A stretch of DNA of 64,000 bases, from NCBI RefSeq assembly GCF_000620085.1, contig NZ_JHVJ01000007.1, forward strand, positions 62,001 through 126,000, given 5' to 3'. This document shows positions 1-64,000 of this stretch, in pieces. Origin of the DNA: Marinobacterium jannaschii DSM 6295 (GTDB lineage Bacteria; Pseudomonadota; Gammaproteobacteria; Pseudomonadales; Balneatricaceae). Position 1 is the first letter of the stretch, and the number at the start of each line of letters is the position of its first letter. The position numbers were made by a program, and so were the translations under genes. The notes beneath the pieces are model-generated. The model saw only the letters and a program-made list of their open reading frames with translations, was not told where the DNA came from and ran no database searches.

Positions 1-1532
1 CCACACAGCCACTGACAACCAGCAGCCCGGTCGCAGTGATCGGTGCCGGAACCATGGGCGCAGGCATCGCCCAGGTGGCGGCCAACGCCGGACACCCGGT
101 GATGCTGTTCGACCAGAACCCGGCGGCCGTCGATAAAGGGATCGAAGGAATCACCGCTGGTCTGGCCCGACAGGTAGAGCGCGGCAAGCTGAGCGAGCAA
201 CAGAAAGAGACCCTGCTGCAGCGTATCAAGCCGGTCACTCATCTTGGCGACCTGGCCGACTGTAAGCTGGTGATCGAAGCAATCATCGAAGACCTGACCA
301 TCAAACGCAGCTTGCTAACCAAGCTGGAAAGCCTCTGCAGCGATGACTGCATCCTCGCCAGCAACACCTCCTCCATCTCCATTACCGCACTGGCAGCTGA
401 GATGCGCCTGCCGGGACGCCTGCTGGGGATGCACTTTTTCAATCCGGCGCCGGTGATGAAACTGGTGGAAGTGGTGTCCGGACTGGCAACAGACCCCGGT
501 GTGGCTGAAACGATCTATGCCACCGCCACCGCCTGGGGTAAACAGGCAGTGCATGCGCGCTCGACTCCCGGCTTTATCGTCAACCGGGTCGCCCGCCCCT
601 TCTATGCCGAAGCCCTGCGGCTGCTTGAAGAGGGTGCCGCCGATGTCGCGACGCTGGATAGCCTGATCAAGGGTGCCGGCGGTTTCCGAATGGGGCCGTT
701 CGAACTGATGGACCTGATCGGCCAGGACGTGAACTACGCCGTCACCTGCTCGGTATTCGATGCCTACTATCAGGACCCGCGCTTTCGCCCGTCACTGATT
801 CAGAAGGCGCTGGTCGAAAGCGGCCGGCTGGGGCGTAAAACGGGACAAGGCTTCTATGACTACAGCCAGGACCTGAAACCTGCAATGGCTGCACTGTCCC
901 ATCAAGCGGCACCCAGGGAGATCAGCGTCTATGGCGACCTTGGTATCGCCGAGCCTTTGTTGCAACGCGCCGCCGACGCCGGTATCCAGGTCTATCGCCA
1001 TAACCAGAGCACCTCTGAGAGTGCGGGCTTTATCGAGATCGGTGGCACCCGGCTTTACCTGACGGATGGCCGCTTTGCCAGCGAACGCGCCGCCCGGACC
1101 GGCCACACCGATCTGGCCCTGTTCGACCTGGCCCTCGACTACGCCAGCTGTGACCGCCTGGCACTCAGCTTCGCCGATCAGTGCCGTGAAACAGCGTGCC
1201 AGCAAGTGATCAGCCTGTTAAGCGCGCTGGGGATCAGCGTCCATATCGTCGATGACATCCCAGGCCTGGTGGTACTGCGCACCGTGGCGATGCTGGCCAA
1301 TGAAGCCTGCGATGCAGTGAACCAGGGCGTGTGCTCAGTCGCCGATGCCGACCGTGCCATGGTTGCGGGCCTCAACTATCCACAAGGCCCCCTCGCCTGG
1401 GCGGATCAGATCGGCATTGAGCGCGTTTTCGATTGTCTGAACAACCTGCAGCAGAGCTATGGCGAGGATCGCTACCGTCCCTCTGCGCTGCTGCGCCGAA
1501 TGAAATTCAGCGGGAGAACCTTCCATGGATGA
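1..1532 (+). CDS. paaH: 3-hydroxyadipyl-CoA dehydrogenase PaaH (5' partial)
   Basis: NAD-dependent 3-hydroxyacyl-CoA dehydrogenase of the lower phenylacetate pathway; it oxidises 3-hydroxyadipyl-CoA to 3-oxoadipyl-CoA in the cytoplasm. The Rossmann motif GAGTMG lies near the start. The segment [15 protein letters not shown] is typical of the 3HCDH N domain, and two C-terminal 3HCDH-type regions follow, the last with [16 protein letters not shown] at 36 could be read as a start, but the frame stays open to the window edge and the residues before it ([12 protein letters not shown]) look like a normal N-terminus. The real start therefore lies just outside. The end overlaps paaI by 8 bp, which suggests translational coupling. 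About 505-510 residues is usual, so few codons are missing. Confidence 0.93.
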
Positions 1533-2004
1533 ATTGAACAGCCTGTTAAGCGATCCGCAAAAGGTCGCCGAGCGCTGTGCTGAGGAGATGTACCGACAGG
1601 ACCCGGCCTCCCAGCAGCTGGGGATGGAGATTGTCGCGATGGCACCGGGACTGGCCGAAGTACGCATGGCAATCCAGCCCTGGATGCTGAACGGCCACCA
1701 GACCTGCCACGGCGGCATGATCTTTTCACTGGCCGACAGCGCCTTCGCCTTTGCCTGTAACAGCGAGAACCATGCCACCGTCGCTGCGGGCTGCACCATC
1801 GACTACATTCAGCCCGGCCGGGGTAGCGACATCCTGATCGCCCGGGCCAGCAAGACCCAGCAGCGTGGCCGCACCGGTATCTACGATGTGCGGGTGGAAA
1901 ACCAGCAGGGCGAGCTGATCGCGCTGTTTCGCGGCCGCTCCCACCGTATCGCCGGTAGCGTGATACCCGGCACCCAACCTCCGGCAAAAGGTGAAACCCG
2001 ATGA
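1525..2004 (+). CDS. paaI: hydroxyphenylacetyl-CoA thioesterase PaaI
   Basis: Hotdog-fold thioesterase of the phenylacetate pathway, thought to rescue CoA trapped in dead-end ring-hydroxylated CoA esters. It is 159 residues, close to family size. The [18 protein letters not shown] segment (about residues 63-80) carries the conserved hotdog helix with the catalytic-site Asp/Ser region. It starts inside the end of paaH (8-bp overlap) and its TGA overlaps the ATG of paaJ by 4 bp, so paaHIJ are read as one coupled unit. Confidence 0.93.
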
Positions 2005-3224
2005 CCGATGCGTATATCTGCGATGCCATCCGTACCCCCATTGGTCGCTACGGCGGCGCTCTCTCCGGCCTGCGTACCGATGACCTGGGCGCGCTGCCGA
2101 TCCGCGCCCTGATAGAACGCAACCCCGATGTGGACTGGCAACAGGTCGACGACCTGATCTACGGCTGCGCCAACCAGGCCGGCGAAGACAATCGCAATGT
2201 GGCGCGGATGTCCGCCCTGCTGGCGGGCCTGCCGGTCAGCGTCCCCGGCACCACCATTAACCGCCTCTGCGGCTCCGGTATGGATGCGGTCGGCAGCGCT
2301 GCCCGGGCGATCCGTTGCGGTGAGGCCGAACTGATGATTGCCGGTGGTGTGGAATCGATGTCCCGCGCCCCGCTGGTAATGCCCAAGGCCACCAGCGCCT
2401 TCTCGCGCCAGGCGGAGATCTTCGATACCACTATCGGCTGGCGCTTTGTTAACCCACGGATGCAGGCGGAATACGGCATCGACTCAATGCCGGAAACCGC
2501 AGAAAACGTCGCGGCGGAGTTCGGCGTTAACCGCCAGGATCAGGACCTCTTTGCCCTGCGCAGTCAGCAGCGCGCCGCCGAGGCCCAGGCCAGTGGCCGC
2601 TTTGAAGCCGAGATAGTCGCCGTGACTGTCGCCCAGAAGCGAAAACCCGACTTAGTCATCAGCAAAGATGAGCATCCCAGGGCCGATACCACCCTGGAAC
2701 AGCTGGCGAAGCTGAAGACCCCATTCCGCCAGGACGGCACAGTCACCGCGGGCAATGCCTCTGGCGTCAATGACGGTGCCTGCGCCCTGTTGCTGGCCAG
2801 TGCCGAAGGCATCAAGCGCCACGGTCTGGTGCCCCGCGCCCGGGTACTGGGCATGAGTTGCGCCGGGGTCGAACCACGTATTATGGGCTTCGGCCCGGCC
2901 CCGGCTACCCGCAAGGTACTGCAACAGACCGGACTGGCATTGGACGCCATGGATGTGATCGAGCTGAATGAGGCGTTCGCCGCCCAGGCACTGGCGGTGA
3001 CCCGCCATCTGGGGCTGGCCGATGACGACCCACGGGTTAACCCCAACGGCGGCGCTATCGCCCTGGGCCACCCGCTGGGCATGAGCGGTGCCCGGCTGAT
3101 CACGACGGCCCTGCACCAGCTGGAACAGATTCAGGGCCGCTACGCCCTCTGCACCATGTGTATCGGCGTCGGCCAGGGGATCGCAGTGGTGATCGAACGG
3201 GTGAATGATTCTCGACTAAAGTAG
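2001..3224 (+). CDS. paaJ: 3-oxoadipyl-CoA thiolase PaaJ
   Basis: Thiolase that cleaves 3-oxoadipyl-CoA to succinyl-CoA and acetyl-CoA; it also cleaves 2,3-didehydro-3-oxosuberyl-CoA in the Paa pathway. At 407 residues it is full length. The nucleophile Cys is C90 in NRLCGSGMDAV, the acid/base residues are H357 in GHPLGMSGAR and C387 in CIGVGQG. It overlaps paaI by 4 bp. PcaF of the beta-ketoadipate pathway catalyses the same reaction and cannot be told apart by sequence alone; the paa context decides the name. Confidence 0.93.
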   Translation: MTDAYICDAIRTPIGRYGGALSGLRTDDLGALPIRALIERNPDVDWQQVDDLIYGCANQAGEDNRNVARMSALLAGLPVSVPGTTINRLCGSGMDAVGSAARAIRCGEAELMIAGGVESMSRAPLVMPKATSAFSRQAEIFDTTIGWRFVNPRMQAEYGIDSMPETAENVAAEFGVNRQDQDLFALRSQQRAAEAQASGRFEAEIVAVTVAQKRKPDLVISKDEHPRADTTLEQLAKLKTPFRQDGTVTAGNASGVNDGACALLLASAEGIKRHGLVPRARVLGMSCAGVEPRIMGFGPAPATRKVLQQTGLALDAMDVIELNEAFAAQALAVTRHLGLADDDPRVNPNGGAIALGHPLGMSGARLITTALHQLEQIQGRYALCTMCIGVGQGIAVVIERVNDSRLK

Positions 3225-3272
3225 TTTGCAGCTACCCGGCCAACACAGCAGGCTAAGCACTATCAGGATGAT

Positions 3273-3296
3273 CGGGCGTCCATTAATGGACGCCCG
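3273..3296. promoter_or_regulatory. perfect 24-bp palindrome between paaJ and paaK
   Basis: Arms CGGGCGTCCA and TGGACGCCCG surround a central TTAA, giving a perfect 24-bp dyad 31 bp before paaK. No T-run follows, so it is a poor intrinsic terminator. It could be an operator, or an RNA hairpin that separates paaJ from paaK expression. Seen in sequence; the role is inference. Confidence 0.5.
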
Positions 3297-3326
3297 CCAG
3301 AATAAAAATAAATACAGGCAGACATC

Positions 3327-4664
3327 ATGAACATGTTGAACACGCAACAGGATTGCAGCGACAAGGATGTTGAGGATATCGAGTCGGTCAGCGTCGACCG
3401 GCTGCGGGCGATACAGCTGGAGCGGATGCACAACAGCCTGCGTCACGCCTATAACAATGTACCCCACTACAAGGCCAGCTTCGATGAAGCCGGGGTCCAC
3501 CCCGAAGAGCTGACCAGCCTGGATGACCTGGCGAAGTTTCCCTTTACCGTCAAACAGGATCTGCGCGACAACTACCCCTTCGGCATGTTTGCCGTGCCCC
3601 AGAAGGAAGTGGTGCGGATTCATGCCTCCAGCGGCACCACCGGCCAGCCGACGGTGGTGGGCTATACCCACAACGATATTGAGATGTGGGCCGATGTGGT
3701 GGCGCGCTCAATCCGTGCCGCCGGTGGCCACAGCGGTGACAAAATCCATATCGCCTACGGTTATGGTCTCTTTACCGGCGGCCTGGGTGCCCACTATGGC
3801 GCCGAAAAGCTGGGCTGTACCGTGATTCCGATGTCCGGCGGCCAGACCGAGAAACAGGTACAACTGATCCGCGATTTCGATCCCGACATTATCATGGTCA
3901 CCCCCTCCTATATGCTTAACCTTGCCGACGAGATGGACCGGCAGGGACTGGACCCGAAAAAACTGGCCCTGCGCGCCGGTATCTTCGGCGCCGAACCCTG
4001 GACCGGCACCATGCGCGAGGAGCTGGAGAACCGCCTCGGCATTGAGGCGCTGGATATCTACGGTCTCTCCGAAGTCATCGGCCCCGGCGTCGGCATGGAG
4101 TGTATCGAAACCAAAGACGGCCCCACGATCTGGGAGGACCTGTTCTACCCGGAGATTATCGATCCTATGACCGGCAAAGTACTGCCCGATGGCGAGTATG
4201 GCGAGCTGGTCTTTACCTCCCTCACCAAGGAGGCGCTGCCGATCATCCGTTACCGCACCCGTGACCTGACCCGGCTGCTGCCCGGCACCGCCCGGCCGAT
4301 GCGCCGGATCGACCGCATCACCGGCCGCAGTGACGATATGCTGATACTGCGCGGGGTCAACGTCTTTCCGACCCAGATTGAGGAGCAGATCCTCAGGGTT
4401 CGCCAGATGTCGCCCCACTATGAGCTGCACCTCTACCGGGAGGGGCACCTTGACCGGATGGACGTACTGGTCGAACTGCGGCCCGAGTGCCTCGACTGCA
4501 GCGACTTCAGCGAGGCCCGCCAGGCCGAGCTGGCGCGGGAGCTGAGCCACCATATCAAGTCTGTAGTCGGTATCTCCACCCAGGTGAGGATCGCCGAACC
4601 CGGCAGCCTGGCCCGCTCAGAAGGTAAGGCGGCACGGGTGAAGGACATGCGGCCTAAGGGCTAA
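3327..4664 (+). CDS. paaK: phenylacetate-CoA ligase PaaK
   Basis: ATP-dependent acyl-CoA synthetase that activates phenylacetate to phenylacetyl-CoA, the first step of the pathway (AMP-forming, cytoplasmic). 445 residues, normal for PaaK. The ATP/AMP-binding P-loop SSGTTGQPTVVGYT is at about residues 101-114. The C-terminal lid domain starts near TGRSDDMLILRGVNVFPTQ. The start ATG at 3327 has a weak purine stretch upstream, and an ATG two codons further on is also possible. A 102-bp gap with a palindrome separates it from paaJ. Confidence 0.95.
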   Translation: MNMLNTQQDCSDKDVEDIESVSVDRLRAIQLERMHNSLRHAYNNVPHYKASFDEAGVHPEELTSLDDLAKFPFTVKQDLRDNYPFGMFAVPQKEVVRIHASSGTTGQPTVVGYTHNDIEMWADVVARSIRAAGGHSGDKIHIAYGYGLFTGGLGAHYGAEKLGCTVIPMSGGQTEKQVQLIRDFDPDIIMVTPSYMLNLADEMDRQGLDPKKLALRAGIFGAEPWTGTMREELENRLGIEALDIYGLSEVIGPGVGMECIETKDGPTIWEDLFYPEIIDPMTGKVLPDGEYGELVFTSLTKEALPIIRYRTRDLTRLLPGTARPMRRIDRITGRSDDMLILRGVNVFPTQIEEQILRVRQMSPHYELHLYREGHLDRMDVLVELRPECLDCSDFSEARQAELARELSHHIKSVVGISTQVRIAEPGSLARSEGKAARVKDMRPKG

Positions 4665-4678
4665 ACCAAGAAGCAACC

Positions 4679-4702
4679 GGCGCAGGGCCCTGCCCCTGCG
4701 CC
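4679..4702 (+). terminator. hairpin after paaK
   Basis: GGCGCAGGG and CCCTGCGCC form a 9-bp GC-rich stem with a 6-nt loop, 15 bp after the paaK stop. There is no T-run, so it may be a weak terminator or an mRNA 3'-end protector rather than a strong stop. Confidence 0.45.
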
Positions 4703-4898
4703 AAACGACAGGTGTTAAAGAGGTAAGCCACTGCTGTAGGGCCGTCCCACGCCCCAAAAGCGATACACAAACACAAACACAATAGAATATAACGTATCTC
4801 TTTTACTAAACTAAATGATAATGAGTGTGTGATCCTGAACACCACAGATGCTGTAAAAACAGAGATTCCAGGCAGAAAAAGCATCTAACAGACAGGAC

Positions 4899-4929
4899 AC
4901 CGTTACTTAGCCTAAGTCTTTGAAACGGT
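4899..4929. promoter_or_regulatory. nested inverted repeats upstream of paaA
   Basis: An inner dyad ACTTAG-C-CTAAGT (4905-4917) sits inside outer arms ACCGTT (4899-4904) and AACGGT (4924-4929). The block ends 40 bp before the paaA start, where a repressor or an RNA leader structure could act. No PaaX or PaaR gene lies in the window, so the binder is unknown. Confidence 0.4.
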
Positions 4930-4969
4930 TACACGCACCGGGCAACAACTAATGCGGAGAGTCCAGGCT

Positions 4970-5935
4970 ATGACCCCCGAAGAACAGAACTTCATGCGCA
5001 AGATCGAAACGGAAGAGAAGATCGAACCCAAGGACTGGATGCCGGAGGCGTATCGCAAGAACCTGATCCGTCAGATCTCCCAGCACGCCCACTCCGAGGT
5101 GATCGGCACCCAGCCGGAGGGCAACTGGATCACCCGCGCACCCTCGCTGCGCCGTAAGGCAGTATTGCTGGCCAAGGTACAGGACGAGGCCGGCCACGGC
5201 CTCTACCTCTACAGCGCCACCGAAACCCTCGGCATCAGCCGCGATGAGATGATCGCCGCGCTGCAGGATGGCAGTGCCAAGTATGCCTCGATCTTCAACT
5301 ACCCGGCCCAGACCTGGGGCGATGTCGGTGCCATCGGCTGGCTGGTTGACGGTGCCGCCATCGTCAACCAGGTCTCGCTGCAGCGCACCTCCTATGGCCC
5401 TTACGCCCGCGCCATGATCCGTATCTGTAAGGAAGAGAGTTTCCACCAGCGTCAGGGCTACGAGCTGATGCTGGAGCTGTGCCGCGGCACCCCGGAGCAG
5501 AAGGCGATGGCACAGGACTCGCTCAACCGCTTCTACTGGCCCGCCCTGATGATGTTCGGCCCCCATGACAGCGAATCGGCCCACAGCGCCCGTTCGATGC
5601 AATGGAAGATCAAACGTGAGAGCAACGACGACCTGCGACAGAAATTTATCGACCAGACCGTGAAGCAGATCGAGTTCCTCGGCCTGGAGCATCCGGATAA
5701 GGCGATCTGCTGGAATGAAGCGCGTGGCCACTACGACAGCGGCGAGATCGACTGGGATGAGTTCTACGCCGTGATCAACGGTAACGGCCACTGCAACCGC
5801 CAGCGCCTGCAGCACCATATCAAGGTGCATGAGGAAGGCAGCTGGGTACGCGAAGCCCTGGCCGCCTACAACGAAAAGCAAAAAGCCCGCAAACAGCAGG
5901 CAGAAGCCAATAAAAGCAATCAGAACGTCGCTTAG
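4970..5935 (+). CDS. paaA: phenylacetyl-CoA epoxidase subunit PaaA
   Basis: Catalytic di-iron subunit of the phenylacetyl-CoA 1,2-epoxidase (PaaABCE), which inserts one oxygen atom into the aromatic ring. Ferritin-like fold with KVQDEAGHG and later [13 protein letters not shown] carrying the iron-ligand Glu/His pairs. I place the start at 4970 because GGAGA sits 9 nt upstream and the protein then begins MTPEEQNFM as in relatives; an in-frame ATG at 4952 has no Shine-Dalgarno. The result is 321 residues. First gene of the paaABCDE unit, behind a 305-bp leader. Confidence 0.95.
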
Positions 5936-5947
5936 GAGAGCATCCCC

Positions 5948-6235
5948 ATGACGACCGAAAACCTGGAACTGTTCGAAGTCTTTATCCGCTCCAAGCGCGG
6001 GCTGGACCATAAACATGTCGGCAGCCTGCATGCCGAAGACCCGGCCCAGGCGCTGGAATACGCCCGCGACTGTTATACCCGGCGCAGCGAAGGCGTCAGC
6101 ATCTGGGTGGTGCGCTCGGCGGATATCGTCGCCTCTCAGGAGGACGATGCGGAGAGTTTCTACGACCCGTCTGATGACAAGCCCTATCGCCACGCCACCT
6201 ATTACCAGTTACCGGACCCGGTCAATAACATGTGA
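5948..6235 (+). CDS. paaB: phenylacetyl-CoA epoxidase subunit PaaB
   Basis: Small subunit (95 residues) of the PaaABCE multicomponent epoxidase, which bridges catalytic PaaAC dimers. The typical N-terminus ends in LELFEVFIRSKRGLDHKHVG, and RSADIVAS is in the middle. A good ribosome site (GGAGAG) lies 7 nt upstream, and the gene follows paaA by 12 bp. Confidence 0.95.
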   Translation: MTTENLELFEVFIRSKRGLDHKHVGSLHAEDPAQALEYARDCYTRRSEGVSIWVVRSADIVASQEDDAESFYDPSDDKPYRHATYYQLPDPVNNM

Positions 6236-6309
6236 CGCCCTGCAGCCCAGGTCGAAGCAAACGGACAGCACTGAAATGTTGTGAACTGCAGCGAACAGAG
6301 TCGAGAAAG

Positions 6310-7080
6310 ATGATGAGCGAACAACAACTACAACAAGCCACCTTCGAGTACACCCTGCGCCTGGGCGACGATGCCCTGGTACTGGGTCACCGCATCTCCG
6401 AATGGGTCCGCAACGGCCCCTTCCTCGAAGAGGATATCGCCTATGGCAATGTGGCCCTGGACTATATCGGCCGCGCCCGGATGTTTTACGGCTATGCCGC
6501 CGAGCTGGCCGACGATGGCCGCACTGAAGACAGCTTTGCCTATACCCGCAGCGAGCGTGAATTCAGCAACCTGCTGATCAATGAACTTCCACGGGGCGAC
6601 TTCGCCTACTCCCAGGTACGGCAGCTGCTGGTCGACATCTATGCCAACCTGTTCCTGACCCGGCTTCTACAGTCGAAAGACGCCACCCTCGCAGCCATTG
6701 CCGCCAAGGCCATCAAGGAGAGCCGCTATCACCTGCGCCGCAGCCGTGAATGGGTGATCCGCCTCGGTGACGGCACCGAAGAGAGCCAGCATCGCTGCCA
6801 GCTGGCGCTGGACGATATCTGGGGCTACAGCCACGAGATGTTCGAGATGGATGCGCTGGAGCAACAACTGGCCGATGCCGGTATCGGCGTCGATGTCAGC
6901 AGCCTGCGCGATGACTGGCTGGTGCAGATCAGAGAGATCCTGGCAGAAGCCACCCTGCAGCTCCCGGCCGATGACTGGAAGGTGAGCGGCGGCCGCGATG
7001 GCTACCACACCGAGTTTCTCGGCCATCTGCTGACCGAGCTGCAGATCGTGCACCGCTCCTATCCCGGCTGCCAGTGGTGA
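6310..7080 (+). CDS. paaC: phenylacetyl-CoA epoxidase subunit PaaC
   Basis: Structural, metal-free ferritin-like partner of PaaA in the epoxidase. The visible segment DDALVLGHRISEWV near the N-terminus and NELPRGDFAYSQVRQ match the family. The frame is open from 6232, but the first ~26 codons give an unrelated basic stretch, so I choose the tandem ATG at 6310/6313 after GAGAAAG. This gives about 256 residues, family size. There is an unusually long 74-bp gap after paaB. Confidence 0.94.
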   Translation: MMSEQQLQQATFEYTLRLGDDALVLGHRISEWVRNGPFLEEDIAYGNVALDYIGRARMFYGYAAELADDGRTEDSFAYTRSEREFSNLLINELPRGDFAYSQVRQLLVDIYANLFLTRLLQSKDATLAAIAAKAIKESRYHLRRSREWVIRLGDGTEESQHRCQLALDDIWGYSHEMFEMDALEQQLADAGIGVDVSSLRDDWLVQIREILAEATLQLPADDWKVSGGRDGYHTEFLGHLLTELQIVHRSYPGCQW

Positions 7081-7085
7081 GTGCT

Positions 7086-7619
7086 ATGCAACGAATCCCC
7101 CTGATCAGCCAGGAACAGCAGCAGCGAATCGCGCTGCGCAATCAGCCCGATACCACGCGACTGTGGCAGATACTGGATGCGGTCAAAGATCCGGAGATCC
7201 CGGCCCTGTCGATCTGGGACCTGGGTGTGCTGCAGGATATAGAAGTCAGCAATGACGGGGTACTGGTAATCATCACCCCTACCTACTCAGGCTGCCCGGC
7301 TATGGACACCATCGCCGACGATATCCGTGCCGCGCTGGCTGCGGCCGCGATCAGCCCGGTGCGGGTGCGTACCCGCCTGGCCCCGGCCTGGACCACCGAC
7401 TGGCTCTCCGCCAAGGGCCGCGAGCAGCTGCGCAGCTATGGCATCGCGCCGCCAGAACAGTCCGGCGCAGATGAACTGACACCGGATAGTGGTATCAGTT
7501 GCCCCCATTGCGGCTCGGTACAGACCCGGCGCATCAGTGAGTTCGGTTCCACCGCCTGCAAAGCCCTGTTTCGCTGCAACGACTGCAGTGAACCCTTCGA
7601 TTACTTTAAAAAGATATAG
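7086..7619 (+). CDS. paaD: PaaD, MIP18-type maturation factor of the epoxidase
   Basis: DUF59/MIP18-family protein needed for a working epoxidase, presumably in iron-sulfur or di-iron maturation. DAVKDPEIPALSIWDLGVL and TYSGCPAMDTI are the family signatures. The C-terminal zinc-like module has CPHCGS and a later CNDCSEPFDYFKKI. Starts at GTG 7074 or 7077 (inside paaC) are possible; ATG 7086 directly after GGTGAG fits length and alignment best. Confidence 0.92.
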   Translation: MQRIPLISQEQQQRIALRNQPDTTRLWQILDAVKDPEIPALSIWDLGVLQDIEVSNDGVLVIITPTYSGCPAMDTIADDIRAALAAAAISPVRVRTRLAPAWTTDWLSAKGREQLRSYGIAPPEQSGADELTPDSGISCPHCGSVQTRRISEFGSTACKALFRCNDCSEPFDYFKKI

Positions 7620-7627
7620 GTGCCGCG

Positions 7628-8725
7628 ATGTCAGATACCCAATTCTACGACCTGACCATCACCGACGTGCAGCCGGAAACCGACGCCGCCATCTGCGTCA
7701 CCTTTGCTGTGCCGGAACAACTGCAGCAGAAGTTTCACTTTACCCAGGGCCAGTTCCTCACCCTGAAAGCCGAAGTCGACGGCGAAGAGGTGCGCCGCTC
7801 CTACTCCATCTGCTCCGGCGTACAGGAAAACAGCCTTAAGGTCGGAATTAAGCGGGTCAAGGATGGCCGTTTCTCCAACCATGCCAACGACCACTTCAGG
7901 CCCGGCACCCAGGTGTCGGTGATGCCACCCCAGGGCAACTTTTACTCCCGCCTCGATGCCGACAACGCCAAGCACTATATGTGTATCGCTGCCGGTTCGG
8001 GGATCACCCCGATCCTGTCGATCATCAAGACCGTGCTGTATACCGAACCCCAGAGCCGGGTCACCCTGATCTACGGCAACCAGCGCAGCAACTCGGTGAT
8101 GTTTAAGGATGACCTGAGCTTCATCAAGAACCGCTATATGGAACGCTTCCAGTGGATCAACATCATGGACCACGAAGACCAGGGGGCCGACCTGCTCAAC
8201 GGCCGGATCGACAACCGCAAGGGCTACGCCCTGCAGAAGAGCGGACTGATCGATATCCGCACCACCGATGAAGCCTTTATCTGCGGCCCTGAAGCGATGA
8301 TGGCCGAGGTATCGCGCGGCTTCCGCATGGAAGGCCTCAAGGACGAACAGATCCACTACGAGCTGTTCGCCAACTCCGCCAGCGATGCCCAGGCCCGACT
8401 GGATAAAGCCCAGCAGCGGGTCGAGACCTTCGGCGAGGAAAAAACCAGCCAGGTCACAGTAGTGGCCGATGGCCGCGCCATCCAGTTCGACCTTGCCACC
8501 GTGGGCCAGAACATCCTCGATGCCGGTATCGATGAGGGGATGGAACTGCCCTACTCCTGCAAGGCCGGGGTCTGCTCCACCTGCAAATGCAAGCTGGTGA
8601 AGGGTCGGGTGGATATGGATATCACCCACGGCCTGGAACAACACGAAATCGACGCCGGATACATCCTCAGCTGCCAGGCCCACCCCCTCACGGATGAGGT
8701 TGTCGTGGACTACGACCAGCGTTAA
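7628..8725 (+). CDS. paaE: phenylacetyl-CoA epoxidase reductase PaaE
   Basis: Reductase that passes electrons from NADPH through FAD and a plant-type [2Fe-2S] centre to the PaaAC di-iron site. The FAD-binding motif RRSYSIC is near residue 58, the NAD(P) region GSGITPILSII follows, and a C-terminal ferredoxin domain has cysteines C311, C316, C319 and C349. 365 residues. It follows paaD by 8 bp. Confidence 0.95.
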   Translation: MSDTQFYDLTITDVQPETDAAICVTFAVPEQLQQKFHFTQGQFLTLKAEVDGEEVRRSYSICSGVQENSLKVGIKRVKDGRFSNHANDHFRPGTQVSVMPPQGNFYSRLDADNAKHYMCIAAGSGITPILSIIKTVLYTEPQSRVTLIYGNQRSNSVMFKDDLSFIKNRYMERFQWINIMDHEDQGADLLNGRIDNRKGYALQKSGLIDIRTTDEAFICGPEAMMAEVSRGFRMEGLKDEQIHYELFANSASDAQARLDKAQQRVETFGEEKTSQVTVVADGRAIQFDLATVGQNILDAGIDEGMELPYSCKAGVCSTCKCKLVKGRVDMDITHGLEQHEIDAGYILSCQAHPLTDEVVVDYDQR

Positions 8726-8760
8726 GCACAACAAAAACCGGCCACAAAACTCAAACGTAG

Positions 8761-8791
8761 GTTGGGTTACGGAGCGCAGCGACAACCCAAC
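8761..8791. repeat. short dispersed-type palindromic repeat
   Basis: GTTGGGTT (8761-8768) and AACCCAAC (8784-8791) flank a GGAGCGCAGCGAC core just after paaE. This GTAGGTTGGGTTACGGAGC-type sequence resembles a palindromic repeat found many times in gammaproteobacterial genomes. Only one copy was noticed here. Confidence 0.5.
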
Positions 8792-8836
8792 AAAAACCGG
8801 CAACTGGCCCGGACAGCAGGCCCTGACGAATACCCT

Positions 8837-8871
8837 GGCCGGGCGTTGGCACATAACACCAACGCCCGGCC
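8837..8871 (+). promoter_or_regulatory. strong hairpin just before paaZ
   Basis: GGCCGGGCGTTGG (8837-8849) pairs perfectly with CCAACGCCCGGCC (8859-8871): 13 bp, 9-nt loop. It ends 18 nt before the paaZ ATG, just upstream of the AAGGA ribosome site. It may shield or expose paaZ translation or stabilise a processed mRNA end; no T-run, so not a classical terminator. Confidence 0.5.
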
Positions 8872-8889
8872 ACAAGTAAAGGAATCAAC

Positions 8890-10935
8890 ATGAAGTTACA
8901 GAGCTATATCAACGGCCACTGGGTCGAGGGAAAGGACGACGGCGTCACCGTCTATAACGCGGTGAATGGCGCAACGATCGGCCAGGTCAGCAGCAGCGGC
9001 ATCGACTTTGGCGATGCCGTGGCCTACGCCCGCCAGACCGGCGGCCCGGCATTGCGCCAGCTGACCTTCCATGAGCGCGCTAACCGCCTTAAGGCACTGG
9101 CCAAACACCTGATGGAGAAGAAGGAAGAGTTCTACCGCATCTCCGCCTGGACCGGCGCCACCCGTGGCGACAGCTGGATCGATATCGAGGGCGGTATCGC
9201 CACCCTCTTCACCTACTCCGGCCTGGTACGGCGCGAGCTGCCCAATGAAACCTTCCTGGTCGAAGACGACGCCCAGCGTCTCTCCGCCGAGGGCAGCTTT
9301 ATTGGTCGCCATATCCTGGTGCCACGCGAAGGGGTCGCGGTGCATATCAACGCCTTCAACTTTCCCTGCTGGGGAATGCTGGAGAAGGTTGCCCCCAGCC
9401 TCGCCGCCGGGATGCCGGTGATCGTCAAACCCGCCACCGCCTCCTGCTACCTGGCCGAAGCGATGGTGAAAGAGATTATTGCCTCGAAGATCTTCCCGGA
9501 GGGTGCCATCCAGCTGATCTGCGGCAGCACCGGCGACCTGCTCGACCGCCTCGATGAACAGGATGTGGTGACCTTTACCGGCTCTGCCGCCACCGGCCAG
9601 ACTCTGCGCACCCACCCCAATATCGTGCGCCACTCAATCCCCTTCACCATGGAAGCGGACTCCCTCAACTGCAGCATCCTCGGTGCCGGTGTGGAGCCGG
9701 GTTCAGCCGAGTTCGACCTCTATATCAAAGAGGTTGCCCGCGAGATGACAGTGAAGGCGGGCCAGAAATGTACCGCTATCCGCCGAGCCATCGTGCCGCG
9801 CCAGCGCACCGAGGCGGTATCCGAAGCGCTCAGCGCCCGCTTAGCCAAAACCGTACTGGGTGACCCTGCCGTTGAGGGTGTAAGAATGGGGCCGCTGGTT
9901 GGCCGCGATCAGATGGCCGATGTCTGGCGCAAGCTCGACCAGCTGCAACAGGGCAGCGAATTGGTGCATGGCGGCCAGCAGAACTTTGACGTGCGGGGCG
10001 GCGATGCCGGCAAGGGCGCTTACTTCCCGGCCACTCTGCTCTACTGCGACCGCCCACTGGAAACCGAAACACCCCACGCAGTCGAACCCTTCGGCCCGGT
10101 ATCGACGCTGATGGCCTATGACGATATCGAACAGGCGATCGCCATCGCCCGCATGGGACGCGGCAGTCTGGTCGGCTCACTGGTCACCGCTGACAATCTG
10201 GAAGCACGCAAAGTGGTACTGGGCAGCGCCGCCTACCATGGTCGCCTGCTGGTACTGAATGGCGACTGCGCCAAGGAATCCACCGGCCACGGCTCACCAC
10301 TGCCGACATTGGTGCATGGCGGCCCGGGTCGCGCCGGTGGCGGCGAAGAACTGGGTGGCCTGCGGGCGGTAAAACACTATATGCAGCGCACCGCCATTCA
10401 GGGCCACCCGACCACCCTGACCGCTATCACCTCAGAGTTTAACCCCGGCTCGGAACAGATCCGCAAGGACGTGCATCCGTTCCGCAAATACTTCGAAGAC
10501 CTGGAGATCGGCGAAACCCTGATCAGCCACCGCCGCACCGTTACCGAAGCGGATATCGTCAACTTCGGCTGCATCTCCGGCGACCACTTCTATGCCCACT
10601 TCGATGAGATGGCGGCAAAAGACTCCCTGTTCGGCAAGCGCGTCGCCCACGGCTATTTCGTCATCTCAGCCGCCGCAGGAATGTTTGTCGAACCCAGCCC
10701 CGGCCCGGTACTGGCTAACTACGGCATGGAGAACCTGCGCTTTGTCGAACCGGTCGGCATCGGCGACACCATCCAGGTGCGCCTGACCTGCAAACGTAAG
10801 ATCCGCAAAGACCGCCGCCCCGAAGAGCAGCACAGCACCGGCGTCGTGGTCTGGGACGTGGAAGTCACTAATCAGGAGGGCACCCCGGTGGCGATCTACG
10901 ATATTCTGACGCTGGTGGAAAGGCGCGAGAAATAG
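8890..10935 (+). CDS. paaZ: PaaZ oxepin-CoA hydrolase / semialdehyde dehydrogenase
   Basis: Bifunctional ring-opening enzyme. The C-terminal MaoC-type (R)-hydratase domain hydrolyses oxepin-CoA, and the N-terminal aldehyde dehydrogenase domain oxidises the resulting 3-oxo-5,6-dehydrosuberyl-CoA semialdehyde with NADP. ALDH catalytic Cys is C294 in GQKCTAIRR, with Glu255 in MEADSLN. The hydratase dyad is D565/H570 in GDHFYAH. 681 residues, full length. AAGGA lies 7 nt upstream. A diverged copy of its last 165 bp occurs at 13645-13809. Confidence 0.96.
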
Positions 10936-10956
10936 CAGGGGCCGGGAGCTGGGAAC

Positions 10957-10995
10957 AAGGGGATTAGCGCTCCAGTCCGGTCGCTAAAGCCCCTT
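10957..10995 (+). terminator. probable paaZ terminator
   Basis: AAGGGG-a-TTAGCG pairs with CGCTAA-ag-CCCCTT across a 13-nt loop, 21 bp after the paaZ stop; a short CGTTT follows. Imperfect stem, modest confidence. Confidence 0.4.
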
Positions 10996-11030
10996 CGTTT
11001 ACCAGGCAAAGCAGTAGCATGATGCAAGGC

Positions 11031-11867
11031 TCAGGCCTGCCACCGCGCCAGATTTAGACCAATAAAATCTTTAACCGACAGTGGTGCCTGGCCTGTAATG
11101 GCTTCTACATTGGCAGTAACACGATCTTCCGAACCCTGTGAGATCGCCACATCCATTGACGCCAGGCCAGCGGCATAATCATCCGGCAGGCCATTGTTGC
11201 GAAAACGCTCAGCCATCTGTTCCGCCGTCAGGCGCTTATGCTCGATAACAGCTCCCAGTTGTTCAGAGAGCTCTGCAGCAACCTCATCGTAGGAGAGCGC
11301 CTGCGGACCGGTCAGGATATAGTCTTTGTTCTCTATTGCCTGAGCCGTTAGCAACGTCGCCGCGCAATTCGCGATATCTTCCGCAGCGATCCAGCCCATA
11401 CGTCCATTTTCGGTGGCAGAAAAGATACTGAATTCGTCCCGGATCGGACTGCAGTGCTGTCCCTCAGAAAGGTTCTGCATAAACCAGGAAGGACGTAGCA
11501 CAGCCCACTGCGGGGCATGGGCTCGCAGCCAGGCATGTACCGCCCCCATCATCGGGCCGCCCTCCTCCAGAGAGGACGCGCTTAATAGCACAAAGCGCTG
11601 AACACCGGCCTTCAGCGCCGCCTCCAGGCCGGGCTGCATGACCCCCAGAGAATCAAAATCATCGGTTGGCGCTACCAGATAGACCGCATCAATACCGGCG
11701 AATGCGGCTGCAAAGCACCCTGGATCTCTCCAGTTAAACAGCACCTGATCCGCTTCCGCAGGGGACCGCGTGGCAATCGCGGGCCGCAGACCCTTACCCC
11801 GCAGTAAACCAGCTACACGACTGCCCGTCTTGCCTGTGCCACCCGTTACAAGAATCCGATTACTCAT
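11031..11867 (-). CDS. NmrA-like NAD(P)-binding oxidoreductase
   Basis: Atypical short-chain dehydrogenase/NmrA-type protein with N-terminal dinucleotide-binding motif VTGGTGKTG (residues 6-14). The family includes azoreductase-like or quinone-sensing proteins; no substrate can be assigned. Start at ATG 11867 because GAGGAG lies 7 nt upstream, giving 278 residues. The ATG overlaps the end of the upstream SnoaL-like gene by 8 bp, so the two are translationally coupled and likely act together. Part of the block bracketed by paaZ 3' copies. Confidence 0.8.
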   Translation of the reverse strand: MSNRILVTGGTGKTGSRVAGLLRGKGLRPAIATRSPAEADQVLFNWRDPGCFAAAFAGIDAVYLVAPTDDFDSLGVMQPGLEAALKAGVQRFVLLSASSLEEGGPMMGAVHAWLRAHAPQWAVLRPSWFMQNLSEGQHCSPIRDEFSIFSATENGRMGWIAAEDIANCAATLLTAQAIENKDYILTGPQALSYDEVAAELSEQLGAVIEHKRLTAEQMAERFRNNGLPDDYAAGLASMDVAISQGSEDRVTANVEAITGQAPLSVKDFIGLNLARWQA

Positions 11868-12321
11868 CGATAAACTCCTCAAAAGTAGTTTTCAGGCACT
11901 CTATACCTCCCGCCGCATCCAACAGGATCAGCGGATTCCAGTAGTCCCGATACTGCGCAATGCGGCCGTTCTTCAGCCGAATAACAGCGATATAGTTCTG
12001 GTCATAGCGGACACCCGTTTCTCGGCCGCTGGCCTTACAGGAAAACTCGATGATAAAGGTCTCCCCATCGGTCGAGGGGTGAGTAACGGAGCTGCCGAAT
12101 GATTCAAAGGCAATCAGGTTACTGGCTTTCGCTAGATAGCGGGCCAGGGTATCACGACCGCGTATTTCCGTGACCGACCCCGCCGGTGAAAAAGGAAACT
12201 GAAAGACGATATCGTCGGCACACATCGCTATGAAGTCATCGCCCGCCTCTGCGATAATCGCATCGCCCAGCGCCCCGCGAAGCTTGGCGCCAAAACTTTC
12301 TATTGTTTTGTTCTTAGACAT
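11860..12321 (-). CDS. SnoaL/NTF2-like protein
   Basis: Small cone-shaped NTF2-like fold protein (153 residues) of the SnoaL/ketosteroid-isomerase group. Visible features are DFIAMCADDIVFQFPF, then a stretch ending in RYDQNYIAVIRLKNGRIAQYR, where YRDYWNPL is a typical C-terminal motif. Start at 12321 has AGGAG 7 nt upstream; further in-frame codons upstream do not look like this family. It overlaps the NmrA-like gene by 8 bp. Such NmrA/SnoaL pairs are often controlled by TetR or LysR regulators; the biochemical role is unknown. Confidence 0.75.
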   Translation of the reverse strand: MSKNKTIESFGAKLRGALGDAIIAEAGDDFIAMCADDIVFQFPFSPAGSVTEIRGRDTLARYLAKASNLIAFESFGSSVTHPSTDGETFIIEFSCKASGRETGVRYDQNYIAVIRLKNGRIAQYRDYWNPLILLDAAGGIECLKTTFEEFIDE

Positions 12322-12394
12322 AGCTAACTCCTGATTTTTGTGACTGAGTCGATCAACATCTGCAGATGTTGTCGGATATGAAATGTCCGGGCCT

Positions 12395-12856
12395 TCAGCT
12401 ATCGCGATTGATCTGCATAACGGCCACCCCGGCAAAAACCAGCAACATGCCCAGAATGCGTTTCAGGTCCACAGACTTTTGACTAAAGCCCAGCAAACCG
12501 TAGTGGTCCAGCAGCAAGGCCATCACCATCTGCCCGGCAATAACCGAGGTGATAAAACTGGCGGCTCCCAAACGAGGGGCAACCAGCATAGTGACAATCA
12601 CATAGACAACGCCGACTAAGCCGGAAAGCCAGGCCCAGGGAGGTGCCGATAGCAGCGATGCAGCCGAAGGCGCACCCGGCCGGATAACAGCAGCAAACAC
12701 CGCAAGGCAGACAAATGAACCCATAAAGGAAAAAACGGTTGCCCATACCGGATGGCCGATGCTTCGGCTCAGGGTTGCATTCATTCCGGCATGAATTGGA
12801 ATCAGCGTGCCACAGACAACTGCAATGGAGATTAAGGGCGTCAGAAAATATGGCAT
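12395..12856 (-). CDS. DUF606/YdcZ-type DMT transporter
   Basis: Small inner-membrane protein of about 153 residues with five likely membrane helices (starting LISIAVVCGTLIPIHAGMNA, ending LGMLLVFAGVAVM). This matches the YdcZ (DUF606) branch of the drug/metabolite transporter superfamily, which functions as paired or single small exporters. Start 12856 has CGGAG 7 nt upstream. It is transcribed divergently from the TetR gene, which probably represses it. Confidence 0.8.
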   Translation of the reverse strand: MPYFLTPLISIAVVCGTLIPIHAGMNATLSRSIGHPVWATVFSFMGSFVCLAVFAAVIRPGAPSAASLLSAPPWAWLSGLVGVVYVIVTMLVAPRLGAASFITSVIAGQMVMALLLDHYGLLGFSQKSVDLKRILGMLLVFAGVAVMQINRDS

Positions 12857-12907
12857 TTGGCGACTCCGGTTAGTTGCAGCGATTGCATAAAGCATGGAAC
12901 AATACAT

Positions 12908-12925
12908 CGGAACGAAACCGTTCCG
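12908..12925. promoter_or_regulatory. candidate TetR operator
   Basis: CGGAACG-aaac-CGTTCCG, a dyad with 7-bp arms, lies in the 96-bp space between the divergent exporter and TetR starts. Further GGAAC/GTTCC half sites occur at the TetR 5' end. The position fits autorepression and control of the exporter. Confidence 0.55.
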
Positions 12926-12952
12926 TCGAAACTAAATATAAGAGGCACTACG

Positions 12953-13570
12953 ATGAAACGCAACTGTTCCGACGAAAAAACTGTTCCTGCAAAACGCCGT
13001 CCCAGTGGCGCTGCTGTTCTACAGACCTCGGTGACCGATGCGCTTCACCGGGCACTTTTCGAGGAATGGGCTGAAACAGGTTACGCGGCATTGCGTATGG
13101 AGCGCATCGCCTCCCGCGCCGGGGTTGGCAAGGCGGCGCTGTACCGGCGCTGGAAGTCAAAACGGGAGCTGGCATTTGAAGCCGTCAACAGCTCCGCCAT
13201 CGCACTGACATCGATTCCCGATACCGGCAATTTCAAAGACGATATCCGCGCAATCATGCGTCACCTGGCCGCCACCCTACGCCATCCGCTCATCCGCCGT
13301 ATCCTTCCCGACCTCCATGCCGAGCGCGCGCGATCCGATGAACTCGCCGAGTTACTTGAGCAAGTGAGCAAAGAACGCCGCAACCAGGCGCTGGCGATAC
13401 TACAGAGGGCCTTGCGGCGTGGTGAGCTTGATGAACAGACCGATCCGGAACTGGCACTTGATATGCTCATCGCCCCCCTCTACTGGGGCATCGTGATTCA
13501 GCGCCGCACTATGACCTACAAAGACGTTGATCAGCTGGCAGATCAAATAGCTTCAATCTGGTGTCGTTAG
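12953..13570 (+). CDS. TetR/AcrR family regulator
   Basis: One-component repressor. The N-terminal helix-turn-helix is ALRMERIASRAGVGKAALYR, followed by a helical ligand domain of the TetR C-terminal type. Start at ATG 12953 after AGAGG gives 205 residues; the longer open frame upstream runs through the shared promoter and is not credible. Divergent from the DUF606 exporter, with a dyad between them. The inducer is unknown. Confidence 0.85.
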   Translation: MKRNCSDEKTVPAKRRPSGAAVLQTSVTDALHRALFEEWAETGYAALRMERIASRAGVGKAALYRRWKSKRELAFEAVNSSAIALTSIPDTGNFKDDIRAIMRHLAATLRHPLIRRILPDLHAERARSDELAELLEQVSKERRNQALAILQRALRRGELDEQTDPELALDMLIAPLYWGIVIQRRTMTYKDVDQLADQIASIWCR

Positions 13571-13644
13571 TAGCCGCGTAAATTTGTACCTACAGCGGTG
13601 GTAATAAACTGAGCGGCTCCCGGATGTCTGGGATATACAACGGG

Positions 13645-13809
13645 TATCAGGTACGACTGTCCTGCAAACGCAAGATCCGCAAAGACCGCCGCCCGGAAGA
13701 GGATCACGACACCGGCGTAGTGGTCTGGGATGTGGAAGTCACTCATCAGGAAGGCACCCTGCTGGCGATCTACGATATTCTGACTCTGGTGGAAAGGCGC
13801 GAGGAGTAA
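13645..13809 (+). pseudogene. remnant: last 165 bp of a second paaZ
   Basis: Codons here match the final 55 codons of paaZ (10771-10935, stop included), with 22 mismatches in 165 by my count (about 87%). Shared segments include [13 protein letters not shown] and [11 protein letters not shown]. Similarity stops abruptly at 13645. An ATG at 13624 opens the frame, but the codons before 13645 do not match paaZ. A 3' stub, not a working gene. Confidence 0.85.
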
Positions 13810-13926
13810 CGGTGTCGTCAAACGCTGCGCCAGGGCTTCAGTCCCCGGTGCGCATTGAATCCTGAAATAGATCGGAGGCAGCCCACAAAAACCTGCGGGC
13901 TTGCCTCCCGATACCCGGCTTTACAG

Positions 13927-14862
13927 CTAGCTGTTGAGGGTCGCCAGCAACCGATCCCGCCCGCTATCGCTGACATAATCCAGGAATGTCTGGGCGACAA
14001 CGGAAAGACTCTTGGATTTCAGATGCACCAGATACCAGGTGGGGGTTATCGGTAACTGCTGCACATCCAGCTCTGCCAGCCCGGTGCGTCCACCAAAGGT
14101 CAGGGTGTGGCTGGAGAGGATAGAAACGCCAAGCCCTGATATCACCGCATGTTTAATCGCCTCGTTACTCTCGATCGTCATCCGTACATTCAGCGCAACC
14201 TCACAGCCGGTCATATGCTGCTCGATCGCATGGCGGGTACCGGACCCGTTCTCACGCATCAGAAAAGGCTCGTTGGCAAATATCTGCAATGGGATCCTCT
14301 TCTCCCCGGCCAGCGGATGATGCTCCGGGGCGATCGCCACTAAGGGGTTTGGCAGGAAGTTATGGGCCTGAAGGGCATGATCATCGGGCGGATGACTGAA
14401 TACGTACAGATCATCTTCACCGGTCTCCAGACGGTCGATAATCTGCTGACGGTTACCCACCTTAAAATCGATATCAATCGCCGGATAGAGCTTGCAGAAC
14501 TCACCCAGCAAGTGGGGAATAAAGTACTTGGCGGTGGTGACCACGGCCAGTTTCAGCGTACCGGCTTTCATACCCTTAAGGTCAGACAGGGTCATATCCA
14601 GCCGCTCAAAGCTCTGTAACACCTCTCGGGCCGTCGCAACGACCGCAAGACCCGCTTCGGTAAAAACCAGCTTACGACCGACCTGATCATACAGGCGTGC
14701 ATTGACGGCGCTTGCCAGCTTCTTCAACTGCATCGACACGGTCGGTTGTGTCAGATGCAATGCCTCAGCAGCGGCGGTGATGGAGCCCTGCTGGTGAACC
14801 GCCAGCAGGATCTCCAGCTGGCGCACCGTACCGATATGCGCGTGCAAACGAGATGGGTTCAT
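13927..14862 (-). CDS. LysR-family regulator (CbbR/CmpR-like)
   Basis: LysR-type activator/repressor of 311 residues. The N-terminal winged helix is QLEILLAVHQQGSITAAAEA and on to LTQPTVSMQLKKL. The effector domain includes KLAVVTTAKYFIPHLLGEFC, a stretch characteristic of the CbbR/CmpR/RbcR group that senses carbon status in autotrophs. It is divergent from a bicarbonate transporter, which fits a role in inorganic-carbon uptake. TTTTATCTAT repeats in the shared promoter are likely binding sites. Confidence 0.88.
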   Translation of the reverse strand: MNPSRLHAHIGTVRQLEILLAVHQQGSITAAAEALHLTQPTVSMQLKKLASAVNARLYDQVGRKLVFTEAGLAVVATAREVLQSFERLDMTLSDLKGMKAGTLKLAVVTTAKYFIPHLLGEFCKLYPAIDIDFKVGNRQQIIDRLETGEDDLYVFSHPPDDHALQAHNFLPNPLVAIAPEHHPLAGEKRIPLQIFANEPFLMRENGSGTRHAIEQHMTGCEVALNVRMTIESNEAIKHAVISGLGVSILSSHTLTFGGRTGLAELDVQQLPITPTWYLVHLKSKSLSVVAQTFLDYVSDSGRDRLLATLNS

Positions 14863-14868
14863 AGCTAT

Positions 14869-14916
14869 ATAGACTTTTATCTATGTAAAAAATAAATAAT
14901 ATCGATTTTTATCTAT
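14869..14916. promoter_or_regulatory. LysR-type operator pair
   Basis: ATAGAcTTTTATCTAT (14869-14884, arms ATAGA/TCTAT) and ATCGATTTTTATCTAT (14901-14916) repeat with 32-bp spacing between the divergent LysR and transporter genes. Spacing of about three helix turns and a T-N11-A-like arrangement suit LysR tetramer binding. Confidence 0.55.
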
Positions 14917-14975
14917 TTATTAAACACTTCAGAATCTCCCGCAATCTGGAGATCCTCTAAAGGAGTGAAAAGAAA

Positions 14976-15179
14976 ATGGGTAACAGAACACTGGCATTTG
15001 AAATTGCAGTCTCGCTTTGTTTGATGGCGATGGGCTGGGTACTGGTTCAGCAGGGCCTGCCGGGATATGGACTGGTTGTTGTGGCGGCGATCCTGCTGGG
15101 ATTGTCCTTTGCAACCCGGCAATGGATCGCCCAGCCAGCAAAAGTTAAAGTGCTATCCGATCACCGGGGTGGCCACTAA
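14976..15179 (+). CDS. small two-helix membrane protein upstream of sbtA
   Basis: 67-residue protein with two predicted membrane helices (about 8-26 and 29-46) and a short basic tail. AAGGAG lies 9 nt upstream, and its TAA shares one base with the transporter's ATG, so it is real and tightly coupled. I do not recognise a named family. In cyanobacteria SbtA is controlled by the PII-like SbtB, which this is not; it may be a membrane accessory subunit. Confidence 0.7.
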   Translation: MGNRTLAFEIAVSLCLMAMGWVLVQQGLPGYGLVVVAAILLGLSFATRQWIAQPAKVKVLSDHRGGH

Positions 15180-16108
15180 TGCAGCTCGACGTGGTGGTAG
15201 GGTTCTTCCTGCTGGGGATGGTCGCTCAACTGCTGAAGGCACCGATCCGGATGCCGAAAGGGTTGTACCAATCGCTCACCCTGTTTTTGCTGATCGCCAT
15301 CGGCCTTAAGGGCGGCGTGGCGCTCAACAGCCATGCCTCTGGTGACCTGCTGATCCAGGCGGTGGCGGTTATCGCCTTTGGCCTGGCCCTGCCGCTGATC
15401 GCTTTCCCGATCCTGTATAAAATCGGCGGCCTCTCCCGTATCGATTCCGCATCGGTGGCAGCCCACTATGGATCGGTCAGCGTGGCAACCTTCGCCGTGG
15501 CCGTCGCAGTATTAGAAGCCAATCAGATCGACTACGAACCCTACTTCCCCCTCTTCGTGGCGCTGCTGGAAGTACCGGCCATCGCCGTGGGCCTCTGGCT
15601 GGCGCGCGATCGCAACCAGACCCTCGATCTTAAAAAGACCGCCCATGAGATCTTCCTTAACCAGGGCGTGCTGTTACTGGTCGGCGGGCTGCTGATCGGC
15701 TGGTGGGCCGGTGCCCGCGCCGACACAATACTGCCTTTCTTCGGCACCCTGTTTCATGGCGTGCTGGCGCTGTTCCTGCTGGAGATGGGTCGCATCGCCG
15801 CCTCCCAACTGGGTGTATTGCGCAGCTGCGGCTCATTTATCGCCAGCTTCGGTGTCCTGATGCCACTCCTCGGCGCAGCCTTGGGCGCACTGCTGGCGCA
15901 GCTGCTGGAACTATCCAGCGGCGGCGTCATCTTGCTGGCAACCCTCGGCGGCAGCGCCTCCTATATCGCAGTACCGGCAGCGATGGCCGTCGCACTGCCG
16001 AAAGCCAACCAAAGCCTGTCGATTACAGCCGCCCTCGCCATCAGCTTCCCGTTTAATATTCTGGTGGCGATTCCGCTGTACAGCGTATTGATAGGACAGG
16101 GTTACTAA
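15179..16108 (+). CDS. sbtA: SbtA-type sodium-dependent bicarbonate transporter
   Basis: Inner-membrane permease of about 309 residues with ten hydrophobic segments in two inverted halves, matching the SbtA (DUF897) family. Recognisable stretches are LLKAPIRMPKGLYQSLTLFL, AHYGSVSVATFAVAVA and GGSASYIAVPAAMAVALP. Family members import bicarbonate with sodium. In a heterotroph it may supply bicarbonate for carboxylases. It is coupled to the small membrane protein upstream and divergent from a CbbR-like LysR, and ends before a clear terminator. Confidence 0.88.
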   Translation: MQLDVVVGFFLLGMVAQLLKAPIRMPKGLYQSLTLFLLIAIGLKGGVALNSHASGDLLIQAVAVIAFGLALPLIAFPILYKIGGLSRIDSASVAAHYGSVSVATFAVAVAVLEANQIDYEPYFPLFVALLEVPAIAVGLWLARDRNQTLDLKKTAHEIFLNQGVLLLVGGLLIGWWAGARADTILPFFGTLFHGVLALFLLEMGRIAASQLGVLRSCGSFIASFGVLMPLLGAALGALLAQLLELSSGGVILLATLGGSASYIAVPAAMAVALPKANQSLSITAALAISFPFNILVAIPLYSVLIGQGY

Positions 16109-16168
16109 GCGGGGGATTAAAACTCTGGTTAGCACCTTGTATCAAATCAGAAGGTCTCACAAGGCAAT

Positions 16169-16201
16169 AAAAAGACCCCGGCACGAAGCTGGGGTCTTTT
16201 T
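16169..16201 (+). terminator. intrinsic terminator of the sbtA unit
   Basis: AAAAAGACCCC and GGGGTCTTTTT form an 11-bp stem with an 11-nt loop; the right arm ends in a T-run. It lies 60 bp after the sbtA stop. Confidence 0.85.
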
Positions 16202-16306
16202 ATTGGTGTCGCTGGCCGGGAAGGCAGCCCGCTGGTGGTCTACCCTATTCCGGCCCAGAAGAGAGGTGGGGCTGTGGCAGGTAAATACCATCACTGTACG
16301 AACTTG

Positions 16307-16627
16307 CTATGAACTGGAAACCAAAACAACAGCGATGCCATATGTAAACTGAGATAAAATCACAACAACAAGAAAGCTGCCAATGACATAGTTAGGCACT
16401 ACATTTTTCAGCATATACCAAGAAATTGATATCTGAGCTAGTGCTTGCACAACCGCAATACCAATAAAATGCCGCAAACTCCACAGAGTAACCTCGAGTT
16501 CCGGCATAGATGTTCTGTATGTAATAACAAAAGGGAAAATACTTAATATACAAACAGCTGAAAATATCCCCTTTTTCTTCCAGGCAGCTAAATCTTTTGA
16601 CAATAGATTTTGTTTAATATTATTCAA
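16307..16627 (-). CDS. small hypothetical membrane protein (TTG start)
   Basis: 106-residue protein with three hydrophobic helices (GIFSAVCILSIFPFVITY, FIGIAVVQALAQISISWYML, YVIGSFLVVVILSQFTYGI). Base composition is AT-rich compared with the catabolic genes around it. It begins with TTG at 16627 preceded by GGGAGG. No family recognised. The first 17 codons and the upstream region recur, decayed, at 18572-18660, so this gene was duplicated with the leader repeat. It may be mobile cargo. Confidence 0.6.
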   Translation of the reverse strand: MNNIKQNLLSKDLAAWKKKGIFSAVCILSIFPFVITYRTSMPELEVTLWSLRHFIGIAVVQALAQISISWYMLKNVVPNYVIGSFLVVVILSQFTYGIAVVLVSSS

Positions 16628-16668
16628 ATTTCCTCCCTGAAAATAGCATCTGCTCGCAGCCGGCGCAG

Positions 16669-16776
16669 CTCACCTGAACTCCTCCATGAGTTTCAATATC
16701 GCAGCCAATCCCTAGCTGCCGGAATTCACTTTAGATCAGTCAACTCCATCTGTAAGTTTTGGTGGGTGTCCTTTTT
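16669..16776 (-). repeat. RAYT leader repeat, copy A
   Basis: About 105-bp unit found six times between 16.67 and 19.04 kb. Read on the minus strand it begins at AAAAAGGACACCCACCAAAA and ends at the start codon position of a transposase head. Copy A is the most diverged, with its start codon mutated (GTG-like). After an 8-codon head it joins the upstream region of the small membrane protein. Confidence 0.75.
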
Positions 16777-16801
16777 CTAACCGTTGTTTTCTAGTTGCTG
16801 C

Positions 16802-17527
16802 CTAGAGTCGAAGATCGAGTGGAAACCAAATCTCGCCACGTGAATACAATTCGCCCTCTTTCGACAGCACTATGCCATTTCTAAGCCATAGATATGATGA
16901 GTTGCCTTCGGACACATCGAAATCCATCGCAAATATTGGAAATCCCAGTGCCATTCGAACATTTACTCGTTTTTTTGCTTCAAACGAGATATCTAGCTGC
17001 AACTCCTGATTGAGTAAAGAAACCACTTTGATGCTCTTATACGACTCAATATTGCGCAGCCAATCCAGCAACAGCTCATCCTGAATTAACTCAAAGATGA
17101 AATACTCTTCAGTCTCTACATCACCTAAGGTGACTTGGCAAGGAACAAGGAGGTTTCGGTCATTCGACACAAACCGAAGAGTTCCTTCTACTCTATCAGC
17201 AACAAACCAACCTTTAAGCTCTTGAGAAACGCGTCGATCTTCGATCATTGAGCTAATAACGATTGACCCTTGAATATTTTGAGCATGAATAATTCCGTGA
17301 CAATCTCGGCATAAAAGAAGGCATTTATCAACCTCTTCAATCTGTTCGGCAGAAATTGATCTTTTCATCAATACCGTGTAGTCGGAACACTTTTGCTCTG
17401 GTTCTACATGGTGAAACTCAAACATCCGGTTGAAAGTTCCATATCGAGCAACCATCTCTTCAACCGACTTGCCACAGTGTGAACAGCGGTCTCCTCGATA
17501 TTTATACAGCTGTGCTCTATTAGCCAT
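16802..17527 (-). CDS. HNH endonuclease family protein
   Basis: 241-residue protein with an N-terminal HNH nuclease module: zinc-type CSHCG near residue 15, FEFHHVEPEQKCSDY with the catalytic His, and CRDCHGIIHAQN completing it. The C-terminal ~150 residues are rich in beta-strand-like sequence and unrecognised. Start ATG 17527 has GAGGT 7 nt upstream. The gene sits inside the repeat array between leader copy A and transposase head B, with GGACACCC tips in inverted orientation on both sides. Its AT-rich codon use is unlike the neighbouring catabolic genes. It may be defence or mobile cargo; the function is not established. Confidence 0.8.
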   Translation of the reverse strand: MANRAQLYKYRGDRCSHCGKSVEEMVARYGTFNRMFEFHHVEPEQKCSDYTVLMKRSISAEQIEEVDKCLLLCRDCHGIIHAQNIQGSIVISSMIEDRRVSQELKGWFVADRVEGTLRFVSNDRNLLVPCQVTLGDVETEEYFIFELIQDELLLDWLRNIESYKSIKVVSLLNQELQLDISFEAKKRVNVRMALGFPIFAMDFDVSEGNSSYLWLRNGIVLSKEGELYSRGEIWFPLDLRL

Positions 17528-17575
17528 ATTGATTACCTCACGCCCCCATTTTCGACTGGCTTGGCGAGTACTTTA

Positions 17576-17589
17576 GGACACCCATCAAA
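17576..17589 (+). repeat. inverted copy of the leader tip
   Basis: GGACACCCATCAAA, in the orientation opposite to all six leaders. With TTTTGGTGGGTGTCC at 16757-16771 it forms an inverted pair around the HNH gene (13 of 14 bases match). Confidence 0.6.
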
Positions 17590-17592
17590 TTC

Positions 17593-17752
17593 ACTCGGTG
17601 ATTCGGTCTAGAATCCATTGCCGTCGATGTTCGTAGGATTCACCTGAAAACTGATCCTCACCGCACAAGAAAGCACGGCGAACACTACGGGCAATACAGT
17701 GGTAATAAGGGGTTTCGGGCAGGCTTACCTGCTCACAGCGGGCGCGGGTCAT
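17593..17752 (-). pseudogene. REP-associated transposase head, copy B
   Basis: 5' end of a REP-associated tyrosine (HUH/Y1-like) transposase: MTRARCEQVSLPETPYYHC and on through [14 protein letters not shown], intact for about 53 codons. It is cut before the catalytic HUH motif. The truncation lies next to the inverted GGACACCC tip. Full-length relatives are about 300 residues. Confidence 0.8.
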
Positions 17753-17855
17753 CTGAACTCCTACATGAGATTCAATATCGCAGCCAATCCTTGGCTACCG
17801 GGATTCACTGTAGATCAGTCCATCCCGACTGTAAATTTTGGTGGGTGTCCTTTTT
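17753..17855 (-). repeat. RAYT leader repeat, copy B
   Basis: 103-bp leader directly upstream of transposase head B. It contains AGCCAA-tcc-TTGGCT and the larger CGGGATT...CATCCCG hairpin region next to a CTAC/GTAG tetranucleotide, as in REP elements. Confidence 0.8.
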
Positions 17856-17863
17856 CTCACCCC

Positions 17864-18042
17864 ATGGCAAATACCGCATCCAGCTCGGTGATTCGGTCAA
17901 GAATCCACTGCCGTCGGTGTTCGTAGGATTCTCCTGAAAACTGATCCTCACCGCACAAGAAAGCACGGCGAACACAACGGGCAATACAGTGGTAATAAGG
18001 GGTGTCGGGCAGGCTTACCTGCTCACAGCGGGCGCGGGTCAT
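17864..18042 (-). pseudogene. REP-associated transposase head, copy C
   Basis: First ~59 codons of the same transposase ([19 protein letters not shown] ... ELDAVFA), in frame, then cut and joined to leader B within a few bases. Lacks the HUH motif. Confidence 0.82.
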
Positions 18043-18145
18043 ACAAACTCCTCCATGAGATTCAATATCGCAGCCAATCCTTGGCTACCGGGATTCACTG
18101 TAGTTCAGTCAATCCCGACTGTAAATTTTGGTGGGTGTCCTTTTT
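18043..18145 (-). repeat. RAYT leader repeat, copy C
   Basis: 103-bp leader upstream of head C, nearly identical to copy D, including the stem CGGGATT/AATCCCG. Confidence 0.82.
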
Positions 18146-18468
18146 ATTTTCTGAATCAGCACAGGGCCTGTAAACAACAGCTTCCAGCGCCGAATCACCT
18201 CTCTGTCAGACCAACTCTCAGCCTGCGCCTGATCGACCCGCAGCACCAGATGATAGTGGTTGGACATAATGGCATAGGCGCAGATATCGATGGCAAATAC
18301 CGCATCCAACTCGGTGATTCGGTCAAGAATCCACTGCCGTCAGTGTTCGTAGGATTCTCCTGAAAACTGATCCTCACCGCACAAGAAAGCACGGCGAACA
18401 CAACGGGCAATACAGTGGTAATAAGGGGTGTCGGGCAGGCTTACCTGCTCACAGCGGGCGCGGGTCAT
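18146..18468 (-). pseudogene. REP-associated transposase head, copy D (has HUH motif, in-frame stop)
   Basis: Longest copy, about 107 codons. It includes the HUH motif MSNHYHLVLRVD of Y1 transposases, then WKLLFTGPVLIQKI where it is cut and joins leader C. A TGA replaces the Arg codon after SYEH, so it is dead as well as truncated. It shows what the shorter copies come from. Confidence 0.85.
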
Positions 18469-18571
18469 ACAAACTCCTCCATGAGATTCAATATCGCAGC
18501 CAATCCTTGGCTACCGGGATTCACTGTAGTTCAGTCAATCCCGACTGTAAATTTTGGTGGGTGTCCTTTTT
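18469..18571 (-). repeat. RAYT leader repeat, copy D
   Basis: 103-bp leader. The clearest hairpin of the set is at 18515-18543: CGGGATT-c-ACTG-tagtt-CAGT-c-AATCCCG, 11 paired bases with one C/C mismatch, beside CTAC. This looks like a REP hairpin that a RAYT would bind. Confidence 0.82.
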
Positions 18572-18660
18572 CTATTTCCAGGCAGCTACATCTGTTGCCA
18601 ATAGATCTTCTTTAATATTATTCAAACTTCTTCCCTGAAAATAGCATCTGCTCGCAACGG
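18572..18660 (-). pseudogene. decayed 5' end of the small membrane protein gene
   Basis: TTG start at 18625 and 17 codons (NNIKEDLLATDVAAWK) resemble the start of the 16307-16627 gene (NNIKQNLLSKDLAAWK). The frame stops where it meets leader D. The upstream junction to an 8-codon transposase head (CEQ, then ATGCTATTTTCAGG) is the same as at copy A, so both derive from one joined ancestor. Confidence 0.75.
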
Positions 18661-18671
18661 GCGCAGGTCAT

Positions 18672-18773
18672 CTGAATTTCTCCATGAGATTCAATATCGC
18701 AGCCAATCCTTGGCTACCGGGATTCACTGTAGATCAGTCAACTCCATCTGTAAATTTTGGTGGGTGTCCTTTT
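18672..18773 (-). repeat. RAYT leader repeat, copy E
   Basis: Leader copy followed on the minus strand by only 8 transposase codons (MTCARCEQ) and then the membrane-protein upstream region. Confidence 0.78.
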
Positions 18774-18791
18774 CTCCCTGCTTTTCTCCCT

Positions 18792-18937
18792 GTCAAGAAT
18801 CCACTGCCGTCGATGTTTGTAGGATTCACCCGAAAACCGATCCTCGCCGCACAAGAAAGCACGGCGAACACATCGGGAATACAGTGATAGTAAGGAGTGT
18901 CGGGCAGGCTTACCTGCTCAAAACGGGCGCGGGCCAT
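18792..18937 (-). pseudogene. REP-associated transposase head, copy F (frameshifted)
   Basis: Starts [20 protein letters not shown]; a single-base loss then shifts the frame (other copies read [12 protein letters not shown]). It is cut near the WILD codons and joined to leader E through a short CCCTG-rich stretch. Confidence 0.78.
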
Positions 18938-19040
18938 ATGCATTCCTCCATGATTTTCAATATTGCAGCCAATCCTTGGCGATCGGAATTCAATGTAGTT
19001 CAGGCAACTCCGTCTGTAAATTTTCGTGGGTGTCCTTTTT
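18938..19040 (-). repeat. RAYT leader repeat, copy F
   Basis: Right-hand end of the array; diverged leader with TTTTCGTGGGTGTCC tip. Beyond it a T/C-rich stretch joins the SNase remnant. Confidence 0.75.
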
Positions 19041-19065
19041 CTTTTGTTTCCTTTTTCTTCTTCCC

Positions 19066-19177
19066 TGATTACTATAAAGCGGATAATGAAGCTAAAGCTA
19101 ATAAAGCTGGCCTATGGAGAATATCAAAGCCTCAAGCTATACCACCTTGGGAGTGGCGAAAAGTTCGGAAAAATTAG
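19066..19177 (+). pseudogene. C-terminal remnant of a SNase-like nuclease gene
   Basis: About 36 codons (KADNEAKANKAGLWRISKPQ, IPPWEWRK) match the typical C-terminus of staphylococcal-nuclease-like (thermonuclease) proteins. The rest of the gene is missing on the side facing leader F, so the array edge replaced it. Confidence 0.65.
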
Positions 19178-19220
19178 TAAGTAACTTAGCTAAATAGCGT
19201 AACAAAACGGAGGCTTACAA

Positions 19221-19502
19221 ATGAAAACCTACAAAGCATTAGCCCTACTCCCCTTGCTTGTGTCTGGGTGTGGAGCTGAAAGCAAAGCAACTGTATCTGA
19301 GCAAAAAATCAATAACTGCAAACAAATGATTAATTACTCAAGCGGACACGATCTTTCAAGATTAACATATATGGAAGCTAAATCTGACGGCAGCATCTAT
19401 ATTGACTATCAGAAAAGATCAGGAGGAACACTAAAGTACTCCTGCAAGAGTGGTGCGCTAAGCGTTTGGGCTGATGGGGCAGGTATGTGGTTGAAAATTT
19501 AA
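19221..19502 (+). CDS. small putative lipoprotein
   Basis: 93-residue protein with a signal peptide ending in the lipobox LVSGC (Cys about residue 17), so probably membrane-anchored. Two more Cys residues at about 33 and 75 may form a disulfide. GGAGG lies 7 nt upstream of the ATG. No family recognised. AT-rich, in the accessory zone. Confidence 0.65.
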   Translation: MKTYKALALLPLLVSGCGAESKATVSEQKINNCKQMINYSSGHDLSRLTYMEAKSDGSIYIDYQKRSGGTLKYSCKSGALSVWADGAGMWLKI

Positions 19503-19900
19503 ATTCTGTAATAGATTTCGTATTTATCAGACATGATGTGTCACTCCCTGTAGGGGTTAAACTATAGAGGTGACACAGAATTTTGAACACTACCGACCAA
19601 AATTGACTACAGATCGATCAGTCCCAGCTGCGGGCTCTGTGGGCATTTTTCCAATAAGATTATCTTTAGGCACTAGGCAGTAACAGCTGCCCCCCTCCCC
19701 TGCATGCTCCCGCCCCACCCTTTCTCCGGCATCAGGTCATTACCTAGTACCTGTCCCACTCAACACAAAGAGTTCTTTCCAATGGATCTAAAAGATACAC
19801 ATTTAGATAATAAAAATTTACTTCACCAATAGATAAGCAAATTTTTCTTAGCTTAGACAATCATAGAAAGCGCTTACGCATATAAATATTGGCTTTTGCT
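19503..19900. other. gene-poor accessory stretch
   Basis: About 400 bp with no credible gene. A short stretch near 19600-19650 (GACTACAGATCGATCAGTCC) faintly resembles the leader repeat. The rest is AT-rich and unassigned. Confidence 0.4.
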
Positions 19901-20185
19901 ATGACGGACACACCGAAAATAGTGCAGCAAGTTAAGCAACTTGCCGAGTTACGGTAACAACGCAATCTGCAACCGTTCGCCAATGTCGGTGAGCTGATAC
20001 GAGATGCACGAACGTACCAGCAGCTGACCATTGACGATCTGGCGCCCTACAGCAACGCTTCAGAGGTCGCCATTGGCAAGATCGAGCACGGTGCTACAAA
20101 CGTGACAGTATCTAAATTCAAGGCGGTACTGGGCGCTGAGCTTGAGCCTATGGATCAGTTAGCGGAGGTTTACGACAGGGGCTGA
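19901..20185 (+). pseudogene. XRE/HipB-like antitoxin-type regulator, broken
   Basis: One frame from ATG 19901 to TGA 20183 reads MTDTPKIVQQVKQLAELR, stop TAA (19955-19957), then VGELIRDARTYQQLTIDDLA ... IGKIEHGATNVTVSKFKAVL. This is an XRE helix-turn-helix of the HipB sort. A protein could restart after the stop only from a weak codon. No intact HipA partner follows; 20186-20463 holds open but stop-interrupted sequence on the plus strand that I cannot identify. Confidence 0.6.
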
Positions 20186-20463
20186 CTTTATGACCCTGGC
20201 CGGGAATATAGGTCTACCGGTCAAAGTGGCCGATAAGGCGATCACAGACTTGGGAAAAGCCCTGGTTAAGATCAAGGCCCTGATCAGCCGTTCCTACCTC
20301 TAGGATGAACTGAAAAAAAGGTTCCTGGCGCTGGTAGTGAGTCGGTACCGGGCTATCTGTACGATAAGGCAGGGGCGACCAGTCTACGGACAGGCTGGCC
20401 GACCAAAAAGAGCGGTCTGGTAGGTTGGCAGCCCCGGACCTCAACCGATCATCCTCTGAATAA

Positions 20464-21783
20464 TTACAGCTCAACCGCTGGCAGCACGGTGGCAACCACC
20501 TCACCAAAACCAATCCGTGGCGCGCCCGCTTTTTCACAGCAGCCGCGCAGGATGACGCTGTCGCCATCGGCGAGGAAGGTGCGGGTTTCGCCGTTGGGCA
20601 GGGTGATGGGTTGTTTGCCGCCCTGACTCAGTTCCAGTAGCGAGCCGGATTCGCTCTGTTCCGGGCCGGACTGGGTGCCGCTGCCGAAGAAATCGCCCGG
20701 TTTCAGGTTACAGCCGTTGATGCTGTGATGGCTGACCATCTGGGCGATGCTCCAGTAGGAGTCGCGGAAGTTGGACGCAGACAGGCGGCAGGCGGGTTCA
20801 CCGGCCTCACGCATCTGAGCGGTCTGCAGCAGTACTTCCAGCTGGATATCCAGCGCGCCACTGGCCCTGTTCTGTGCTGATTCCAGGTAGCTCAGGGGTT
20901 GTGGGTCTGCACTGTCACGCTGCCAGGCGGTGCGGTAAGGGGCCAGGGCTTCCAGGGTGATAACCCAGGGCGATACGGTGGAGGCAAAACTCTTGGAGAG
21001 GAAAGGCCCCAGCGGCTGGTATTCCCAGGCCTGAATATCCCGTGCCGACCAGTCGTTAAACAGGCAGAGGCCAAAGACATGGTTATCCGCCGCATCCAGT
21101 GCAATCGGCTCACCCAGTTCATTACCTGCGCCGATATAGATCCCCAGTTCCAGTTCGTAATCCAGTCGCTTACAGGGGCCAAGGCTTGGCACTTCGGCAT
21201 CCGGGGCCTTGGTCTGCCCCAATGGGCGGCGGAACTGCTGGCCGGAGATCCCGATCGAGGAGCTGCGACCGTGATAGCCGATCGGCACCCATTTGTAGTT
21301 GGGCAGCAGCGGATTATCGGGCCGGAACAGGCTACCCACCCGGGTAGCATGGTGGATTGAAGTGTAGAAGTCGGTGTAGTCACCGATGGTGGCGGGCAGT
21401 TTGTACTCCGCATCTGCCTGGGGCAGCAGACAGGCCTGCAGCTGCCCCGCCTCGGCCGCGCCCTCGCGCAGCGCCCGCGACAGTGCCAGACGCAACGCCG
21501 ACCAGGCGGGCTGGCCCAGTGCCATCAGGGAATTCAGCGTATCGCCCTGACAGGCCGCCAGCGCCTCAGCCGCCTCCCCTGCCACTACGCCGCTGTCCTG
21601 CAACTGTTGCAGGTCGAGGATCTGATCGCCAATCGCCACACCTGCACGAAAGGCCTCTTCGCTGCCCACGCGGCGGAAGACGCCAAAGGGCAGGTTCTGA
21701 ATCGGAAAGTCGCACCCTGACTGGTTGGCAGAGCGCACCCAGCTTCTAAGTGCGGGGGCATGGGTTTCATTGAGTAATTCCAT
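20464..21783 (-). CDS. fahA: fumarylacetoacetase
   Basis: Hydrolyses 4-fumarylacetoacetate to fumarate and acetoacetate, the last step of homogentisate (tyrosine/phenylalanine, 3-hydroxyphenylacetate) breakdown. 439 residues from ATG 21783, family length. The active-site segment YTDFYTSIHHATRVG carries the catalytic His and metal-binding Asp, and YKWVPIGYHGRSSSI follows. The GTG one codon earlier is a less likely start. Last gene of a minus-strand unit with DUF2783, an FAD monooxygenase and an MBL protein. Confidence 0.94.
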   Translation of the reverse strand: MELLNETHAPALRSWVRSANQSGCDFPIQNLPFGVFRRVGSEEAFRAGVAIGDQILDLQQLQDSGVVAGEAAEALAACQGDTLNSLMALGQPAWSALRLALSRALREGAAEAGQLQACLLPQADAEYKLPATIGDYTDFYTSIHHATRVGSLFRPDNPLLPNYKWVPIGYHGRSSSIGISGQQFRRPLGQTKAPDAEVPSLGPCKRLDYELELGIYIGAGNELGEPIALDAADNHVFGLCLFNDWSARDIQAWEYQPLGPFLSKSFASTVSPWVITLEALAPYRTAWQRDSADPQPLSYLESAQNRASGALDIQLEVLLQTAQMREAGEPACRLSASNFRDSYWSIAQMVSHHSINGCNLKPGDFFGSGTQSGPEQSESGSLLELSQGGKQPITLPNGETRTFLADGDSVILRGCCEKAGAPRIGFGEVVATVLPAVEL

Positions 21784-21830
21784 CACAGTCTCTTCTGCCT
21801 CCGTATACGATGGACAGCCGGTGGGCTGTC

Positions 21831-22079
21831 TTAAATTGATTCCCGTGCTGCGGCCAGCGCCTGGCGCAGTACCGCCAGGTCACCTATATGGTTGGCCAGC
21901 AGCAGGATCAGACGGGCATTGAGCATCTGACTTTGCTCATCGCTCAGGCCCTGATGGCTGTCGATCAGGGCTTCATAAAGATCATCACCCGCCCGATAGG
22001 GACGTGTGACCGGCTCGCCGGCATGGTGAAAGTTGGCCTCGGTATTCAGCTTTCCGCTGGTTTTATCGCTGGCAGTCAT
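21831..22079 (-). CDS. DUF2783 protein, possible MhaB-like coupling protein
   Basis: 82 residues; the C-terminal half DDLYEALIDSHQGLSDEQSQ followed by LNARLILLLANHIGD is the DUF2783 signature. It lies 13 bp after the FAD monooxygenase. In Pseudomonas putida the 3-hydroxyphenylacetate 6-hydroxylase is a flavoprotein (MhaA) plus a tiny coupling protein (MhaB) that limits wasteful NADH use. By size and position this gene is a candidate for that role; this is inference. Confidence 0.7.
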   Translation of the reverse strand: MTASDKTSGKLNTEANFHHAGEPVTRPYRAGDDLYEALIDSHQGLSDEQSQMLNARLILLLANHIGDLAVLRQALAAARESI

Positions 22080-22092
22080 CTCGTCACCCTCC

Positions 22093-23760
22093 TTAAAGGT
22101 TGCAGGTCGCGGTATTTAGCGCAAGGCGAACTGCCTCGCAATCCAGGCTGCGCCAGCGCGCGGCCAGATGCTGATCGGGACGGATCAGGAAGCAGCTACC
22201 GTCACGGCCGTCGTAGCGTTGCGCCATCAGCCCTTCGCTGTCGTGAACGGCAGCGATTGCCGCAGGCGGCGTACCCCGGCGGTAGACCAGCAGCGGCCGC
22301 AGCGGGATCTCAGATTCGGCCAGCTCGCTCAGTTGCTGCAATTCACCAGCGCTGATCCGGGTCGCATCTTCACAGAAGCAGAGCAGCTGGAAGCGATGAT
22401 CCACCAGCTGTAGCGCCCATCCCTCCCCTTTCGGGCCTTCTATCGGCGCATCCTCCATCACCGCACCCGGTAGCATCGGGCTATCAAACGGATCAGCATC
22501 CGGCGTATTGAGGGAGGAGTGACTGAGAATCGCCGGATCGGAAAGGCGGCCGGAGTTGACCAGCTTGCGGGCAAAGTCATGCTGTTTCGCCAGTGCCAGG
22601 GTGGCGTTGCGGAACTGCAGCGAGACATCGGACTTAGGCGTAATAAAGTCGGTGGCGCGGGTGGAGTTCATCAGGTTCTCATCCGCCGCAAACTCCCGCT
22701 CTTCACAGTAGCTGTCGATCAGCTGCTGCGGCGCCAGGCCCTGCATTACCAATCTCAGCTTCCAGATCAGGTTATCGCTGTCCTGAAAGCCGGAGTTGGC
22801 ACCACGGGCACCGAAAGGCGATACCTGATGGGCCGCATCCCCGGCAAAGATCACCCGCCCGTGCCGGAAGCGCTCCATACGGCGACACATAAAGGTGTAG
22901 ACGCTGGCCCACTCCAGCTCAAACTCCATCGCCTCGCCCATCATCGCCTTCACCCGGGGGATAATGTTCTCGGGCTTTTTCTCCTCTTCCGGGTCTTTAT
23001 CCCAGCCGAGCTGGAAATCCAGCCGCCAAACATTATCCGGCTGACTGTGCAGCAGCGTGGACTGGCCGGGATGGTAGCTGGGATCAAAGGAGAACCAGCG
23101 CTCTGAGGGAAAGTCAGCCTTCATAATGATATCCGCGATCAGGAAGCGGTCGCGGAATACCCGCCCGTCCATACTGAGGCCCATCATGCTGCGTACCGAG
23201 CTGTTGGCACCGTCGGCGACGATCAGCCAGTCGGTGCTAAGCTGGTAGGGACCGTCCGGAGTCTCAATGCTGACCACGACCTGCTCGCCCTGCTGCTCGA
23301 CCGCGCTGACCCGGTTCTGCCAGCGGATCTCCACCTGATCCAGCTCACCGGCCCGGTCGACCATATACTCTTCGAGATAGTATTGCTGCAGGTTGATAAA
23401 GGCGGGCTGGGAATAGCCCGCTTCCGGCAACAGGTCAAAACTGCTGACCAGCTGATCCTGAAAGAACATTTTGCCGACCTTCCAGCAGACCCCCTTCTCC
23501 ACCATCCGCCCGGCACAACCCAGCCGGTCCAGCACCTCCAGTGCACGCTTGGAGTAGCAGACCGCACGCGAGCCGACGCTGACGGTGTTGTTGTCATCCA
23601 GAATAAGCGCCGGCATCCCCTGTACGCCGGCGTCCAGCCCGGCCGCCAGTCCGATCGGGCCTGCGCCGACGATGATCAGCGGGTGGTGGGCGATCTGCCC
23701 TGCCTGCTGATCGACCGAGCGCTGATAATCATAAACCGGTGGCTGATAGGTATTAAACAT
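22093..23760 (-). CDS. FAD-dependent aromatic monooxygenase (MhaA-like)
   Basis: Class A flavin hydroxylase of 555 residues. GAGPIGLAAGLD (about 32-43) binds FAD; GDAAHQVSPFGARGANSGFQD is the second FAD motif. Relatives include 3-(3-hydroxyphenyl)propionate hydroxylases. Its place between fahA/DUF2783 and an MBL protein suggests it makes homogentisate or a similar dihydroxylated ring acid, for example 3-hydroxyphenylacetate 6-hydroxylase. The substrate is inferred. Confidence 0.85.
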   Translation of the reverse strand: MFNTYQPPVYDYQRSVDQQAGQIAHHPLIIVGAGPIGLAAGLDAGVQGMPALILDDNNTVSVGSRAVCYSKRALEVLDRLGCAGRMVEKGVCWKVGKMFFQDQLVSSFDLLPEAGYSQPAFINLQQYYLEEYMVDRAGELDQVEIRWQNRVSAVEQQGEQVVVSIETPDGPYQLSTDWLIVADGANSSVRSMMGLSMDGRVFRDRFLIADIIMKADFPSERWFSFDPSYHPGQSTLLHSQPDNVWRLDFQLGWDKDPEEEKKPENIIPRVKAMMGEAMEFELEWASVYTFMCRRMERFRHGRVIFAGDAAHQVSPFGARGANSGFQDSDNLIWKLRLVMQGLAPQQLIDSYCEEREFAADENLMNSTRATDFITPKSDVSLQFRNATLALAKQHDFARKLVNSGRLSDPAILSHSSLNTPDADPFDSPMLPGAVMEDAPIEGPKGEGWALQLVDHRFQLLCFCEDATRISAGELQQLSELAESEIPLRPLLVYRRGTPPAAIAAVHDSEGLMAQRYDGRDGSCFLIRPDQHLAARWRSLDCEAVRLALNTATCNL

Positions 23761-23811
23761 GCTGACCTCACTATTATTATTTTTACTCTTGAGGAAGGTG
23801 GCTTAGGGCAG

Positions 23812-24768
23812 CTACTGCAGGCTGTGCCACATCTGCTGATCGCGCTCGGCGGTCCAGATCTGAGGGTCGCGGATGCCGGAGGCTTCGTCATAGGCGCGGG
23901 TCACATCAAACGGCAGGCAGTGTTCATAGATAAAGACCTGGCCAAACTGCGGGTCCATCGCCTCACGGGTCAGGGCCATCGCGGCCTTAAGATCCAGCTT
24001 GTCCGCCACCGCGCGCTGGGCACTCTCATACAGGGTGGTGACAAAAGCGCGGGTGTAGGCCAGCCCTTCTGCGACCTGTTGCGGGGTTTCCAGTGCCGGA
24101 CCGCGGCCTGGCACCAGCTTTTTCGCATTCAGGGCGCTGATGTTGTCCAGCGTCTGCGGCCAGTCGCTGAGATAGGCATCGCCGGTATAGCAAGCGGCAT
24201 CGCACTCCACCAGATCACCGGAGAACAGCACCTCTTCCTGCGGCACCCAGACCACCGTGTCACCCTTGGTATGACCAAGCCCCAGCTGCATAATCTGCAC
24301 CTCCAGCCCGCCCATCATCAGGCGCATCTCCTTCTGGAAGGTCAGGGTCGGCCAGGTCAGCCCCGGCACCGATTCCACCGCCTGAAACAGGCGCGGAAAG
24401 CGGCCGATCTCGGAGTCCATATCCTGCTGACCGCGCTCGACGATCAGATTCCAGGTGTCCTGGCTGGCGATCACCTGCTCCAGACCGTGCTCGCGATAAC
24501 CAGAAGCCCCCAGTACCCGCACCGCATGGTAGTGGGTCAGGGTGACATAGCGGATCGGTTTATCGGTCACCTCACGGATCTTCTTCACCAGCGCCTGCGC
24601 CGCCACCGGCGTGGCGGTAGCATCGATCACCATCACCCCGTCCTCGCTGATGATCACCCCGGTATTGGGGTCGCCCTCAGCGGTATAGGCCCAGCAATGT
24701 TCCGAAAGTTGAGTAAAGCTGACCGCCTTCTCATCCAGATCTGCCGCCGATGCAAATTGCTTGCTCAT
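23812..24768 (-). CDS. metallo-beta-lactamase-fold protein lacking site-2 ligands
   Basis: 318-residue MBL-fold protein. The usual HxHxDH motif reads H79-Y-H81-A-V-R: Asp and third His are replaced by V83 and R84. The later ligands H166 (GLGHTKGD) and D185 (FSGDLVE) remain, but the last His is R222 (VPGRGP). Thus a mononuclear site (H79/H81/H166) could persist while the second site is lost. It heads the fahA unit and may process a pathway CoA ester or lactone; the activity is unknown. Confidence 0.8.
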   Translation of the reverse strand: MSKQFASAADLDEKAVSFTQLSEHCWAYTAEGDPNTGVIISEDGVMVIDATATPVAAQALVKKIREVTDKPIRYVTLTHYHAVRVLGASGYREHGLEQVIASQDTWNLIVERGQQDMDSEIGRFPRLFQAVESVPGLTWPTLTFQKEMRLMMGGLEVQIMQLGLGHTKGDTVVWVPQEEVLFSGDLVECDAACYTGDAYLSDWPQTLDNISALNAKKLVPGRGPALETPQQVAEGLAYTRAFVTTLYESAQRAVADKLDLKAAMALTREAMDPQFGQVFIYEHCLPFDVTRAYDEASGIRDPQIWTAERDQQMWHSLQ

Positions 24769-24914
24769 AGTCGCTCCTGCCGGTACGCGGTGCCGCCAAC
24801 ATCATCAGCCAGCACCATTTAAGTTACACAAATTATTATTTTTCGTTTATTTTTGTATCATTCAATCACCGCTCATTTCACGGTGCAAAGGTTGCCGTTG
24901 ATCAGTTGTGGATT

Positions 24915-24931
24915 TTTACGCATTGCGTAAA
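24915..24931. promoter_or_regulatory. candidate IclR operator
   Basis: TTTACGC-att-GCGTAAA, a 17-bp dyad with perfect 7-bp arms, lies 39 bp before the iclR start in the divergent promoter. The half-site ATTGCGTAA recurs before maiA at 25823-25831. Confidence 0.6.
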
Positions 24932-24969
24932 CCGCACTGTGCGGACAGATATTCAGGAGGCAGGAAGGG

Positions 24970-25755
24970 ATGACGGAAGGCAGCAAAGGTGGCGTACAGT
25001 CCGTGGAGATCGGCATCGGTTTACTGAAAACCCTGGCGGCAATGGGCGGCAAGGTCTCCCTCAACCAGTTGAGCGAGGAAACCGGGATGCACCCGGCCAA
25101 GATCCACCGCTACCTCACCAGCCTGGTCAATACCGGTCTGGTTGCCCGCACCGCCCACGGCAAGTACGACCTGGGCAGCTACGGACTGGAGTTTTCCACT
25201 CTCTACCTCTCCCGCCTCGACCCAACCACCATTGCCAATGAGATGATGGAGTCGCTGCGCGACCAGACCGCCGAGGGCGTGATCCTGACTGTCTGGGGCA
25301 GCGCCGGAACCACCGTGATCCGCTGGTTCCAATCACGCCAGCCGATCTCTGTCGGTATCCGGCCCGGCACCTGTTTCTCCACCCTGATGTCGGCCTCTGG
25401 CCGGGTATTTATGGCCCACCTGCCGACAGAACTGACCCAGCCGCAGGTGGAGCAGGAGCTGTTACAGCTGGAGCAGAAACCACACCGCCTGGCACCGCAG
25501 GGCTGGGATGAGATCGCTCAGATAAACGCTGAAACCCGCCAACATGGACTGGGACGGGTGGAGGGCCACAGTGTCGAAGGGGTCTCCGCACTGGCCGCGC
25601 CGATCTTCGACTATCGCGGTGAAATGGTGCTGTCGCTGGCACTGTTTGGCTTCAGAAGCCGTTTCGATGCCGACTGGGATGGCCGCAACGCCCGGCTGTT
25701 ACGCCAGACTGCGGGCGAGATCTCCAGCCGGCTGGGCTATATCGCCCCGGCCTGA
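24970..25755 (+). CDS. IclR-family regulator
   Basis: 261 residues: an N-terminal winged helix (SLNQLSEETGMHPAKIHRYL) and a C-terminal IclR effector domain. IclR proteins commonly control homogentisate genes (HmgR) and 3-hydroxyphenylacetate genes (MhaS), and this one lies between the two divergent halves of the cluster. AGGAGG is about 10 nt upstream. The shared half-site suggests it controls itself, the MBL-fahA unit and maiA. Confidence 0.88.
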   Translation: MTEGSKGGVQSVEIGIGLLKTLAAMGGKVSLNQLSEETGMHPAKIHRYLTSLVNTGLVARTAHGKYDLGSYGLEFSTLYLSRLDPTTIANEMMESLRDQTAEGVILTVWGSAGTTVIRWFQSRQPISVGIRPGTCFSTLMSASGRVFMAHLPTELTQPQVEQELLQLEQKPHRLAPQGWDEIAQINAETRQHGLGRVEGHSVEGVSALAAPIFDYRGEMVLSLALFGFRSRFDADWDGRNARLLRQTAGEISSRLGYIAPA

Positions 25756-25822
25756 TAGGACTCATCAGGTCCGGGGATAAATTACATTAATCGTAAAACA
25801 GATTAGTCGGTCTAACCTTAAT

Positions 25823-25831
25823 ATTGCGTAA
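25823..25831 (+). promoter_or_regulatory. IclR half-site before maiA
   Basis: ATTGCGTAA, identical to the right half of the dyad before iclR, 50 bp before the maiA start. The left side (CTTAAT) only partly matches. Confidence 0.45.
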
Positions 25832-25880
25832 CAGTTTCAGATGCCATTTACTGACTGACAAATCCGCCGCAGGTAACGAT

Positions 25881-26522
25881 ATGAAGCTTTACACATACTG
25901 GCGCTCTTCAGCCGCCTACCGGGTACGTATCGCCCTCAATCTCAAGGGGCTTCCATACCAAAGCGAATATGTGCATTTGGTTAAAGACGGCGGCGAACAG
26001 AGATCCGCAGCCTACCGTAAGATCAATCCACAGCAGCTGGTACCCAGCCTCGAAACTGATGCAGGCGAGGTACTGACCCAGTCGCTGGCGATGATTGAGT
26101 ACCTCGACGAGTGCTATCCCGATCCGGCGCTGCTACCTGCTGATCCGGTTGCACGCGCCAAGGCAAGGTCAATGGCGCAGCTGATCGCCTGCGAGGTCCA
26201 TCCGCTGAATAACCTGCGGGTACTGCAGCATCTGGGTGGCGAGCTGGGGCTGGATAAGGCGGCTCAGGGCGACTGGTATCGCCACTGGCTGGCCGAAGGC
26301 TTCAAGGCTCTGGAAGCGTTGCTGGCCGGGCAGGATAAGCAGTTCTGCTGTGGCGATGCGCCAGGGCTGGCGGATATCTGCCTGGTGCCCCAGGTTTACA
26401 ACGCCCGGCGCTTCGAACTGGATCTCACCCCCTACCCCAATATCCGGCGCATTGATGCCCGCTGCCGCGAGCTGGAAGCCTTTGCCGCTGCAGCCCCGGA
26501 AGCCCAGGGCGACGCGCCCTGA
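25881..26522 (+). CDS. maiA: maleylacetoacetate isomerase (zeta GST)
   Basis: Glutathione-dependent cis-trans isomerase turning maleylacetoacetate into fumarylacetoacetate, the step before FahA. The active-site motif SSAAYRVRIALNLKG is at residues 8-22; 213 residues from ATG 25881. The frame opens earlier at 25824, but the N-terminus of the family starts at MKLYTYWRS. Followed after 52 bp by the VOC gene. Confidence 0.93.
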   Translation: MKLYTYWRSSAAYRVRIALNLKGLPYQSEYVHLVKDGGEQRSAAYRKINPQQLVPSLETDAGEVLTQSLAMIEYLDECYPDPALLPADPVARAKARSMAQLIACEVHPLNNLRVLQHLGGELGLDKAAQGDWYRHWLAEGFKALEALLAGQDKQFCCGDAPGLADICLVPQVYNARRFELDLTPYPNIRRIDARCRELEAFAAAAPEAQGDAP

Positions 26523-26574
26523 GCGCCCGATTTTGTGCAGGGATAACAATAACAACCACTGACAGGTACAGAAT

Positions 26575-27120
26575 ATGATCAAGCTCCAGCAGATCCATCA
26601 CGTCGCTTACCGCTGCAGGGATGCCAAGGAAACCGTAGAGTTTTACCGCGAGATGCTCAATATGGATTTCCTGGTGGCGATCGCCGAAGACCGGGTGCCC
26701 TCCACCAAGGAACCCGATCCCTATATGCATGTCTTCCTCGATGCCGGTCAGGGCAATATCCTGGCCTTCTTCGAGCTGCCTAACTCGCCGGAGATGGGAC
26801 GCGATCCTAACACCCCGGAATGGACCCAGCACATCGCCTTCCAGCTGGAGAGCGAAACCGCCCTGCTGGCCGCCAAGGCAGAGCTGGAGAACAAAGGCCT
26901 CAGTGTCGTCGGACCAACCAATCACGGCATTATCAAGTCGATCTACTTCTTTGACCCCAACGGCCACCGGCTGGAGCTGACCTGCCTTACCGGCAGCGAA
27001 AAACAGCTGGCAGAACTGAAACGGGTTGCGCCGCTGATGCTGGAGGAGTGGTCGCAAACCAAGCGCGCGCCCAAGCATGCCGCCTGGCTGCATGAGGATG
27101 AGTTTGACGCCGGAAGCTGA
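26575..27120 (+). CDS. VOC-family protein with HEHE metal site
   Basis: 181-residue vicinal-oxygen-chelate protein with two beta-alpha-beta-beta-beta modules. Probable metal ligands are H9 (IHHVAYRC), E67 (LAFFELPN), H86 (TQHIAFQL) and E134 (HRLELTC). That is the glyoxalase I-like four-ligand layout, not the His-His-Glu triad of extradiol dioxygenases. It follows maiA, so a role in the aromatic pathway is likely but unassigned. Confidence 0.75.
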   Translation: MIKLQQIHHVAYRCRDAKETVEFYREMLNMDFLVAIAEDRVPSTKEPDPYMHVFLDAGQGNILAFFELPNSPEMGRDPNTPEWTQHIAFQLESETALLAAKAELENKGLSVVGPTNHGIIKSIYFFDPNGHRLELTCLTGSEKQLAELKRVAPLMLEEWSQTKRAPKHAAWLHEDEFDAGS

Positions 27121-27179
27121 AACCAGACCGCACAGGATTTAGTCCTGTGCCGCAAGCAACTACCTTTGGGAGGCCAACC

Positions 27180-27482
27180 CTACAGAGACATCAATCGCCT
27201 GACACCCAGCAGAATTCCACCGAAGGCAATCAGAAAAAGCAGTGGTATGCCTATCAGCGCATCGGTATCTGAAAGGTCGGTTGCAGGGCTGCCGATTACA
27301 GCCAGCGTATTAAGAAATAGCAGCACCAAGGCCGTTTGCAGGCGGCCTTTAAAACCGATGAATCCCGTCAGCAACAGCATCAATAGAGATATAGCTACTG
27401 CCGGTGTAAATGGAGCCGCCGCCAGCAGCATACTGATCAGGGAGATGACTATTGCAAACCCAAGGGCGATTTTTTCTGCCAT
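27180..27482 (-). CDS. small hypothetical membrane protein
   Basis: 100 residues, three to four hydrophobic segments (IALGFAIVISLISMLLAA, AISLLMLLLTGFIGF, TALVLLFLNTLAVIG, LIGIPLLFLIAFGGILLG). GAGG lies 5 nt upstream of ATG 27482. No family recognised; it converges with the VOC gene. Confidence 0.6.
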   Translation of the reverse strand: MAEKIALGFAIVISLISMLLAAAPFTPAVAISLLMLLLTGFIGFKGRLQTALVLLFLNTLAVIGSPATDLSDTDALIGIPLLFLIAFGGILLGVRRLMSL

Positions 27483-27614
27483 AGCAACCTCGCAAGGAAA
27501 GTATTTACTGCAGGCAAATGCTTTGCAGCCAGTTCAGATCTCTGAACCGACAACCTGAAATGCGGGCAGAATGGTTACTTTAAGCAGCGCTATCGAAACA
27601 CCGTGTAACCGCGC

Positions 27615-28274
27615 TTAAAGGCTGCAGTAGGATTGCGTATCCGCGACGGATACCGTCTTTATGGTGCTGCCTTTTTTAATTACGAATTCGTTCAGGCCGA
27701 CTTCGTTGCTTTTGGCGTTCCAGTTGTAGGTATAACCGAGCCGGGTCCAGGGATATCCCTCAGGCGCATTGTATGAAGCCGCACTCTGGGTTGCATACCA
27801 GGCTTTATGCGCCTCGCTTGCATCCTCCGGAAAGCCTGCAGTACAACTTGTTGCCGTCAGGCTTGGGTTGGCACAGGGACGGAACATATCACGGGTGCTG
27901 GCTTCCAGAACAACCACAAAGCGTTTTGCATCTTCCTCAGGAGGCAGCCCAAGTAACTGCTGAATACGCAGGTTGAGCTTCTTCTTGCGATAATCCTTAC
28001 ACATCGACTGCAGGTCGCCATCCAGTGTTACCCAGGTCTCTCCCCATGACAGTGTGGTGTCCTGACCCGGTACGTAGCTGTCCGGATATTTGGTCCAGGT
28101 AACGACTTTAGCCGTATCACCGGTCAGCGTTTTTAATGCCACGATCTCTTCAGGCTCGATGACAGCGGCATCTTCAATGGATTTCTGATATCGAGTTGTT
28201 ACGTCGGCAAGTACCGGGGTCGCCAGTAAACAGGTAGCAGCAATTACAAAAGAGTTATAAGAGTTGATACGCAT
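27615..28274 (-). CDS. conserved hypothetical secreted protein
   Basis: 219 residues with a clear signal peptide (cleavage likely after VLA in ATPVLADVTT). Several conserved-looking segments are AEEIVALKT-like, MFRPCANP, GYPWTRLGYTYNW and NEVGLNEFVI; paired Cys suggest disulfides in the periplasm. I remember proteins of this pattern only as uncharacterised. GGGA lies 7 nt upstream of the start. Confidence 0.65.
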   Translation of the reverse strand: MRINSYNSFVIAATCLLATPVLADVTTRYQKSIEDAAVIEPEEIVALKTLTGDTAKVVTWTKYPDSYVPGQDTTLSWGETWVTLDGDLQSMCKDYRKKKLNLRIQQLLGLPPEEDAKRFVVVLEASTRDMFRPCANPSLTATSCTAGFPEDASEAHKAWYATQSAASYNAPEGYPWTRLGYTYNWNAKSNEVGLNEFVIKKGSTIKTVSVADTQSYCSL

Positions 28275-28328
28275 AATATGTCCCTATATTTTATGTCAGT
28301 AATTCAGGCTTAAAGTTTATAAAAACGG

Positions 28329-28469
28329 ATGTCCGATGCCCTTACGACTGAGGCAATAGCTGAGGAATTATATGATGCCGGCACGGGCAAACCTAGCATC
28401 TATCTGCCTGAAATATTGCCAGCAAGAGAAGAGCTTTTAGCAATATATCCGGTAGAGCCAACGCCTTAA
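28329..28469 (+). CDS. 46-codon orphan open frame
   Basis: ATG to TAA, 46 residues beginning MSDALTTEAIAEELYDAGTG, acidic with no recognised family and no clear ribosome site. It may be a real small protein or the tail of a lost gene. Listed with low confidence because the 225-bp gap otherwise has nothing. Confidence 0.2.
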   Translation: MSDALTTEAIAEELYDAGTGKPSIYLPEILPAREELLAIYPVEPTP

Positions 28470-28499
28470 TTAACAAACAATCAAACCAATATTTCGGGT

Positions 28500-28991
28500 T
28501 CACTTTATAAAGCTACGAAAATGCTTCGCACAGGCTGCAATATCATACTCCCGATATTCGAAATTGTGTTTTTCCGAGTAAACACAATAAATTCCCGGTT
28601 TTATAACGTCGCAGTCATCAAAACAAAAAAGCTCGGCTACTTTTCGCGAATCAAAGAACAGCTCCAGCCCAAGATTACTGGGGATATCATCTATTGGCTC
28701 ATAACTAAGCCCTTCGATATGCGAGAGGGTCTGTAGGAGTAGCTTTAAGCTGTCAAACTCATCACGAAGCTCAGCCAGGTTTTCTTCCCAGGCAAAAGAT
28801 TCGTTAAACGTCCAGTCATCGGGATGTTTCATGATAGGTCCCCATGCAGGGCGGTCTTGTTCTGCAAGACTGACTTGAAACAGGCCTGGTTTAAATCGAT
28901 CTGTTCGACGCCTTAACAACGCCAGGGATTCGACAGGCAGAACCCTGTTGCCGATGAACAGCCCGTCGCGCGGCAGGAGAAACACCTTCAA
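28500..28991 (-). CDS. hypothetical protein downstream of efpL
   Basis: 163 residues, soluble, acidic; no family recognised. The annotated start would be TTG 28991 with no good ribosome site; GTG 28985 is another option. It reads in the same direction as efpL, 39 bp after its stop. Confidence 0.5.
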   Translation of the reverse strand: MKVFLLPRDGLFIGNRVLPVESLALLRRRTDRFKPGLFQVSLAEQDRPAWGPIMKHPDDWTFNESFAWEENLAELRDEFDSLKLLLQTLSHIEGLSYEPIDDIPSNLGLELFFDSRKVAELFCFDDCDVIKPGIYCVYSEKHNFEYREYDIAACAKHFRSFIK

Positions 28992-29030
28992 GCAACGGAC
29001 TGCAAACCAGGACGAGGCAGCTTCTAGCGC

Positions 29031-29606
29031 TTACTTCGCCTCAGCACGGCCGGTAAAGCGACGCTCTTCGACATTCACTTTAATCCGGTCGCCAGTAGAG
29101 ATGTGCTCGGGTACCTGCACCGTCAGACCTGTGGACAGCCTGGCAGGCTTGGTTCGTGCCGTTGCGGAACCACCCTTAATCGACGGATCGGTTTCAACGA
29201 TTTCAAGCTCGACGGTCGCTGGCAGGTCCAGCGCCACCGGAGCATCATTAACAATCACGACATACAGGCCCGGGGTGTCATCCGTGATGAACAACAGCTC
29301 GTCCGCAATATTCTCCCGGTCCAGGCTGTATGAGGAGTAATCTTCGCTGTCCATAAATACAAATTCATCGCCATCGGAGTATGAAAACACCGCTGCGCGT
29401 CGGACAAGATCCGCCAGGTTCAGCATATCTGAATCCTTGTAGGTTTCGTCCAGCTTGCTGTTGGTAGCGACGTTGTACATACGCATGCGATAGAGGCTGC
29501 CACCGGCACGTCCCTGTGGAACAGAGCGTTCGATATCACGCACGATGTAAGCTTCACCGTTAATCTCGACGGCGGCGTTCTTTTTTATTTCACTGGCTTT
29601 AGGCAT
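29031..29606 (-). CDS. efpL: elongation factor P-like protein EfpL (YeiP)
   Basis: Translation factor of the EF-P family that relieves ribosome stalling on poly-proline and related motifs. Three beta domains; [18 protein letters not shown] and [20 protein letters not shown] are in the C-terminal parts. The tip loop is VPQGRAGGS with R33 in place of the modified Lys of EF-P, the hallmark of the EfpL/YeiP group. 191 residues. Confidence 0.92.
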
Positions 29607-29980
29607 TTCATGTTTCTCTGGGAGACAAAATCAGGGGCATTATCATAGCGGTACAGAGTCTGGTCTTGCACCCTCCGTGACGGTCAGTTTCTGAAATCCA
29701 GATTGAGGAAATTCGAGGCATATGCTCGCAGATACCTACAGGAGCACACTCCGTGCACGAATGGCATTGGTATGAGATTCCTTCGCTCGCAGATCGAGCT
29801 CCTACAGCCAGTTCCACCGTCTTATGTATTCCCACGGAGACCAAGGGAACAAGGGATTCAAAACCACAAAAAAAGCGCCTTAGCTATTTAGCTAAGGCGC
29901 CTCAAGATTGGGCTTTCTGTTTACCCGGTTGGGTTGGGTTCGCAGACGGCCCGGAGACTAAATCGACTTAGCCGTTAAAC
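29607..29980. other. 374-bp intergenic region
   Basis: Upstream of efpL and downstream of the TRAP permease gene, both on the minus strand. It contains the TRAP terminator (29868-29900). No gene seen; two short similar stretches (ATGCTCGCAGATACC and TTCGCTCGCAGATCGAGCTCC) are of the degenerate-repeat kind. Confidence 0.4.
29868..29900 (-). terminator. intrinsic terminator of the TRAP operon
   Basis: GCGCCTTAGCT and AGCTAAGGCGC form a perfect 11-bp stem with a 4-nt loop; on the minus strand seven T follow. 80 bp downstream of the TRAP permease stop. Confidence 0.9.
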
Positions 29981-32104
29981 TTAATCCGCCACCTTACGGC
30001 TATAGATAAACACGCCGATAAACACCGCCAGTCCGGCGAAGTCGATGATCAGGTTGCCGTGTGGCCACAGCATCGCCACGGCACAGGCACCGCTTAGCAG
30101 GCGCAGAGCGATGTTAAGGCGTCCTTCCAGGTAGCCTTCCATAAAGCCAACGAAGGCATACAGGCCGAAGACGGCGAAGATGAAGATGGTCATCACCTCG
30201 GTTGCGCTACCACCGATAAAGTTGGTGTAGGCAAACAGCAGCGGCACGATGTAGAGACCCTTGGCGATCTTCCAGGCGGTAAAGCCGGTTGCCATCGGCG
30301 GGGTCTTGGCGATCGCGGCCGCGGCGAAGGCGGTGAGGCAGACCGGTGGCGTGACGTTGGAGTCCTGGGAGAGCCAGAAGATGATCATATGGGCAGACAG
30401 CAGGGTGGCAGCCAGCAGAGCCGGGTCCAGTGCCTGCTCCAGCAACTGGCTCTTGAAGTCAGCCGGTACTTTCTCCACCAGTGCCATCGCATTGGCTTCG
30501 CTCATCGGCGCGGACAGCAGCGCAAATTGCTCCGGGTCGACCAGCATAAAGATCATCTTGGCCTGCTCCGGCAGGTTACCGGCAGCGATCAGGCTGACCA
30601 GCTGGGATTCAGCTATCAGACCATACAGCGCCGGGGCCGACAGCGTTGCCAATACGATATAGGACGCCGTGACCGGCAAGCCCATACCCAGCACCAGGGA
30701 GGCGATCGCTACCAGCGCCATCATGATCAGCAGACTGCCGCCGGACCATTCCGCCACCATCAGCGAGAAGGTGTTGCCGATGCCGGTCATCGCCACCACG
30801 TTCACCACCAGACCCACGGCCACCAGCAGCATCGCCGTGGTCGCCATGTTTTTCGAGCCCTGTGCCAGCGCATCCAGTACATCGCGCACGCCCATCGGGT
30901 GTTTGGATAACCAGGAAGAGGCGATCACCGAGAGGATGGAGATACCGGCAGCATAGGTCGGGGTGAAGCCGTAGATCAGCAAGGCAACCAGTACCACCAG
31001 TGGCAGCAGGTAGTGCCAGCCCTCTTTGAAGACCTGCCCCAGTGGACGGGCATCCAGCTCAACGGCGTGGGCGTGGCTACGCTTGGCCTCAACGCGGACA
31101 TAGAAGCCCACCGACAGGAAATACAGCAGCGCAGGCAGTGCCGCGATAGCGATGATGTCGACGTAAGGGATCTGGGTATAGGACGCCATAATAAAGGCCC
31201 CCGCCCCCATCACCGGCGGCATCAGCTGACCGCCGGTCGAGGCGGCGGCCTCGACACCGGCGGAAAAGCGCGCCGGGAAGCCCGCCTTACGCATCAGTGG
31301 GATAGTAATAACACCGGTAGACACGGTGTTGGCCACGGAGGAGCCGGACACCGAACCCATCAGGCCGGAACCCAGCACCGCTACAAAACCCGGGCCACCG
31401 ACAAAGCGACCGGCAGCGCAGCGGGACAGCTCGATAATGAAGTCACCGGCACCGGATTTCACCAGGAAAGCGCCGAAGAGGATAAACATAAACACATAGG
31501 TCCATGAGATCCGGGCGATCGGCCCGAACATCCCTTCGGAGGAAAAATAGGAACGGTACAGCAGGGTTTCCAGGCTCAGCCCGGCAAAACCGAAGATACC
31601 GTCGATATAAGGCCCCCACCAGAACACATAGGTCAGGGCGGTAATAATCATGCAGGGGATAAACCAGCCGGTGGTCCGGCGTGCCATCTCCAGCGCGATA
31701 AAGATCGCAGCCACAGAGAACAACCAGTCGGTGGCGACAAATTTCACTCCGCGATCGTAGAGTGCATCCTCGAAACCGATCAGGTACAGGGCACAGATGA
31801 TCGCCGCAGCCCCCAGCAGGAGGTCGAGCACCAGGCTCAGGCGCTGCCCCTGTAGGCTGGTGGCCTTAACCGCTGGTACCATCAGGGCACAGATCATGGC
31901 AAAGCCACCGAAGTGGATCGCGGCGACCCATAGCTCCGACAGGGTGCCCAGCGTATTAAAGTAGATATGGGCGATCGCAAAGATCACGCTGGCCCAGTAG
32001 ACAAATCGACCCGCGGCGGATTTCTCGTCACGCTGGGTCAGTTCCAGGCTTTTCAGCTGCGCCTGGGTGTCCTTATCGGTCGTAGTGGAGGATGTGTCAG
32101 ACAT
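29981..32104 (-). CDS. TRAP transporter fused permease (TAXI type)
   Basis: Inner-membrane permease of 707 residues in which the small (DctQ-like, ~4 helices) and large (DctM-like, ~12 helices) subunits are fused, typical of TAXI-TRAP systems. Family stretches include GSGLMGSVSGSSVANTVSTG and GAGAFIMASYTQIPY. It works with the TAXI-family binding protein 159 bp upstream. The substrate is unknown; TAXI members are linked to glutamate, C4-dicarboxylates or other acids. Confidence 0.92.
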   Translation of the reverse strand: MSDTSSTTTDKDTQAQLKSLELTQRDEKSAAGRFVYWASVIFAIAHIYFNTLGTLSELWVAAIHFGGFAMICALMVPAVKATSLQGQRLSLVLDLLLGAAAIICALYLIGFEDALYDRGVKFVATDWLFSVAAIFIALEMARRTTGWFIPCMIITALTYVFWWGPYIDGIFGFAGLSLETLLYRSYFSSEGMFGPIARISWTYVFMFILFGAFLVKSGAGDFIIELSRCAAGRFVGGPGFVAVLGSGLMGSVSGSSVANTVSTGVITIPLMRKAGFPARFSAGVEAAASTGGQLMPPVMGAGAFIMASYTQIPYVDIIAIAALPALLYFLSVGFYVRVEAKRSHAHAVELDARPLGQVFKEGWHYLLPLVVLVALLIYGFTPTYAAGISILSVIASSWLSKHPMGVRDVLDALAQGSKNMATTAMLLVAVGLVVNVVAMTGIGNTFSLMVAEWSGGSLLIMMALVAIASLVLGMGLPVTASYIVLATLSAPALYGLIAESQLVSLIAAGNLPEQAKMIFMLVDPEQFALLSAPMSEANAMALVEKVPADFKSQLLEQALDPALLAATLLSAHMIIFWLSQDSNVTPPVCLTAFAAAAIAKTPPMATGFTAWKIAKGLYIVPLLFAYTNFIGGSATEVMTIFIFAVFGLYAFVGFMEGYLEGRLNIALRLLSGACAVAMLWPHGNLIIDFAGLAVFIGVFIYSRKVAD

Positions 32105-32263
32105 AGTGTTTTGGCTGCAGGTTTGAAGCTGTAGGCGGCATGAGTCCCTGCGTGGATGCAGTACCGGTTCAGCTTTCTCGTTATTGGGGCCGGCTACCGG
32201 ACAGGCTGTCCGGCAGCGGCTTGGCTCACACCTTTTGAAGCTTATCGCTTCAGGTTTGTGCTG

Positions 32264-33295
32264 TTACTTGGCAATCAGGTGCGCCGGTACATCAACGCCC
32301 ATCTCTTTGTAGTAACGGGCAGCACCCGGGTGCAGCGGTACCGGCAGGCCTGCGATCGCTTTTTCCAGCGCCATCGCCTTGGTGGCCTTATGGATGCCGT
32401 TGAGGAACGCCAGGTTTTCGTAGATGGTTTTAGTCAGCATATAGACATCGTTTTCGGATACATCATCACGTACGGCCAGGAAGTTTGGCTGTGCCATGGT
32501 GTTGATATCCTTGGTCTGGCCCGGATAGGTGTTGGCCGGGATCACATAACGGGTCCACAGCTTGTAGCCGCCGTTGGCATCCTTGATCTGCTGATCGGTG
32601 AAATCCAGTACGGTAATATCGCTGCCCAGTGCCGCGTAGGCACGGGTGATGGCGCTGGTTGGCACACCGGACGGGATGTTCATACCGTCGATGGTGCCGT
32701 TCTGCAATGCGTCGGCGGAGGCACCGTAGCCCATGTACGCCAGGTTGAAGCTGTCAGCCTGGATATTCAGGTTGCCCAGGATGGTGCGACCGGAGCCTTC
32801 AGTACCGGAGTTCTTCTTACCGATAGAGAACTTCTCGCCTTGCAGGCCTTTCAGGTCAGCCACGTTACCCTGTTTAACGTAGTCGCTTTTCACGACGAAC
32901 TGCTCGACGTTCTGCCACAACATGGAGACAGAACGCAGGTGCTTCTGCGGGCCGGACTGGGCCACTTTACCTTCGCCGTTCCAGGCCCAGGCACCGTACA
33001 GACCCTGCAGGATCGCGAACTGGGCTTCGTTTTCGCGCAGCAGTTTTACGTTCTCACCGGAACCTGCGGAGTTGATCGCAGACATGGAGATCTTCTGAGT
33101 CGGCTCCAGCTTCACCTTGGTCAGGGTCGCCAGTGCCACACCGACCGGATAGTAAGTGCCGCCGGTGGACGCCGTTGCCAACACGTAGGAGCGCTTATCA
33201 GCAGCCTGCGCCAGGCCGGCTGTGCCTGCGGCGGTGGTCAGGACCAGGGCTGCGCCCATCGCTTTAATCAGGCTGCGTTTACTCATGTTCATCAT
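32264..33295 (-). CDS. TAXI-family TRAP substrate-binding protein
   Basis: Periplasmic solute receptor, 343 residues with a signal peptide (cut after AQA). The TAXI motif ATASTGGTYYPVGVALA and SAINSAGSGENVKLL match the family. AAGGAT lies upstream of ATG 33295. First gene of the TRAP unit, preceded by a sigma-54 promoter and enhancer-like repeats. Confidence 0.92.
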   Translation of the reverse strand: MMNMSKRSLIKAMGAALVLTTAAGTAGLAQAADKRSYVLATASTGGTYYPVGVALATLTKVKLEPTQKISMSAINSAGSGENVKLLRENEAQFAILQGLYGAWAWNGEGKVAQSGPQKHLRSVSMLWQNVEQFVVKSDYVKQGNVADLKGLQGEKFSIGKKNSGTEGSGRTILGNLNIQADSFNLAYMGYGASADALQNGTIDGMNIPSGVPTSAITRAYAALGSDITVLDFTDQQIKDANGGYKLWTRYVIPANTYPGQTKDINTMAQPNFLAVRDDVSENDVYMLTKTIYENLAFLNGIHKATKAMALEKAIAGLPVPLHPGAARYYKEMGVDVPAHLIAK

Positions 33296-33387
33296 GTGAT
33301 CGTATCCTTTGTTGTTATGACCAATTGTTGTTTTCGGGGGGACGAAACACTCCCCACTATGCTTTTGGCCTCAGCACTTCCTTGTCT

Positions 33388-33402
33388 GCAAGCACGATGC
33401 CA
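33388..33402 (-). promoter_or_regulatory. sigma-54 promoter of the TRAP-TAXI unit
   Basis: On the minus strand TGGCATCGTGCTTGC matches the -24/-12 consensus TGGCAC-N5-TTGC with one mismatch. It lies about 93 bp upstream of the TAXI start and next to a gene for a sigma-54 activator. Confidence 0.75.
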
Positions 33403-33479
33403 AAACCCAGAAAAACAAATAACCCATTGTTTTACAATGAATTATTTATATTCAAAAATTTCAGGGCTGATCCCGGTAA

Positions 33480-33525
33480 GCAAAAAATGGCCTACGGGAC
33501 TGAAAAACCATAAGCCATTTTTTGC
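33480..33525. promoter_or_regulatory. enhancer-like inverted pair
   Basis: GCAAAAAATGGC (33480-33491) and GCCATTTTTTGC (33514-33525), perfect 12-bp arms, 78-123 bp upstream of the -24 element: the distance at which DctD-type activators bind. Confidence 0.65.
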
Positions 33526-33605
33526 CGATCAGGGCTGAGATCGATCAGATAAGCACCAGTTCCGGCCTGCCTCAACCCCCTGAGCCGCTCTAAATCGGCC
33601 AATGC

Positions 33606-33617
33606 GCCATTTTTTGC
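33606..33617. promoter_or_regulatory. third copy of the 12-bp enhancer-like site
   Basis: GCCATTTTTTGC again, directly next to the stop codon of the DctD-like gene and about 200 bp upstream of the sigma-54 promoter. Confidence 0.6.
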
Positions 33618-35009
33618 CTATTCACTGCCATCCCCACCTTCGGGGATAAAATCAACCCGGTTGAGGCCGTAACGCACCATCTTCTGGTTCAGCGTCCGCC
33701 GGGGCAGATCCAGCTCCTCCATCACCGTCTTGATGTTGCCCTGATGGCGGCGCAGTGAGCGGCTGATCACCTCAGATTCAAAGCTGGCGACCTGCAAAGC
33801 CAGTGGCAGCGGCTTACTCAGCGGCTCTTCAAAGCTGATCGGGCTTTGTCCGGCCGACAGCAGGTCAGCCAGACTGACCCGCTCATCCAGCGCGAAACGG
33901 ATGGCGATATTCTTCAGCTCACGCACGTTACCGGGCCAGTTGTAGCCACAGAGGGTACGCTCGTCCTGGGTACTGAGCGCACGGTTATCACGGGCATGCT
34001 CGCTGGCAGCCTGGCGTACATAGTGGCTGAACAACAGCGGCACGTCCTCCGGCCGTTCACGCAACGGTGGCAGGTAGAGCTGGGCGACATTGAGGCGATA
34101 GAACAGGTCCTGACGGAAGTTCTCATCCTCTTTCAGGTCGGACTTGGAGGCGGCGATCACCCGCAGGTCGACACTGATCGGCTGGTTGGCACCGAGCCGC
34201 TCGATCATCCCCTCCTGCAGGGCGCGCAACACCTTGATCTGCAGATGGGCCGGGGTGCTCTCGATCTCATCCAGAAACAGGGTGCCGCCATCGGCATGTT
34301 CAAACTTACCGATCCGGCGTTTACTGGCCCCGGTAAAAGCCCCGCTCTCATGGCCAAACAGCTCGCTTTCAATCAGCGACTCGGGAATTGCGCCGCAGTT
34401 GATCGGCACGAAATGTTTGCGCTGACGGTTACTGAATTCGTGCAGGCACTGGGCCACCAGCTCCTTGCCGCTGCCGGTCTCGCCGTAGATGATGACATTG
34501 GTATCCATCGCAGCCAGCGCCAGCAGCTCCCTCTTCAGGCGCTGGATCGCCGGGGAGATGCCGATAATCTTGCCATCGATACCGGAGCGCGCCGCCAGGT
34601 CATGTTGCAGGCGCAGGTTTTCCAGCGTCAGGTTGCGCTTTTCACAGGCTCGGTGGATGGTCTCCACCAACCGCTCCGGGACGAAGGGTTTCTCGATAAA
34701 GTCATAGGCCCCGGCACGCATCGCGCTGATCGCCATATCCACATCGCCGTGTGCAGTCAGCAACATCACCGGCAGATCGGTAATGCGCTTACGCGCCTCA
34801 GCCATCAACTGCAGGCCGTCCATACCCGGCATCTTGACATCGGTCAGCAGTACGCCGGGAAAGTCACCCTGCAGGTGCGGCAGGGCCTGCTCGGCACTGT
34901 CAAACTCCAGCACTTCAAATCCGGCCATTTTCAGCCACTGGCCGGTAGACTGACGCACCATCTTTTCATCATCCACCAGCATTACGGTGCCACGTTTTGT
35001 TGCCGTCAT
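33618..35009 (-). CDS. DctD-like sigma-54 response regulator
   Basis: NtrC-family activator with three domains: receiver (phospho-Asp57 in LLTDVKMPGMDG), AAA+ (Walker A YGETGSGKE, loop GAFTGA that touches sigma-54, Walker B FLDEI) and a Fis-type helix-turn-helix (HQGNIKTVMEELDLPRRTLN). 463 residues from ATG 35009 (a GTG precedes it). It pairs with the DctB-like kinase 20 bp upstream and should activate the TRAP-TAXI promoter next to it. Confidence 0.93.
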   Translation of the reverse strand: MTATKRGTVMLVDDEKMVRQSTGQWLKMAGFEVLEFDSAEQALPHLQGDFPGVLLTDVKMPGMDGLQLMAEARKRITDLPVMLLTAHGDVDMAISAMRAGAYDFIEKPFVPERLVETIHRACEKRNLTLENLRLQHDLAARSGIDGKIIGISPAIQRLKRELLALAAMDTNVIIYGETGSGKELVAQCLHEFSNRQRKHFVPINCGAIPESLIESELFGHESGAFTGASKRRIGKFEHADGGTLFLDEIESTPAHLQIKVLRALQEGMIERLGANQPISVDLRVIAASKSDLKEDENFRQDLFYRLNVAQLYLPPLRERPEDVPLLFSHYVRQAASEHARDNRALSTQDERTLCGYNWPGNVRELKNIAIRFALDERVSLADLLSAGQSPISFEEPLSKPLPLALQVASFESEVISRSLRRHQGNIKTVMEELDLPRRTLNQKMVRYGLNRVDFIPEGGDGSE

Positions 35010-35029
35010 CACTCTACCCTTTACATCAC

Positions 35030-37111
35030 TTATGCTGAGCCACCAACGCGTTCAGCGCGGGGCAGCTGTACCCTGAAACAAGCACCACCCAAATCACTCC
35101 CGACCACCTCGATAGTACCGTTCAGGTCCCTGACGATGGAGGAGACGATCGCCAGCCCCAGCCCCAGCCCGCTGCCGATCGACTTCGTGGTATAGAAAGG
35201 CTCAAATAATTTTGCACGCTGATCTTCGCCAATACCGGGGCCACTGTCGGCGACATCCAGCCAGACCTGCTGCTCGTCACCGGCAATGCCGATACGCAGA
35301 CAGCCGCCGCCCTGTTGCTCCATCGCATCGCAGGCGTTTTTCAATAGATTTACCACCACCTGTTCCAGCCGGGCACTGTCTCCCATCACCGCCGGTTCCG
35401 GCGTGATACGCAGGTAATCCAGCTGAATACTGCTCTGCTGAAAGCGTTGATGGAACAGCAACAAGGCCTGATCAATCACACCACAAAGTCCCACCGGTGC
35501 CAGGTGCTGCGGCTTCTTATAGGCGAAGGTTTTAAGCTGGCTGGTGATCACCGCCATGCGCTGGGTGATATCGTCGATCATCGCGAGGTTTTCATTCAGC
35601 ATCTGCGGCTGATCCAGCAACTGGCGGCAGATGGCTACATAAGTGCGCATCGCGGTGAGGGGCTGGTTCAGTTCATGCACCACTGCGGCGGACATGCGTC
35701 CCAGTGCCGCCAGCTTCTCGGCCTGCAATAACTCTTCCTGGGCACTTTCCAGCGCCCGGGTACGCTCGGCGACCTTCTGTTCCAGTGACTCATTGGCCTC
35801 ACGCAGGGCATGTTCAGCGCGTTTTCGACGACTGATATCAATCACCGTCACCAGGTACTGCGGTTCCGGCTCACGCTGCATCCGCCGTAACGAGATCATC
35901 ATCGGGAACTCGGTACCGTCACCACGCAACCCTACCGCCTCATAGGCACTGAGAGGCGAGAAGTTATACCCCACCAGCCGCTCCAGCGCCCGGCGCAGCG
36001 GTCCGAAATTATCCAGCCCGGCAATCAGGTCGGACAACACCAGTCCGGTCACCAGCGGCTCTGAGACACCGAACAGCCGCTGAGCCATGGGATTGATAAA
36101 GCGGATCTGTCCCATGCAATTCAGGGTGATCAGGCCTACCTCCGATTGACTGATAATGGCCCGCTGCTGCTCTTCACTGCGTGTCAGGGCCTGTCGGGTT
36201 TCCTGCTGCGACAGCTGTTTCAGCTGACGCTCACGCAGGTAGAGCAGCAGGATTCCCAGCAGGAAACCTGCGCCAAGGGTTGCCAGTACCATCCGCTGAC
36301 TGCTCTGCTCTGCTTCCCGGGTCGATACCAGCGCGGTGAAGGTCCAACCCAGATCATCCAGTCGCACGGACTGCGCCAACAGGCGTTCTCCCTCATTCAG
36401 CCAGAGTTCCGCACGGGCTCCGTCATCCAGCCGGATCTGCTTTCGCGTAGCCAGTTGTTCCAATGGTTGCCGGAACCACTGCTGCCTGGAAGTCATCAGA
36501 ACCACACCCTGATCATCACTGACGGTAAACAGGTCAGACACCTGCAGCTTAGGAATCAGGGCCTGCAGGTCAATCCTGACAACTGCAGCACCGACAAAGC
36601 TCTGCTGGTTATAGATCGGAGCCGACAGGAACCAGGCCGGGCGTTTACCTTCGCTGTGACTGTAATAACGTCCCTCTTCACCGGCACGGGCCTGGATAAA
36701 GTACGGCTGTCGGGCATGGGAGCGGGAAAGGAAGCCATTGGCATCACGCCAGTGGCTGTAGGCCAGGGTCTGACCATGACGGTTGAGGATAAACAGACCG
36801 GACGCTCCGGCAACCAGATTGGTCTGTTCCAGATAGCGCGACACTTCGCCCCAGTTATCGAGATTTTCGGCGTAGAGCAGGCGCAGCACGTCATCATTCT
36901 GCGTCAACAAGAACGGCAGATAACGGTATTCATCCAACGCCCCGCGTATACGCTGGATATCACCCAGCAAGCGGTCGGCGGCCTGTTCCTGTAACGCGCT
37001 GTACTCCCAGCTGCGGGTGACTTTGCCAAACCAGACCGCCAGCCCCAGTGTCATCAGACACCAGAACAGGCCGGTAATAAAGACCCCGCGCCGGGCCAGC
37101 AGGGCCTTCAT
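35030..37111 (-). CDS. DctB-like sensor histidine kinase
   Basis: Membrane kinase of 693 residues: N-terminal helix, periplasmic double-Cache-like sensor (WFLSAPIYN, VVRIDLQALIP), second helix (VLATLGAGFLLGILLLYL), a PAS domain, coiled coil, HisKA box (MSAAVVHELNQPLTAM) and HATPase (NLLKNACDAM, DSGPGIG, GSGLGLGLAI). It presumably senses the TRAP substrate and phosphorylates the DctD-like regulator. Its ATG overlaps the trmH stop by 4 bp. Confidence 0.92.
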   Translation of the reverse strand: MKALLARRGVFITGLFWCLMTLGLAVWFGKVTRSWEYSALQEQAADRLLGDIQRIRGALDEYRYLPFLLTQNDDVLRLLYAENLDNWGEVSRYLEQTNLVAGASGLFILNRHGQTLAYSHWRDANGFLSRSHARQPYFIQARAGEEGRYYSHSEGKRPAWFLSAPIYNQQSFVGAAVVRIDLQALIPKLQVSDLFTVSDDQGVVLMTSRQQWFRQPLEQLATRKQIRLDDGARAELWLNEGERLLAQSVRLDDLGWTFTALVSTREAEQSSQRMVLATLGAGFLLGILLLYLRERQLKQLSQQETRQALTRSEEQQRAIISQSEVGLITLNCMGQIRFINPMAQRLFGVSEPLVTGLVLSDLIAGLDNFGPLRRALERLVGYNFSPLSAYEAVGLRGDGTEFPMMISLRRMQREPEPQYLVTVIDISRRKRAEHALREANESLEQKVAERTRALESAQEELLQAEKLAALGRMSAAVVHELNQPLTAMRTYVAICRQLLDQPQMLNENLAMIDDITQRMAVITSQLKTFAYKKPQHLAPVGLCGVIDQALLLFHQRFQQSSIQLDYLRITPEPAVMGDSARLEQVVVNLLKNACDAMEQQGGGCLRIGIAGDEQQVWLDVADSGPGIGEDQRAKLFEPFYTTKSIGSGLGLGLAIVSSIVRDLNGTIEVVGSDLGGACFRVQLPRAERVGGSA

Positions 37112-37818
37112 GATAAGGCCCGCTCTGCTGTCGGGGCGGTGCCGTTTTTTACCGCCTGATTCCAGCCCTGCGGATCGATAATCTCACCTTCCGCATCATA
37201 GGGTGGATAGGCCAGGCCACGTTTGCGACAGAACTCAGCCACCTGGCTGTTGCCCCATTCAAACAGACTCAGGGCGATCTGTTCTCCACTCAAGCGGGGC
37301 TGATCGTACATGCCCGCTGCCTGTCGCTGGTTGCGTGCTTCCATCAGGATAATCCCGGCCGCCGTGGAGACATTCAGCGAGCTGACCATCCCCATCATCG
37401 GGATGACGATATGCTCATCGGCCAGTGCACCGGCCTCGTCGCTAACCCCCTCTTTCTCAGCACCCAGCAGGATGGCACAAGGACAGGTGTAGTCGACCTG
37501 CCGGTAGTCTATCGCCCTGTCGCTGAAATGCGCCGCATAGATCTTCATGCCTTCATCACGCACCGCCGCCGCAGCCTCGGCAAAGCTCAGGTGATTGATC
37601 TTGCGGACCCAGCGATCCGACCCCAGGGTAGTGCCCCTGTAATGGTGGTAGCCGTCGCGAGGATCAACACAATGAATCTGGTGCATCCCAACGGCATCGG
37701 CATTACGGATCAGCGCCGCCAGGTTACGTGGTTTATGCACCTTATCGGCGATCAATGTCAGGTCGGGCTGGCGTTGCAGCAGCGCGGCTTTCAGCTTCTG
37801 ATGGCGTTCCGGTGTCAT
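37108..37818 (-). CDS. trmH: tRNA (guanosine-18-2'-O)-methyltransferase TrmH
   Basis: SPOUT methyltransferase that methylates the ribose of G18 in tRNAs. 236 residues. NLAALIRNADAVGMHQIH is the substrate/RNA motif, GAEKEGVSDEA and PMMGMVSSLNVSTAAGI form the knotted AdoMet site. The 3' end is fused by a 4-bp overlap to the DctB-like gene, an odd partner. Confidence 0.93.
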   Translation of the reverse strand: MTPERHQKLKAALLQRQPDLTLIADKVHKPRNLAALIRNADAVGMHQIHCVDPRDGYHHYRGTTLGSDRWVRKINHLSFAEAAAAVRDEGMKIYAAHFSDRAIDYRQVDYTCPCAILLGAEKEGVSDEAGALADEHIVIPMMGMVSSLNVSTAAGIILMEARNQRQAAGMYDQPRLSGEQIALSLFEWGNSQVAEFCRKRGLAYPPYDAEGEIIDPQGWNQAVKNGTAPTAERALS

Positions 37819-37924
37819 ATCTCTTACTACAATATCCCTGAGTCTCAGTGTGGCGAACTTTAAAGGACTTGTTCGCAGCTTCCTATACGTTATGACATAA
37901 TTACCGCCCTTTAAAATTTCTGCT

Positions 37925-38806
37925 ATGGATTTCTTTCACATGAGTGATCTTCCGGACATCATCGCCTATCAGGGTGTACCCGGTGCGTACTCCCACCTGT
38001 CCTGCCGTCGCGTTCATCCTGAACTGGAAGCTTTTGCCTGCAACAGCTTTGTCGACGCTATGTTTATGGTGGAAAAAGGACAGGCGCGTCTGGCGATGAT
38101 TCCGCTGGAAAACTCCACGGCGGGCCGTGTGGAAGAGATCTACCGTCTGGTCCCCAAGACCCGGCTGCATATCATCGGCGAACATTTCGAGCCGGTAAAC
38201 CACTGCCTGCTGGCGTTGCCGGGGACTAAGATCGAGGATATCAAAACCGTCTCCTCACACCCGCAGGCGCTGGCCCAGTGCGACGGCCATATCCGCGAAC
38301 TGGGTATCGAACAGATCGCCGGACTGGATACCGCAGGCTCGGCTGCCGAGCTGGCAGCCAGCGGGGATAAAACCCACGCCGCGATCGCATCCAGTCTCGC
38401 CGCCGAACTTTACGGCCTCGAAGTACTGCGTGAAAACTTTCAGGATAAAACCGGTAACACCACCCGCTTTATCATCCTGGCCCGCGACAGCCATATGCCA
38501 AAGCTGGAAAACGATATCCGCTTTATGACCACCATCATGTTCCAGGTGCGTAACATTCCGGCGGCCCTGTACAAAGGCCTGGGCGGTTTTGCCACCAATG
38601 GCGTCAATATGGTGAAGCTGGAAAGCTATATGGCCTCAGATACCATGGCTGCCACCAGCTTCCATCTGGATGTGGAAGGTCATCCGCATCAGCAGTCGAT
38701 GAAGTACGCCATTCAGGAACTGGAATTCTTCGCCAAGGAGCTGCGCATCATGGGCACCTACCCGGCGCACCCGTTCCGCTACAAGGATGATCAGATTCTG
38801 GAATAA
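37925..38806 (+). CDS. pheA: prephenate dehydratase
   Basis: Converts prephenate to phenylpyruvate in phenylalanine synthesis. The catalytic domain begins YQGVPGAYSHLS and ends KTGNTTRFIILAR with the key Thr-Arg. The C-terminal ACT domain (PAALYKGLGGFATNGVNMVK ... LESY) gives feedback inhibition by Phe. 293 residues and no fused chorismate mutase. Starts at 37925 or 37940 are both possible; neither has a strong ribosome site. Confidence 0.92.
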   Translation: MDFFHMSDLPDIIAYQGVPGAYSHLSCRRVHPELEAFACNSFVDAMFMVEKGQARLAMIPLENSTAGRVEEIYRLVPKTRLHIIGEHFEPVNHCLLALPGTKIEDIKTVSSHPQALAQCDGHIRELGIEQIAGLDTAGSAAELAASGDKTHAAIASSLAAELYGLEVLRENFQDKTGNTTRFIILARDSHMPKLENDIRFMTTIMFQVRNIPAALYKGLGGFATNGVNMVKLESYMASDTMAATSFHLDVEGHPHQQSMKYAIQELEFFAKELRIMGTYPAHPFRYKDDQILE

Positions 38807-38813
38807 TGCAGCG

Positions 38814-38844
38814 GCGCGCTACGGGCTTCGCGTAGCGCGCTTTT
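38814..38844 (+). terminator. intrinsic terminator after pheA
   Basis: GCGCGCTACG and CGTAGCGCGC, 10-bp stem, 7-nt loop, then TTTT; 8 bp after the pheA stop. Confidence 0.88.
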
Positions 38845-38912
38845 CGACAGCAACATTGCCCGCCTCTAAGCTATCCACACCTCGCTCGCTGATCTGACAC
38901 ACTATCCAGTCA

Positions 38913-39452
38913 TTAAACCGGATTGGCGCTGACAATCTCGCAGATTTCGTCGCTGATATTGCGGAAGCGGTGCGGTTTGGAGCTTTCGAAGTAGTAGCCG
39001 TCACCGACTTTGAGAATGTAGATATCGAAACCGACGGTGAGTTCGATCTCGCCACTGATCACGACTCCCCCCTCCTGGCCTGCGTGCTGCAGCATTTCGG
39101 GGCCGGTATCTGCGCCGGGGGGATAGGTCTCACGCATAATATCCATATTACGGCCACTGACCGGGGCGCCAACCAGTTTCAGCGAGACATTATTAGAGCC
39201 GATATCAGGTTGCTCAGAGGCCCGGAATACAACCGGCTCGGGTTTGATATCATCGATATCGAGGGTAAAGAAATCGCCGATGGAGATCGGGATACCGGCC
39301 AGGACTTTTTTCAGTGAACTGACCGAAGGACTGACACTGTTTTTCTCGATCATCGAGATGGAGCTGTTGGTTACACCGGCACGTTTTGCCAGCTCCCGCT
39401 GGGACAGTCCCTTTCGTTCGCGAATCGCTTTGAGTCGATCACCAAGTTCCAC
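38913..39452 (-). CDS. XRE-cupin regulator (PuuR-like)
   Basis: About 180 residues: N-terminal XRE helix-turn-helix (RLKAIRERKGLSQRELAKRA then VTNSSISMIEK) and a C-terminal cupin (GQEGGVVISGEIELTVG, DGYYFESSKPHRFRN). I prefer the GTG at 39452 (reads VELGDRLK, GGAAGG 9 nt upstream); ATGs at 39545 and 39599 would add an odd N-terminal tail. It follows the CoA-transferase gene in the same direction and is the likely regulator of the glutarate genes. Confidence 0.85.
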   Translation of the reverse strand: MELGDRLKAIRERKGLSQRELAKRAGVTNSSISMIEKNSVSPSVSSLKKVLAGIPISIGDFFTLDIDDIKPEPVVFRASEQPDIGSNNVSLKLVGAPVSGRNMDIMRETYPPGADTGPEMLQHAGQEGGVVISGEIELTVGFDIYILKVGDGYYFESSKPHRFRNISDEICEIVSANPV

Positions 39453-39623
39453 GCTGCGCCTGCCTTCCCGGATGAGTGAATGAACCTCAGAATCAGTTCC
39501 CGCTGCAATTATAACTGCGTTACCAATCTTTAGTTTTACTTTCATCAAACAATACAGACGAAAAGACGGGAAATTACCGGTACTTCGACCCGGGGTCACC
39601 GGTAAGCTGCTGGCTGTCGCCGT

Positions 39624-40835
39624 TCAGGCAACGATACCTCTGTCTTTTAATAGCGCGATCTCACTCTCATCCAGCCGCAGCAACTCTCCCAGCACCGTAG
39701 CGGTATGCTCGCCAAGGCGCGGCGAGGCCCGGCGATAGTCGATCGGTGTAGCCGAGAACTTCACCGGACTGGCGACGCCCGGCACCTCGCCGCCTCCGTC
39801 CCTTGGCAGGCTGATCTGCATCTGGCGATGCCTGACCTGAGGATCGGCAAAGACCTGCTCAATATTGTTGATCGGACCGCATGGCACGCCGGCTTCGGCC
39901 AGTTTTACCAGCCACCATTCGGTACTTTGCCGGGAGATAATCTCCTCCACCAGAGGGATCAGGTCCTGGCGATGCTCAACACGGGCCTTATTGGAGATAA
40001 AGTCCGGGTTATCTGCCAGGGTGGGCTCGCCGCCGATCTCGCAGAATTTACGGAACTGGCTGTCGTTACCTACAGCCAGAATCATATGGCCGTCCGAGGT
40101 CGCAAAAGCCTGATAGGGCACTATATTGGGGTGGGCATTGCCCAGGCGCTGTGGCGCCTTGCCACTGGCCAGGTAGTTCATCGCCTGGTTGGCCAGAGTC
40201 GCCACCTGTACATCCAGCAACGCCAGATCGATATACTGCCCCCGGCCGGTTTCATTGCGGTGCAACAGTGCGCCCTGTACAGCGTTGGCCGCATACAATC
40301 CGGTCATGACATCGGTCAGCGCGACACCAACCTTGACCGGCATCCCCTCGGGCTCGCCGGTGATACTCATCAGGCCGGACATCCCCTGAATCATAAAGTC
40401 ATACCCGGCACGGCTGGCATAGGGACCGTCCTGGCCAAAGCCGGTAATGGAGCAATACACCAGACCGGGATTGATCTTACTGAGGCTGTCGTAGTCCAGG
40501 CCATACTTTTTCAGCCCGCCCACCTTGTAGTTTTCCAGCACTACATCACTGACCGCCGCCAGCTGACGCACCAGAGCCTGTCCATCGGCAGTGGTGATAT
40601 CGATCGCGACGGAATTTTTATTTCGGTTAGCGGCGTGGAAATACGCTGCTTCTGCTGCATGACCCTCTTCATCCTGAATAAACGGAGGCCCCCAGCCGCG
40701 GGTATCATCACCACAGCCGGGACGCTCCACCTTGATCACTTCGGCACCGAAATCGGCCAGTATCTGACCGGCCCAGGGGCCGGCCAGGATACGGCTCAGA
40801 TCCAGAACACGAATATGTTCCAGAGCGCCACTCAT
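39624..40835 (-). CDS. CaiB/BaiF CoA-transferase (succinyl-CoA:glutarate type)
   Basis: Class III CoA-transferase, 403 residues, with LDLSRILAGPWAGQILADFG and the catalytic-Asp region near NYKVGGLKKYGLDY. Beside glutaryl-CoA dehydrogenase it most likely activates glutarate with succinyl-CoA, as SugC/C7orf10-type enzymes do. Its ATG shares one base with the gcdH stop, so the two are coupled. Confidence 0.88.
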   Translation of the reverse strand: MSGALEHIRVLDLSRILAGPWAGQILADFGAEVIKVERPGCGDDTRGWGPPFIQDEEGHAAEAAYFHAANRNKNSVAIDITTADGQALVRQLAAVSDVVLENYKVGGLKKYGLDYDSLSKINPGLVYCSITGFGQDGPYASRAGYDFMIQGMSGLMSITGEPEGMPVKVGVALTDVMTGLYAANAVQGALLHRNETGRGQYIDLALLDVQVATLANQAMNYLASGKAPQRLGNAHPNIVPYQAFATSDGHMILAVGNDSQFRKFCEIGGEPTLADNPDFISNKARVEHRQDLIPLVEEIISRQSTEWWLVKLAEAGVPCGPINNIEQVFADPQVRHRQMQISLPRDGGGEVPGVASPVKFSATPIDYRRASPRLGEHTATVLGELLRLDESEIALLKDRGIVA

Positions 40836-42022
40836 TAGCAGAACGCCTGAATGCCGGTAATAGCACGACCCAGGATCAGGGCGTGGATATCGTGGGTACC
40901 TTCATAGGTATTCACCGCTTCCAGGTTCATCACATGACGGATGATATGGAACTCATCAGAGATACCGTTGCCACCGTGCATATCGCGGGCAACGCGGGCG
41001 ATATCCAGTGCCTTACCACAGTTATTACGTTTCATCATGGAGATCAGCTCTACCGGGCACTGACCTTCATCCATCAGCCGTCCCATGCGCAGTACGCCCT
41101 GCAGGCCAAGAGAGATCTCGGTCTGCATCTCAACCAGTTTCTTCTGAACCAGCTGGTTTGCTGCCAGCGGACGCTTGAACTGGATACGATCCAGTGTGTA
41201 CTGACGGGACTGGGTCCAGCAGAACTCGGCCGCACCCAGAGCTCCCCAGGCGATACCGTAGCGTGCCTTGTTAAGGCAGCCAAACGGGCCGCTCAGGCCT
41301 TTGGCATTCGGCAGCATGGCATCTTCAGGCACCAGTACATCGTCCATAACGATTTCACCGGTGATGGAGGCGCGCAGGGAGAACTTACCTTCGATCTTCG
41401 GAGCACTCAGGCCCGGCATGCCTTTTTCCAGAATAAAGCCACGGATCTCATCATCCAGCTTGGCCCAGACCACAAAGACATCGGCCACCGGGGAGTTGGT
41501 GATCCACATTTTGGCACCTTTCAGCAGGTAACCACCGTCAACGCGGGTCGCCCGGGTTTTCATACCCGCCGGGTCAGAGCCGACATCCGGCTCGGTCAGG
41601 CCGAAGCAGCCGATCCATTCGCCGGTCGCCAGCTTAGGCAGATACTTGCGACGCTGTTCTTCTGAGCCGTAGGCATAGATCGGATGCATCACCAGTGAGG
41701 ACTGCACGCTCATCGCGGAACGATAACCGGAATCAACACGCTCCACTTCGCGTGCAACCAGTCCGTAGCAAACATGGTTTACACCGGCGCAACCGTACTC
41801 TTCCGGCAAAGTAGAGCCCAGCAGCCCCAGCTCGCCCAGCTCTTGCATGATTTCGGTGTGGAAAACCTCGTTGCGATTGGCCTCGATCACGCGTGGAAGC
41901 AGCTGGCCCTGGGCATAATCGCGGGCCGCATCGCGTACCATACGCTCTTCTTCGGTTAGCTGAGAGTCCAGCAGAAGGGGGTCTTCCCAGTTAAAAACAG
42001 GTTTGCCGGATGACTGACTCAT
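40835..42022 (-). CDS. gcdH: glutaryl-CoA dehydrogenase
   Basis: FAD acyl-CoA dehydrogenase that oxidises and decarboxylates glutaryl-CoA to crotonyl-CoA in lysine, tryptophan and glutarate breakdown. 395 residues. [19 protein letters not shown] is the FAD/substrate loop and [18 protein letters not shown] holds the catalytic Glu. Coupled to the CoA-transferase gene. A 620-bp region with TGTCGACA sites lies upstream. Confidence 0.94.
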
Positions 42023-42646
42023 AGGTGGAGGCCTCTTTATTGTTAGTGTCTCTTGGGCGGCAGGCGCCGCGCCAGAGCTGTAGATTACTTTTCGATCAGA
42101 CCATATTGTTCAATATTTTTTACATCCACAAGACATTGACCCTGCAAAAAATTCACGCACTATCCGCTTCACACGCGATCAGTTAATAACCAACGAATGC
42201 TCAATAACTGTGCAGTGCGTCTGAGAAATGGCGGCAGTTCGGTCATCTATCCCGGCTATAAATTAGCTAAGCAGGCATAATGTCGACATTTACTAAAAAC
42301 AACGATGATATAAAGCTTAAATGTCGACAAGTTCGGAGTATGGAAAAACGACGAAATCGCATTCCATACAAAAGTATGAGGTGATTCTGCCATCCTTTTC
42401 TTTACCTGCCGACAACGCAGGTGTTAGAAATAGCGCACAGCTTTTTACTTTTTAGTTGATCCAGATCAGTAACGATCGCTCAGGATTAAGCGGACCTCAG
42501 GGAAAGAAATCGATGCCGCCACTGTGCTTTAGCCGCCACTCCCCTCCTTGCCGTCCGTCTCCGGTCAGAAAGCTCGCCCCCTGTATCCGGATACAATCCG
42601 GTTGCCGGCCCGATCACAGCAACATAACAACAAAGACAGAAGCCAG
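42023..42646. other. 624-bp divergent promoter region
   Basis: Between gcdH (minus) and the binding-protein gene (plus). AT-rich near 42100-42440; holds two TGTCGACA dyads. No further gene seen. Confidence 0.5.
42279..42329. promoter_or_regulatory. pair of TGTCGACA palindromes
   Basis: AATGTCGACATT (42279-42290, perfect 12-bp dyad) and TGTCGACA (42322-42329), centres 41 bp (about four helix turns) apart. Likely operator pair for gcdH or the divergent gene; the XRE-cupin regulator is one candidate binder. Confidence 0.45.
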
Positions 42647-43687
42647 ATGAAGTACGCAGCCGCCGTCACACTCAGTACCCTAGCCAGCCTGTTCAGCTCC
42701 GGCATCAGCTATGCCGACAACCCTCTTACCGTGGTTGCCTTCGGGGGTGCTTCTCAGGAGGCACAACGCCAGGTCTTTTTTAAACCCTATGAGCAACGCA
42801 GCGGCATCAGGATCAGCGAGCAAAGCTACAACGGCGGCCTGAGTGACGTTAAGACGATGATCGAGAACAACAATGTCCGTTGGGACGTGATCCAGATGGA
42901 AGATCCCGACCTGATTTCCGGCTGCAAGAAGGGCTATTTTGAACCGATCAACTGGAGCAGGCTCGGGGGACAGCAGCAGTTCCTGCCCAGCGCAGTCAGC
43001 CGCTGTGGTGTCGGGCATATCGTCTGGTCAACCGTACTGTCCTACGATAAACAGCGCTTCCCGGCCGGCCCTTCTGGCTGGAGTGATTTCTGGGACACCC
43101 AGCGCTTTCCCGGCAACCGGGGGATGCGCCAGGGTCCGCGCGGCAATCTCGAATATGCGCTGATGGCAGACGGCGTCCCTCCGGAAAAAGTCTATGTCTA
43201 CCTTGAGACCAAAACCGGCCAGGACCGTGCCTTTGCCAAACTGGATCAGCTTAAGCCCTATATCAAATGGTGGAAGTCAGGCTCACAACCACCCCAGTGG
43301 CTGGAAAACGGCGAAGTGGCAATGACGACGGCGTACAACGGCCGCATCACCAATGCCAATAAGGCAGGTAATGATTTCCGTATCGTCTGGGACGAACAGA
43401 TGTTCTCGGTGGATTCCTGGGCAATCATATCCGGCAGCCCCAACCGCTCGGCTGCGATGGATTTTATCGCCTTTGCCAGCTCTCCGGAGGTATCGGCCAG
43501 ATATCCAACCCTGATGCCCTATGGCGTGACCAATCGTGAGGCGATCAAAGCCATACCGCCTCAGATCGCAGCCAACCTGCCGACCCATCCGGACAACACC
43601 GTGCGGGTACTCAGGGAAGACTCCCAGTTCTGGATTGATCACCAGGAGCAGCTTGGCAAGCGCTTCGAACGCTGGCTAAACCTCTGA
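42647..43687 (+). CDS. ABC substrate-binding protein, polyamine-like (orphan)
   Basis: Periplasmic binding protein of the PotD-like group, 346 residues from ATG 42647 with a signal peptide ending ISYADN. Family features: NPLTVVAFGGASQEAQRQVF near the N-terminus, VIQMEDPDLISGC and SRCGVGHIVWSTV with two Cys likely bridged. The longer frame from 42548 has no signal sequence and is not credible. No permease or ATPase gene is adjacent, so it works with components elsewhere or as a sensor. Confidence 0.85.
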   Translation: MKYAAAVTLSTLASLFSSGISYADNPLTVVAFGGASQEAQRQVFFKPYEQRSGIRISEQSYNGGLSDVKTMIENNNVRWDVIQMEDPDLISGCKKGYFEPINWSRLGGQQQFLPSAVSRCGVGHIVWSTVLSYDKQRFPAGPSGWSDFWDTQRFPGNRGMRQGPRGNLEYALMADGVPPEKVYVYLETKTGQDRAFAKLDQLKPYIKWWKSGSQPPQWLENGEVAMTTAYNGRITNANKAGNDFRIVWDEQMFSVDSWAIISGSPNRSAAMDFIAFASSPEVSARYPTLMPYGVTNREAIKAIPPQIAANLPTHPDNTVRVLREDSQFWIDHQEQLGKRFERWLNL

Positions 43688-43699
43688 TCGCAGACCGGC

Positions 43700-43906
43700 T
43701 CAGTTAAGTCTGAAGCCCACTTTCATCACCACCTGGAAGTGGGCAACCTCTCCCTGACTGATGTGTCCCCTGATCTCATCGACTTCGAACCATTCCAGAT
43801 GATCAATGGATTCCGAGGCCTTTGAGACTGCCTGACGAATCGCATCATCGATGCTCTCCGCAGACGAGCCCACCACATCTATCTTTTTATATACATGATC
43901 ACTCAT
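43700..43906 (-). CDS. dodecin
   Basis: 68-residue flavin-binding protein that forms dodecamers to store or buffer flavins. MSDHVYKKIDVVGSSAESI, DDAIRQAVSKAS, the flavin-stacking W37 in LEWFEV and the end HFQVVMKVGF are typical. Start at ATG 43906 with GGAG 7 nt upstream. Confidence 0.9.
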   Translation of the reverse strand: MSDHVYKKIDVVGSSAESIDDAIRQAVSKASESIDHLEWFEVDEIRGHISQGEVAHFQVVMKVGFRLN

Positions 43907-44011
43907 GGTTATTCTCCGCTGCTGCAGGTTACAGGAACTACAGTAGTGAATAACTATGGTTGGCAATCAACAGTTCGACAAGTCGGGCCGAACTGTCCGG
44001 GCGGCGGGGAC

Positions 44012-44040
44012 AAAAAAGCCCGACCGGTAAGGGTCGGGCT
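44012..44040 (-). terminator. terminator of the amino-acid ABC operon
   Basis: AGCCCGACC and GGTCGGGCT form a 9-bp stem with a 6-nt loop; six A precede it on the plus strand (T-run on minus). 22 bp after the ATPase stop. Confidence 0.85.
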
Positions 44041-44062
44041 TTATCCGAATATGCGCGGGCTG

Positions 44063-44797
44063 CTAACGCAGTACCTTACGCAAGAAGGCACGGGTTCTGT
44101 CATCGTCAGGCTGGCTGAAGATCTTCTGCGGCGGCCCCTGTTCGACAATACGCCCGCCCTCCATAAAGATCACCCGGTCGGCAATATCCCGTGCGAAGTC
44201 CATCTCATGAGTAACAATCACCATGGTCTGCTTACGGTGCGCCAGCTTTTTCATCAGCTGCAGTACCTCCTCTACCCATTCCGGGTCGAGCGCAGAGGTT
44301 GGCTCGTCGAACAGCATGACCTGGGAGTGTGATGCCATCGCACGGCCAATGCCCACCCGCTGCTGCTGCCCCCCGGAAAGCGACGCCGGATAACTGTCAG
44401 CCTTATCGGCCAGACCGATATCACTGAGAATCTGGGCCGCTTCCTGCAGTGCTTGCGGCTTCGGCTTTTTCCAGACAGTAATCAGCCCCTCAGCAATATT
44501 CTGCAGCGCCGTCTTATTGGCAAACAGGGCATAGTTCTGGAAAACAAAGCTGGTATTACGGCGTAACTTAAGAACTGACTTTCGGCTGGCATGGGCGGCA
44601 TCAACCTGAGTATCGCCGATTGAGATAATCCCGGCATCGGGCTGCTCCAGATAGTTGATGCAGCGCAACAGCGTCGACTTCCCGGTACCGGAGGGGCCGA
44701 TCACTACAATGATTTCCCCTTCGGCTATGTCCAGGTTAATCCCATCCAGCACTTTCTGGCCGTTATAGGCTTTAGTCAGGTTTTGGATGCGGATCAT
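44063..44797 (-). CDS. polar amino-acid ABC transporter ATPase
   Basis: 244 residues; Walker [12 protein letters not shown], signature [16 protein letters not shown], Walker [15 protein letters not shown], switch His in THEMDFA. Drives the permease encoded just upstream (4-bp overlap). Confidence 0.94.
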
Positions 44798-45465
44798 CGC
44801 TGATAGGCCCTGTTCAGTCTTTTTTCCATCATCATCTGCAACCGGGTAAACAGCACCACCACTACCCAGTAGATTAATGCCACTGCGAGGAAGCTTTCAA
44901 AGAAACGAAAGCTGGAAGACGCTTCCATCTGTGCCCGCGCCATCAGCTCCGCAACTCCCAGTGTAAACGCCAGGGACGTGGACTTGATCATATCAACAAA
45001 CTGATTCATCAATGATGGCAGGGCAATCCGTGCGGCCTGCGGCAACACGATACGGCGCATCGCCATCAACGGTGACTGACCGATTGATAATGCCGCTTCC
45101 ATCTGACTCTTATCGATTCCCAGAATAGCCGCGCGTATCGATTCCGCCATATAGGCCGAGAAATGGAGCGACAGGCCAATCACCGCGGCAGTAAAGGCAT
45201 CAATCCCGACCATCAGCGGAAAGATCTGCGGCAGACCGTAATAGAGCAAAAACAGCTGCACCAGCAGCGGGGTACCGCGAAAAAAGGAGATATAGAGCTG
45301 TACCAGCCAGTCCAGCACCGGCACACGGAAGACTCGCACCACCGCCATAAAGACAGCCAGAGCCAGTGCAAACACCAGCCCCAGCAGCGCCATCTTCAGT
45401 GTGATGCCGAGATATCCCAGCAGCAGTGGGATTATCTCGACAAAGTAAGTGACATCGAAGTTCAT
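44794..45465 (-). CDS. polar amino-acid ABC transporter permease
   Basis: 223-residue inner-membrane subunit of the HisM/TcyL type with about five helices and the EAA loop ([20 protein letters not shown] ... [19 protein letters not shown]). Overlaps the ATPase gene by 4 bp and follows the binding-protein gene by 18 bp. Confidence 0.93.
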
Positions 45466-45483
45466 GATCGTGCGCAGTGCACC

Positions 45484-46233
45484 TTATTGGGTGATATCAG
45501 CATCAAACCATTTGGTAGAAATCTTCGCCAGGGTGCCATCGGCACGCATTTCGGCCAGTACCCGGTTCAGTTCTGCCTGCAGTTTCTTGCCCTTCTCATT
45601 ATTCAGCAACGGCCAGGCATTACGGATCGTTTCAAATGCTTCACCGGCATGTACAAAGGGCAGGCGATGCTGCTTGATCAGTTCCAGTGAAGAGACCCGG
45701 TCCATCACGAAAGCGTCGATGCGACCCAGCATTAGTTCCTGCTCGATACCGGTGTCATAGGTTTTTATATTGATCTGGTTCTGCTTATCGTAGCTACGCA
45801 GCAGCTGCTCGTAATTAGAACCCAGATTCACCGCAACCGTCTTACCTTTCAGGTCTTCGATCCCTTTGATCGCGCTGCCTTTACGGGTAACGACCTGAGC
45901 GCCATCAACGACATAAGGGTTAGCAAACAGGTATTTCGCCTGACGCGCTTCAGTCATGGTGATCTGGTTAGAGATCGTGTCAATACGGCCGCTCTCCAGC
46001 AGCCCAAACAGGCCGGAGAAGTTGGACGTTACGAACTCGACCTTGTAATCGTTGCGCTGACCGATCTCATTCCACAGATCAACCTCAAAGCCCTGCAGTA
46101 CATCCTTCTTCACAAATGTGAACGGGAAATACTGGCCTGACATACCAACCTTAACCACTTCTGCCGCCAGTGCAGACTGAGTTACCAGTGTCATTGCTAC
46201 GACAGCCGCAGCCTTACGAATATGTTTGATCAT
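45484..46233 (-). CDS. amino-acid ABC substrate-binding protein (cystine-like)
   Basis: 249-residue SBP_bac_3 periplasmic receptor with a signal peptide ending ALA. Ligand-binding segments GFEVDLWNEIG, SGRIDTISNQITMTEAR and GKTVAVNLGSNYEQ resemble cystine/polar amino-acid receptors of the TcyJ group, but specificity is a guess. GGGAG 6 nt before ATG 46233. First gene of the unit. Confidence 0.92.
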   Translation of the reverse strand: MIKHIRKAAAVVAMTLVTQSALAAEVVKVGMSGQYFPFTFVKKDVLQGFEVDLWNEIGQRNDYKVEFVTSNFSGLFGLLESGRIDTISNQITMTEARQAKYLFANPYVVDGAQVVTRKGSAIKGIEDLKGKTVAVNLGSNYEQLLRSYDKQNQINIKTYDTGIEQELMLGRIDAFVMDRVSSLELIKQHRLPFVHAGEAFETIRNAWPLLNNEKGKKLQAELNRVLAEMRADGTLAKISTKWFDADITQ

Positions 46234-46490
46234 CACCGTCTCCCGAGACCACATATATCAATATAGAATATAAAAATAACCAACATAGACTTAATTGGTA
46301 TAATTGGCGCGGATAATACACCTTTAGTCGCAGATTGACAGAGCCTCGCCGCCTCTGAGTAACGGCGAAACTGTGGAAAATGACAGGCGAAATCGAAGAA
46401 TCCGCTGCTAACAAAATAGCAGAGTGGGAAATGAGGTAAGCTGATCAGGTAAAAACAGAAACTTTTTCCGAATTTTACCTGACCCGGCAG

Positions 46491-47195
46491 TCAATCCATC
46501 ACCTGAAACGGCCAGTGCAGGGCCAGCAGACGCTCCCAGGGCTGGTTCTGCAGATAACCTGTCAGGGCACTGATATCCGGTAACATCCAGAACAGTGCGC
46601 CACTGAGTACCAACAACAGCAAACTCGCCGGCCAGCTGTTCAGGCTCAGCAACTTAGTTGCTGAGCCGAAAGAGGTTTTCAGCTCAAACCCTTCCAGGTC
46701 AACCGAATACAGCTCGTCCAGCAACAGGTGAATCAAGAATCCAAATCCGGTAAACAGCCCAATCAGCCATGAGAAACGGGCACTATGGGCAAATACTTCG
46801 TAGCTGAGCCAGACCGCCAGAAAACTGCAGAAGACTCCGGCCAGCAACGAGTGCCAGATGCCCCGGTGCACGGAGAATCGGGCAAACAGCTCCATAACGC
46901 CATAACGTACCGACACAAAGGAGATCGCCAGCGCGCCCCAAAACCAGTAAACCGAGAGTGTGCGGGGTAACAGAAATATCAGCGAGATGGCACAGGCCAC
47001 GGCCAGCACTGTGAAGATATAGCGGATAGAGCGTGACGAGTCGGAATCGATATCTGGCAGGATGCCGGCGCCACTGCCCACCAGCCAGAGCAATGCCCCC
47101 TGACCGGCACTCAAACCGCCACCGGCCACCAGCGCCGTGGCCAGCATGGCACTGCCAATACTTGCCGTCGTGATATGTGTTTTGAAATCAGCCAT
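46491..47195 (-). CDS. DUF457-type membrane-bound hydrolase
   Basis: Inner-membrane protein with about seven hydrophobic segments, matching the YdjM/DUF457 group. MADFKTHITTASIGS, GILPDIDSDSS and HRGIWHSLLAG hold His/Asp residues likely to bind metal; LIHLLLDELYSVDLEG is typical. 234 residues from ATG 47195; the frame opens at 47264 but the family begins at MADFKTH. Confidence 0.8.
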   Translation of the reverse strand: MADFKTHITTASIGSAMLATALVAGGGLSAGQGALLWLVGSGAGILPDIDSDSSRSIRYIFTVLAVACAISLIFLLPRTLSVYWFWGALAISFVSVRYGVMELFARFSVHRGIWHSLLAGVFCSFLAVWLSYEVFAHSARFSWLIGLFTGFGFLIHLLLDELYSVDLEGFELKTSFGSATKLLSLNSWPASLLLLVLSGALFWMLPDISALTGYLQNQPWERLLALHWPFQVMD

Positions 47196-47296
47196 AGAAC
47201 CTGTCCGCAACGGAAATGCGCTCAGTCTATCGGCAGTATCCTGTAAATGCACCCGCGGCCGCACTGCATCGGAATGAATGGATACGGCCCGGGATG

Positions 47297-48484
47297 TTAA
47301 CTGGCGGCAGGCTCGGTCTGCTCTTCAGGTGTCTCGACCGGAGCTGGCACCAGTACCCGAACCCGCTGATCACCGCCCTGCTGATTGTAGGTATAGATCT
47401 GGATACGCAGCAGCATCGCTTCCGATATCTCATAGCCCTTGGCCAGTATCAGTGAGCTGTCGTTCTTAAGCAGATCCTGATCCAGTACCATCCCCACCGC
47501 CAGCTGTCCCAGCGGCAGTAACTTGGTTACCAGGTCATCATTACAACTCAGCGTCGCCAGATGCCGGACTACCTCGGGATGATACTCTTCCTCCTTGCGC
47601 TCCAGCCAGGCAATCGCTTCAGCGTGACAGCAGCCATTGGCCAGCAGGCGGTCGTACTCCAGCACGACCTTAATCATATGCCCACCCAATAGAGCCCGAT
47701 CATCTCCTGTCAGCTTGCCGGCATCACCGCTGAAACTGATATTGTCCTTCTGATACCGTACCATCCGCGCCACCCTGGATAGCCGGGGGACCTTCTCTAT
47801 CAGTAAGGCGCCCTGATGAGGCACGGCCATCATCAGCTGCTTCTCTTCGCTGTTGAGGATCTCTCCGTTGGCAATCTTATTCAGCAGGCTGTCTTCCAGC
47901 GCCACTGCCCCCAATTCGCTCAGCATTGCGGCAATTTCAAACTCCCAGCGCTGGGAAAGCTCCATTGCATCGGCCAGATGGCGGATATAGCGCTTCACCC
48001 GTACGCCATGACTAAACAGGGCCGGATTGATCTGGCTGAGCATCTCCACCAGCAAAGCGATGGTGCCTTTAAGCGTTTTATCGAGCAGTTCCCGCTCCAT
48101 CCGCTGCAGCCGATGGTGTTCCAGCCCCGCCTCCAGCGCATGGGCGATATCGTCCATCGCACTGGGTTTGGTCATAAAGCGGAAGATCTGGCCGCGATTA
48201 ACCGCTTCTATAGCCGATTGCATATCCGCCTGGCCAGTCAACAGAATCCGCACCGTGTTGGGGTATTGCTCGCGCACCCGGCCCAGGAATTCGGCACCGT
48301 TCATACGGGGCATCTTCATATCAGAGACAATCAGGGCAAAAGGGCCGTTTTGCTCTATCTGCTCCAATCCCTCGACACCATCCATGGCAGTAAAGACCTG
48401 ATACTTTTTCCGAAACTGCCGTTTGAAAGAGTGCAGTATGTTCTCGGCATCATCGACCACCAGTATCTTTTCCAGACTATTCAC
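47297..48484 (-). CDS. response regulator with degenerate HD-GYP output
   Basis: 395 residues: receiver domain (phospho-Asp55 in LIVSDMKMPRMNG, Lys in MTKPS) and an HD-GYP-like domain. The catalytic HD pair of cyclic-di-GMP phosphodiesterases reads S189-E190 (AAMLSELGAV) and no GYP motif is present, so enzymatic activity is doubtful. Start is GTG 48484 with GAGGAGG 9 nt upstream; it overlaps the gene before it by 8 bp. It probably works by protein contacts downstream of the kinase in this operon. Confidence 0.8.
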   Translation of the reverse strand: MNSLEKILVVDDAENILHSFKRQFRKKYQVFTAMDGVEGLEQIEQNGPFALIVSDMKMPRMNGAEFLGRVREQYPNTVRILLTGQADMQSAIEAVNRGQIFRFMTKPSAMDDIAHALEAGLEHHRLQRMERELLDKTLKGTIALLVEMLSQINPALFSHGVRVKRYIRHLADAMELSQRWEFEIAAMLSELGAVALEDSLLNKIANGEILNSEEKQLMMAVPHQGALLIEKVPRLSRVARMVRYQKDNISFSGDAGKLTGDDRALLGGHMIKVVLEYDRLLANGCCHAEAIAWLERKEEEYHPEVVRHLATLSCNDDLVTKLLPLGQLAVGMVLDQDLLKNDSSLILAKGYEISEAMLLRIQIYTYNQQGGDQRVRVLVPAPVETPEEQTEPAAS

Positions 48485-49655
48485 TGCACAGGCCCTCCTC
48501 TGCCAGTGTTTGCCACTCCGCCGGGCTGCCGGCTGCGAGCAGTCGTTCTTCATATTCCCCCTGACCATCGGTCAGCAGGTTTGCTGCGTGCAGTATGCGT
48601 TTCAGCCTATACCAGGGCTGCTCCGGGACATTCCTGGATACCCGTCCCAGCAGGCTGAAGATCACACCGTCCGGCAGCCCCCAGATTCCGAGCATGAACG
48701 CCCCCATCACAACATGATCCGCTCCGGCCACCTTACGTTCAGCGATGAGGATATCAAGCTGATCCTGCTCCATGCACTGCAGAATCTGCTCATACATATC
48801 CGGCGCATAGCTGACCAGGGCCAGCTCTCCCAGGTCCTGAAACATCGCTGCCGAACAGAGATAGTCCATCTCCAGCCGGTTAAGTGCTTCGAGTTCTCCC
48901 AGACGACGGGCCACCCCCAGCACCCTCAACCCGCGCAGCCAGATCTGGTCCAGGTCAAATCGCCGGCTGATCTCCGGGTCAACCTGTTCAAACAGCTCGG
49001 TCATCAGTACCAGCGCCTTGATCCGCTCCAGGCCCAGCATCATGACAGCTTCCTGAGGCGAGGATACTTCACGTGGCACGCCGAAAAATGCGGTGTTCAC
49101 AACCTTCAGGGTTTTGGCTGCAATTACCGGGTCCTTAGAGATCAGTCCGGCGATATCATCAATGCTGTATTCCGGCTGCTCCAGCAGATCGCGCAGGGAT
49201 TCATAGACCTTGGGAATACTTGGCAAGCGCCCTACGCTTGCCAGCATTTTCTGTACACCACGCACACGGATTAGGCGGGACAGTAATAATGCCCGCTCCA
49301 GCGTCGCGCTGAGACGCTCTGGCTCACAGGGCTTTGCCAGAAACTGGTGAGCCACATCGATCACATCAGATAAGCGCCGGTCGGAGGACTCCCCGGACAG
49401 GATCACCCGGATACAGTGGGGCTCCTTGATGCGTAACTGGCGCAGGATCTCAATACCGTCACGCCCCGGCATCTTCATATCGACTACGGCAATGTCGATA
49501 GCCTCACGCCGTATCAGCTCCAGGGCTTCACCGTAGTCAGTAAAGAAGTACAGATCCCACTCCTTTTTACGGCGCCAGAGCAGGCGCTCTATTCCCTTGA
49601 CGACATTCTCCTCATCATCCAGAAACAGGATCCGCGGTTTCTTCCTTGTACTCAT
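48477..49655 (-). CDS. response regulator with HDOD output
   Basis: 392 residues: receiver domain with phospho-Asp59 (AVVDMKMPGRDG) and Lys in LAKPCEPE, then an HDOD domain (LPSIPKVYESLRDLL ... ISKDPVIAAKTLKVVNTAFF), a non-catalytic HD relative used in signalling and stress control. Start ATG 49655 with GAGG 9 nt upstream; it overlaps the kinase gene by 41 bp and the following regulator by 8 bp. Confidence 0.85.
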   Translation of the reverse strand: MSTRKKPRILFLDDEENVVKGIERLLWRRKKEWDLYFFTDYGEALELIRREAIDIAVVDMKMPGRDGIEILRQLRIKEPHCIRVILSGESSDRRLSDVIDVAHQFLAKPCEPERLSATLERALLLSRLIRVRGVQKMLASVGRLPSIPKVYESLRDLLEQPEYSIDDIAGLISKDPVIAAKTLKVVNTAFFGVPREVSSPQEAVMMLGLERIKALVLMTELFEQVDPEISRRFDLDQIWLRGLRVLGVARRLGELEALNRLEMDYLCSAAMFQDLGELALVSYAPDMYEQILQCMEQDQLDILIAERKVAGADHVVMGAFMLGIWGLPDGVIFSLLGRVSRNVPEQPWYRLKRILHAANLLTDGQGEYEERLLAAGSPAEWQTLAEEGLCSE

Positions 49656-51759
49656 CTTGGTCGCCCTCAGACAGAGGTAGTCGAATAATAAAACAGCTTC
49701 CACTGCCCGGCTCTGAGCAGAATGTCAGTGTGCCTCCATGCTGCTCCTGAATCACCTTATGACTAATCGAGAGTCCCTGACCGGTGCCCTTGCCCACCGG
49801 CTTAGTGGTAAAAAACTGATCGAAAATAAACGGCTGAACCTCTGCGGGGATTCCGCCTCCGCTATCACTGACGCGTATCTCCAGCCAGCTGCCGTCGGCG
49901 CTGCTGGCAATCCGCAACTCACCTTTAGTCCCCTCCTCGCCTTCGACCACGTCGGCAATAGCGTCACTGGCATTGACGATCAGGTTCAGCATCACTTCGC
50001 TCAGGGGACCGGGATAAGTGCGAATCAATGGCAGTGCCGGGTCCAGGTCGAGCTGCAGCTCTGCAATATGCTTCCAGATATTGCGGGTGATGGTGACAGT
50101 TGTCTGAATCACTCGATTGATATCGGTCTCAACCTTTTCATCACTGCCGGGATGGGAAAAGTCTTTCATTGCCCTGACGATACGACTGACATGATCAACT
50201 CCGTCCAGCGCCTGCAGTACCGCTCTTGGCACCTCGTCCATCAGGTAATCCAGTTCCAATTCGTCAATCAGGCTCTGCAGACGAGTGATTTCCGGCCCAG
50301 GTGGCTGCTTCAGTACCCATTCACTGCAATGGCCTGCAAACTGAGCCACATCAGTAAACGCATCCCGCAGAAAGTGCAGGTTATCCCCGACATACTGGAT
50401 AGGTGTGTTGATCTCATGGGCAATTCCGGCAGCCAGCTGACCAATGGACTTCAGGCGCTCCGCCTGCTGCGCCTCTTTCTCTGCTTCCACTTTGGTGGTG
50501 ATATCATCCAGTAACATCAGGTAACCGCCGAAGTTACCACGCTCATCCAACAGCGGCGTAATAACGATAGAGAACACGCCCACCTGCCCGTCGACATGGG
50601 TGAAAGGCGCTTCAAAGCGCTCAGTCGTTACTTTCTCTGTCAGGCAGGTCAGTACCTGCAGGGAAATATGCTTCCAGCTCCACTCCAGCGGCAGTCCCAT
50701 GATCGAACGTCCCAGCACCTCCTCTGCCTCCAGCCCCAGGTAGTGTTGGGCCGCATGATTCCAGTGACTGACACAATCATAGATATCGACACCGACAATG
50801 GCGGAACTGATCGATTCGATCAGTTGGTTATTCTGCTGATACACCCGGTCAACCCTTTCATGCTCCCGATAGCGGGTGATCAGGCTGCAAAAGGCGGTGG
50901 CTATCTCATCGGCAGCGCAAGAAGTCAGCTCGGCGATATCGAAGTGACGGTCGCAATGGAACATCACCACTCCCAGCAGCCGCTCATTGTCATAAACCGG
51001 AATCAGACAGCAAAGTTCATCGATCGTCTTCGGGGGATGAAACAGCATCCGCTCGCCCTGACTGTCATCATTAACAATCGCCAGATTCAGTCCTGCTTCG
51101 ATCAGGAGTTTCGCCTCCTCATCAACATTGCAGCCGGCGACTAACTTCAGTGTCTGCGAGCCAGGGTAAAGCAGACAGATTGCGCTTTGCGCCGCCGCAT
51201 CAACGTAACCAACCCGGTTAAGTTCTGCCAGCGCGGCGTCGAGCAGGGTATCCAGTATCTGGCCGCTGAACGGAAGCCGGTGCAGCGCCAGCAGCAAGGT
51301 CTGTGTCTGTCGGTAGATATACTTCTGACGCTGCCCCGCGGATGACCGCAGGCACGCAGCCAGTTGTGTTGCGAGATGATCCGGCGGGTCGTTCAGGTTA
51401 AGGCAGCTGAACAGCTGCGGAGATAAGCTGGAAGGCAGGCTTTCACCGAGCGGCAGGAAGCCAAAAACGGGGGGCTCATCTCCCATTAACGTCAGAGCGT
51501 CGGTGCAGGAGAGCGGAAGATCCACCGTATTCACCAGAACCAGATCGTAGTAGTGCCCCTGTAAAAGCGCACTGATCCCCCAGAGCGACTCCTGCCGGGC
51601 CAGCGAAAGGTAATATTCACAGATCTCAGCGGCGCTATTCAGCACCGCCTCCAGACGGGCGAAGTTTTCATCGTCACTGCAACATACCGCCACATAGATT
51701 CCGTGACGCTTTACTGCGTTTCGCCCAGCACTGCGGACTTCCTGATCCACAAGTTCCAT
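49615..51759 (-). CDS. cytosolic sensor histidine kinase (pseudo-receiver, GAF, PAS)
   Basis: 714 residues, no membrane helix. Order: a receiver-like N-terminal ~110 residues in which the Asp site reads DLVLVNTVDLP (no clear phospho-Asp), a GAF-like region, PAS (ISSAIVGVDIYDCVSHWNHA), HisKA box (LAAGIAHEINTPIQYV) and HATPase (NLIVNASDAI, DSGGGIP, GKGTGQGLSIS). First gene of a three-gene coupled operon with two response regulators, so it probably phosphorylates both. Confidence 0.85.
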   Translation of the reverse strand: MELVDQEVRSAGRNAVKRHGIYVAVCCSDDENFARLEAVLNSAAEICEYYLSLARQESLWGISALLQGHYYDLVLVNTVDLPLSCTDALTLMGDEPPVFGFLPLGESLPSSLSPQLFSCLNLNDPPDHLATQLAACLRSSAGQRQKYIYRQTQTLLLALHRLPFSGQILDTLLDAALAELNRVGYVDAAAQSAICLLYPGSQTLKLVAGCNVDEEAKLLIEAGLNLAIVNDDSQGERMLFHPPKTIDELCCLIPVYDNERLLGVVMFHCDRHFDIAELTSCAADEIATAFCSLITRYREHERVDRVYQQNNQLIESISSAIVGVDIYDCVSHWNHAAQHYLGLEAEEVLGRSIMGLPLEWSWKHISLQVLTCLTEKVTTERFEAPFTHVDGQVGVFSIVITPLLDERGNFGGYLMLLDDITTKVEAEKEAQQAERLKSIGQLAAGIAHEINTPIQYVGDNLHFLRDAFTDVAQFAGHCSEWVLKQPPGPEITRLQSLIDELELDYLMDEVPRAVLQALDGVDHVSRIVRAMKDFSHPGSDEKVETDINRVIQTTVTITRNIWKHIAELQLDLDPALPLIRTYPGPLSEVMLNLIVNASDAIADVVEGEEGTKGELRIASSADGSWLEIRVSDSGGGIPAEVQPFIFDQFFTTKPVGKGTGQGLSISHKVIQEQHGGTLTFCSEPGSGSCFIIRLPLSEGDQDEYKEETADPVSG

Positions 51760-52027
51760 TTTTCCCCCTGAACATCCCGGTATTCCCTGGCCGAAGACGG
51801 CGTTTTACAACCCCGTCCTGTCACTGCTTCGCTGAAAGCCCTGCTCCGACAGCCTGTATGGTGAGACTGCAAAAAAGGACTTTCAAAACAAAGCTCAGCG
51901 CAGATAACGCAGTCCGGCCGGTACTCAGCCGAATCTCTTACCTACAGGGATTCAGGTTAGTCCAGATTTTTGCGGCAGCAAGTAGACTGCCGGAATTGAG
52001 GAGTCAGAAATCTGGTTATATATCAGG

Positions 52028-52705
52028 CTATTCAAGGGTGGAGAAGTAAGCGCTTAGCTCGCTCAGACTGGAGAGTGTTGTACTGGGTTGCCACTCCCAG
52101 CAGTCAAACTGAATCGTCGGATCACGCTGAATCCAGACCGCTTCCCAACCGGCCGCGCGGGCACCGATAATATCGAACGGATTGCTGGACACCAGCCAGG
52201 TATCCGCTGCGTCGACCGCGGACTCCCGCAGGAAGTGTTCATAGACGCGGGGATCAGGCTTGAAGCTTTTGACCGCATCGACACTGATAATCCCCTTCAC
52301 GGTACCGTGCAGATCTGCATGAGCAAACAGAGACTCAAGATCATCCGGTTCCCCATTCGAAAAGGCCCAGCAGGCGATATCCTGCTGCTTCAGGGCGCTG
52401 AGAGCCGGCACGGTGTCGTCATAGGCCGGCAGCCGCGTATAGGCTGCCATCAGCGCTTCCTTATCGGCCTCGGACAACTTAATGGCCAGCTCAAGGCAGG
52501 TAAAGTCCAGTGCCTGCCGGGTACAGACAGCAAAGCCGCTGTAGGCGTCCATCAGGCCGCGCCGAAAACTGTATTCCAGCTGTTTCTGCCGCCACAATGC
52601 CGAGAAGGCACCGGCCCTCTGTCCCAATAATCCCTCTAACTCACGCACCACTCCGTGTGGGTTGATCAGGGTTCCGTAGACATCAAAAGCGATGGTTTTA
52701 GACAT
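52028..52705 (-). CDS. HAD hydrolase, haloacid dehalogenase type II
   Basis: 225 residues. Nucleophile Asp in FDVYGTLINP (residue 8), SNGEPDD as motif II, KSFKPDPRVYEHF as motif III Lys and SSNPFDIIGARAAGW as motif IV. It matches L-2-haloacid dehalogenases, though many such proteins act on phosphates or unknown acids. 51760-52027 upstream of the kinase operon start holds no gene. Confidence 0.88.
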   Translation of the reverse strand: MSKTIAFDVYGTLINPHGVVRELEGLLGQRAGAFSALWRQKQLEYSFRRGLMDAYSGFAVCTRQALDFTCLELAIKLSEADKEALMAAYTRLPAYDDTVPALSALKQQDIACWAFSNGEPDDLESLFAHADLHGTVKGIISVDAVKSFKPDPRVYEHFLRESAVDAADTWLVSSNPFDIIGARAAGWEAVWIQRDPTIQFDCWEWQPSTTLSSLSELSAYFSTLE

Positions 52706-52786
52706 GGCAGCCTCCCGCTGGATTTCTGTGGGCAGGCATTATCTATATCACTCTACCTGCCTCTGAACCAGACGCATAAGGTGGTA

Positions 52787-54397
<1,611 letters not shown>

Positions 54398-54912
54398 ACC
54401 TATATCCCAACAGGTTTAAGAGATTCAGCGTAGACAGAGTATATAACTCTTTTAAGCATAACGACTTAGCTTGTAGATACTTGAGCAAATTTGTCATCTA
54501 TTTCATGGCAGACAAACCGCTGTATCGCGCCTGACAGCCGCTTTGTGTGCTGCTGTGACAGCGGCAAGGGTAAAAAAATCCTAAAGCAATGCCAGACCCG
54601 AAAACTGGTTTCGATGCATCGCTCAAGCACACACCGGTTATTTAGTTCGGGCCTGGTACGAAAGCCGATTGTCGGCCGGGGAAGCCTGGGCAGAGGATCT
54701 GCATTATCTTGATGAAGTGGCCCTGCCCGCTGAAGAGACTCTGGTTGGATGGGGATCTGGCATCAGCCGAATCCGGAACAGAGTGAAGGTCGTGTGGATA
54801 GCACCCACATTGCAGTGCTGGCCGGTTGTCTGAAACAGTTCAGCCGATCCACTGTTTTGCCCGGACAAGCAGCGCTTACCGCTGCCTGTTCTGAGCGATC
54901 AATATTCCAGCC
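54398..54912. other. 515-bp region with a decayed coding-like stretch
   Basis: No intact gene. Around 54640-54800 codons read AWYESRLSAGEAWAEDLHYL and, after a frame change near 54748, IWHQPNPEQSEGRVDS; codon use looks protein-like but no family was recognised and no start or ribosome site fits. Possibly a pseudogene. Confidence 0.3.
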
Positions 54913-55488
54913 TCAGACCGCAAGCCGTGGATCGGTGCGGGCAACGTTTTCACTCTGCTGATGCTGTTTGTGAAATGCCGACAGGTTAGGCAGATCCGAA
55001 AAATCATGCAGTTCACGGAAGATCACCCAGTCAAGCATGGTGTAGAGGCAGATCGCCGGATAGTTCCAGTCGGCAAAGCCGCCATCAGCAACCATCCCCT
55101 CCAGCACTTTCAGAGTCTGACCGATGCGCTCATTCTGCAGGCCGCAGACCGGCTGCGCGTCAGCAGCCACTCCTGAGCGCTTTAGCAGCAACAGGGTGAC
55201 AAAAGAGTCACCCGCAGCATCGACCAGTGTCAGGCGGTTCTCATCTTCCCAGCTCAGCACGGGCAGGTTCATTTTCTGCGTCAGGTAACGTGATATTACC
55301 CGTGAATCGTAGATCCGCTGCTCGCCATCCACCAGCACCGGCACTTTCATCGCCGGCGTATACTGGCGTAGCTGATCACGCCCTTCCGGGGTAAAGATAT
55401 TAAGGTCGATAAACTCATAGGCCGATTCCGGCAGCCAGAGTCGCAGACGGCGTACATAGGGTGAGGTGGATGAGCCAATCAGTTTCAT
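54913..55488 (-). CDS. glutathione S-transferase-like protein
   Basis: 191 residues with a thioredoxin-like N-terminal domain (SSTSPYVRRLRLWL; the cis-Pro region is MKVPVLVDG; DSRVISRYL follows) and an all-helical C-terminal domain. GST family; the specific reaction is unknown. AAGGAA lies upstream of ATG 55488. Confidence 0.82.
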   Translation of the reverse strand: MKLIGSSTSPYVRRLRLWLPESAYEFIDLNIFTPEGRDQLRQYTPAMKVPVLVDGEQRIYDSRVISRYLTQKMNLPVLSWEDENRLTLVDAAGDSFVTLLLLKRSGVAADAQPVCGLQNERIGQTLKVLEGMVADGGFADWNYPAICLYTMLDWVIFRELHDFSDLPNLSAFHKQHQQSENVARTDPRLAV

Positions 55489-55781
55489 TGCTGCGTTTCC
55501 TTATGCTGTGTAGTCAAACAGGACTCCGGATTGAGCCAGCAGAAGCAGGCGGCTGTCGAGTTAAAAAGCCTGCAAGTCACAGAAAACTCTGTTGCTAATT
55601 TAGTCTTACCGATGTGATTACTCCCAGTGAACAGAAATAGCTAAAGGCGCTTCAGCTCACCTAACTTCGCATGTTACCGAAGCAGGTACTAACCTTTAGC
55701 GTAAGACAGGAACTTAATACCCTGATGCCAGGGTATGCAAATGCGGACGGGAGGATTGAAATACAACGTAGGAGCCGTGTT

Positions 55782-56336
55782 ATGAACCGACACTACTACA
55801 TCAGCGACAACCTCGATGATCTGGAATCCCTCGAGCATGAACTGGAGGAGCACGGAATCAATATCGAGCAAATCCACGTCCTTAGCGAAAAAAATGCGGA
55901 AGTCGAACAACACCACCTGCATGAAGTGACATCCCTGATGAAAAATGACGCCGTGCACTCCGGAGAGATCGGTGCAGCGATCGGCGTGCTGCTGGCAGCG
56001 ATCATTCTGGGCCTGTCATGGCTGTTCGGCTGGACTGACACCGCCGTTGGCTGGATGCCGTTTATCTTTCTGGCCATCGTGGTGATCGGCTTCTGTACCT
56101 GGGAAGGAGGCTTCCTCGGTATCCAGATGCCCAACAGTCATTTCCAGCGCTTTAAACGCGCCCTCAAACGCGGTAAGCATATCTTTTTTGTAGACGTAGA
56201 ACCCGAGCAGGAACCCCTGCTGGACGAGATCGCTCATCACCACCCTATGCTGAAAGATGCGGGCACCGGCAGCGCCGTGCCTCACTGGGTTGTGTCATGG
56301 CTGCACACCTGGCACCAGTTCAAACGCACCATCTGA
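55782..56336 (+). CDS. conserved membrane protein with two helices
   Basis: About 184 residues from ATG 55782 (AGGAG 7 nt upstream). NRHYYISDNLDDLESLEHEL and GINIEQIHVLSE open the protein; two membrane helices lie around IGVLLAAIILGLSWLFGW and FIFLAIVVIGFCTW. The C-terminal half is soluble (FKRALKRGKHIFFVDVEP). Members are conserved in gammaproteobacteria but uncharacterised. The frame opens earlier at 55671 but without a ribosome site. Confidence 0.7.
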   Translation: MNRHYYISDNLDDLESLEHELEEHGINIEQIHVLSEKNAEVEQHHLHEVTSLMKNDAVHSGEIGAAIGVLLAAIILGLSWLFGWTDTAVGWMPFIFLAIVVIGFCTWEGGFLGIQMPNSHFQRFKRALKRGKHIFFVDVEPEQEPLLDEIAHHHPMLKDAGTGSAVPHWVVSWLHTWHQFKRTI

Positions 56337-56424
56337 AGCGGGGCTTTCAGCCTTATCTCAGTCTCATCGCCCGGATGCCAGGGAAGGCATCGCAGGGCTC
56401 CGTCCACTGACCCGCCCGACACGA

Positions 56425-56733
56425 CTACCCAAAGAACAGCAACCGGCTCAGCAAGGTATAGTTTGACTCGGCGGCCATCAAAGCCACCAGTATCACCAGG
56501 CAACCCGGCGGCAGCAGGATGGCGTACATGATCGCCAGCCGCTCCCAGGCCATATGCATAAAGACGGCGACGATCAGTCCCGCCTTCAACAGCATAAACA
56601 GAATAATCAGCCCCCAGCGCAACAGCCCCTGAAACTGCAGGTAGTCGACCAGGTAGGAGAGCGTACTGAGCAGGAACAGCAGCCCCCAGATCTTCAGATA
56701 GGTGCCGATCGGATGTGTTTGGGTATTCACCAT
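56425..56733 (-). CDS. cytochrome c oxidase subunit IV-like protein
   Basis: 102 residues, three helices (WGLLFLLSTLSYLVDYL, GLIILFMLLKAGLIVAVFMH, ILLPPGCLVILVALMA). COX4-type prokaryotic subunit. GAGGAGAGGGCT lies before ATG 56733. Last gene of the oxidase unit. Confidence 0.85.
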   Translation of the reverse strand: MVNTQTHPIGTYLKIWGLLFLLSTLSYLVDYLQFQGLLRWGLIILFMLLKAGLIVAVFMHMAWERLAIMYAILLPPGCLVILVALMAAESNYTLLSRLLFFG

Positions 56734-56855
56734 AGCCCTCTCCTCAGTATCTGTGTCGGGTTTAGCAGCAATGTCGTGCATTCAGAAATCCCCAACCGCT
56801 TCGCGGCATAACCCAGGGCCGTATGGCAGGCGATTTCCGGCGTCAGGTCGGGTAT

Positions 56856-57539
56856 TCACCAGAGATAAAAGAAGGCGAAGATAAACACCCACACCAGATC
56901 GACAAAATGCCAGTAAAGGCCTGCGGTCTCGACGATCTGGTAATCTCCCCGCTGTTCGTAGTCCCCCTTTAATACCTTCAGCGCCACGATGCCGAGATAG
57001 ATCACACCGATGGAGACATGCAGCCCGTGAAAACCGGTGATCATAAAGAAGCAGGCGCCAAACTGTGGCGCTCCCATCGGGTTACCCCAGGGCCGGACGC
57101 CATCCTCGATCAGCTTACTCCACTCGAACGCCTGCATACCGACAAAAGTGGCTCCGAGCAGCGCCGTCAGCAGGATCAGACCGCCGCATCTGAAGCGACG
57201 ACGCTGATAGCCGAAATTGACCGCCATCGCCATGGTGCCGCTACTGCTGATCAACACGAAGGTCATAATGGCGATCAGCACCAGCGGGATATGGATACCG
57301 CCAAGGGTCAGGGCGAACACTTCACTGGTATTGGGCCAGGCTTCGACGGTGCTGCTACGCACCACCATGTAACCGGTCAGGAAGCAGGAGAATATAAAAG
57401 TGTCACTGAGCAGGAAGATCCACATCATCGCCTTGCCCCAGTTCACCCGGCGAAACACCTCACGGTCATCGGACCAGTCCTGTACCAGTCCCTGCATCCC
57501 CTCTTCTGCTGCCGCTTTTGGTCTGATCTCGGTACTCAT
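56856..57539 (-). CDS. cytochrome c oxidase subunit III
   Basis: 227 residues from ATG 57539 (the open frame starts at 57575). Seven likely helices; FLLSDTFIFSCFLTGY, MQAFEWSKLI and TGFHGLHVSIGVIYLG plus YWHFVDLVWVFIFAFFYLW are typical. Part of the heme-copper oxidase in the membrane. Confidence 0.9.
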   Translation of the reverse strand: MSTEIRPKAAAEEGMQGLVQDWSDDREVFRRVNWGKAMMWIFLLSDTFIFSCFLTGYMVVRSSTVEAWPNTSEVFALTLGGIHIPLVLIAIMTFVLISSSGTMAMAVNFGYQRRRFRCGGLILLTALLGATFVGMQAFEWSKLIEDGVRPWGNPMGAPQFGACFFMITGFHGLHVSIGVIYLGIVALKVLKGDYEQRGDYQIVETAGLYWHFVDLVWVFIFAFFYLW

Positions 57540-57543
57540 AGCA

Positions 57544-58227
57544 TCACCCCAGACCACAGAATGCGGCGATGGCACGGAAAGTTTCCGGCGTTCGGGTCAG
57601 CACCAGAAACAGCAGCAGCCAGATCAACAACAGGAAATGCCAGTAACGGGCACAGAGTTGTAGCGAACTGGCGAAGTGATGCCCCGGCAGCTGTTGCTGA
57701 TCCAATGCCAGTAACTGACCCAGCAGAAAGCCCCACACCAGCAGTCCGCCCATCAGATGTAATCCGTGCAGGCCGGTCAGCAGATAAAAGAAACTACTGG
57801 CAGGGTTAGCATCCAGGGCATAACCGGTGGCTTCAAATAACTGCCACAGGCGCAGCTGGCCGATCAGGAACAGCAGGGCAAAAGCCCCGGCCAGCAAGAT
57901 GCCGAGCATCAGGCGCTGGCGGTTGGCCCCGGCCAATGCCCGGCGGGCATCGACCAGGGCTAAACTGGCAGCCAGCAACAGCAGGCTGTTGAGCCAGAGA
58001 GGCCTGAAATCTGCCAGCGGCGCACCGAAGCCGGTCAGCGAGGGCCAGTCATCCAGCTGCGCACGACTGATAAAAGCCACCAGAAACAACAGGAACAACA
58101 CACTGATCACCGCCAGCAACAGCCAGATCGCGGTGTTGGCGATGCGCCCTGGACGCTCCGTCGCAGGTACCCAGCCACTCTCACCGCCCTCCCCTGGCTC
58201 TGCCCGCCATAATTCCTGAGATCTCAT
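57544..58227 (-). CDS. second cytochrome oxidase subunit III-like protein
   Basis: 227 residues, hydrophobic, with FFYLLTGLHGLHLMGGLLVW and ARYWHFLLLIWLLLF echoing subunit III but weaker conservation in the N-terminal part. It overlaps coxA by 4 bp and is followed 4 bp later by the canonical subunit III gene, so the operon has two such proteins. Confidence 0.85.
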   Translation of the reverse strand: MRSQELWRAEPGEGGESGWVPATERPGRIANTAIWLLLAVISVLFLLFLVAFISRAQLDDWPSLTGFGAPLADFRPLWLNSLLLLAASLALVDARRALAGANRQRLMLGILLAGAFALLFLIGQLRLWQLFEATGYALDANPASSFFYLLTGLHGLHLMGGLLVWGFLLGQLLALDQQQLPGHHFASSLQLCARYWHFLLLIWLLLFLVLTRTPETFRAIAAFCGLG

Positions 58228-59987
58228 GACTCACCTCCGACCTGTTCCCGGCTGCGGCGACGCTGCAGCTCCTGATCAGACACTGTCTGTGGTACGAAAT
58301 CCGCTTTCATCCCCGGCAGGCTGTAGTCGTAGGCCCAGCGGTGCACTACCGGTAACTTCGCCCCCCAGTTACCGTGTGGCGGCGGGGTTTGTGGCGTCTG
58401 CCACTCCAGTGAAGTGGCCTGCCACGGATTCGCCCCGGCAGGCTTACCGTTACGCACACTCCAGAACAGGTTGAACAGGAACAGTAACTGGCTGACCCCG
58501 ACCAACAGCGCCGCCACCGTGATAAAGGCATTCAGGTCCTGCGCCGAGTCGGGGATAAATTCATAGCCTTCAAAGCTGTAGTAGCGCCGCGGCATGCCAA
58601 GAAAGCCGAGGTAGTGCATAGGAAAGTAGATCGCATAGGTACCGAGAAAGGTGATCCAGAAGTGCAGCTTGCCGAGGCAGTCATTCATCATCCGCCCGGT
58701 CACCTTGGGATACCAGTGATAGATAGCGCCGAACACCACCAGAATCGGCGCCACGCCCATCACCATATGAAAGTGCGCTACTACGAAATAGGTATCGGAC
58801 AAGGGAACATCAACGATGACATTACCCAGAAACAGCCCGGTCAGGCCGCCTACCAGAAAGGTCAGGATAAATCCCAGCGCGAACAGCATCGGTACCGTGA
58901 GATGGATATCCCCGCGCCACAGGGTCAGCACCCAGTTATAGACTTTCAGTGCCGTCGGAACCGCAATGACCAGCGTGGTCGTGGCAAAGAAGAATCCAAA
59001 ATAGGGGTTCATGCCACTGACATACATATGGTGTGCCCAGACCACAAAACTGAGCACACCGATCGCCACGATCGCCCAGACCATCATACGATAGCCGAAG
59101 ATATTCTTGCGCGCATGGGTGCTGATCAGGTCCGAGACCAGGCCAAAGGCGGGCAGTGCCACGATATAGACCTCTGGGTGACCAAAGAACCAGAACAGGT
59201 GCTGAAACAGGATCGGGCTGCCGCCCTGATGATCCAGCGCCTGCCCCATCGAAACGATCGCGGGCATAAAAAAGCTGGTGCCCAGCAGTTTATCGAACAG
59301 CATCATCACCGCGCTGACAAACAACGCCGGAAATGCCAGCAGCGCCAGGACGGTCGCCATAAAAATGCCCCATACGGTCAGCGGCATACGGAACAGGGTC
59401 ATACCATAAGTGCGGGCCTGCAGCACCGTCGTCACATAGTTCAATCCGCCCATCGTAGCGGCAACGATAAAGATCGCCAGCGACACCAGCATCAGCACGA
59501 TTCCCCAGTCAGTGCCCGGCGTACCGGCCGTGATGGATTGCGGCGGATAGAGGGTCCAGCCCGCCCCGGTTGGCCCGCCCGGGACAAAGAAGCTGGCCAG
59601 TAGCACCAGCACCGAGAGCAGGTAAAACCAGTAGCTGAGCATATTCACGTAGGGAAACACCATGTCGCGCGCCCCGACCATCAGCGGGATCAGGTAGTTA
59701 CCGAAACCGCCGAGAAACAGCGCCGTCAGCAGATAGATCACCATAATCATGCCGTGCATGGTCATCGCCTGGTAATAGGCTGAGGCATCCATAAATTCCA
59801 GGCTGCCGGGAAAGCCGATCTGCATACGCATCAGCCCCGACAGTATCAGCGCAATCAGGCCGACAAAGATGGCCGTCAGCGAATACTGGATGGCGATGAC
59901 CTTATGGTCCTGGCTCCAGATATAGCGGGTAAAAAAGCTCTTTGGCTCATGTACAGCTTCATTTTCAGCCTGGTCTGCATAGGCCAT
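58224..59987 (-). CDS. cytochrome c oxidase subunit I
   Basis: Catalytic subunit, 587 residues, with about twelve to thirteen helices. It carries heme a and the heme a3/CuB site; HGMIMVIYLLTALFLGG, WFFGHPEVYIVALPAFG (CuB His, proton-channel Glu) and SDTYFVVAHFHMVMG (heme His) are visible, pointing to the A-type family. GGAGG lies 8 nt upstream. 27 bp after the coxB stop. Confidence 0.96.
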   Translation of the reverse strand: MAYADQAENEAVHEPKSFFTRYIWSQDHKVIAIQYSLTAIFVGLIALILSGLMRMQIGFPGSLEFMDASAYYQAMTMHGMIMVIYLLTALFLGGFGNYLIPLMVGARDMVFPYVNMLSYWFYLLSVLVLLASFFVPGGPTGAGWTLYPPQSITAGTPGTDWGIVLMLVSLAIFIVAATMGGLNYVTTVLQARTYGMTLFRMPLTVWGIFMATVLALLAFPALFVSAVMMLFDKLLGTSFFMPAIVSMGQALDHQGGSPILFQHLFWFFGHPEVYIVALPAFGLVSDLISTHARKNIFGYRMMVWAIVAIGVLSFVVWAHHMYVSGMNPYFGFFFATTTLVIAVPTALKVYNWVLTLWRGDIHLTVPMLFALGFILTFLVGGLTGLFLGNVIVDVPLSDTYFVVAHFHMVMGVAPILVVFGAIYHWYPKVTGRMMNDCLGKLHFWITFLGTYAIYFPMHYLGFLGMPRRYYSFEGYEFIPDSAQDLNAFITVAALLVGVSQLLFLFNLFWSVRNGKPAGANPWQATSLEWQTPQTPPPHGNWGAKLPVVHRWAYDYSLPGMKADFVPQTVSDQELQRRRSREQVGGES

Positions 59988-60014
59988 CTCATCATCCTCC
60001 GTTGGAGAACTCTG

Positions 60015-61157
60015 TTACTGAGACGATCCCTGTGAATTATCGGTAGCGGCGGTAAGCGAACGTATATAGGCGACCAGTGCGTCGAGGTCGGCGGAGGCCA
60101 GATTATATGCCACCATAATGGCCGGATAACCGGCCACCAGCTGGTCCGCCGGATCGGTAATGGAACGCTTCAGGTAGGCCTCATCGACCAGCACCTCACT
60201 ACCGTCACTGAGCTTTTCCTTACGTCCGAACAGCCCCTTCCAGCCCGGTCCCAGGCTTTTGCTGCCATCGACGCTGTGACAGGCAAGACAGCCCTGCTGC
60301 TGCGCAATCAGGCGTCCGCGTTTCAGCAGCGGATCTTCCGGTGTGCTGTCCTCCCGCTGTAGCAATGCAGCCAGCGTCGGCTGCTGCGCCAGCCAGCTGC
60401 GAAACTCTGCATGTGGCTCGACCTGCAGCAGGCCGCGCATACTGTAGTGACCGATACCGCAAAACTCGGCACAAAGAATCTCAAAGCGTCCGTTGCGGGT
60501 GGGGGTAAACCAGAACCAGGAAACAGTTCCCGGCACCATATCCATCTTTCCGCGGATCTGGGGAACATAGAAGTTGTGCAGGACATCCTTGGAACGCAGC
60601 AACAGTTTGACCGGTTGCCCGAGCGGAAGATGCACCTCGTTGCCCAGCACCAGCTGGTCATCCTGCCCGGCCGGATCATCCGGATTCAGTCCCAGCGGAT
60701 TGTTATCAGCAATCCAGCGCACATGGCTTTTACCGAACGTGCGGTCTTCACCGGGAAACCGAAACGCCCACTGCCACTGCTGACCGACCACTTCGACTTC
60801 ATGGGCATCCTCCGGCACATCGATAAACTGTTCATAGACAAAGAGTCCCGGCGCCAGCATCGCCACGATACCGATACCGGTGATCCCCATCAGCCACCAC
60901 TCCAGCCTGCGGTTCTCCGGTTCATAGGCCGCCCGGTGTGAGTTTTTTCTACCCTCCCGGTGGCGATAGCGAATCAGTGCCAGCACCACAAACAGGGTAA
61001 TAACCACAAAGAAAAAACCGGTCAGCAGAATCGTAATCAGCAGGGTGTTGTCGATCGCACCCCAGTTGGACGCGGCCTCGGTAATCCACCAGGGGCTGTA
61101 GATATGAAACAGGACTGAAGCAACTACGATGAGGATCAGTACAATCGCCAACGCCAT
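60015..61157 (-). CDS. cytochrome c oxidase subunit II with fused cytochrome c
   Basis: 380 residues: two N-terminal helices, the periplasmic CuA domain (H194, C229-x3-C233-x3-H237-x2-M240 in CAEFCGIGHYSM) and a C-terminal cytochrome c domain (C290-x2-C293-H294 in CLACH, probable axial Met near IMVAYN). This defines a caa3-type oxidase. The first gene of the unit on the minus strand. Confidence 0.95.
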   Translation of the reverse strand: MALAIVLILIVVASVLFHIYSPWWITEAASNWGAIDNTLLITILLTGFFFVVITLFVVLALIRYRHREGRKNSHRAAYEPENRRLEWWLMGITGIGIVAMLAPGLFVYEQFIDVPEDAHEVEVVGQQWQWAFRFPGEDRTFGKSHVRWIADNNPLGLNPDDPAGQDDQLVLGNEVHLPLGQPVKLLLRSKDVLHNFYVPQIRGKMDMVPGTVSWFWFTPTRNGRFEILCAEFCGIGHYSMRGLLQVEPHAEFRSWLAQQPTLAALLQREDSTPEDPLLKRGRLIAQQQGCLACHSVDGSKSLGPGWKGLFGRKEKLSDGSEVLVDEAYLKRSITDPADQLVAGYPAIMVAYNLASADLDALVAYIRSLTAATDNSQGSSQ

Positions 61158-61622
61158 TCTTTCGTCACCCTGAAGTGAGGAGCATGGCCAGCAAAGGAAG
61201 GATGGTCAGCTCATAAACAGTGGCAAAAACGCCTTGTTCACGGCCAGTTCCATTGTGCGGCAGCGGGGCCGCGAACTTATACATAGGGTAGTGCTGATAA
61301 GGGCATCCCGCCAGTCAGGCCGATCTCTGATCTGTGGGAAAAACGGGGAAATCAAAGCAAATGCATGAATCCCATCGTATCCCTATCTGCCCCGGCTGAG
61401 GTAAATCTGACGCCGTACTCTGTGGCGATCATATGGCATTGTGGAAAATACCGTCTGACCGCAGAGCCCTGTTAATACGAACCTACCCGGCCCCTCATTC
61501 GCACCTTGCTATTACTTAGTTAGTTCAGCGCCTGCAGTTAAGTGCTGAAGCACTCACAATTGCCCCGTATCCCCTAAAATTAGCAGGAGGGATCTGTCAA
61601 AGACCGGAGGATCGGTAACGGT
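61158..61622. other. 465-bp divergent promoter region
   Basis: Between the oxidase operon and the AarF-like gene. No gene, repeat or terminator recognised. Confidence 0.5.
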
Positions 61623-62927
61623 GTGACTAAAGAGATACCTGTTCCAAAAAACCGGGCCAGCCGCCTGTTGAAGATCGGCCGATTGCTCGGAGGGATTGCC
61701 GGGCAGATGCTCAGCGATGGCGTATCGGCTTTGGCCGACGGAAAACCGCTGCGAGCAAGCGACTTGCTGCTGACACCGGCCAATGCCATGCGGCTGGCGG
61801 AGAGGTTGTCTGAGATGCGCGGCGCGGCGATGAAGATCGGCCAACTTCTCTCGATGGAGACCGGTGATTATCTTCCTCCGGCGCTAACCGAGATTCTGGC
61901 CACCCTGCGCGAACACGCGCATCCCATGCCGCAGCATCAGGTAGCGCAGGTGCTGGAAACGGCCTGGGGTAAAGGCTGGGACGGTGCATTCCAGCAGTTT
62001 TCGTTTACACCTTTCGCGACTGCATCTATCGGGCAGGTGCACGAAGCCTGCAAAGATGGCCGGCACCTGGCGATCAAGGTGCAATATCCCGGGATTCGAA
62101 AAAGTATCGATAGCGACGTCGACAATGTCGCGGCGCTGTTCGGCCTTTTCCGCCTGATTCCAGGGGAATTCGATTTGGCACCATTGCTTAAAGAAGCCAA
62201 ACAACAACTTCACCAAGAAGCCGATTACCGTGCCGAAGCGGTCAATATCGCCGAATATAACCGTTTTATTGGCGATGATTCCGGGTTCGAACTCCCAACG
62301 GTAGACAGTTCACTCACCACCTCCGATGTGCTCTCTATGTCTTTCGTCGCCGGGGCCCCTATCGAATCGCTGGCGAGTTCGCCGCTCAATGTGAGAAACC
62401 GTGTTGCGACACAGCTGCTGGCACTGGTATTGAAAGAGCTGTTCGAGTGGGGCCTGGTACAGACTGACGCTCAATTTGGCAATTACCGCTACCAGGTCGA
62501 GCGGGATCGAATCGGACTCCTCGACTTCGGCGCCACCCGACACTATTCCGACGAGCTGGTTGACGCTTTCCGCCGTCTGATGGGGGCGGCGATTAAAGGC
62601 GACCTCTCCGCCATTGAGCACACGGCTGTCGAGCTGGGTTATCTGCGGCAAGCGGAGTCACTAGCCTATCGCCGGGGCTTATGCGAAATGATCAGGGCGG
62701 TTGCCGAGCCGGTGCGATACCCGGGCTTATTTGATTTCGGTACCTCCGACCTGTCAAAGCGGGTCGTGGATCTGGCCATCTCCCTGCGGCTGCATCAGCG
62801 CTATATGCACCTGCCGCCGACTGATATGCTGTTTCTACACCGCAAAATCGGCGGCACTTATCTGCTTTGCGCCCGGCTACGGGCACAGGTCGACGTCAAC
62901 CGCTTGGCCGCGCCCTACATCCGTTGA
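61623..62927 (+). CDS. AarF/ABC1 (UbiB/COQ8-like) kinase family protein
   Basis: 434 residues from GTG 61623 with GGAGG 11 nt upstream. ABC1 signatures: KxGQ motif MKIGQLLSMETGDYLPP, ATASIGQVHEA, AIKVQYPGI (Lys of the ATP site), EADYRAEA and LLDFGATR. Such atypical kinases support ubiquinone or other lipid metabolism. It is convergent with the TetR gene, 34 bp apart. Confidence 0.9.
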   Translation: MTKEIPVPKNRASRLLKIGRLLGGIAGQMLSDGVSALADGKPLRASDLLLTPANAMRLAERLSEMRGAAMKIGQLLSMETGDYLPPALTEILATLREHAHPMPQHQVAQVLETAWGKGWDGAFQQFSFTPFATASIGQVHEACKDGRHLAIKVQYPGIRKSIDSDVDNVAALFGLFRLIPGEFDLAPLLKEAKQQLHQEADYRAEAVNIAEYNRFIGDDSGFELPTVDSSLTTSDVLSMSFVAGAPIESLASSPLNVRNRVATQLLALVLKELFEWGLVQTDAQFGNYRYQVERDRIGLLDFGATRHYSDELVDAFRRLMGAAIKGDLSAIEHTAVELGYLRQAESLAYRRGLCEMIRAVAEPVRYPGLFDFGTSDLSKRVVDLAISLRLHQRYMHLPPTDMLFLHRKIGGTYLLCARLRAQVDVNRLAAPYIR

Positions 62928-62961
62928 GCATTGCATGGCGTATCCAACATCAGGCGCTGTT

Positions 62962-63582
62962 TCAGTGGGTATCAGCGGGTAACCAAAAGGCCGCCGCCCG
63001 CTCCGCCCTTGCCAGAAGACTCAACAGCCGCTCGTGCGCCTGCCACTGTTGCAGGCTTTCATCCCGACACCATGTTCGCAAAGTTGCTAAAAAAATACCG
63101 GTCAGGAAAACCTCTTCAACCTGTCTGCGCCGGCCACCTGCATGCAGTCCAGCCGCTTCCCGCCAGAACTGCACCAGACGTGACAGATCAAAGACCATCG
63201 GCAGCCAATGGTGAATGTGGGGGAAATGCAGTTTGGCACCCAGCATCTGAGCAGTGACCCGATGGTAGGGGCTGAGCGCCTCAAACCAGCGCCAGATTAC
63301 CGCTTCCAGCCGCTCTTTGACCGGCAATGCCTCAATATCCTCGAGATCAGCGGCCAGCATGGCCTCAAGCGCACGCGAAAACCAGGCATTGGCGATGGCA
63401 TTGGTATCCGCATAATAGTGACGTATATGGTTTACGGAGGTGTCACAGTATTTCGCCAGCGTCACAAGGCTGAGGTCGTACCAGTTATCCCGCTCAGTCG
63501 CCAATTCTAACGCTGCATTCAGTATTCGATCAGACTCCACGGCTTGTGAGATCTGCTCTGCGTGTTGCGAAGTTGTAGCCAT
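62962..63582 (-). CDS. TetR-family regulator
   Basis: 206 residues with an N-terminal TetR-like helix-turn-helix (LSLVTLAKYCDTSVNHIRHY) and a helical effector domain. Convergent with the AarF-like gene; nothing else in the window indicates its target. 63583-63903 upstream has one long hairpin and no gene. Confidence 0.75.
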   Translation of the reverse strand: MATTSQHAEQISQAVESDRILNAALELATERDNWYDLSLVTLAKYCDTSVNHIRHYYADTNAIANAWFSRALEAMLAADLEDIEALPVKERLEAVIWRWFEALSPYHRVTAQMLGAKLHFPHIHHWLPMVFDLSRLVQFWREAAGLHAGGRRRQVEEVFLTGIFLATLRTWCRDESLQQWQAHERLLSLLARAERAAAFWLPADTH

Positions 63583-63605
63583 TACACCGCCCTCGATCAG
63601 AGAGA

Positions 63606-63664
63606 CTGATGCCTGATGCGCCAGGATACTCTTGTCAGCGATCTCCCGGCGTTTCAGGCATCAG
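63606..63664. repeat. long-loop inverted repeat
   Basis: CTGATGCCTGA (63606-63616) and TCAGGCATCAG (63654-63664), perfect 11-bp arms around 37 bp, in the promoter region of the TetR gene. It may be an operator or structure; the purpose is unknown. Confidence 0.4.
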
Positions 63665-63903
63665 GTGTAAACAAGTATAGGGCAGCGAAGGGGTCTCTAT
63701 ACTTTGCTTTTGTTCTGGGCTAGCCCTGTGCTTTACGGTCATCCAATCCGGCCTCAATAGCCGGGTGGAGACAAGGGCCCGGCATCTTCTCAGATACGCT
63801 GAGAGATTAAAGAGATGGCGTTTATAGCGCGATCAGAGCAGAGAAAACCACAGAACCGGCAGTGTTCATCACCCATGCTACAGGAATCCTCTCGACGACA
63901 AGG

Positions 63904-64000
63904 TCAGGCAGCGGCCACCAGCTGCACCACGCCATCGTAGACAAACTGAATTGCCAGCGCGGCCAGGATAACACCGAGGAAGCGACGCAGAATCTCATCA
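63904..64000 (-). CDS. MarC-family membrane protein (3' end only)
   Basis: Only the last 31 codons are inside the window: EILRRFLGVILAALAIQFVY, then DGVVQLVAAA and stop. This matches the terminal helix of MarC/YhgN-type membrane proteins (LGVxLAALAVQFVxDG). Function in the family is unclear. Confidence 0.6.
   Translation of the reverse strand, partial: DEILRRFLGVILAALAIQFVYDGVVQLVAAA

Follow-up and report, generated by a model that had tools for sequence, protein, structure and literature searches.

An array of six truncated transposase heads on the minus strand of a 64,000-nt stretch of the Marinobacterium jannaschii DSM 6295 genome (the window) is a worn, degenerate cluster of left ends that belong to a mobile element, and arrays of this kind recur in many bacteria. 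The end motifs have a definite polarity, each unit has one fixed and one variable edge, units within an array are homogeneous, and the pattern recurs at both ends of the element and in many genomes. Such duplication of ends over variable distances from a fixed edge suggests a nick, partial copying and rejoining alongside, and we infer that the transposase of the element takes part in these steps.

The window array and its full-length relative

Six matches to GGACACCCAC start on the minus strand at positions 19035, 18769, 18566, 18140, 17850 and 16771, against a chance expectation of 0.14 for the window, confirming the array that had been described in an earlier sequence-only reading. A full-length copy, which that reading had proposed to search for, lies elsewhere in the same genome (L015:3636-4780, 1145 bp from motif to motif, with both ends), and its transposase frame is open, with 340 codons from an upstream ATG and 328 from the ATG at L015:3735. 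Aligned to this copy, heads 1 to 6 cover 242, 122, 416, 277, 250 and 122 nt at 81–88% identity, and their right edges fall at codons 48, 8, 106, 60, 51 and 8 of the 328-codon transposase, close to the cut points of 8, 8, ~49, ~53, ~59 and ~107 codons read earlier. Copies 3 and 4 form the closest pair, with 99.6% identity across 255 nt, and the remaining window pairs are 78–95% identical. The repeat extends a few nt outward of AAAAAGGACACCC, with an outer prefix before the motif that reads AGAAAAA in most copies, GAGAAAA in copy 2 and AATAAAAA in copy 4.

All features of the array lie on the minus strand. Copy 1 (18770..19044) comprises the outer prefix and a head to approximately codon 48 (18794..19035), and its tail, 24 nt of AGGGAGAAAA-type sequence, leads into copy 2 (18576..18778), i.e., a head to codon 8 (18648..18769) followed by 81 nt, approximately 71 of which are homologous to the DNA downstream of copy 6. 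The longest head, copy 3 (18150..18575; head 18151..18566), and copy 4 (17860..18149; head 17864..18140) are separated from the next motif by 10 and 13 nt, respectively. Copy 5 (17576..17859; head 17601..17850) is an internally deleted element, i.e., its head is followed by the inverted right end GATGGGTGTCC (window 17576); the 829 nt that follow the head contain this right end and, between it and copy 6, a 241-aa ORF (16802..17527), possibly captured, whose similarity to HNH stays below threshold (16.4 bits against a Pfam cut-off of 21.4). In copy 6 (16650..16780), the head to codon 8 is followed by foreign DNA, and the array contains no additional head beyond it. The earlier description of each copy meeting the next edge within 0–25 bp thus applies to copies 1, 3 and 4, whereas it does not apply to copies 2, 5 and 6. 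A 106-aa ORF (16307..16627, TTG start) begins within the sequence common with copy 2; by eye it looks like a membrane protein, and it has no match in Pfam or NCBIfam. A search of Rfam over 15500-20500 gave nothing reaching gathering scores.

The transposase gene is present as an element several times at unrelated places. A search of the genome with the PF01797 profile did not detect the element. Across the order, 115 of 390 genomes have a transposase match (E ≤ 1e-20, with at most 5 candidates scored in each genome), many of them with at least three. Cycloclasticus carries a comparable array with four truncated heads, and L016 and L017 are internally deleted elements.

End motifs, fixed edges and free edges

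Among 80 named loci, GGACACCC was found upstream of the gene 58 times in one orientation vs. 0 in the opposite one, and downstream 29 times inverted vs. 1; at the loci without these counts the motif is missing or diverged. The Y1 gene is thus flanked by inverted repeats, as in a TIRYT/TIRtron, and the element departs from IS91/ISCR, which are defined by having no terminal inverted repeats. The right end also shows the same array pattern as the left (22 right-hand and 23 left-hand arrays at the 80 loci), and a one-sided element is thus not supported. The TIRYT motif GGGGWSAS would require GG ahead of GGACAC; a G occupies position −1 in 31% of 62 left ends and 23% of 44 right ends, while at position −2 the shares are 18% and 14%, respectively. 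The element is bounded by inverted GGACAYCC-type motifs, with the boundary probably some 8–12 nt outside each. The best evidence for the junction is the comparison of X1 with X2 at L279, which places the boundary 10–12 nt outside GGACATCC, together with the L014 element, which is inserted in a transposase gene that has an intact relative, L264, at 78% identity. The interrupted gene is presumably of the IS256 type.

Candidate empty sites proved unsuitable. The four congeners match the flanks of the window and L015 loci at 68–78%, which is too distant, and at the Pseudoalteromonas IDH-ilvB locus, where three relatives have no element, the intergenic DNA is too diverged to give an exact junction. 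The search in the genus of G034 covered 2 genomes. In the genus of G257, a flank match was found in 45 of 48 genomes; 29 of these loci were inspected by eye. At 14, head-like sequence follows at the same point (one of them, L282, being the full element), 6 are open to doubt and the other 9 do not resemble it. The picture is therefore one of an ancient insertion in partial decay, rather than a clean set of empty sites.

The two edges of the units were compared in 197 head pairs from 107 arrays, none of which belongs to the genome of the window. Outside the motif, mean copy-to-copy identity is 0.80–0.92 at positions −1 to −5, 0.59 at −9, 0.47 at −10 and 0.35 at −11, so that the background (~0.33) is reached 10–11 nt out, whereas inward the decay is slow. 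A search of 128 distinct left ends gave 43 upstream partial copies of at least 60 nt, 31 of which start exactly at the end motif. The fixed left and variable right edge of the sequence-only reading therefore extends to other genomes; its exactness holds for these 31 copies and fails for the other 12, some of which are parts of neighbouring elements. Mosaic decoding of 238 ends, in which segments were free to start anywhere, yielded 406 extra segments at 131 ends, compared with 21–34 in five shuffled controls. Among the 372 segments clear of the reference limit, 182 begin at −11 to −7; another 70 lie at −15 to −12, and 120 begin no farther out than −6. The right edges of 175 decoded units have a median of +10, a 90th percentile of +70 and a maximum of +228; the search for them extended to 350 nt. 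In addition, nine multi-unit blocks in six arrays were duplicated jointly; six start 9–13 nt outside the motif and three at the motif itself.

Copy 2, in which the post-copy-6 DNA is GGAAGAAAAAGG, suggested that units stop at prefix-like sequence. However, this is not general. When compared with the outer 9-mer, the one candidate termination signal that this test covered, the sequence past the stop point shows no resemblance (2.57 vs. 2.62 of 9, p = 0.77).

Origin of the truncated heads

The outer 9-mer differs by 1.55 mismatches between array-mates (56 pairs) and by 2.99 between different loci of one genome (173 pairs), and the nearest relative of a truncated head is usually the adjacent copy. 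Thus, the majority of truncated heads look locally made, which speaks against the earlier proposal of one-ended mobility as their main source. An exception is L199_1, which is 97.0% identical to another locus of its own genome and 93.8% to its neighbour. Orthologous loci carry differing arrays (L143/L145 and L207/L211). Within the window, copy 3 is longer than its right-hand neighbour, copy 2 is 2 kb away from copy 6, and copies 3 and 4 are just 85–86% identical to the longer copies L014 and L015; their source is therefore absent from the assembly. At L279, a 1161-bp segment is duplicated at 99.7% identity, and its second copy fills, to a precision of a few nt, the space that separates one element's right end from the left end of the following element.

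We give about an even chance to an explanation in which the array grows in place. The transposase would nick one strand at the boundary, approximately 8–12 and probably 9–10 nt outside the end motif, and would keep the 5′ end on its tyrosine, while a polymerase would extend the free 3′ end of the flank over the element end for a short, variable distance, after which the enzyme would join the new 3′ end back onto the held 5′ end. One such cycle would add one tandem unit, starting at the boundary and stopping anywhere from a few nt to approximately 600 nt inside, and synthesis beyond a unit or the right end would give a new unit that carries other units or flanking DNA. The jointly duplicated multi-unit blocks are as expected from this read-through. 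In its favor we also count the orientation-specific motif, the sharp left edge, the decoded segments and their mostly short right-edge distances, the lack of resemblance of the post-stop sequence to the outer 9-mer, the local homogeneity, the differing arrays at orthologous loci and the fold match to 4er8 described below. Against it we count the segments that start off the boundary, the 12 of 43 copies off the motif, the three of nine blocks starting at the motif, the length of copy 3 relative to its right-hand neighbour, the missing source of copies 3 and 4, L199_1 and the 2-kb gap between copies 2 and 6.

The missing source of copies 3 and 4, L199_1 and the presence in copy 2 of approximately 71 nt of the DNA that follows copy 6, 2 kb away, are what would be expected from transposition in trans, the model of the earlier reading, in which a left-anchored fragment of variable length from a distant copy is inserted at the left edge of an element already in place, as for IS91 or IS801, and the L279 duplicate between the ends of neighbouring elements fits as well. 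As the general source of the arrays, however, this is unlikely, given the greater similarity of the outer 9-mer within arrays than between loci and the usual closeness of truncated heads to the adjacent copy, and units of 10–15 nt are hard to picture as transposed fragments. For a minority of cases, distant one-ended transposition is possible.

An identical final structure would result if tandem full elements were shortened by deletions anchored at the left boundary of the next element, and copy 5, L016 and L017 show that internally deleted elements occur. The endpoints should then spread over 1.1–1.3 kb, whereas, in the search that extended to 350 nt, half of the 175 decoded units reach no farther than +10, and among the 31 long heads beginning at the motif (matches of at least 60 nt), 15 end by +100, which makes this route improbable. 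We attach similarly low probability to ordinary tandem repeat evolution, i.e., replication slippage and unequal crossing-over with no involvement of the transposase. Slippage probably adds copies later, given that outer prefixes are rich in A and that the repeats of some arrays are almost exact (L057, 91 bp; L085, 49 bp), but it offers no reason for a constant distance from motif to boundary across unrelated prefixes with the other edge free. Retention of the arrays by selection as clustered transposase binding sites or decoys, whatever their origin, is the least probable, for although many elements have arrays at both ends, the number of detected heads ranges from zero to seven per end and composition varies at orthologous loci.

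To our knowledge, the way in which RAYT-like enzymes multiply short end sequences is unsettled. The footprint of this family, with a sharp edge and a free edge at each end of the element, places the proposed cut within a few nt. A tentative and more far-reaching proposal, which we consider slightly less likely than not, is that nick-extend-rejoin cycles allow a family of HUH transposases to copy the ends of their elements on the spot, producing end clusters and occasionally trapping neighbouring genes.

The transposase and known systems

Across 25 aligned proteins drawn from the 80 loci, the residues N70, H71, H73 and Y183–P188 are invariant, and Y72, W162 and E163 are conserved at ≥90%. The protein of the window's own genome, which is outside this alignment, carries the NHYH, WE and YVDLNP motifs and is 328 aa long; the distance from H73 to Y183 is 110 (L040 numbering), equal to the published HuH–Y median. 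These features, together with the multiple copies, fit TnpAY1 subclass 2.3 (HUH, single tyrosine), rather than a classical REP-flanked RAYT. The NCBIfam RAYT model NF047646 scores 41.5 bits, below its cut-off of 80; Pfam Y1_Tnp, the IS200/IS605 profile, has no match in the own-genome protein and reaches 17.6 bits in the L040 protein, under its cut-off of 23. A sequence search of the PDB gave no match at E ≤ 0.1. The predicted structure (pLDDT 84.5) has an HUH-Y1 fold. Its best PDB match, and the sole one at E ≤ 0.001, is 4er8, a REP-associated tyrosine transposase with a REP hairpin; this match has an E value of 6.1e-4, prob 1.00, an rmsd of 11.2 and a TM of 0.59 by target but 0.32 by query. 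The E values for other Y1 transposases were 0.1–1.

Helitrons share with this element the HUH enzyme, premature truncation at the 3′ end, capture by read-through and neighbours arranged head to tail; however, as described in PMC4778049 and PMC2267711, they are eukaryotic and have a helicase domain and a hairpin near the 3′ end as termination signal. IS91 and IS801 likewise have one fixed and one variable end and sometimes carry neighbouring DNA (PMC3189936). In contrast to the element studied here, with its inverted ends and mostly local-looking heads, the same source describes IS91 as having no proper terminal inverted repeats, and IS801 fragments as inserting at new sites and ending at a target-like tetranucleotide.

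The E. coli type of RAYT/REPtron is alike in the predicted fold matching 4er8, whereas our element has a multi-copy gene, GGACAYCC ends and no GTAG-hairpin REP shown at its edges; a GTAGCC-AAGGATT-GGCTGC sequence, seen by eye in the leader, lies away from the element edge. TIRYTs (TIRtrons) also have a Y1 transposase gene between inverted repeats, some with GGGGWSAS (Di Nocera et al. 2013, PMC3733652), which GGGGACAC fits where GG precedes GGACACCC. The passages of that paper on TIRYTs mention TIR dimers and clusters, but not heads of variable length with a fixed edge, and of 26 TIRYTs, 20 are assigned to subclass 2.1 and the other 6 to 2.2 or 2.5 (PMC6006769). The protein resembles those of subclass 2.3, which the same survey describes as multi-copy proteins of approximately 325 aa from Proteobacteria with the NHYH, WE and YVDLNP motifs (Quentin et al. 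2018, PMC6006769). Its account of this subclass identifies no flanking REP-like sequences, and its main text does not use the word "tandem"; the inverted GGACAYCC ends and end arrays differ from that account and thus supply candidate ends for subclass 2.3. If in-place end replication is general for TnpAY1 proteins, it could be a route to REP and TIR clusters.

The transposase heads of the window and their full-length relative

Six matches to the end motif GGACACCCAC lie on the minus strand at window positions 19035, 18769, 18566, 18140, 17850 and 16771, as located by motif search (chance expectation for such matches 0.14 per window). Each opens a head, i.e., the left end of an element from its end motif inward into the transposase gene, and alignment to a full-length copy places the ends of copies 1–6 at codons 48, 8, 106, 60, 51 and 8. 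This bears out the six truncated heads described by the sequence-only reading. That reading overlooked three features of the array: the inverted right end carried by copy 5 (window 17576), a 241-aa ORF between copies 5 and 6 with HNH similarity below threshold, and the foreign DNA common to copies 2 and 6. The latter two copies run on into shared foreign DNA (198 nt at 90% identity, heads included), which makes up about 71 nt of copy 2 and leads, after copy 6, into a 106-aa ORF.

In the window's own genome, 13 matches were obtained with a head as query and 18 with the full element. The search for a full-length copy, which had been suggested from the sequence, found one at L015 (left motif at 3636, right motif end at 4780), whose transposase frame is open for 340 codons from an upstream ATG or 328 from an ATG that lies 100 nt inward of the left motif. 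Directly before this element stand one head that ends near codon 50 and others that stop after 10–13 nt. Two further copies, L016 and L017, have internal deletions, and the L014 element sits inside another transposase gene, which we take to be of IS256 type; window 19511–19601, just outside the array, is 95% identical to the start of that interrupted gene. Among four congeners, three gave no match and the fourth only a 35-nt match (E 9.9e-4).

The end motif and its two edges

A match at E ≤ 1e-20 was found in 115 of 390 genomes of the order, and a scan of the named genome collection gave 590 confirmed places, the best 80 of which were used as loci. The titles of these 80 presumably all denote Gammaproteobacteria taxa, except L106, labelled only Proteobacteria. 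Within 300 bp of the genes at these best 80 of 590 loci, GGACACCC occurs upstream 58 times in the gene direction vs. 0 reversed, and downstream 29 times inward vs. 1 outward. An unbiased count at the same 80 gave GACACCCA as the most frequent octamer (78 of 160 flanks), and a degenerate motif occurs at 62/80 left and 49/80 right ends, with at least two at 23 left and 22 right ends; an end without a match was missed by the motif and may itself still be there. Locus L080, titled a Klebsiella pneumoniae MAG, holds a copy of the otherwise mostly marine family and is possibly a misbinned contig, and L148 (NZ_AP026896.1) is listed as an Aeromonas caviae plasmid, yet at 4.9 Mb has the size of a chromosome.

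The fixed edge was located in a pool of 200 copies, none of them from the window's own genome (189 once duplicates, judged by the sequence near the gene start, were removed; 238 motif-bearing ends). Over 197 neighbouring head pairs in 107 arrays, copy-to-copy identity is 0.80–0.92 at −1 to −5 (nt outside the motif), 0.77, 0.74 and 0.68 at −6, −7 and −8, 0.59 at −9, 0.47 at −10 and about 0.35, the background, at −11, while inward it declines slowly to about 0.5 at +20 to +35. The outer 9-mer is repeated at 117 of the 238 ends, 288 times in all, vs. a mean of 78 times at 32 ends for shuffled 9-mers; the 9-mer that adjoins it on the outside is repeated 105 times, at 44 ends. Mosaic decoding, in which segments may begin at any position, recovered 406 additional segments, spread over 131 ends. 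Shuffled sequences gave 21–34, and anchors set 250 nt outside gave 88 (at 45 of the 230 anchors). Among the 372 segments clear of the reference limit, 182 start at −11 to −7, 70 at −15 to −12 and 120 no further out than −6. Five copies at separate places in one genome, G172, have the left outer sequence cgattcat or cgaatcat and the right outer (a)acaaaatt or a one-base variant. At L279, X1 lacks the element that ends its 99.7% duplicate X2, and the comparison sets the left boundary 10–12 nt outside GGACATCC. The outer 9-mer thus belongs to the element. In most elements looked at the two ends differ, whereas at L109 both have the outer 8-mer gaaatata.

The other edge is free. For the 175 units that have this fixed left edge, the right edge (searched within 350 nt) falls at +3, +10, +24 and +70 at the 25th, 50th, 75th and 90th percentiles, with a maximum of +228. 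For longer heads, a BLAST search that reached as far as 1600 nt upstream, run for 128 distinct left ends, gave 43 partial copies of at least 60 nt, 31 of which (22 loci) start exactly at the motif and stop at +61 to +609. The other 12 have a different starting point, and some of these are parts of neighbouring elements. Locus L046 (Cycloclasticus) has the same layout as the window, with heads that match over 150, 173, 391 and 89 nt, a small-ORF stretch and then a full element. In the right flank of L231, about six prefix-only units of 10–11 nt (gggctacat) follow the final right-end motif, as though a unit might end only one or two nt away from it.

Possible origins of the units: local extension or distant transposition

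HUH enzymes of this class cut and rejoin single strands via a tyrosine; in IS200/IS605 and TnpAREP, the 5′ end is held and the 3′ end freed on cleavage. Following a nick outside the end motif, the free 3′ end would be extended across the element's end before rejoining, and rejoining would add a unit in tandem whose left edge is exact and whose right edge is arbitrary. Units made in this way could arise at either end, would resemble their neighbours and would mostly be short; we infer the steps themselves, whose expected products match the observed arrays. Read-through in place also predicts multi-unit blocks, and nine were found duplicated together in six arrays, starting 9–13 nt outside the motif in six cases and at the motif in three.

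One-ended transposition from a distant copy, proposed from the sequence, may make a minority of units and would account better for copies 2 and 6, for copies 3 and 4, and for the X duplication. Similar heads of one genome differ at 1.55 outer 9-mer positions within arrays (56 pairs) vs. 2.99 between loci (173 pairs) and 5.25 in random pairs. In the arrays for which a further copy from the same genome could be compared, truncated heads are mostly nearest to the adjacent copy (adjacent vs. other copy, e.g., L195, 100 vs. 96.2%; L245, 98.3 vs. 92.1%; L231, 97.8 vs. 96.1%; L176, 94.0 vs. 78.2%), whereas L199_1 is reversed (93.8 vs. 97.0%) and L200 almost ties. Two Pseudoalteromonas shioyasakiensis strains (L143, L145) carry the element at one place with six vs. 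two left heads, in surroundings only about 86–90% identical. The right-hand arrays of L207 and L211, at one locus, have wholly different prefixes by eye.

At L279, a segment of 1161 bp that contains a 244-aa ORF (presumably an FkbM-type methyltransferase) is present twice at 99.7% identity (2596–3756 and 5916–7076), the second copy fitting within a few nt between one element's right end and another's left end. At the L207 insertion point, upstream of a gene we take to be MYG1-like, head-like sequence was seen by eye in 14 of 29 loci (6 others doubtful) from the genus of G257 (L281–L309), which points to an ancient insertion that has been inherited and is decaying. By eye, the flanks of L105 and L223 resemble integron attC cassette arrays, with GTTATGC-type palindromes and small ORFs, and might be a favoured landing zone.

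Relation to known transposases

The transposase matches the NCBIfam REP transposase model only below cut-off, and Pfam Y1_Tnp below cut-off or not at all. At E ≤ 0.001, its AlphaFold2 model (pLDDT 84.5) matches a single PDB entry, 4er8, which is a REP-associated tyrosine transposase (TM 0.59 normalised by target and 0.32 by query). In the openly accessible article text that was searched, neither GGACAYCC ends in subclass 2.3 nor arrays of heads with one fixed edge were found described. An alignment of 25 proteins from the best 80 of 590 loci (own-genome protein and others left out, L118 for a stop codon) has NHYH, WE and YVDLNP and a HuH–Y distance of 110, which the 2018 survey gives as features of TnpAY1 subclass 2.3 (PMC6006769). 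The survey also describes a cleavage chemistry shared by IS200/IS605 and TnpAREP (PMC6006769), and TIR dimers and clusters are mentioned for TIRYT/TIRtron in the 2013 paper (PMC3733652).
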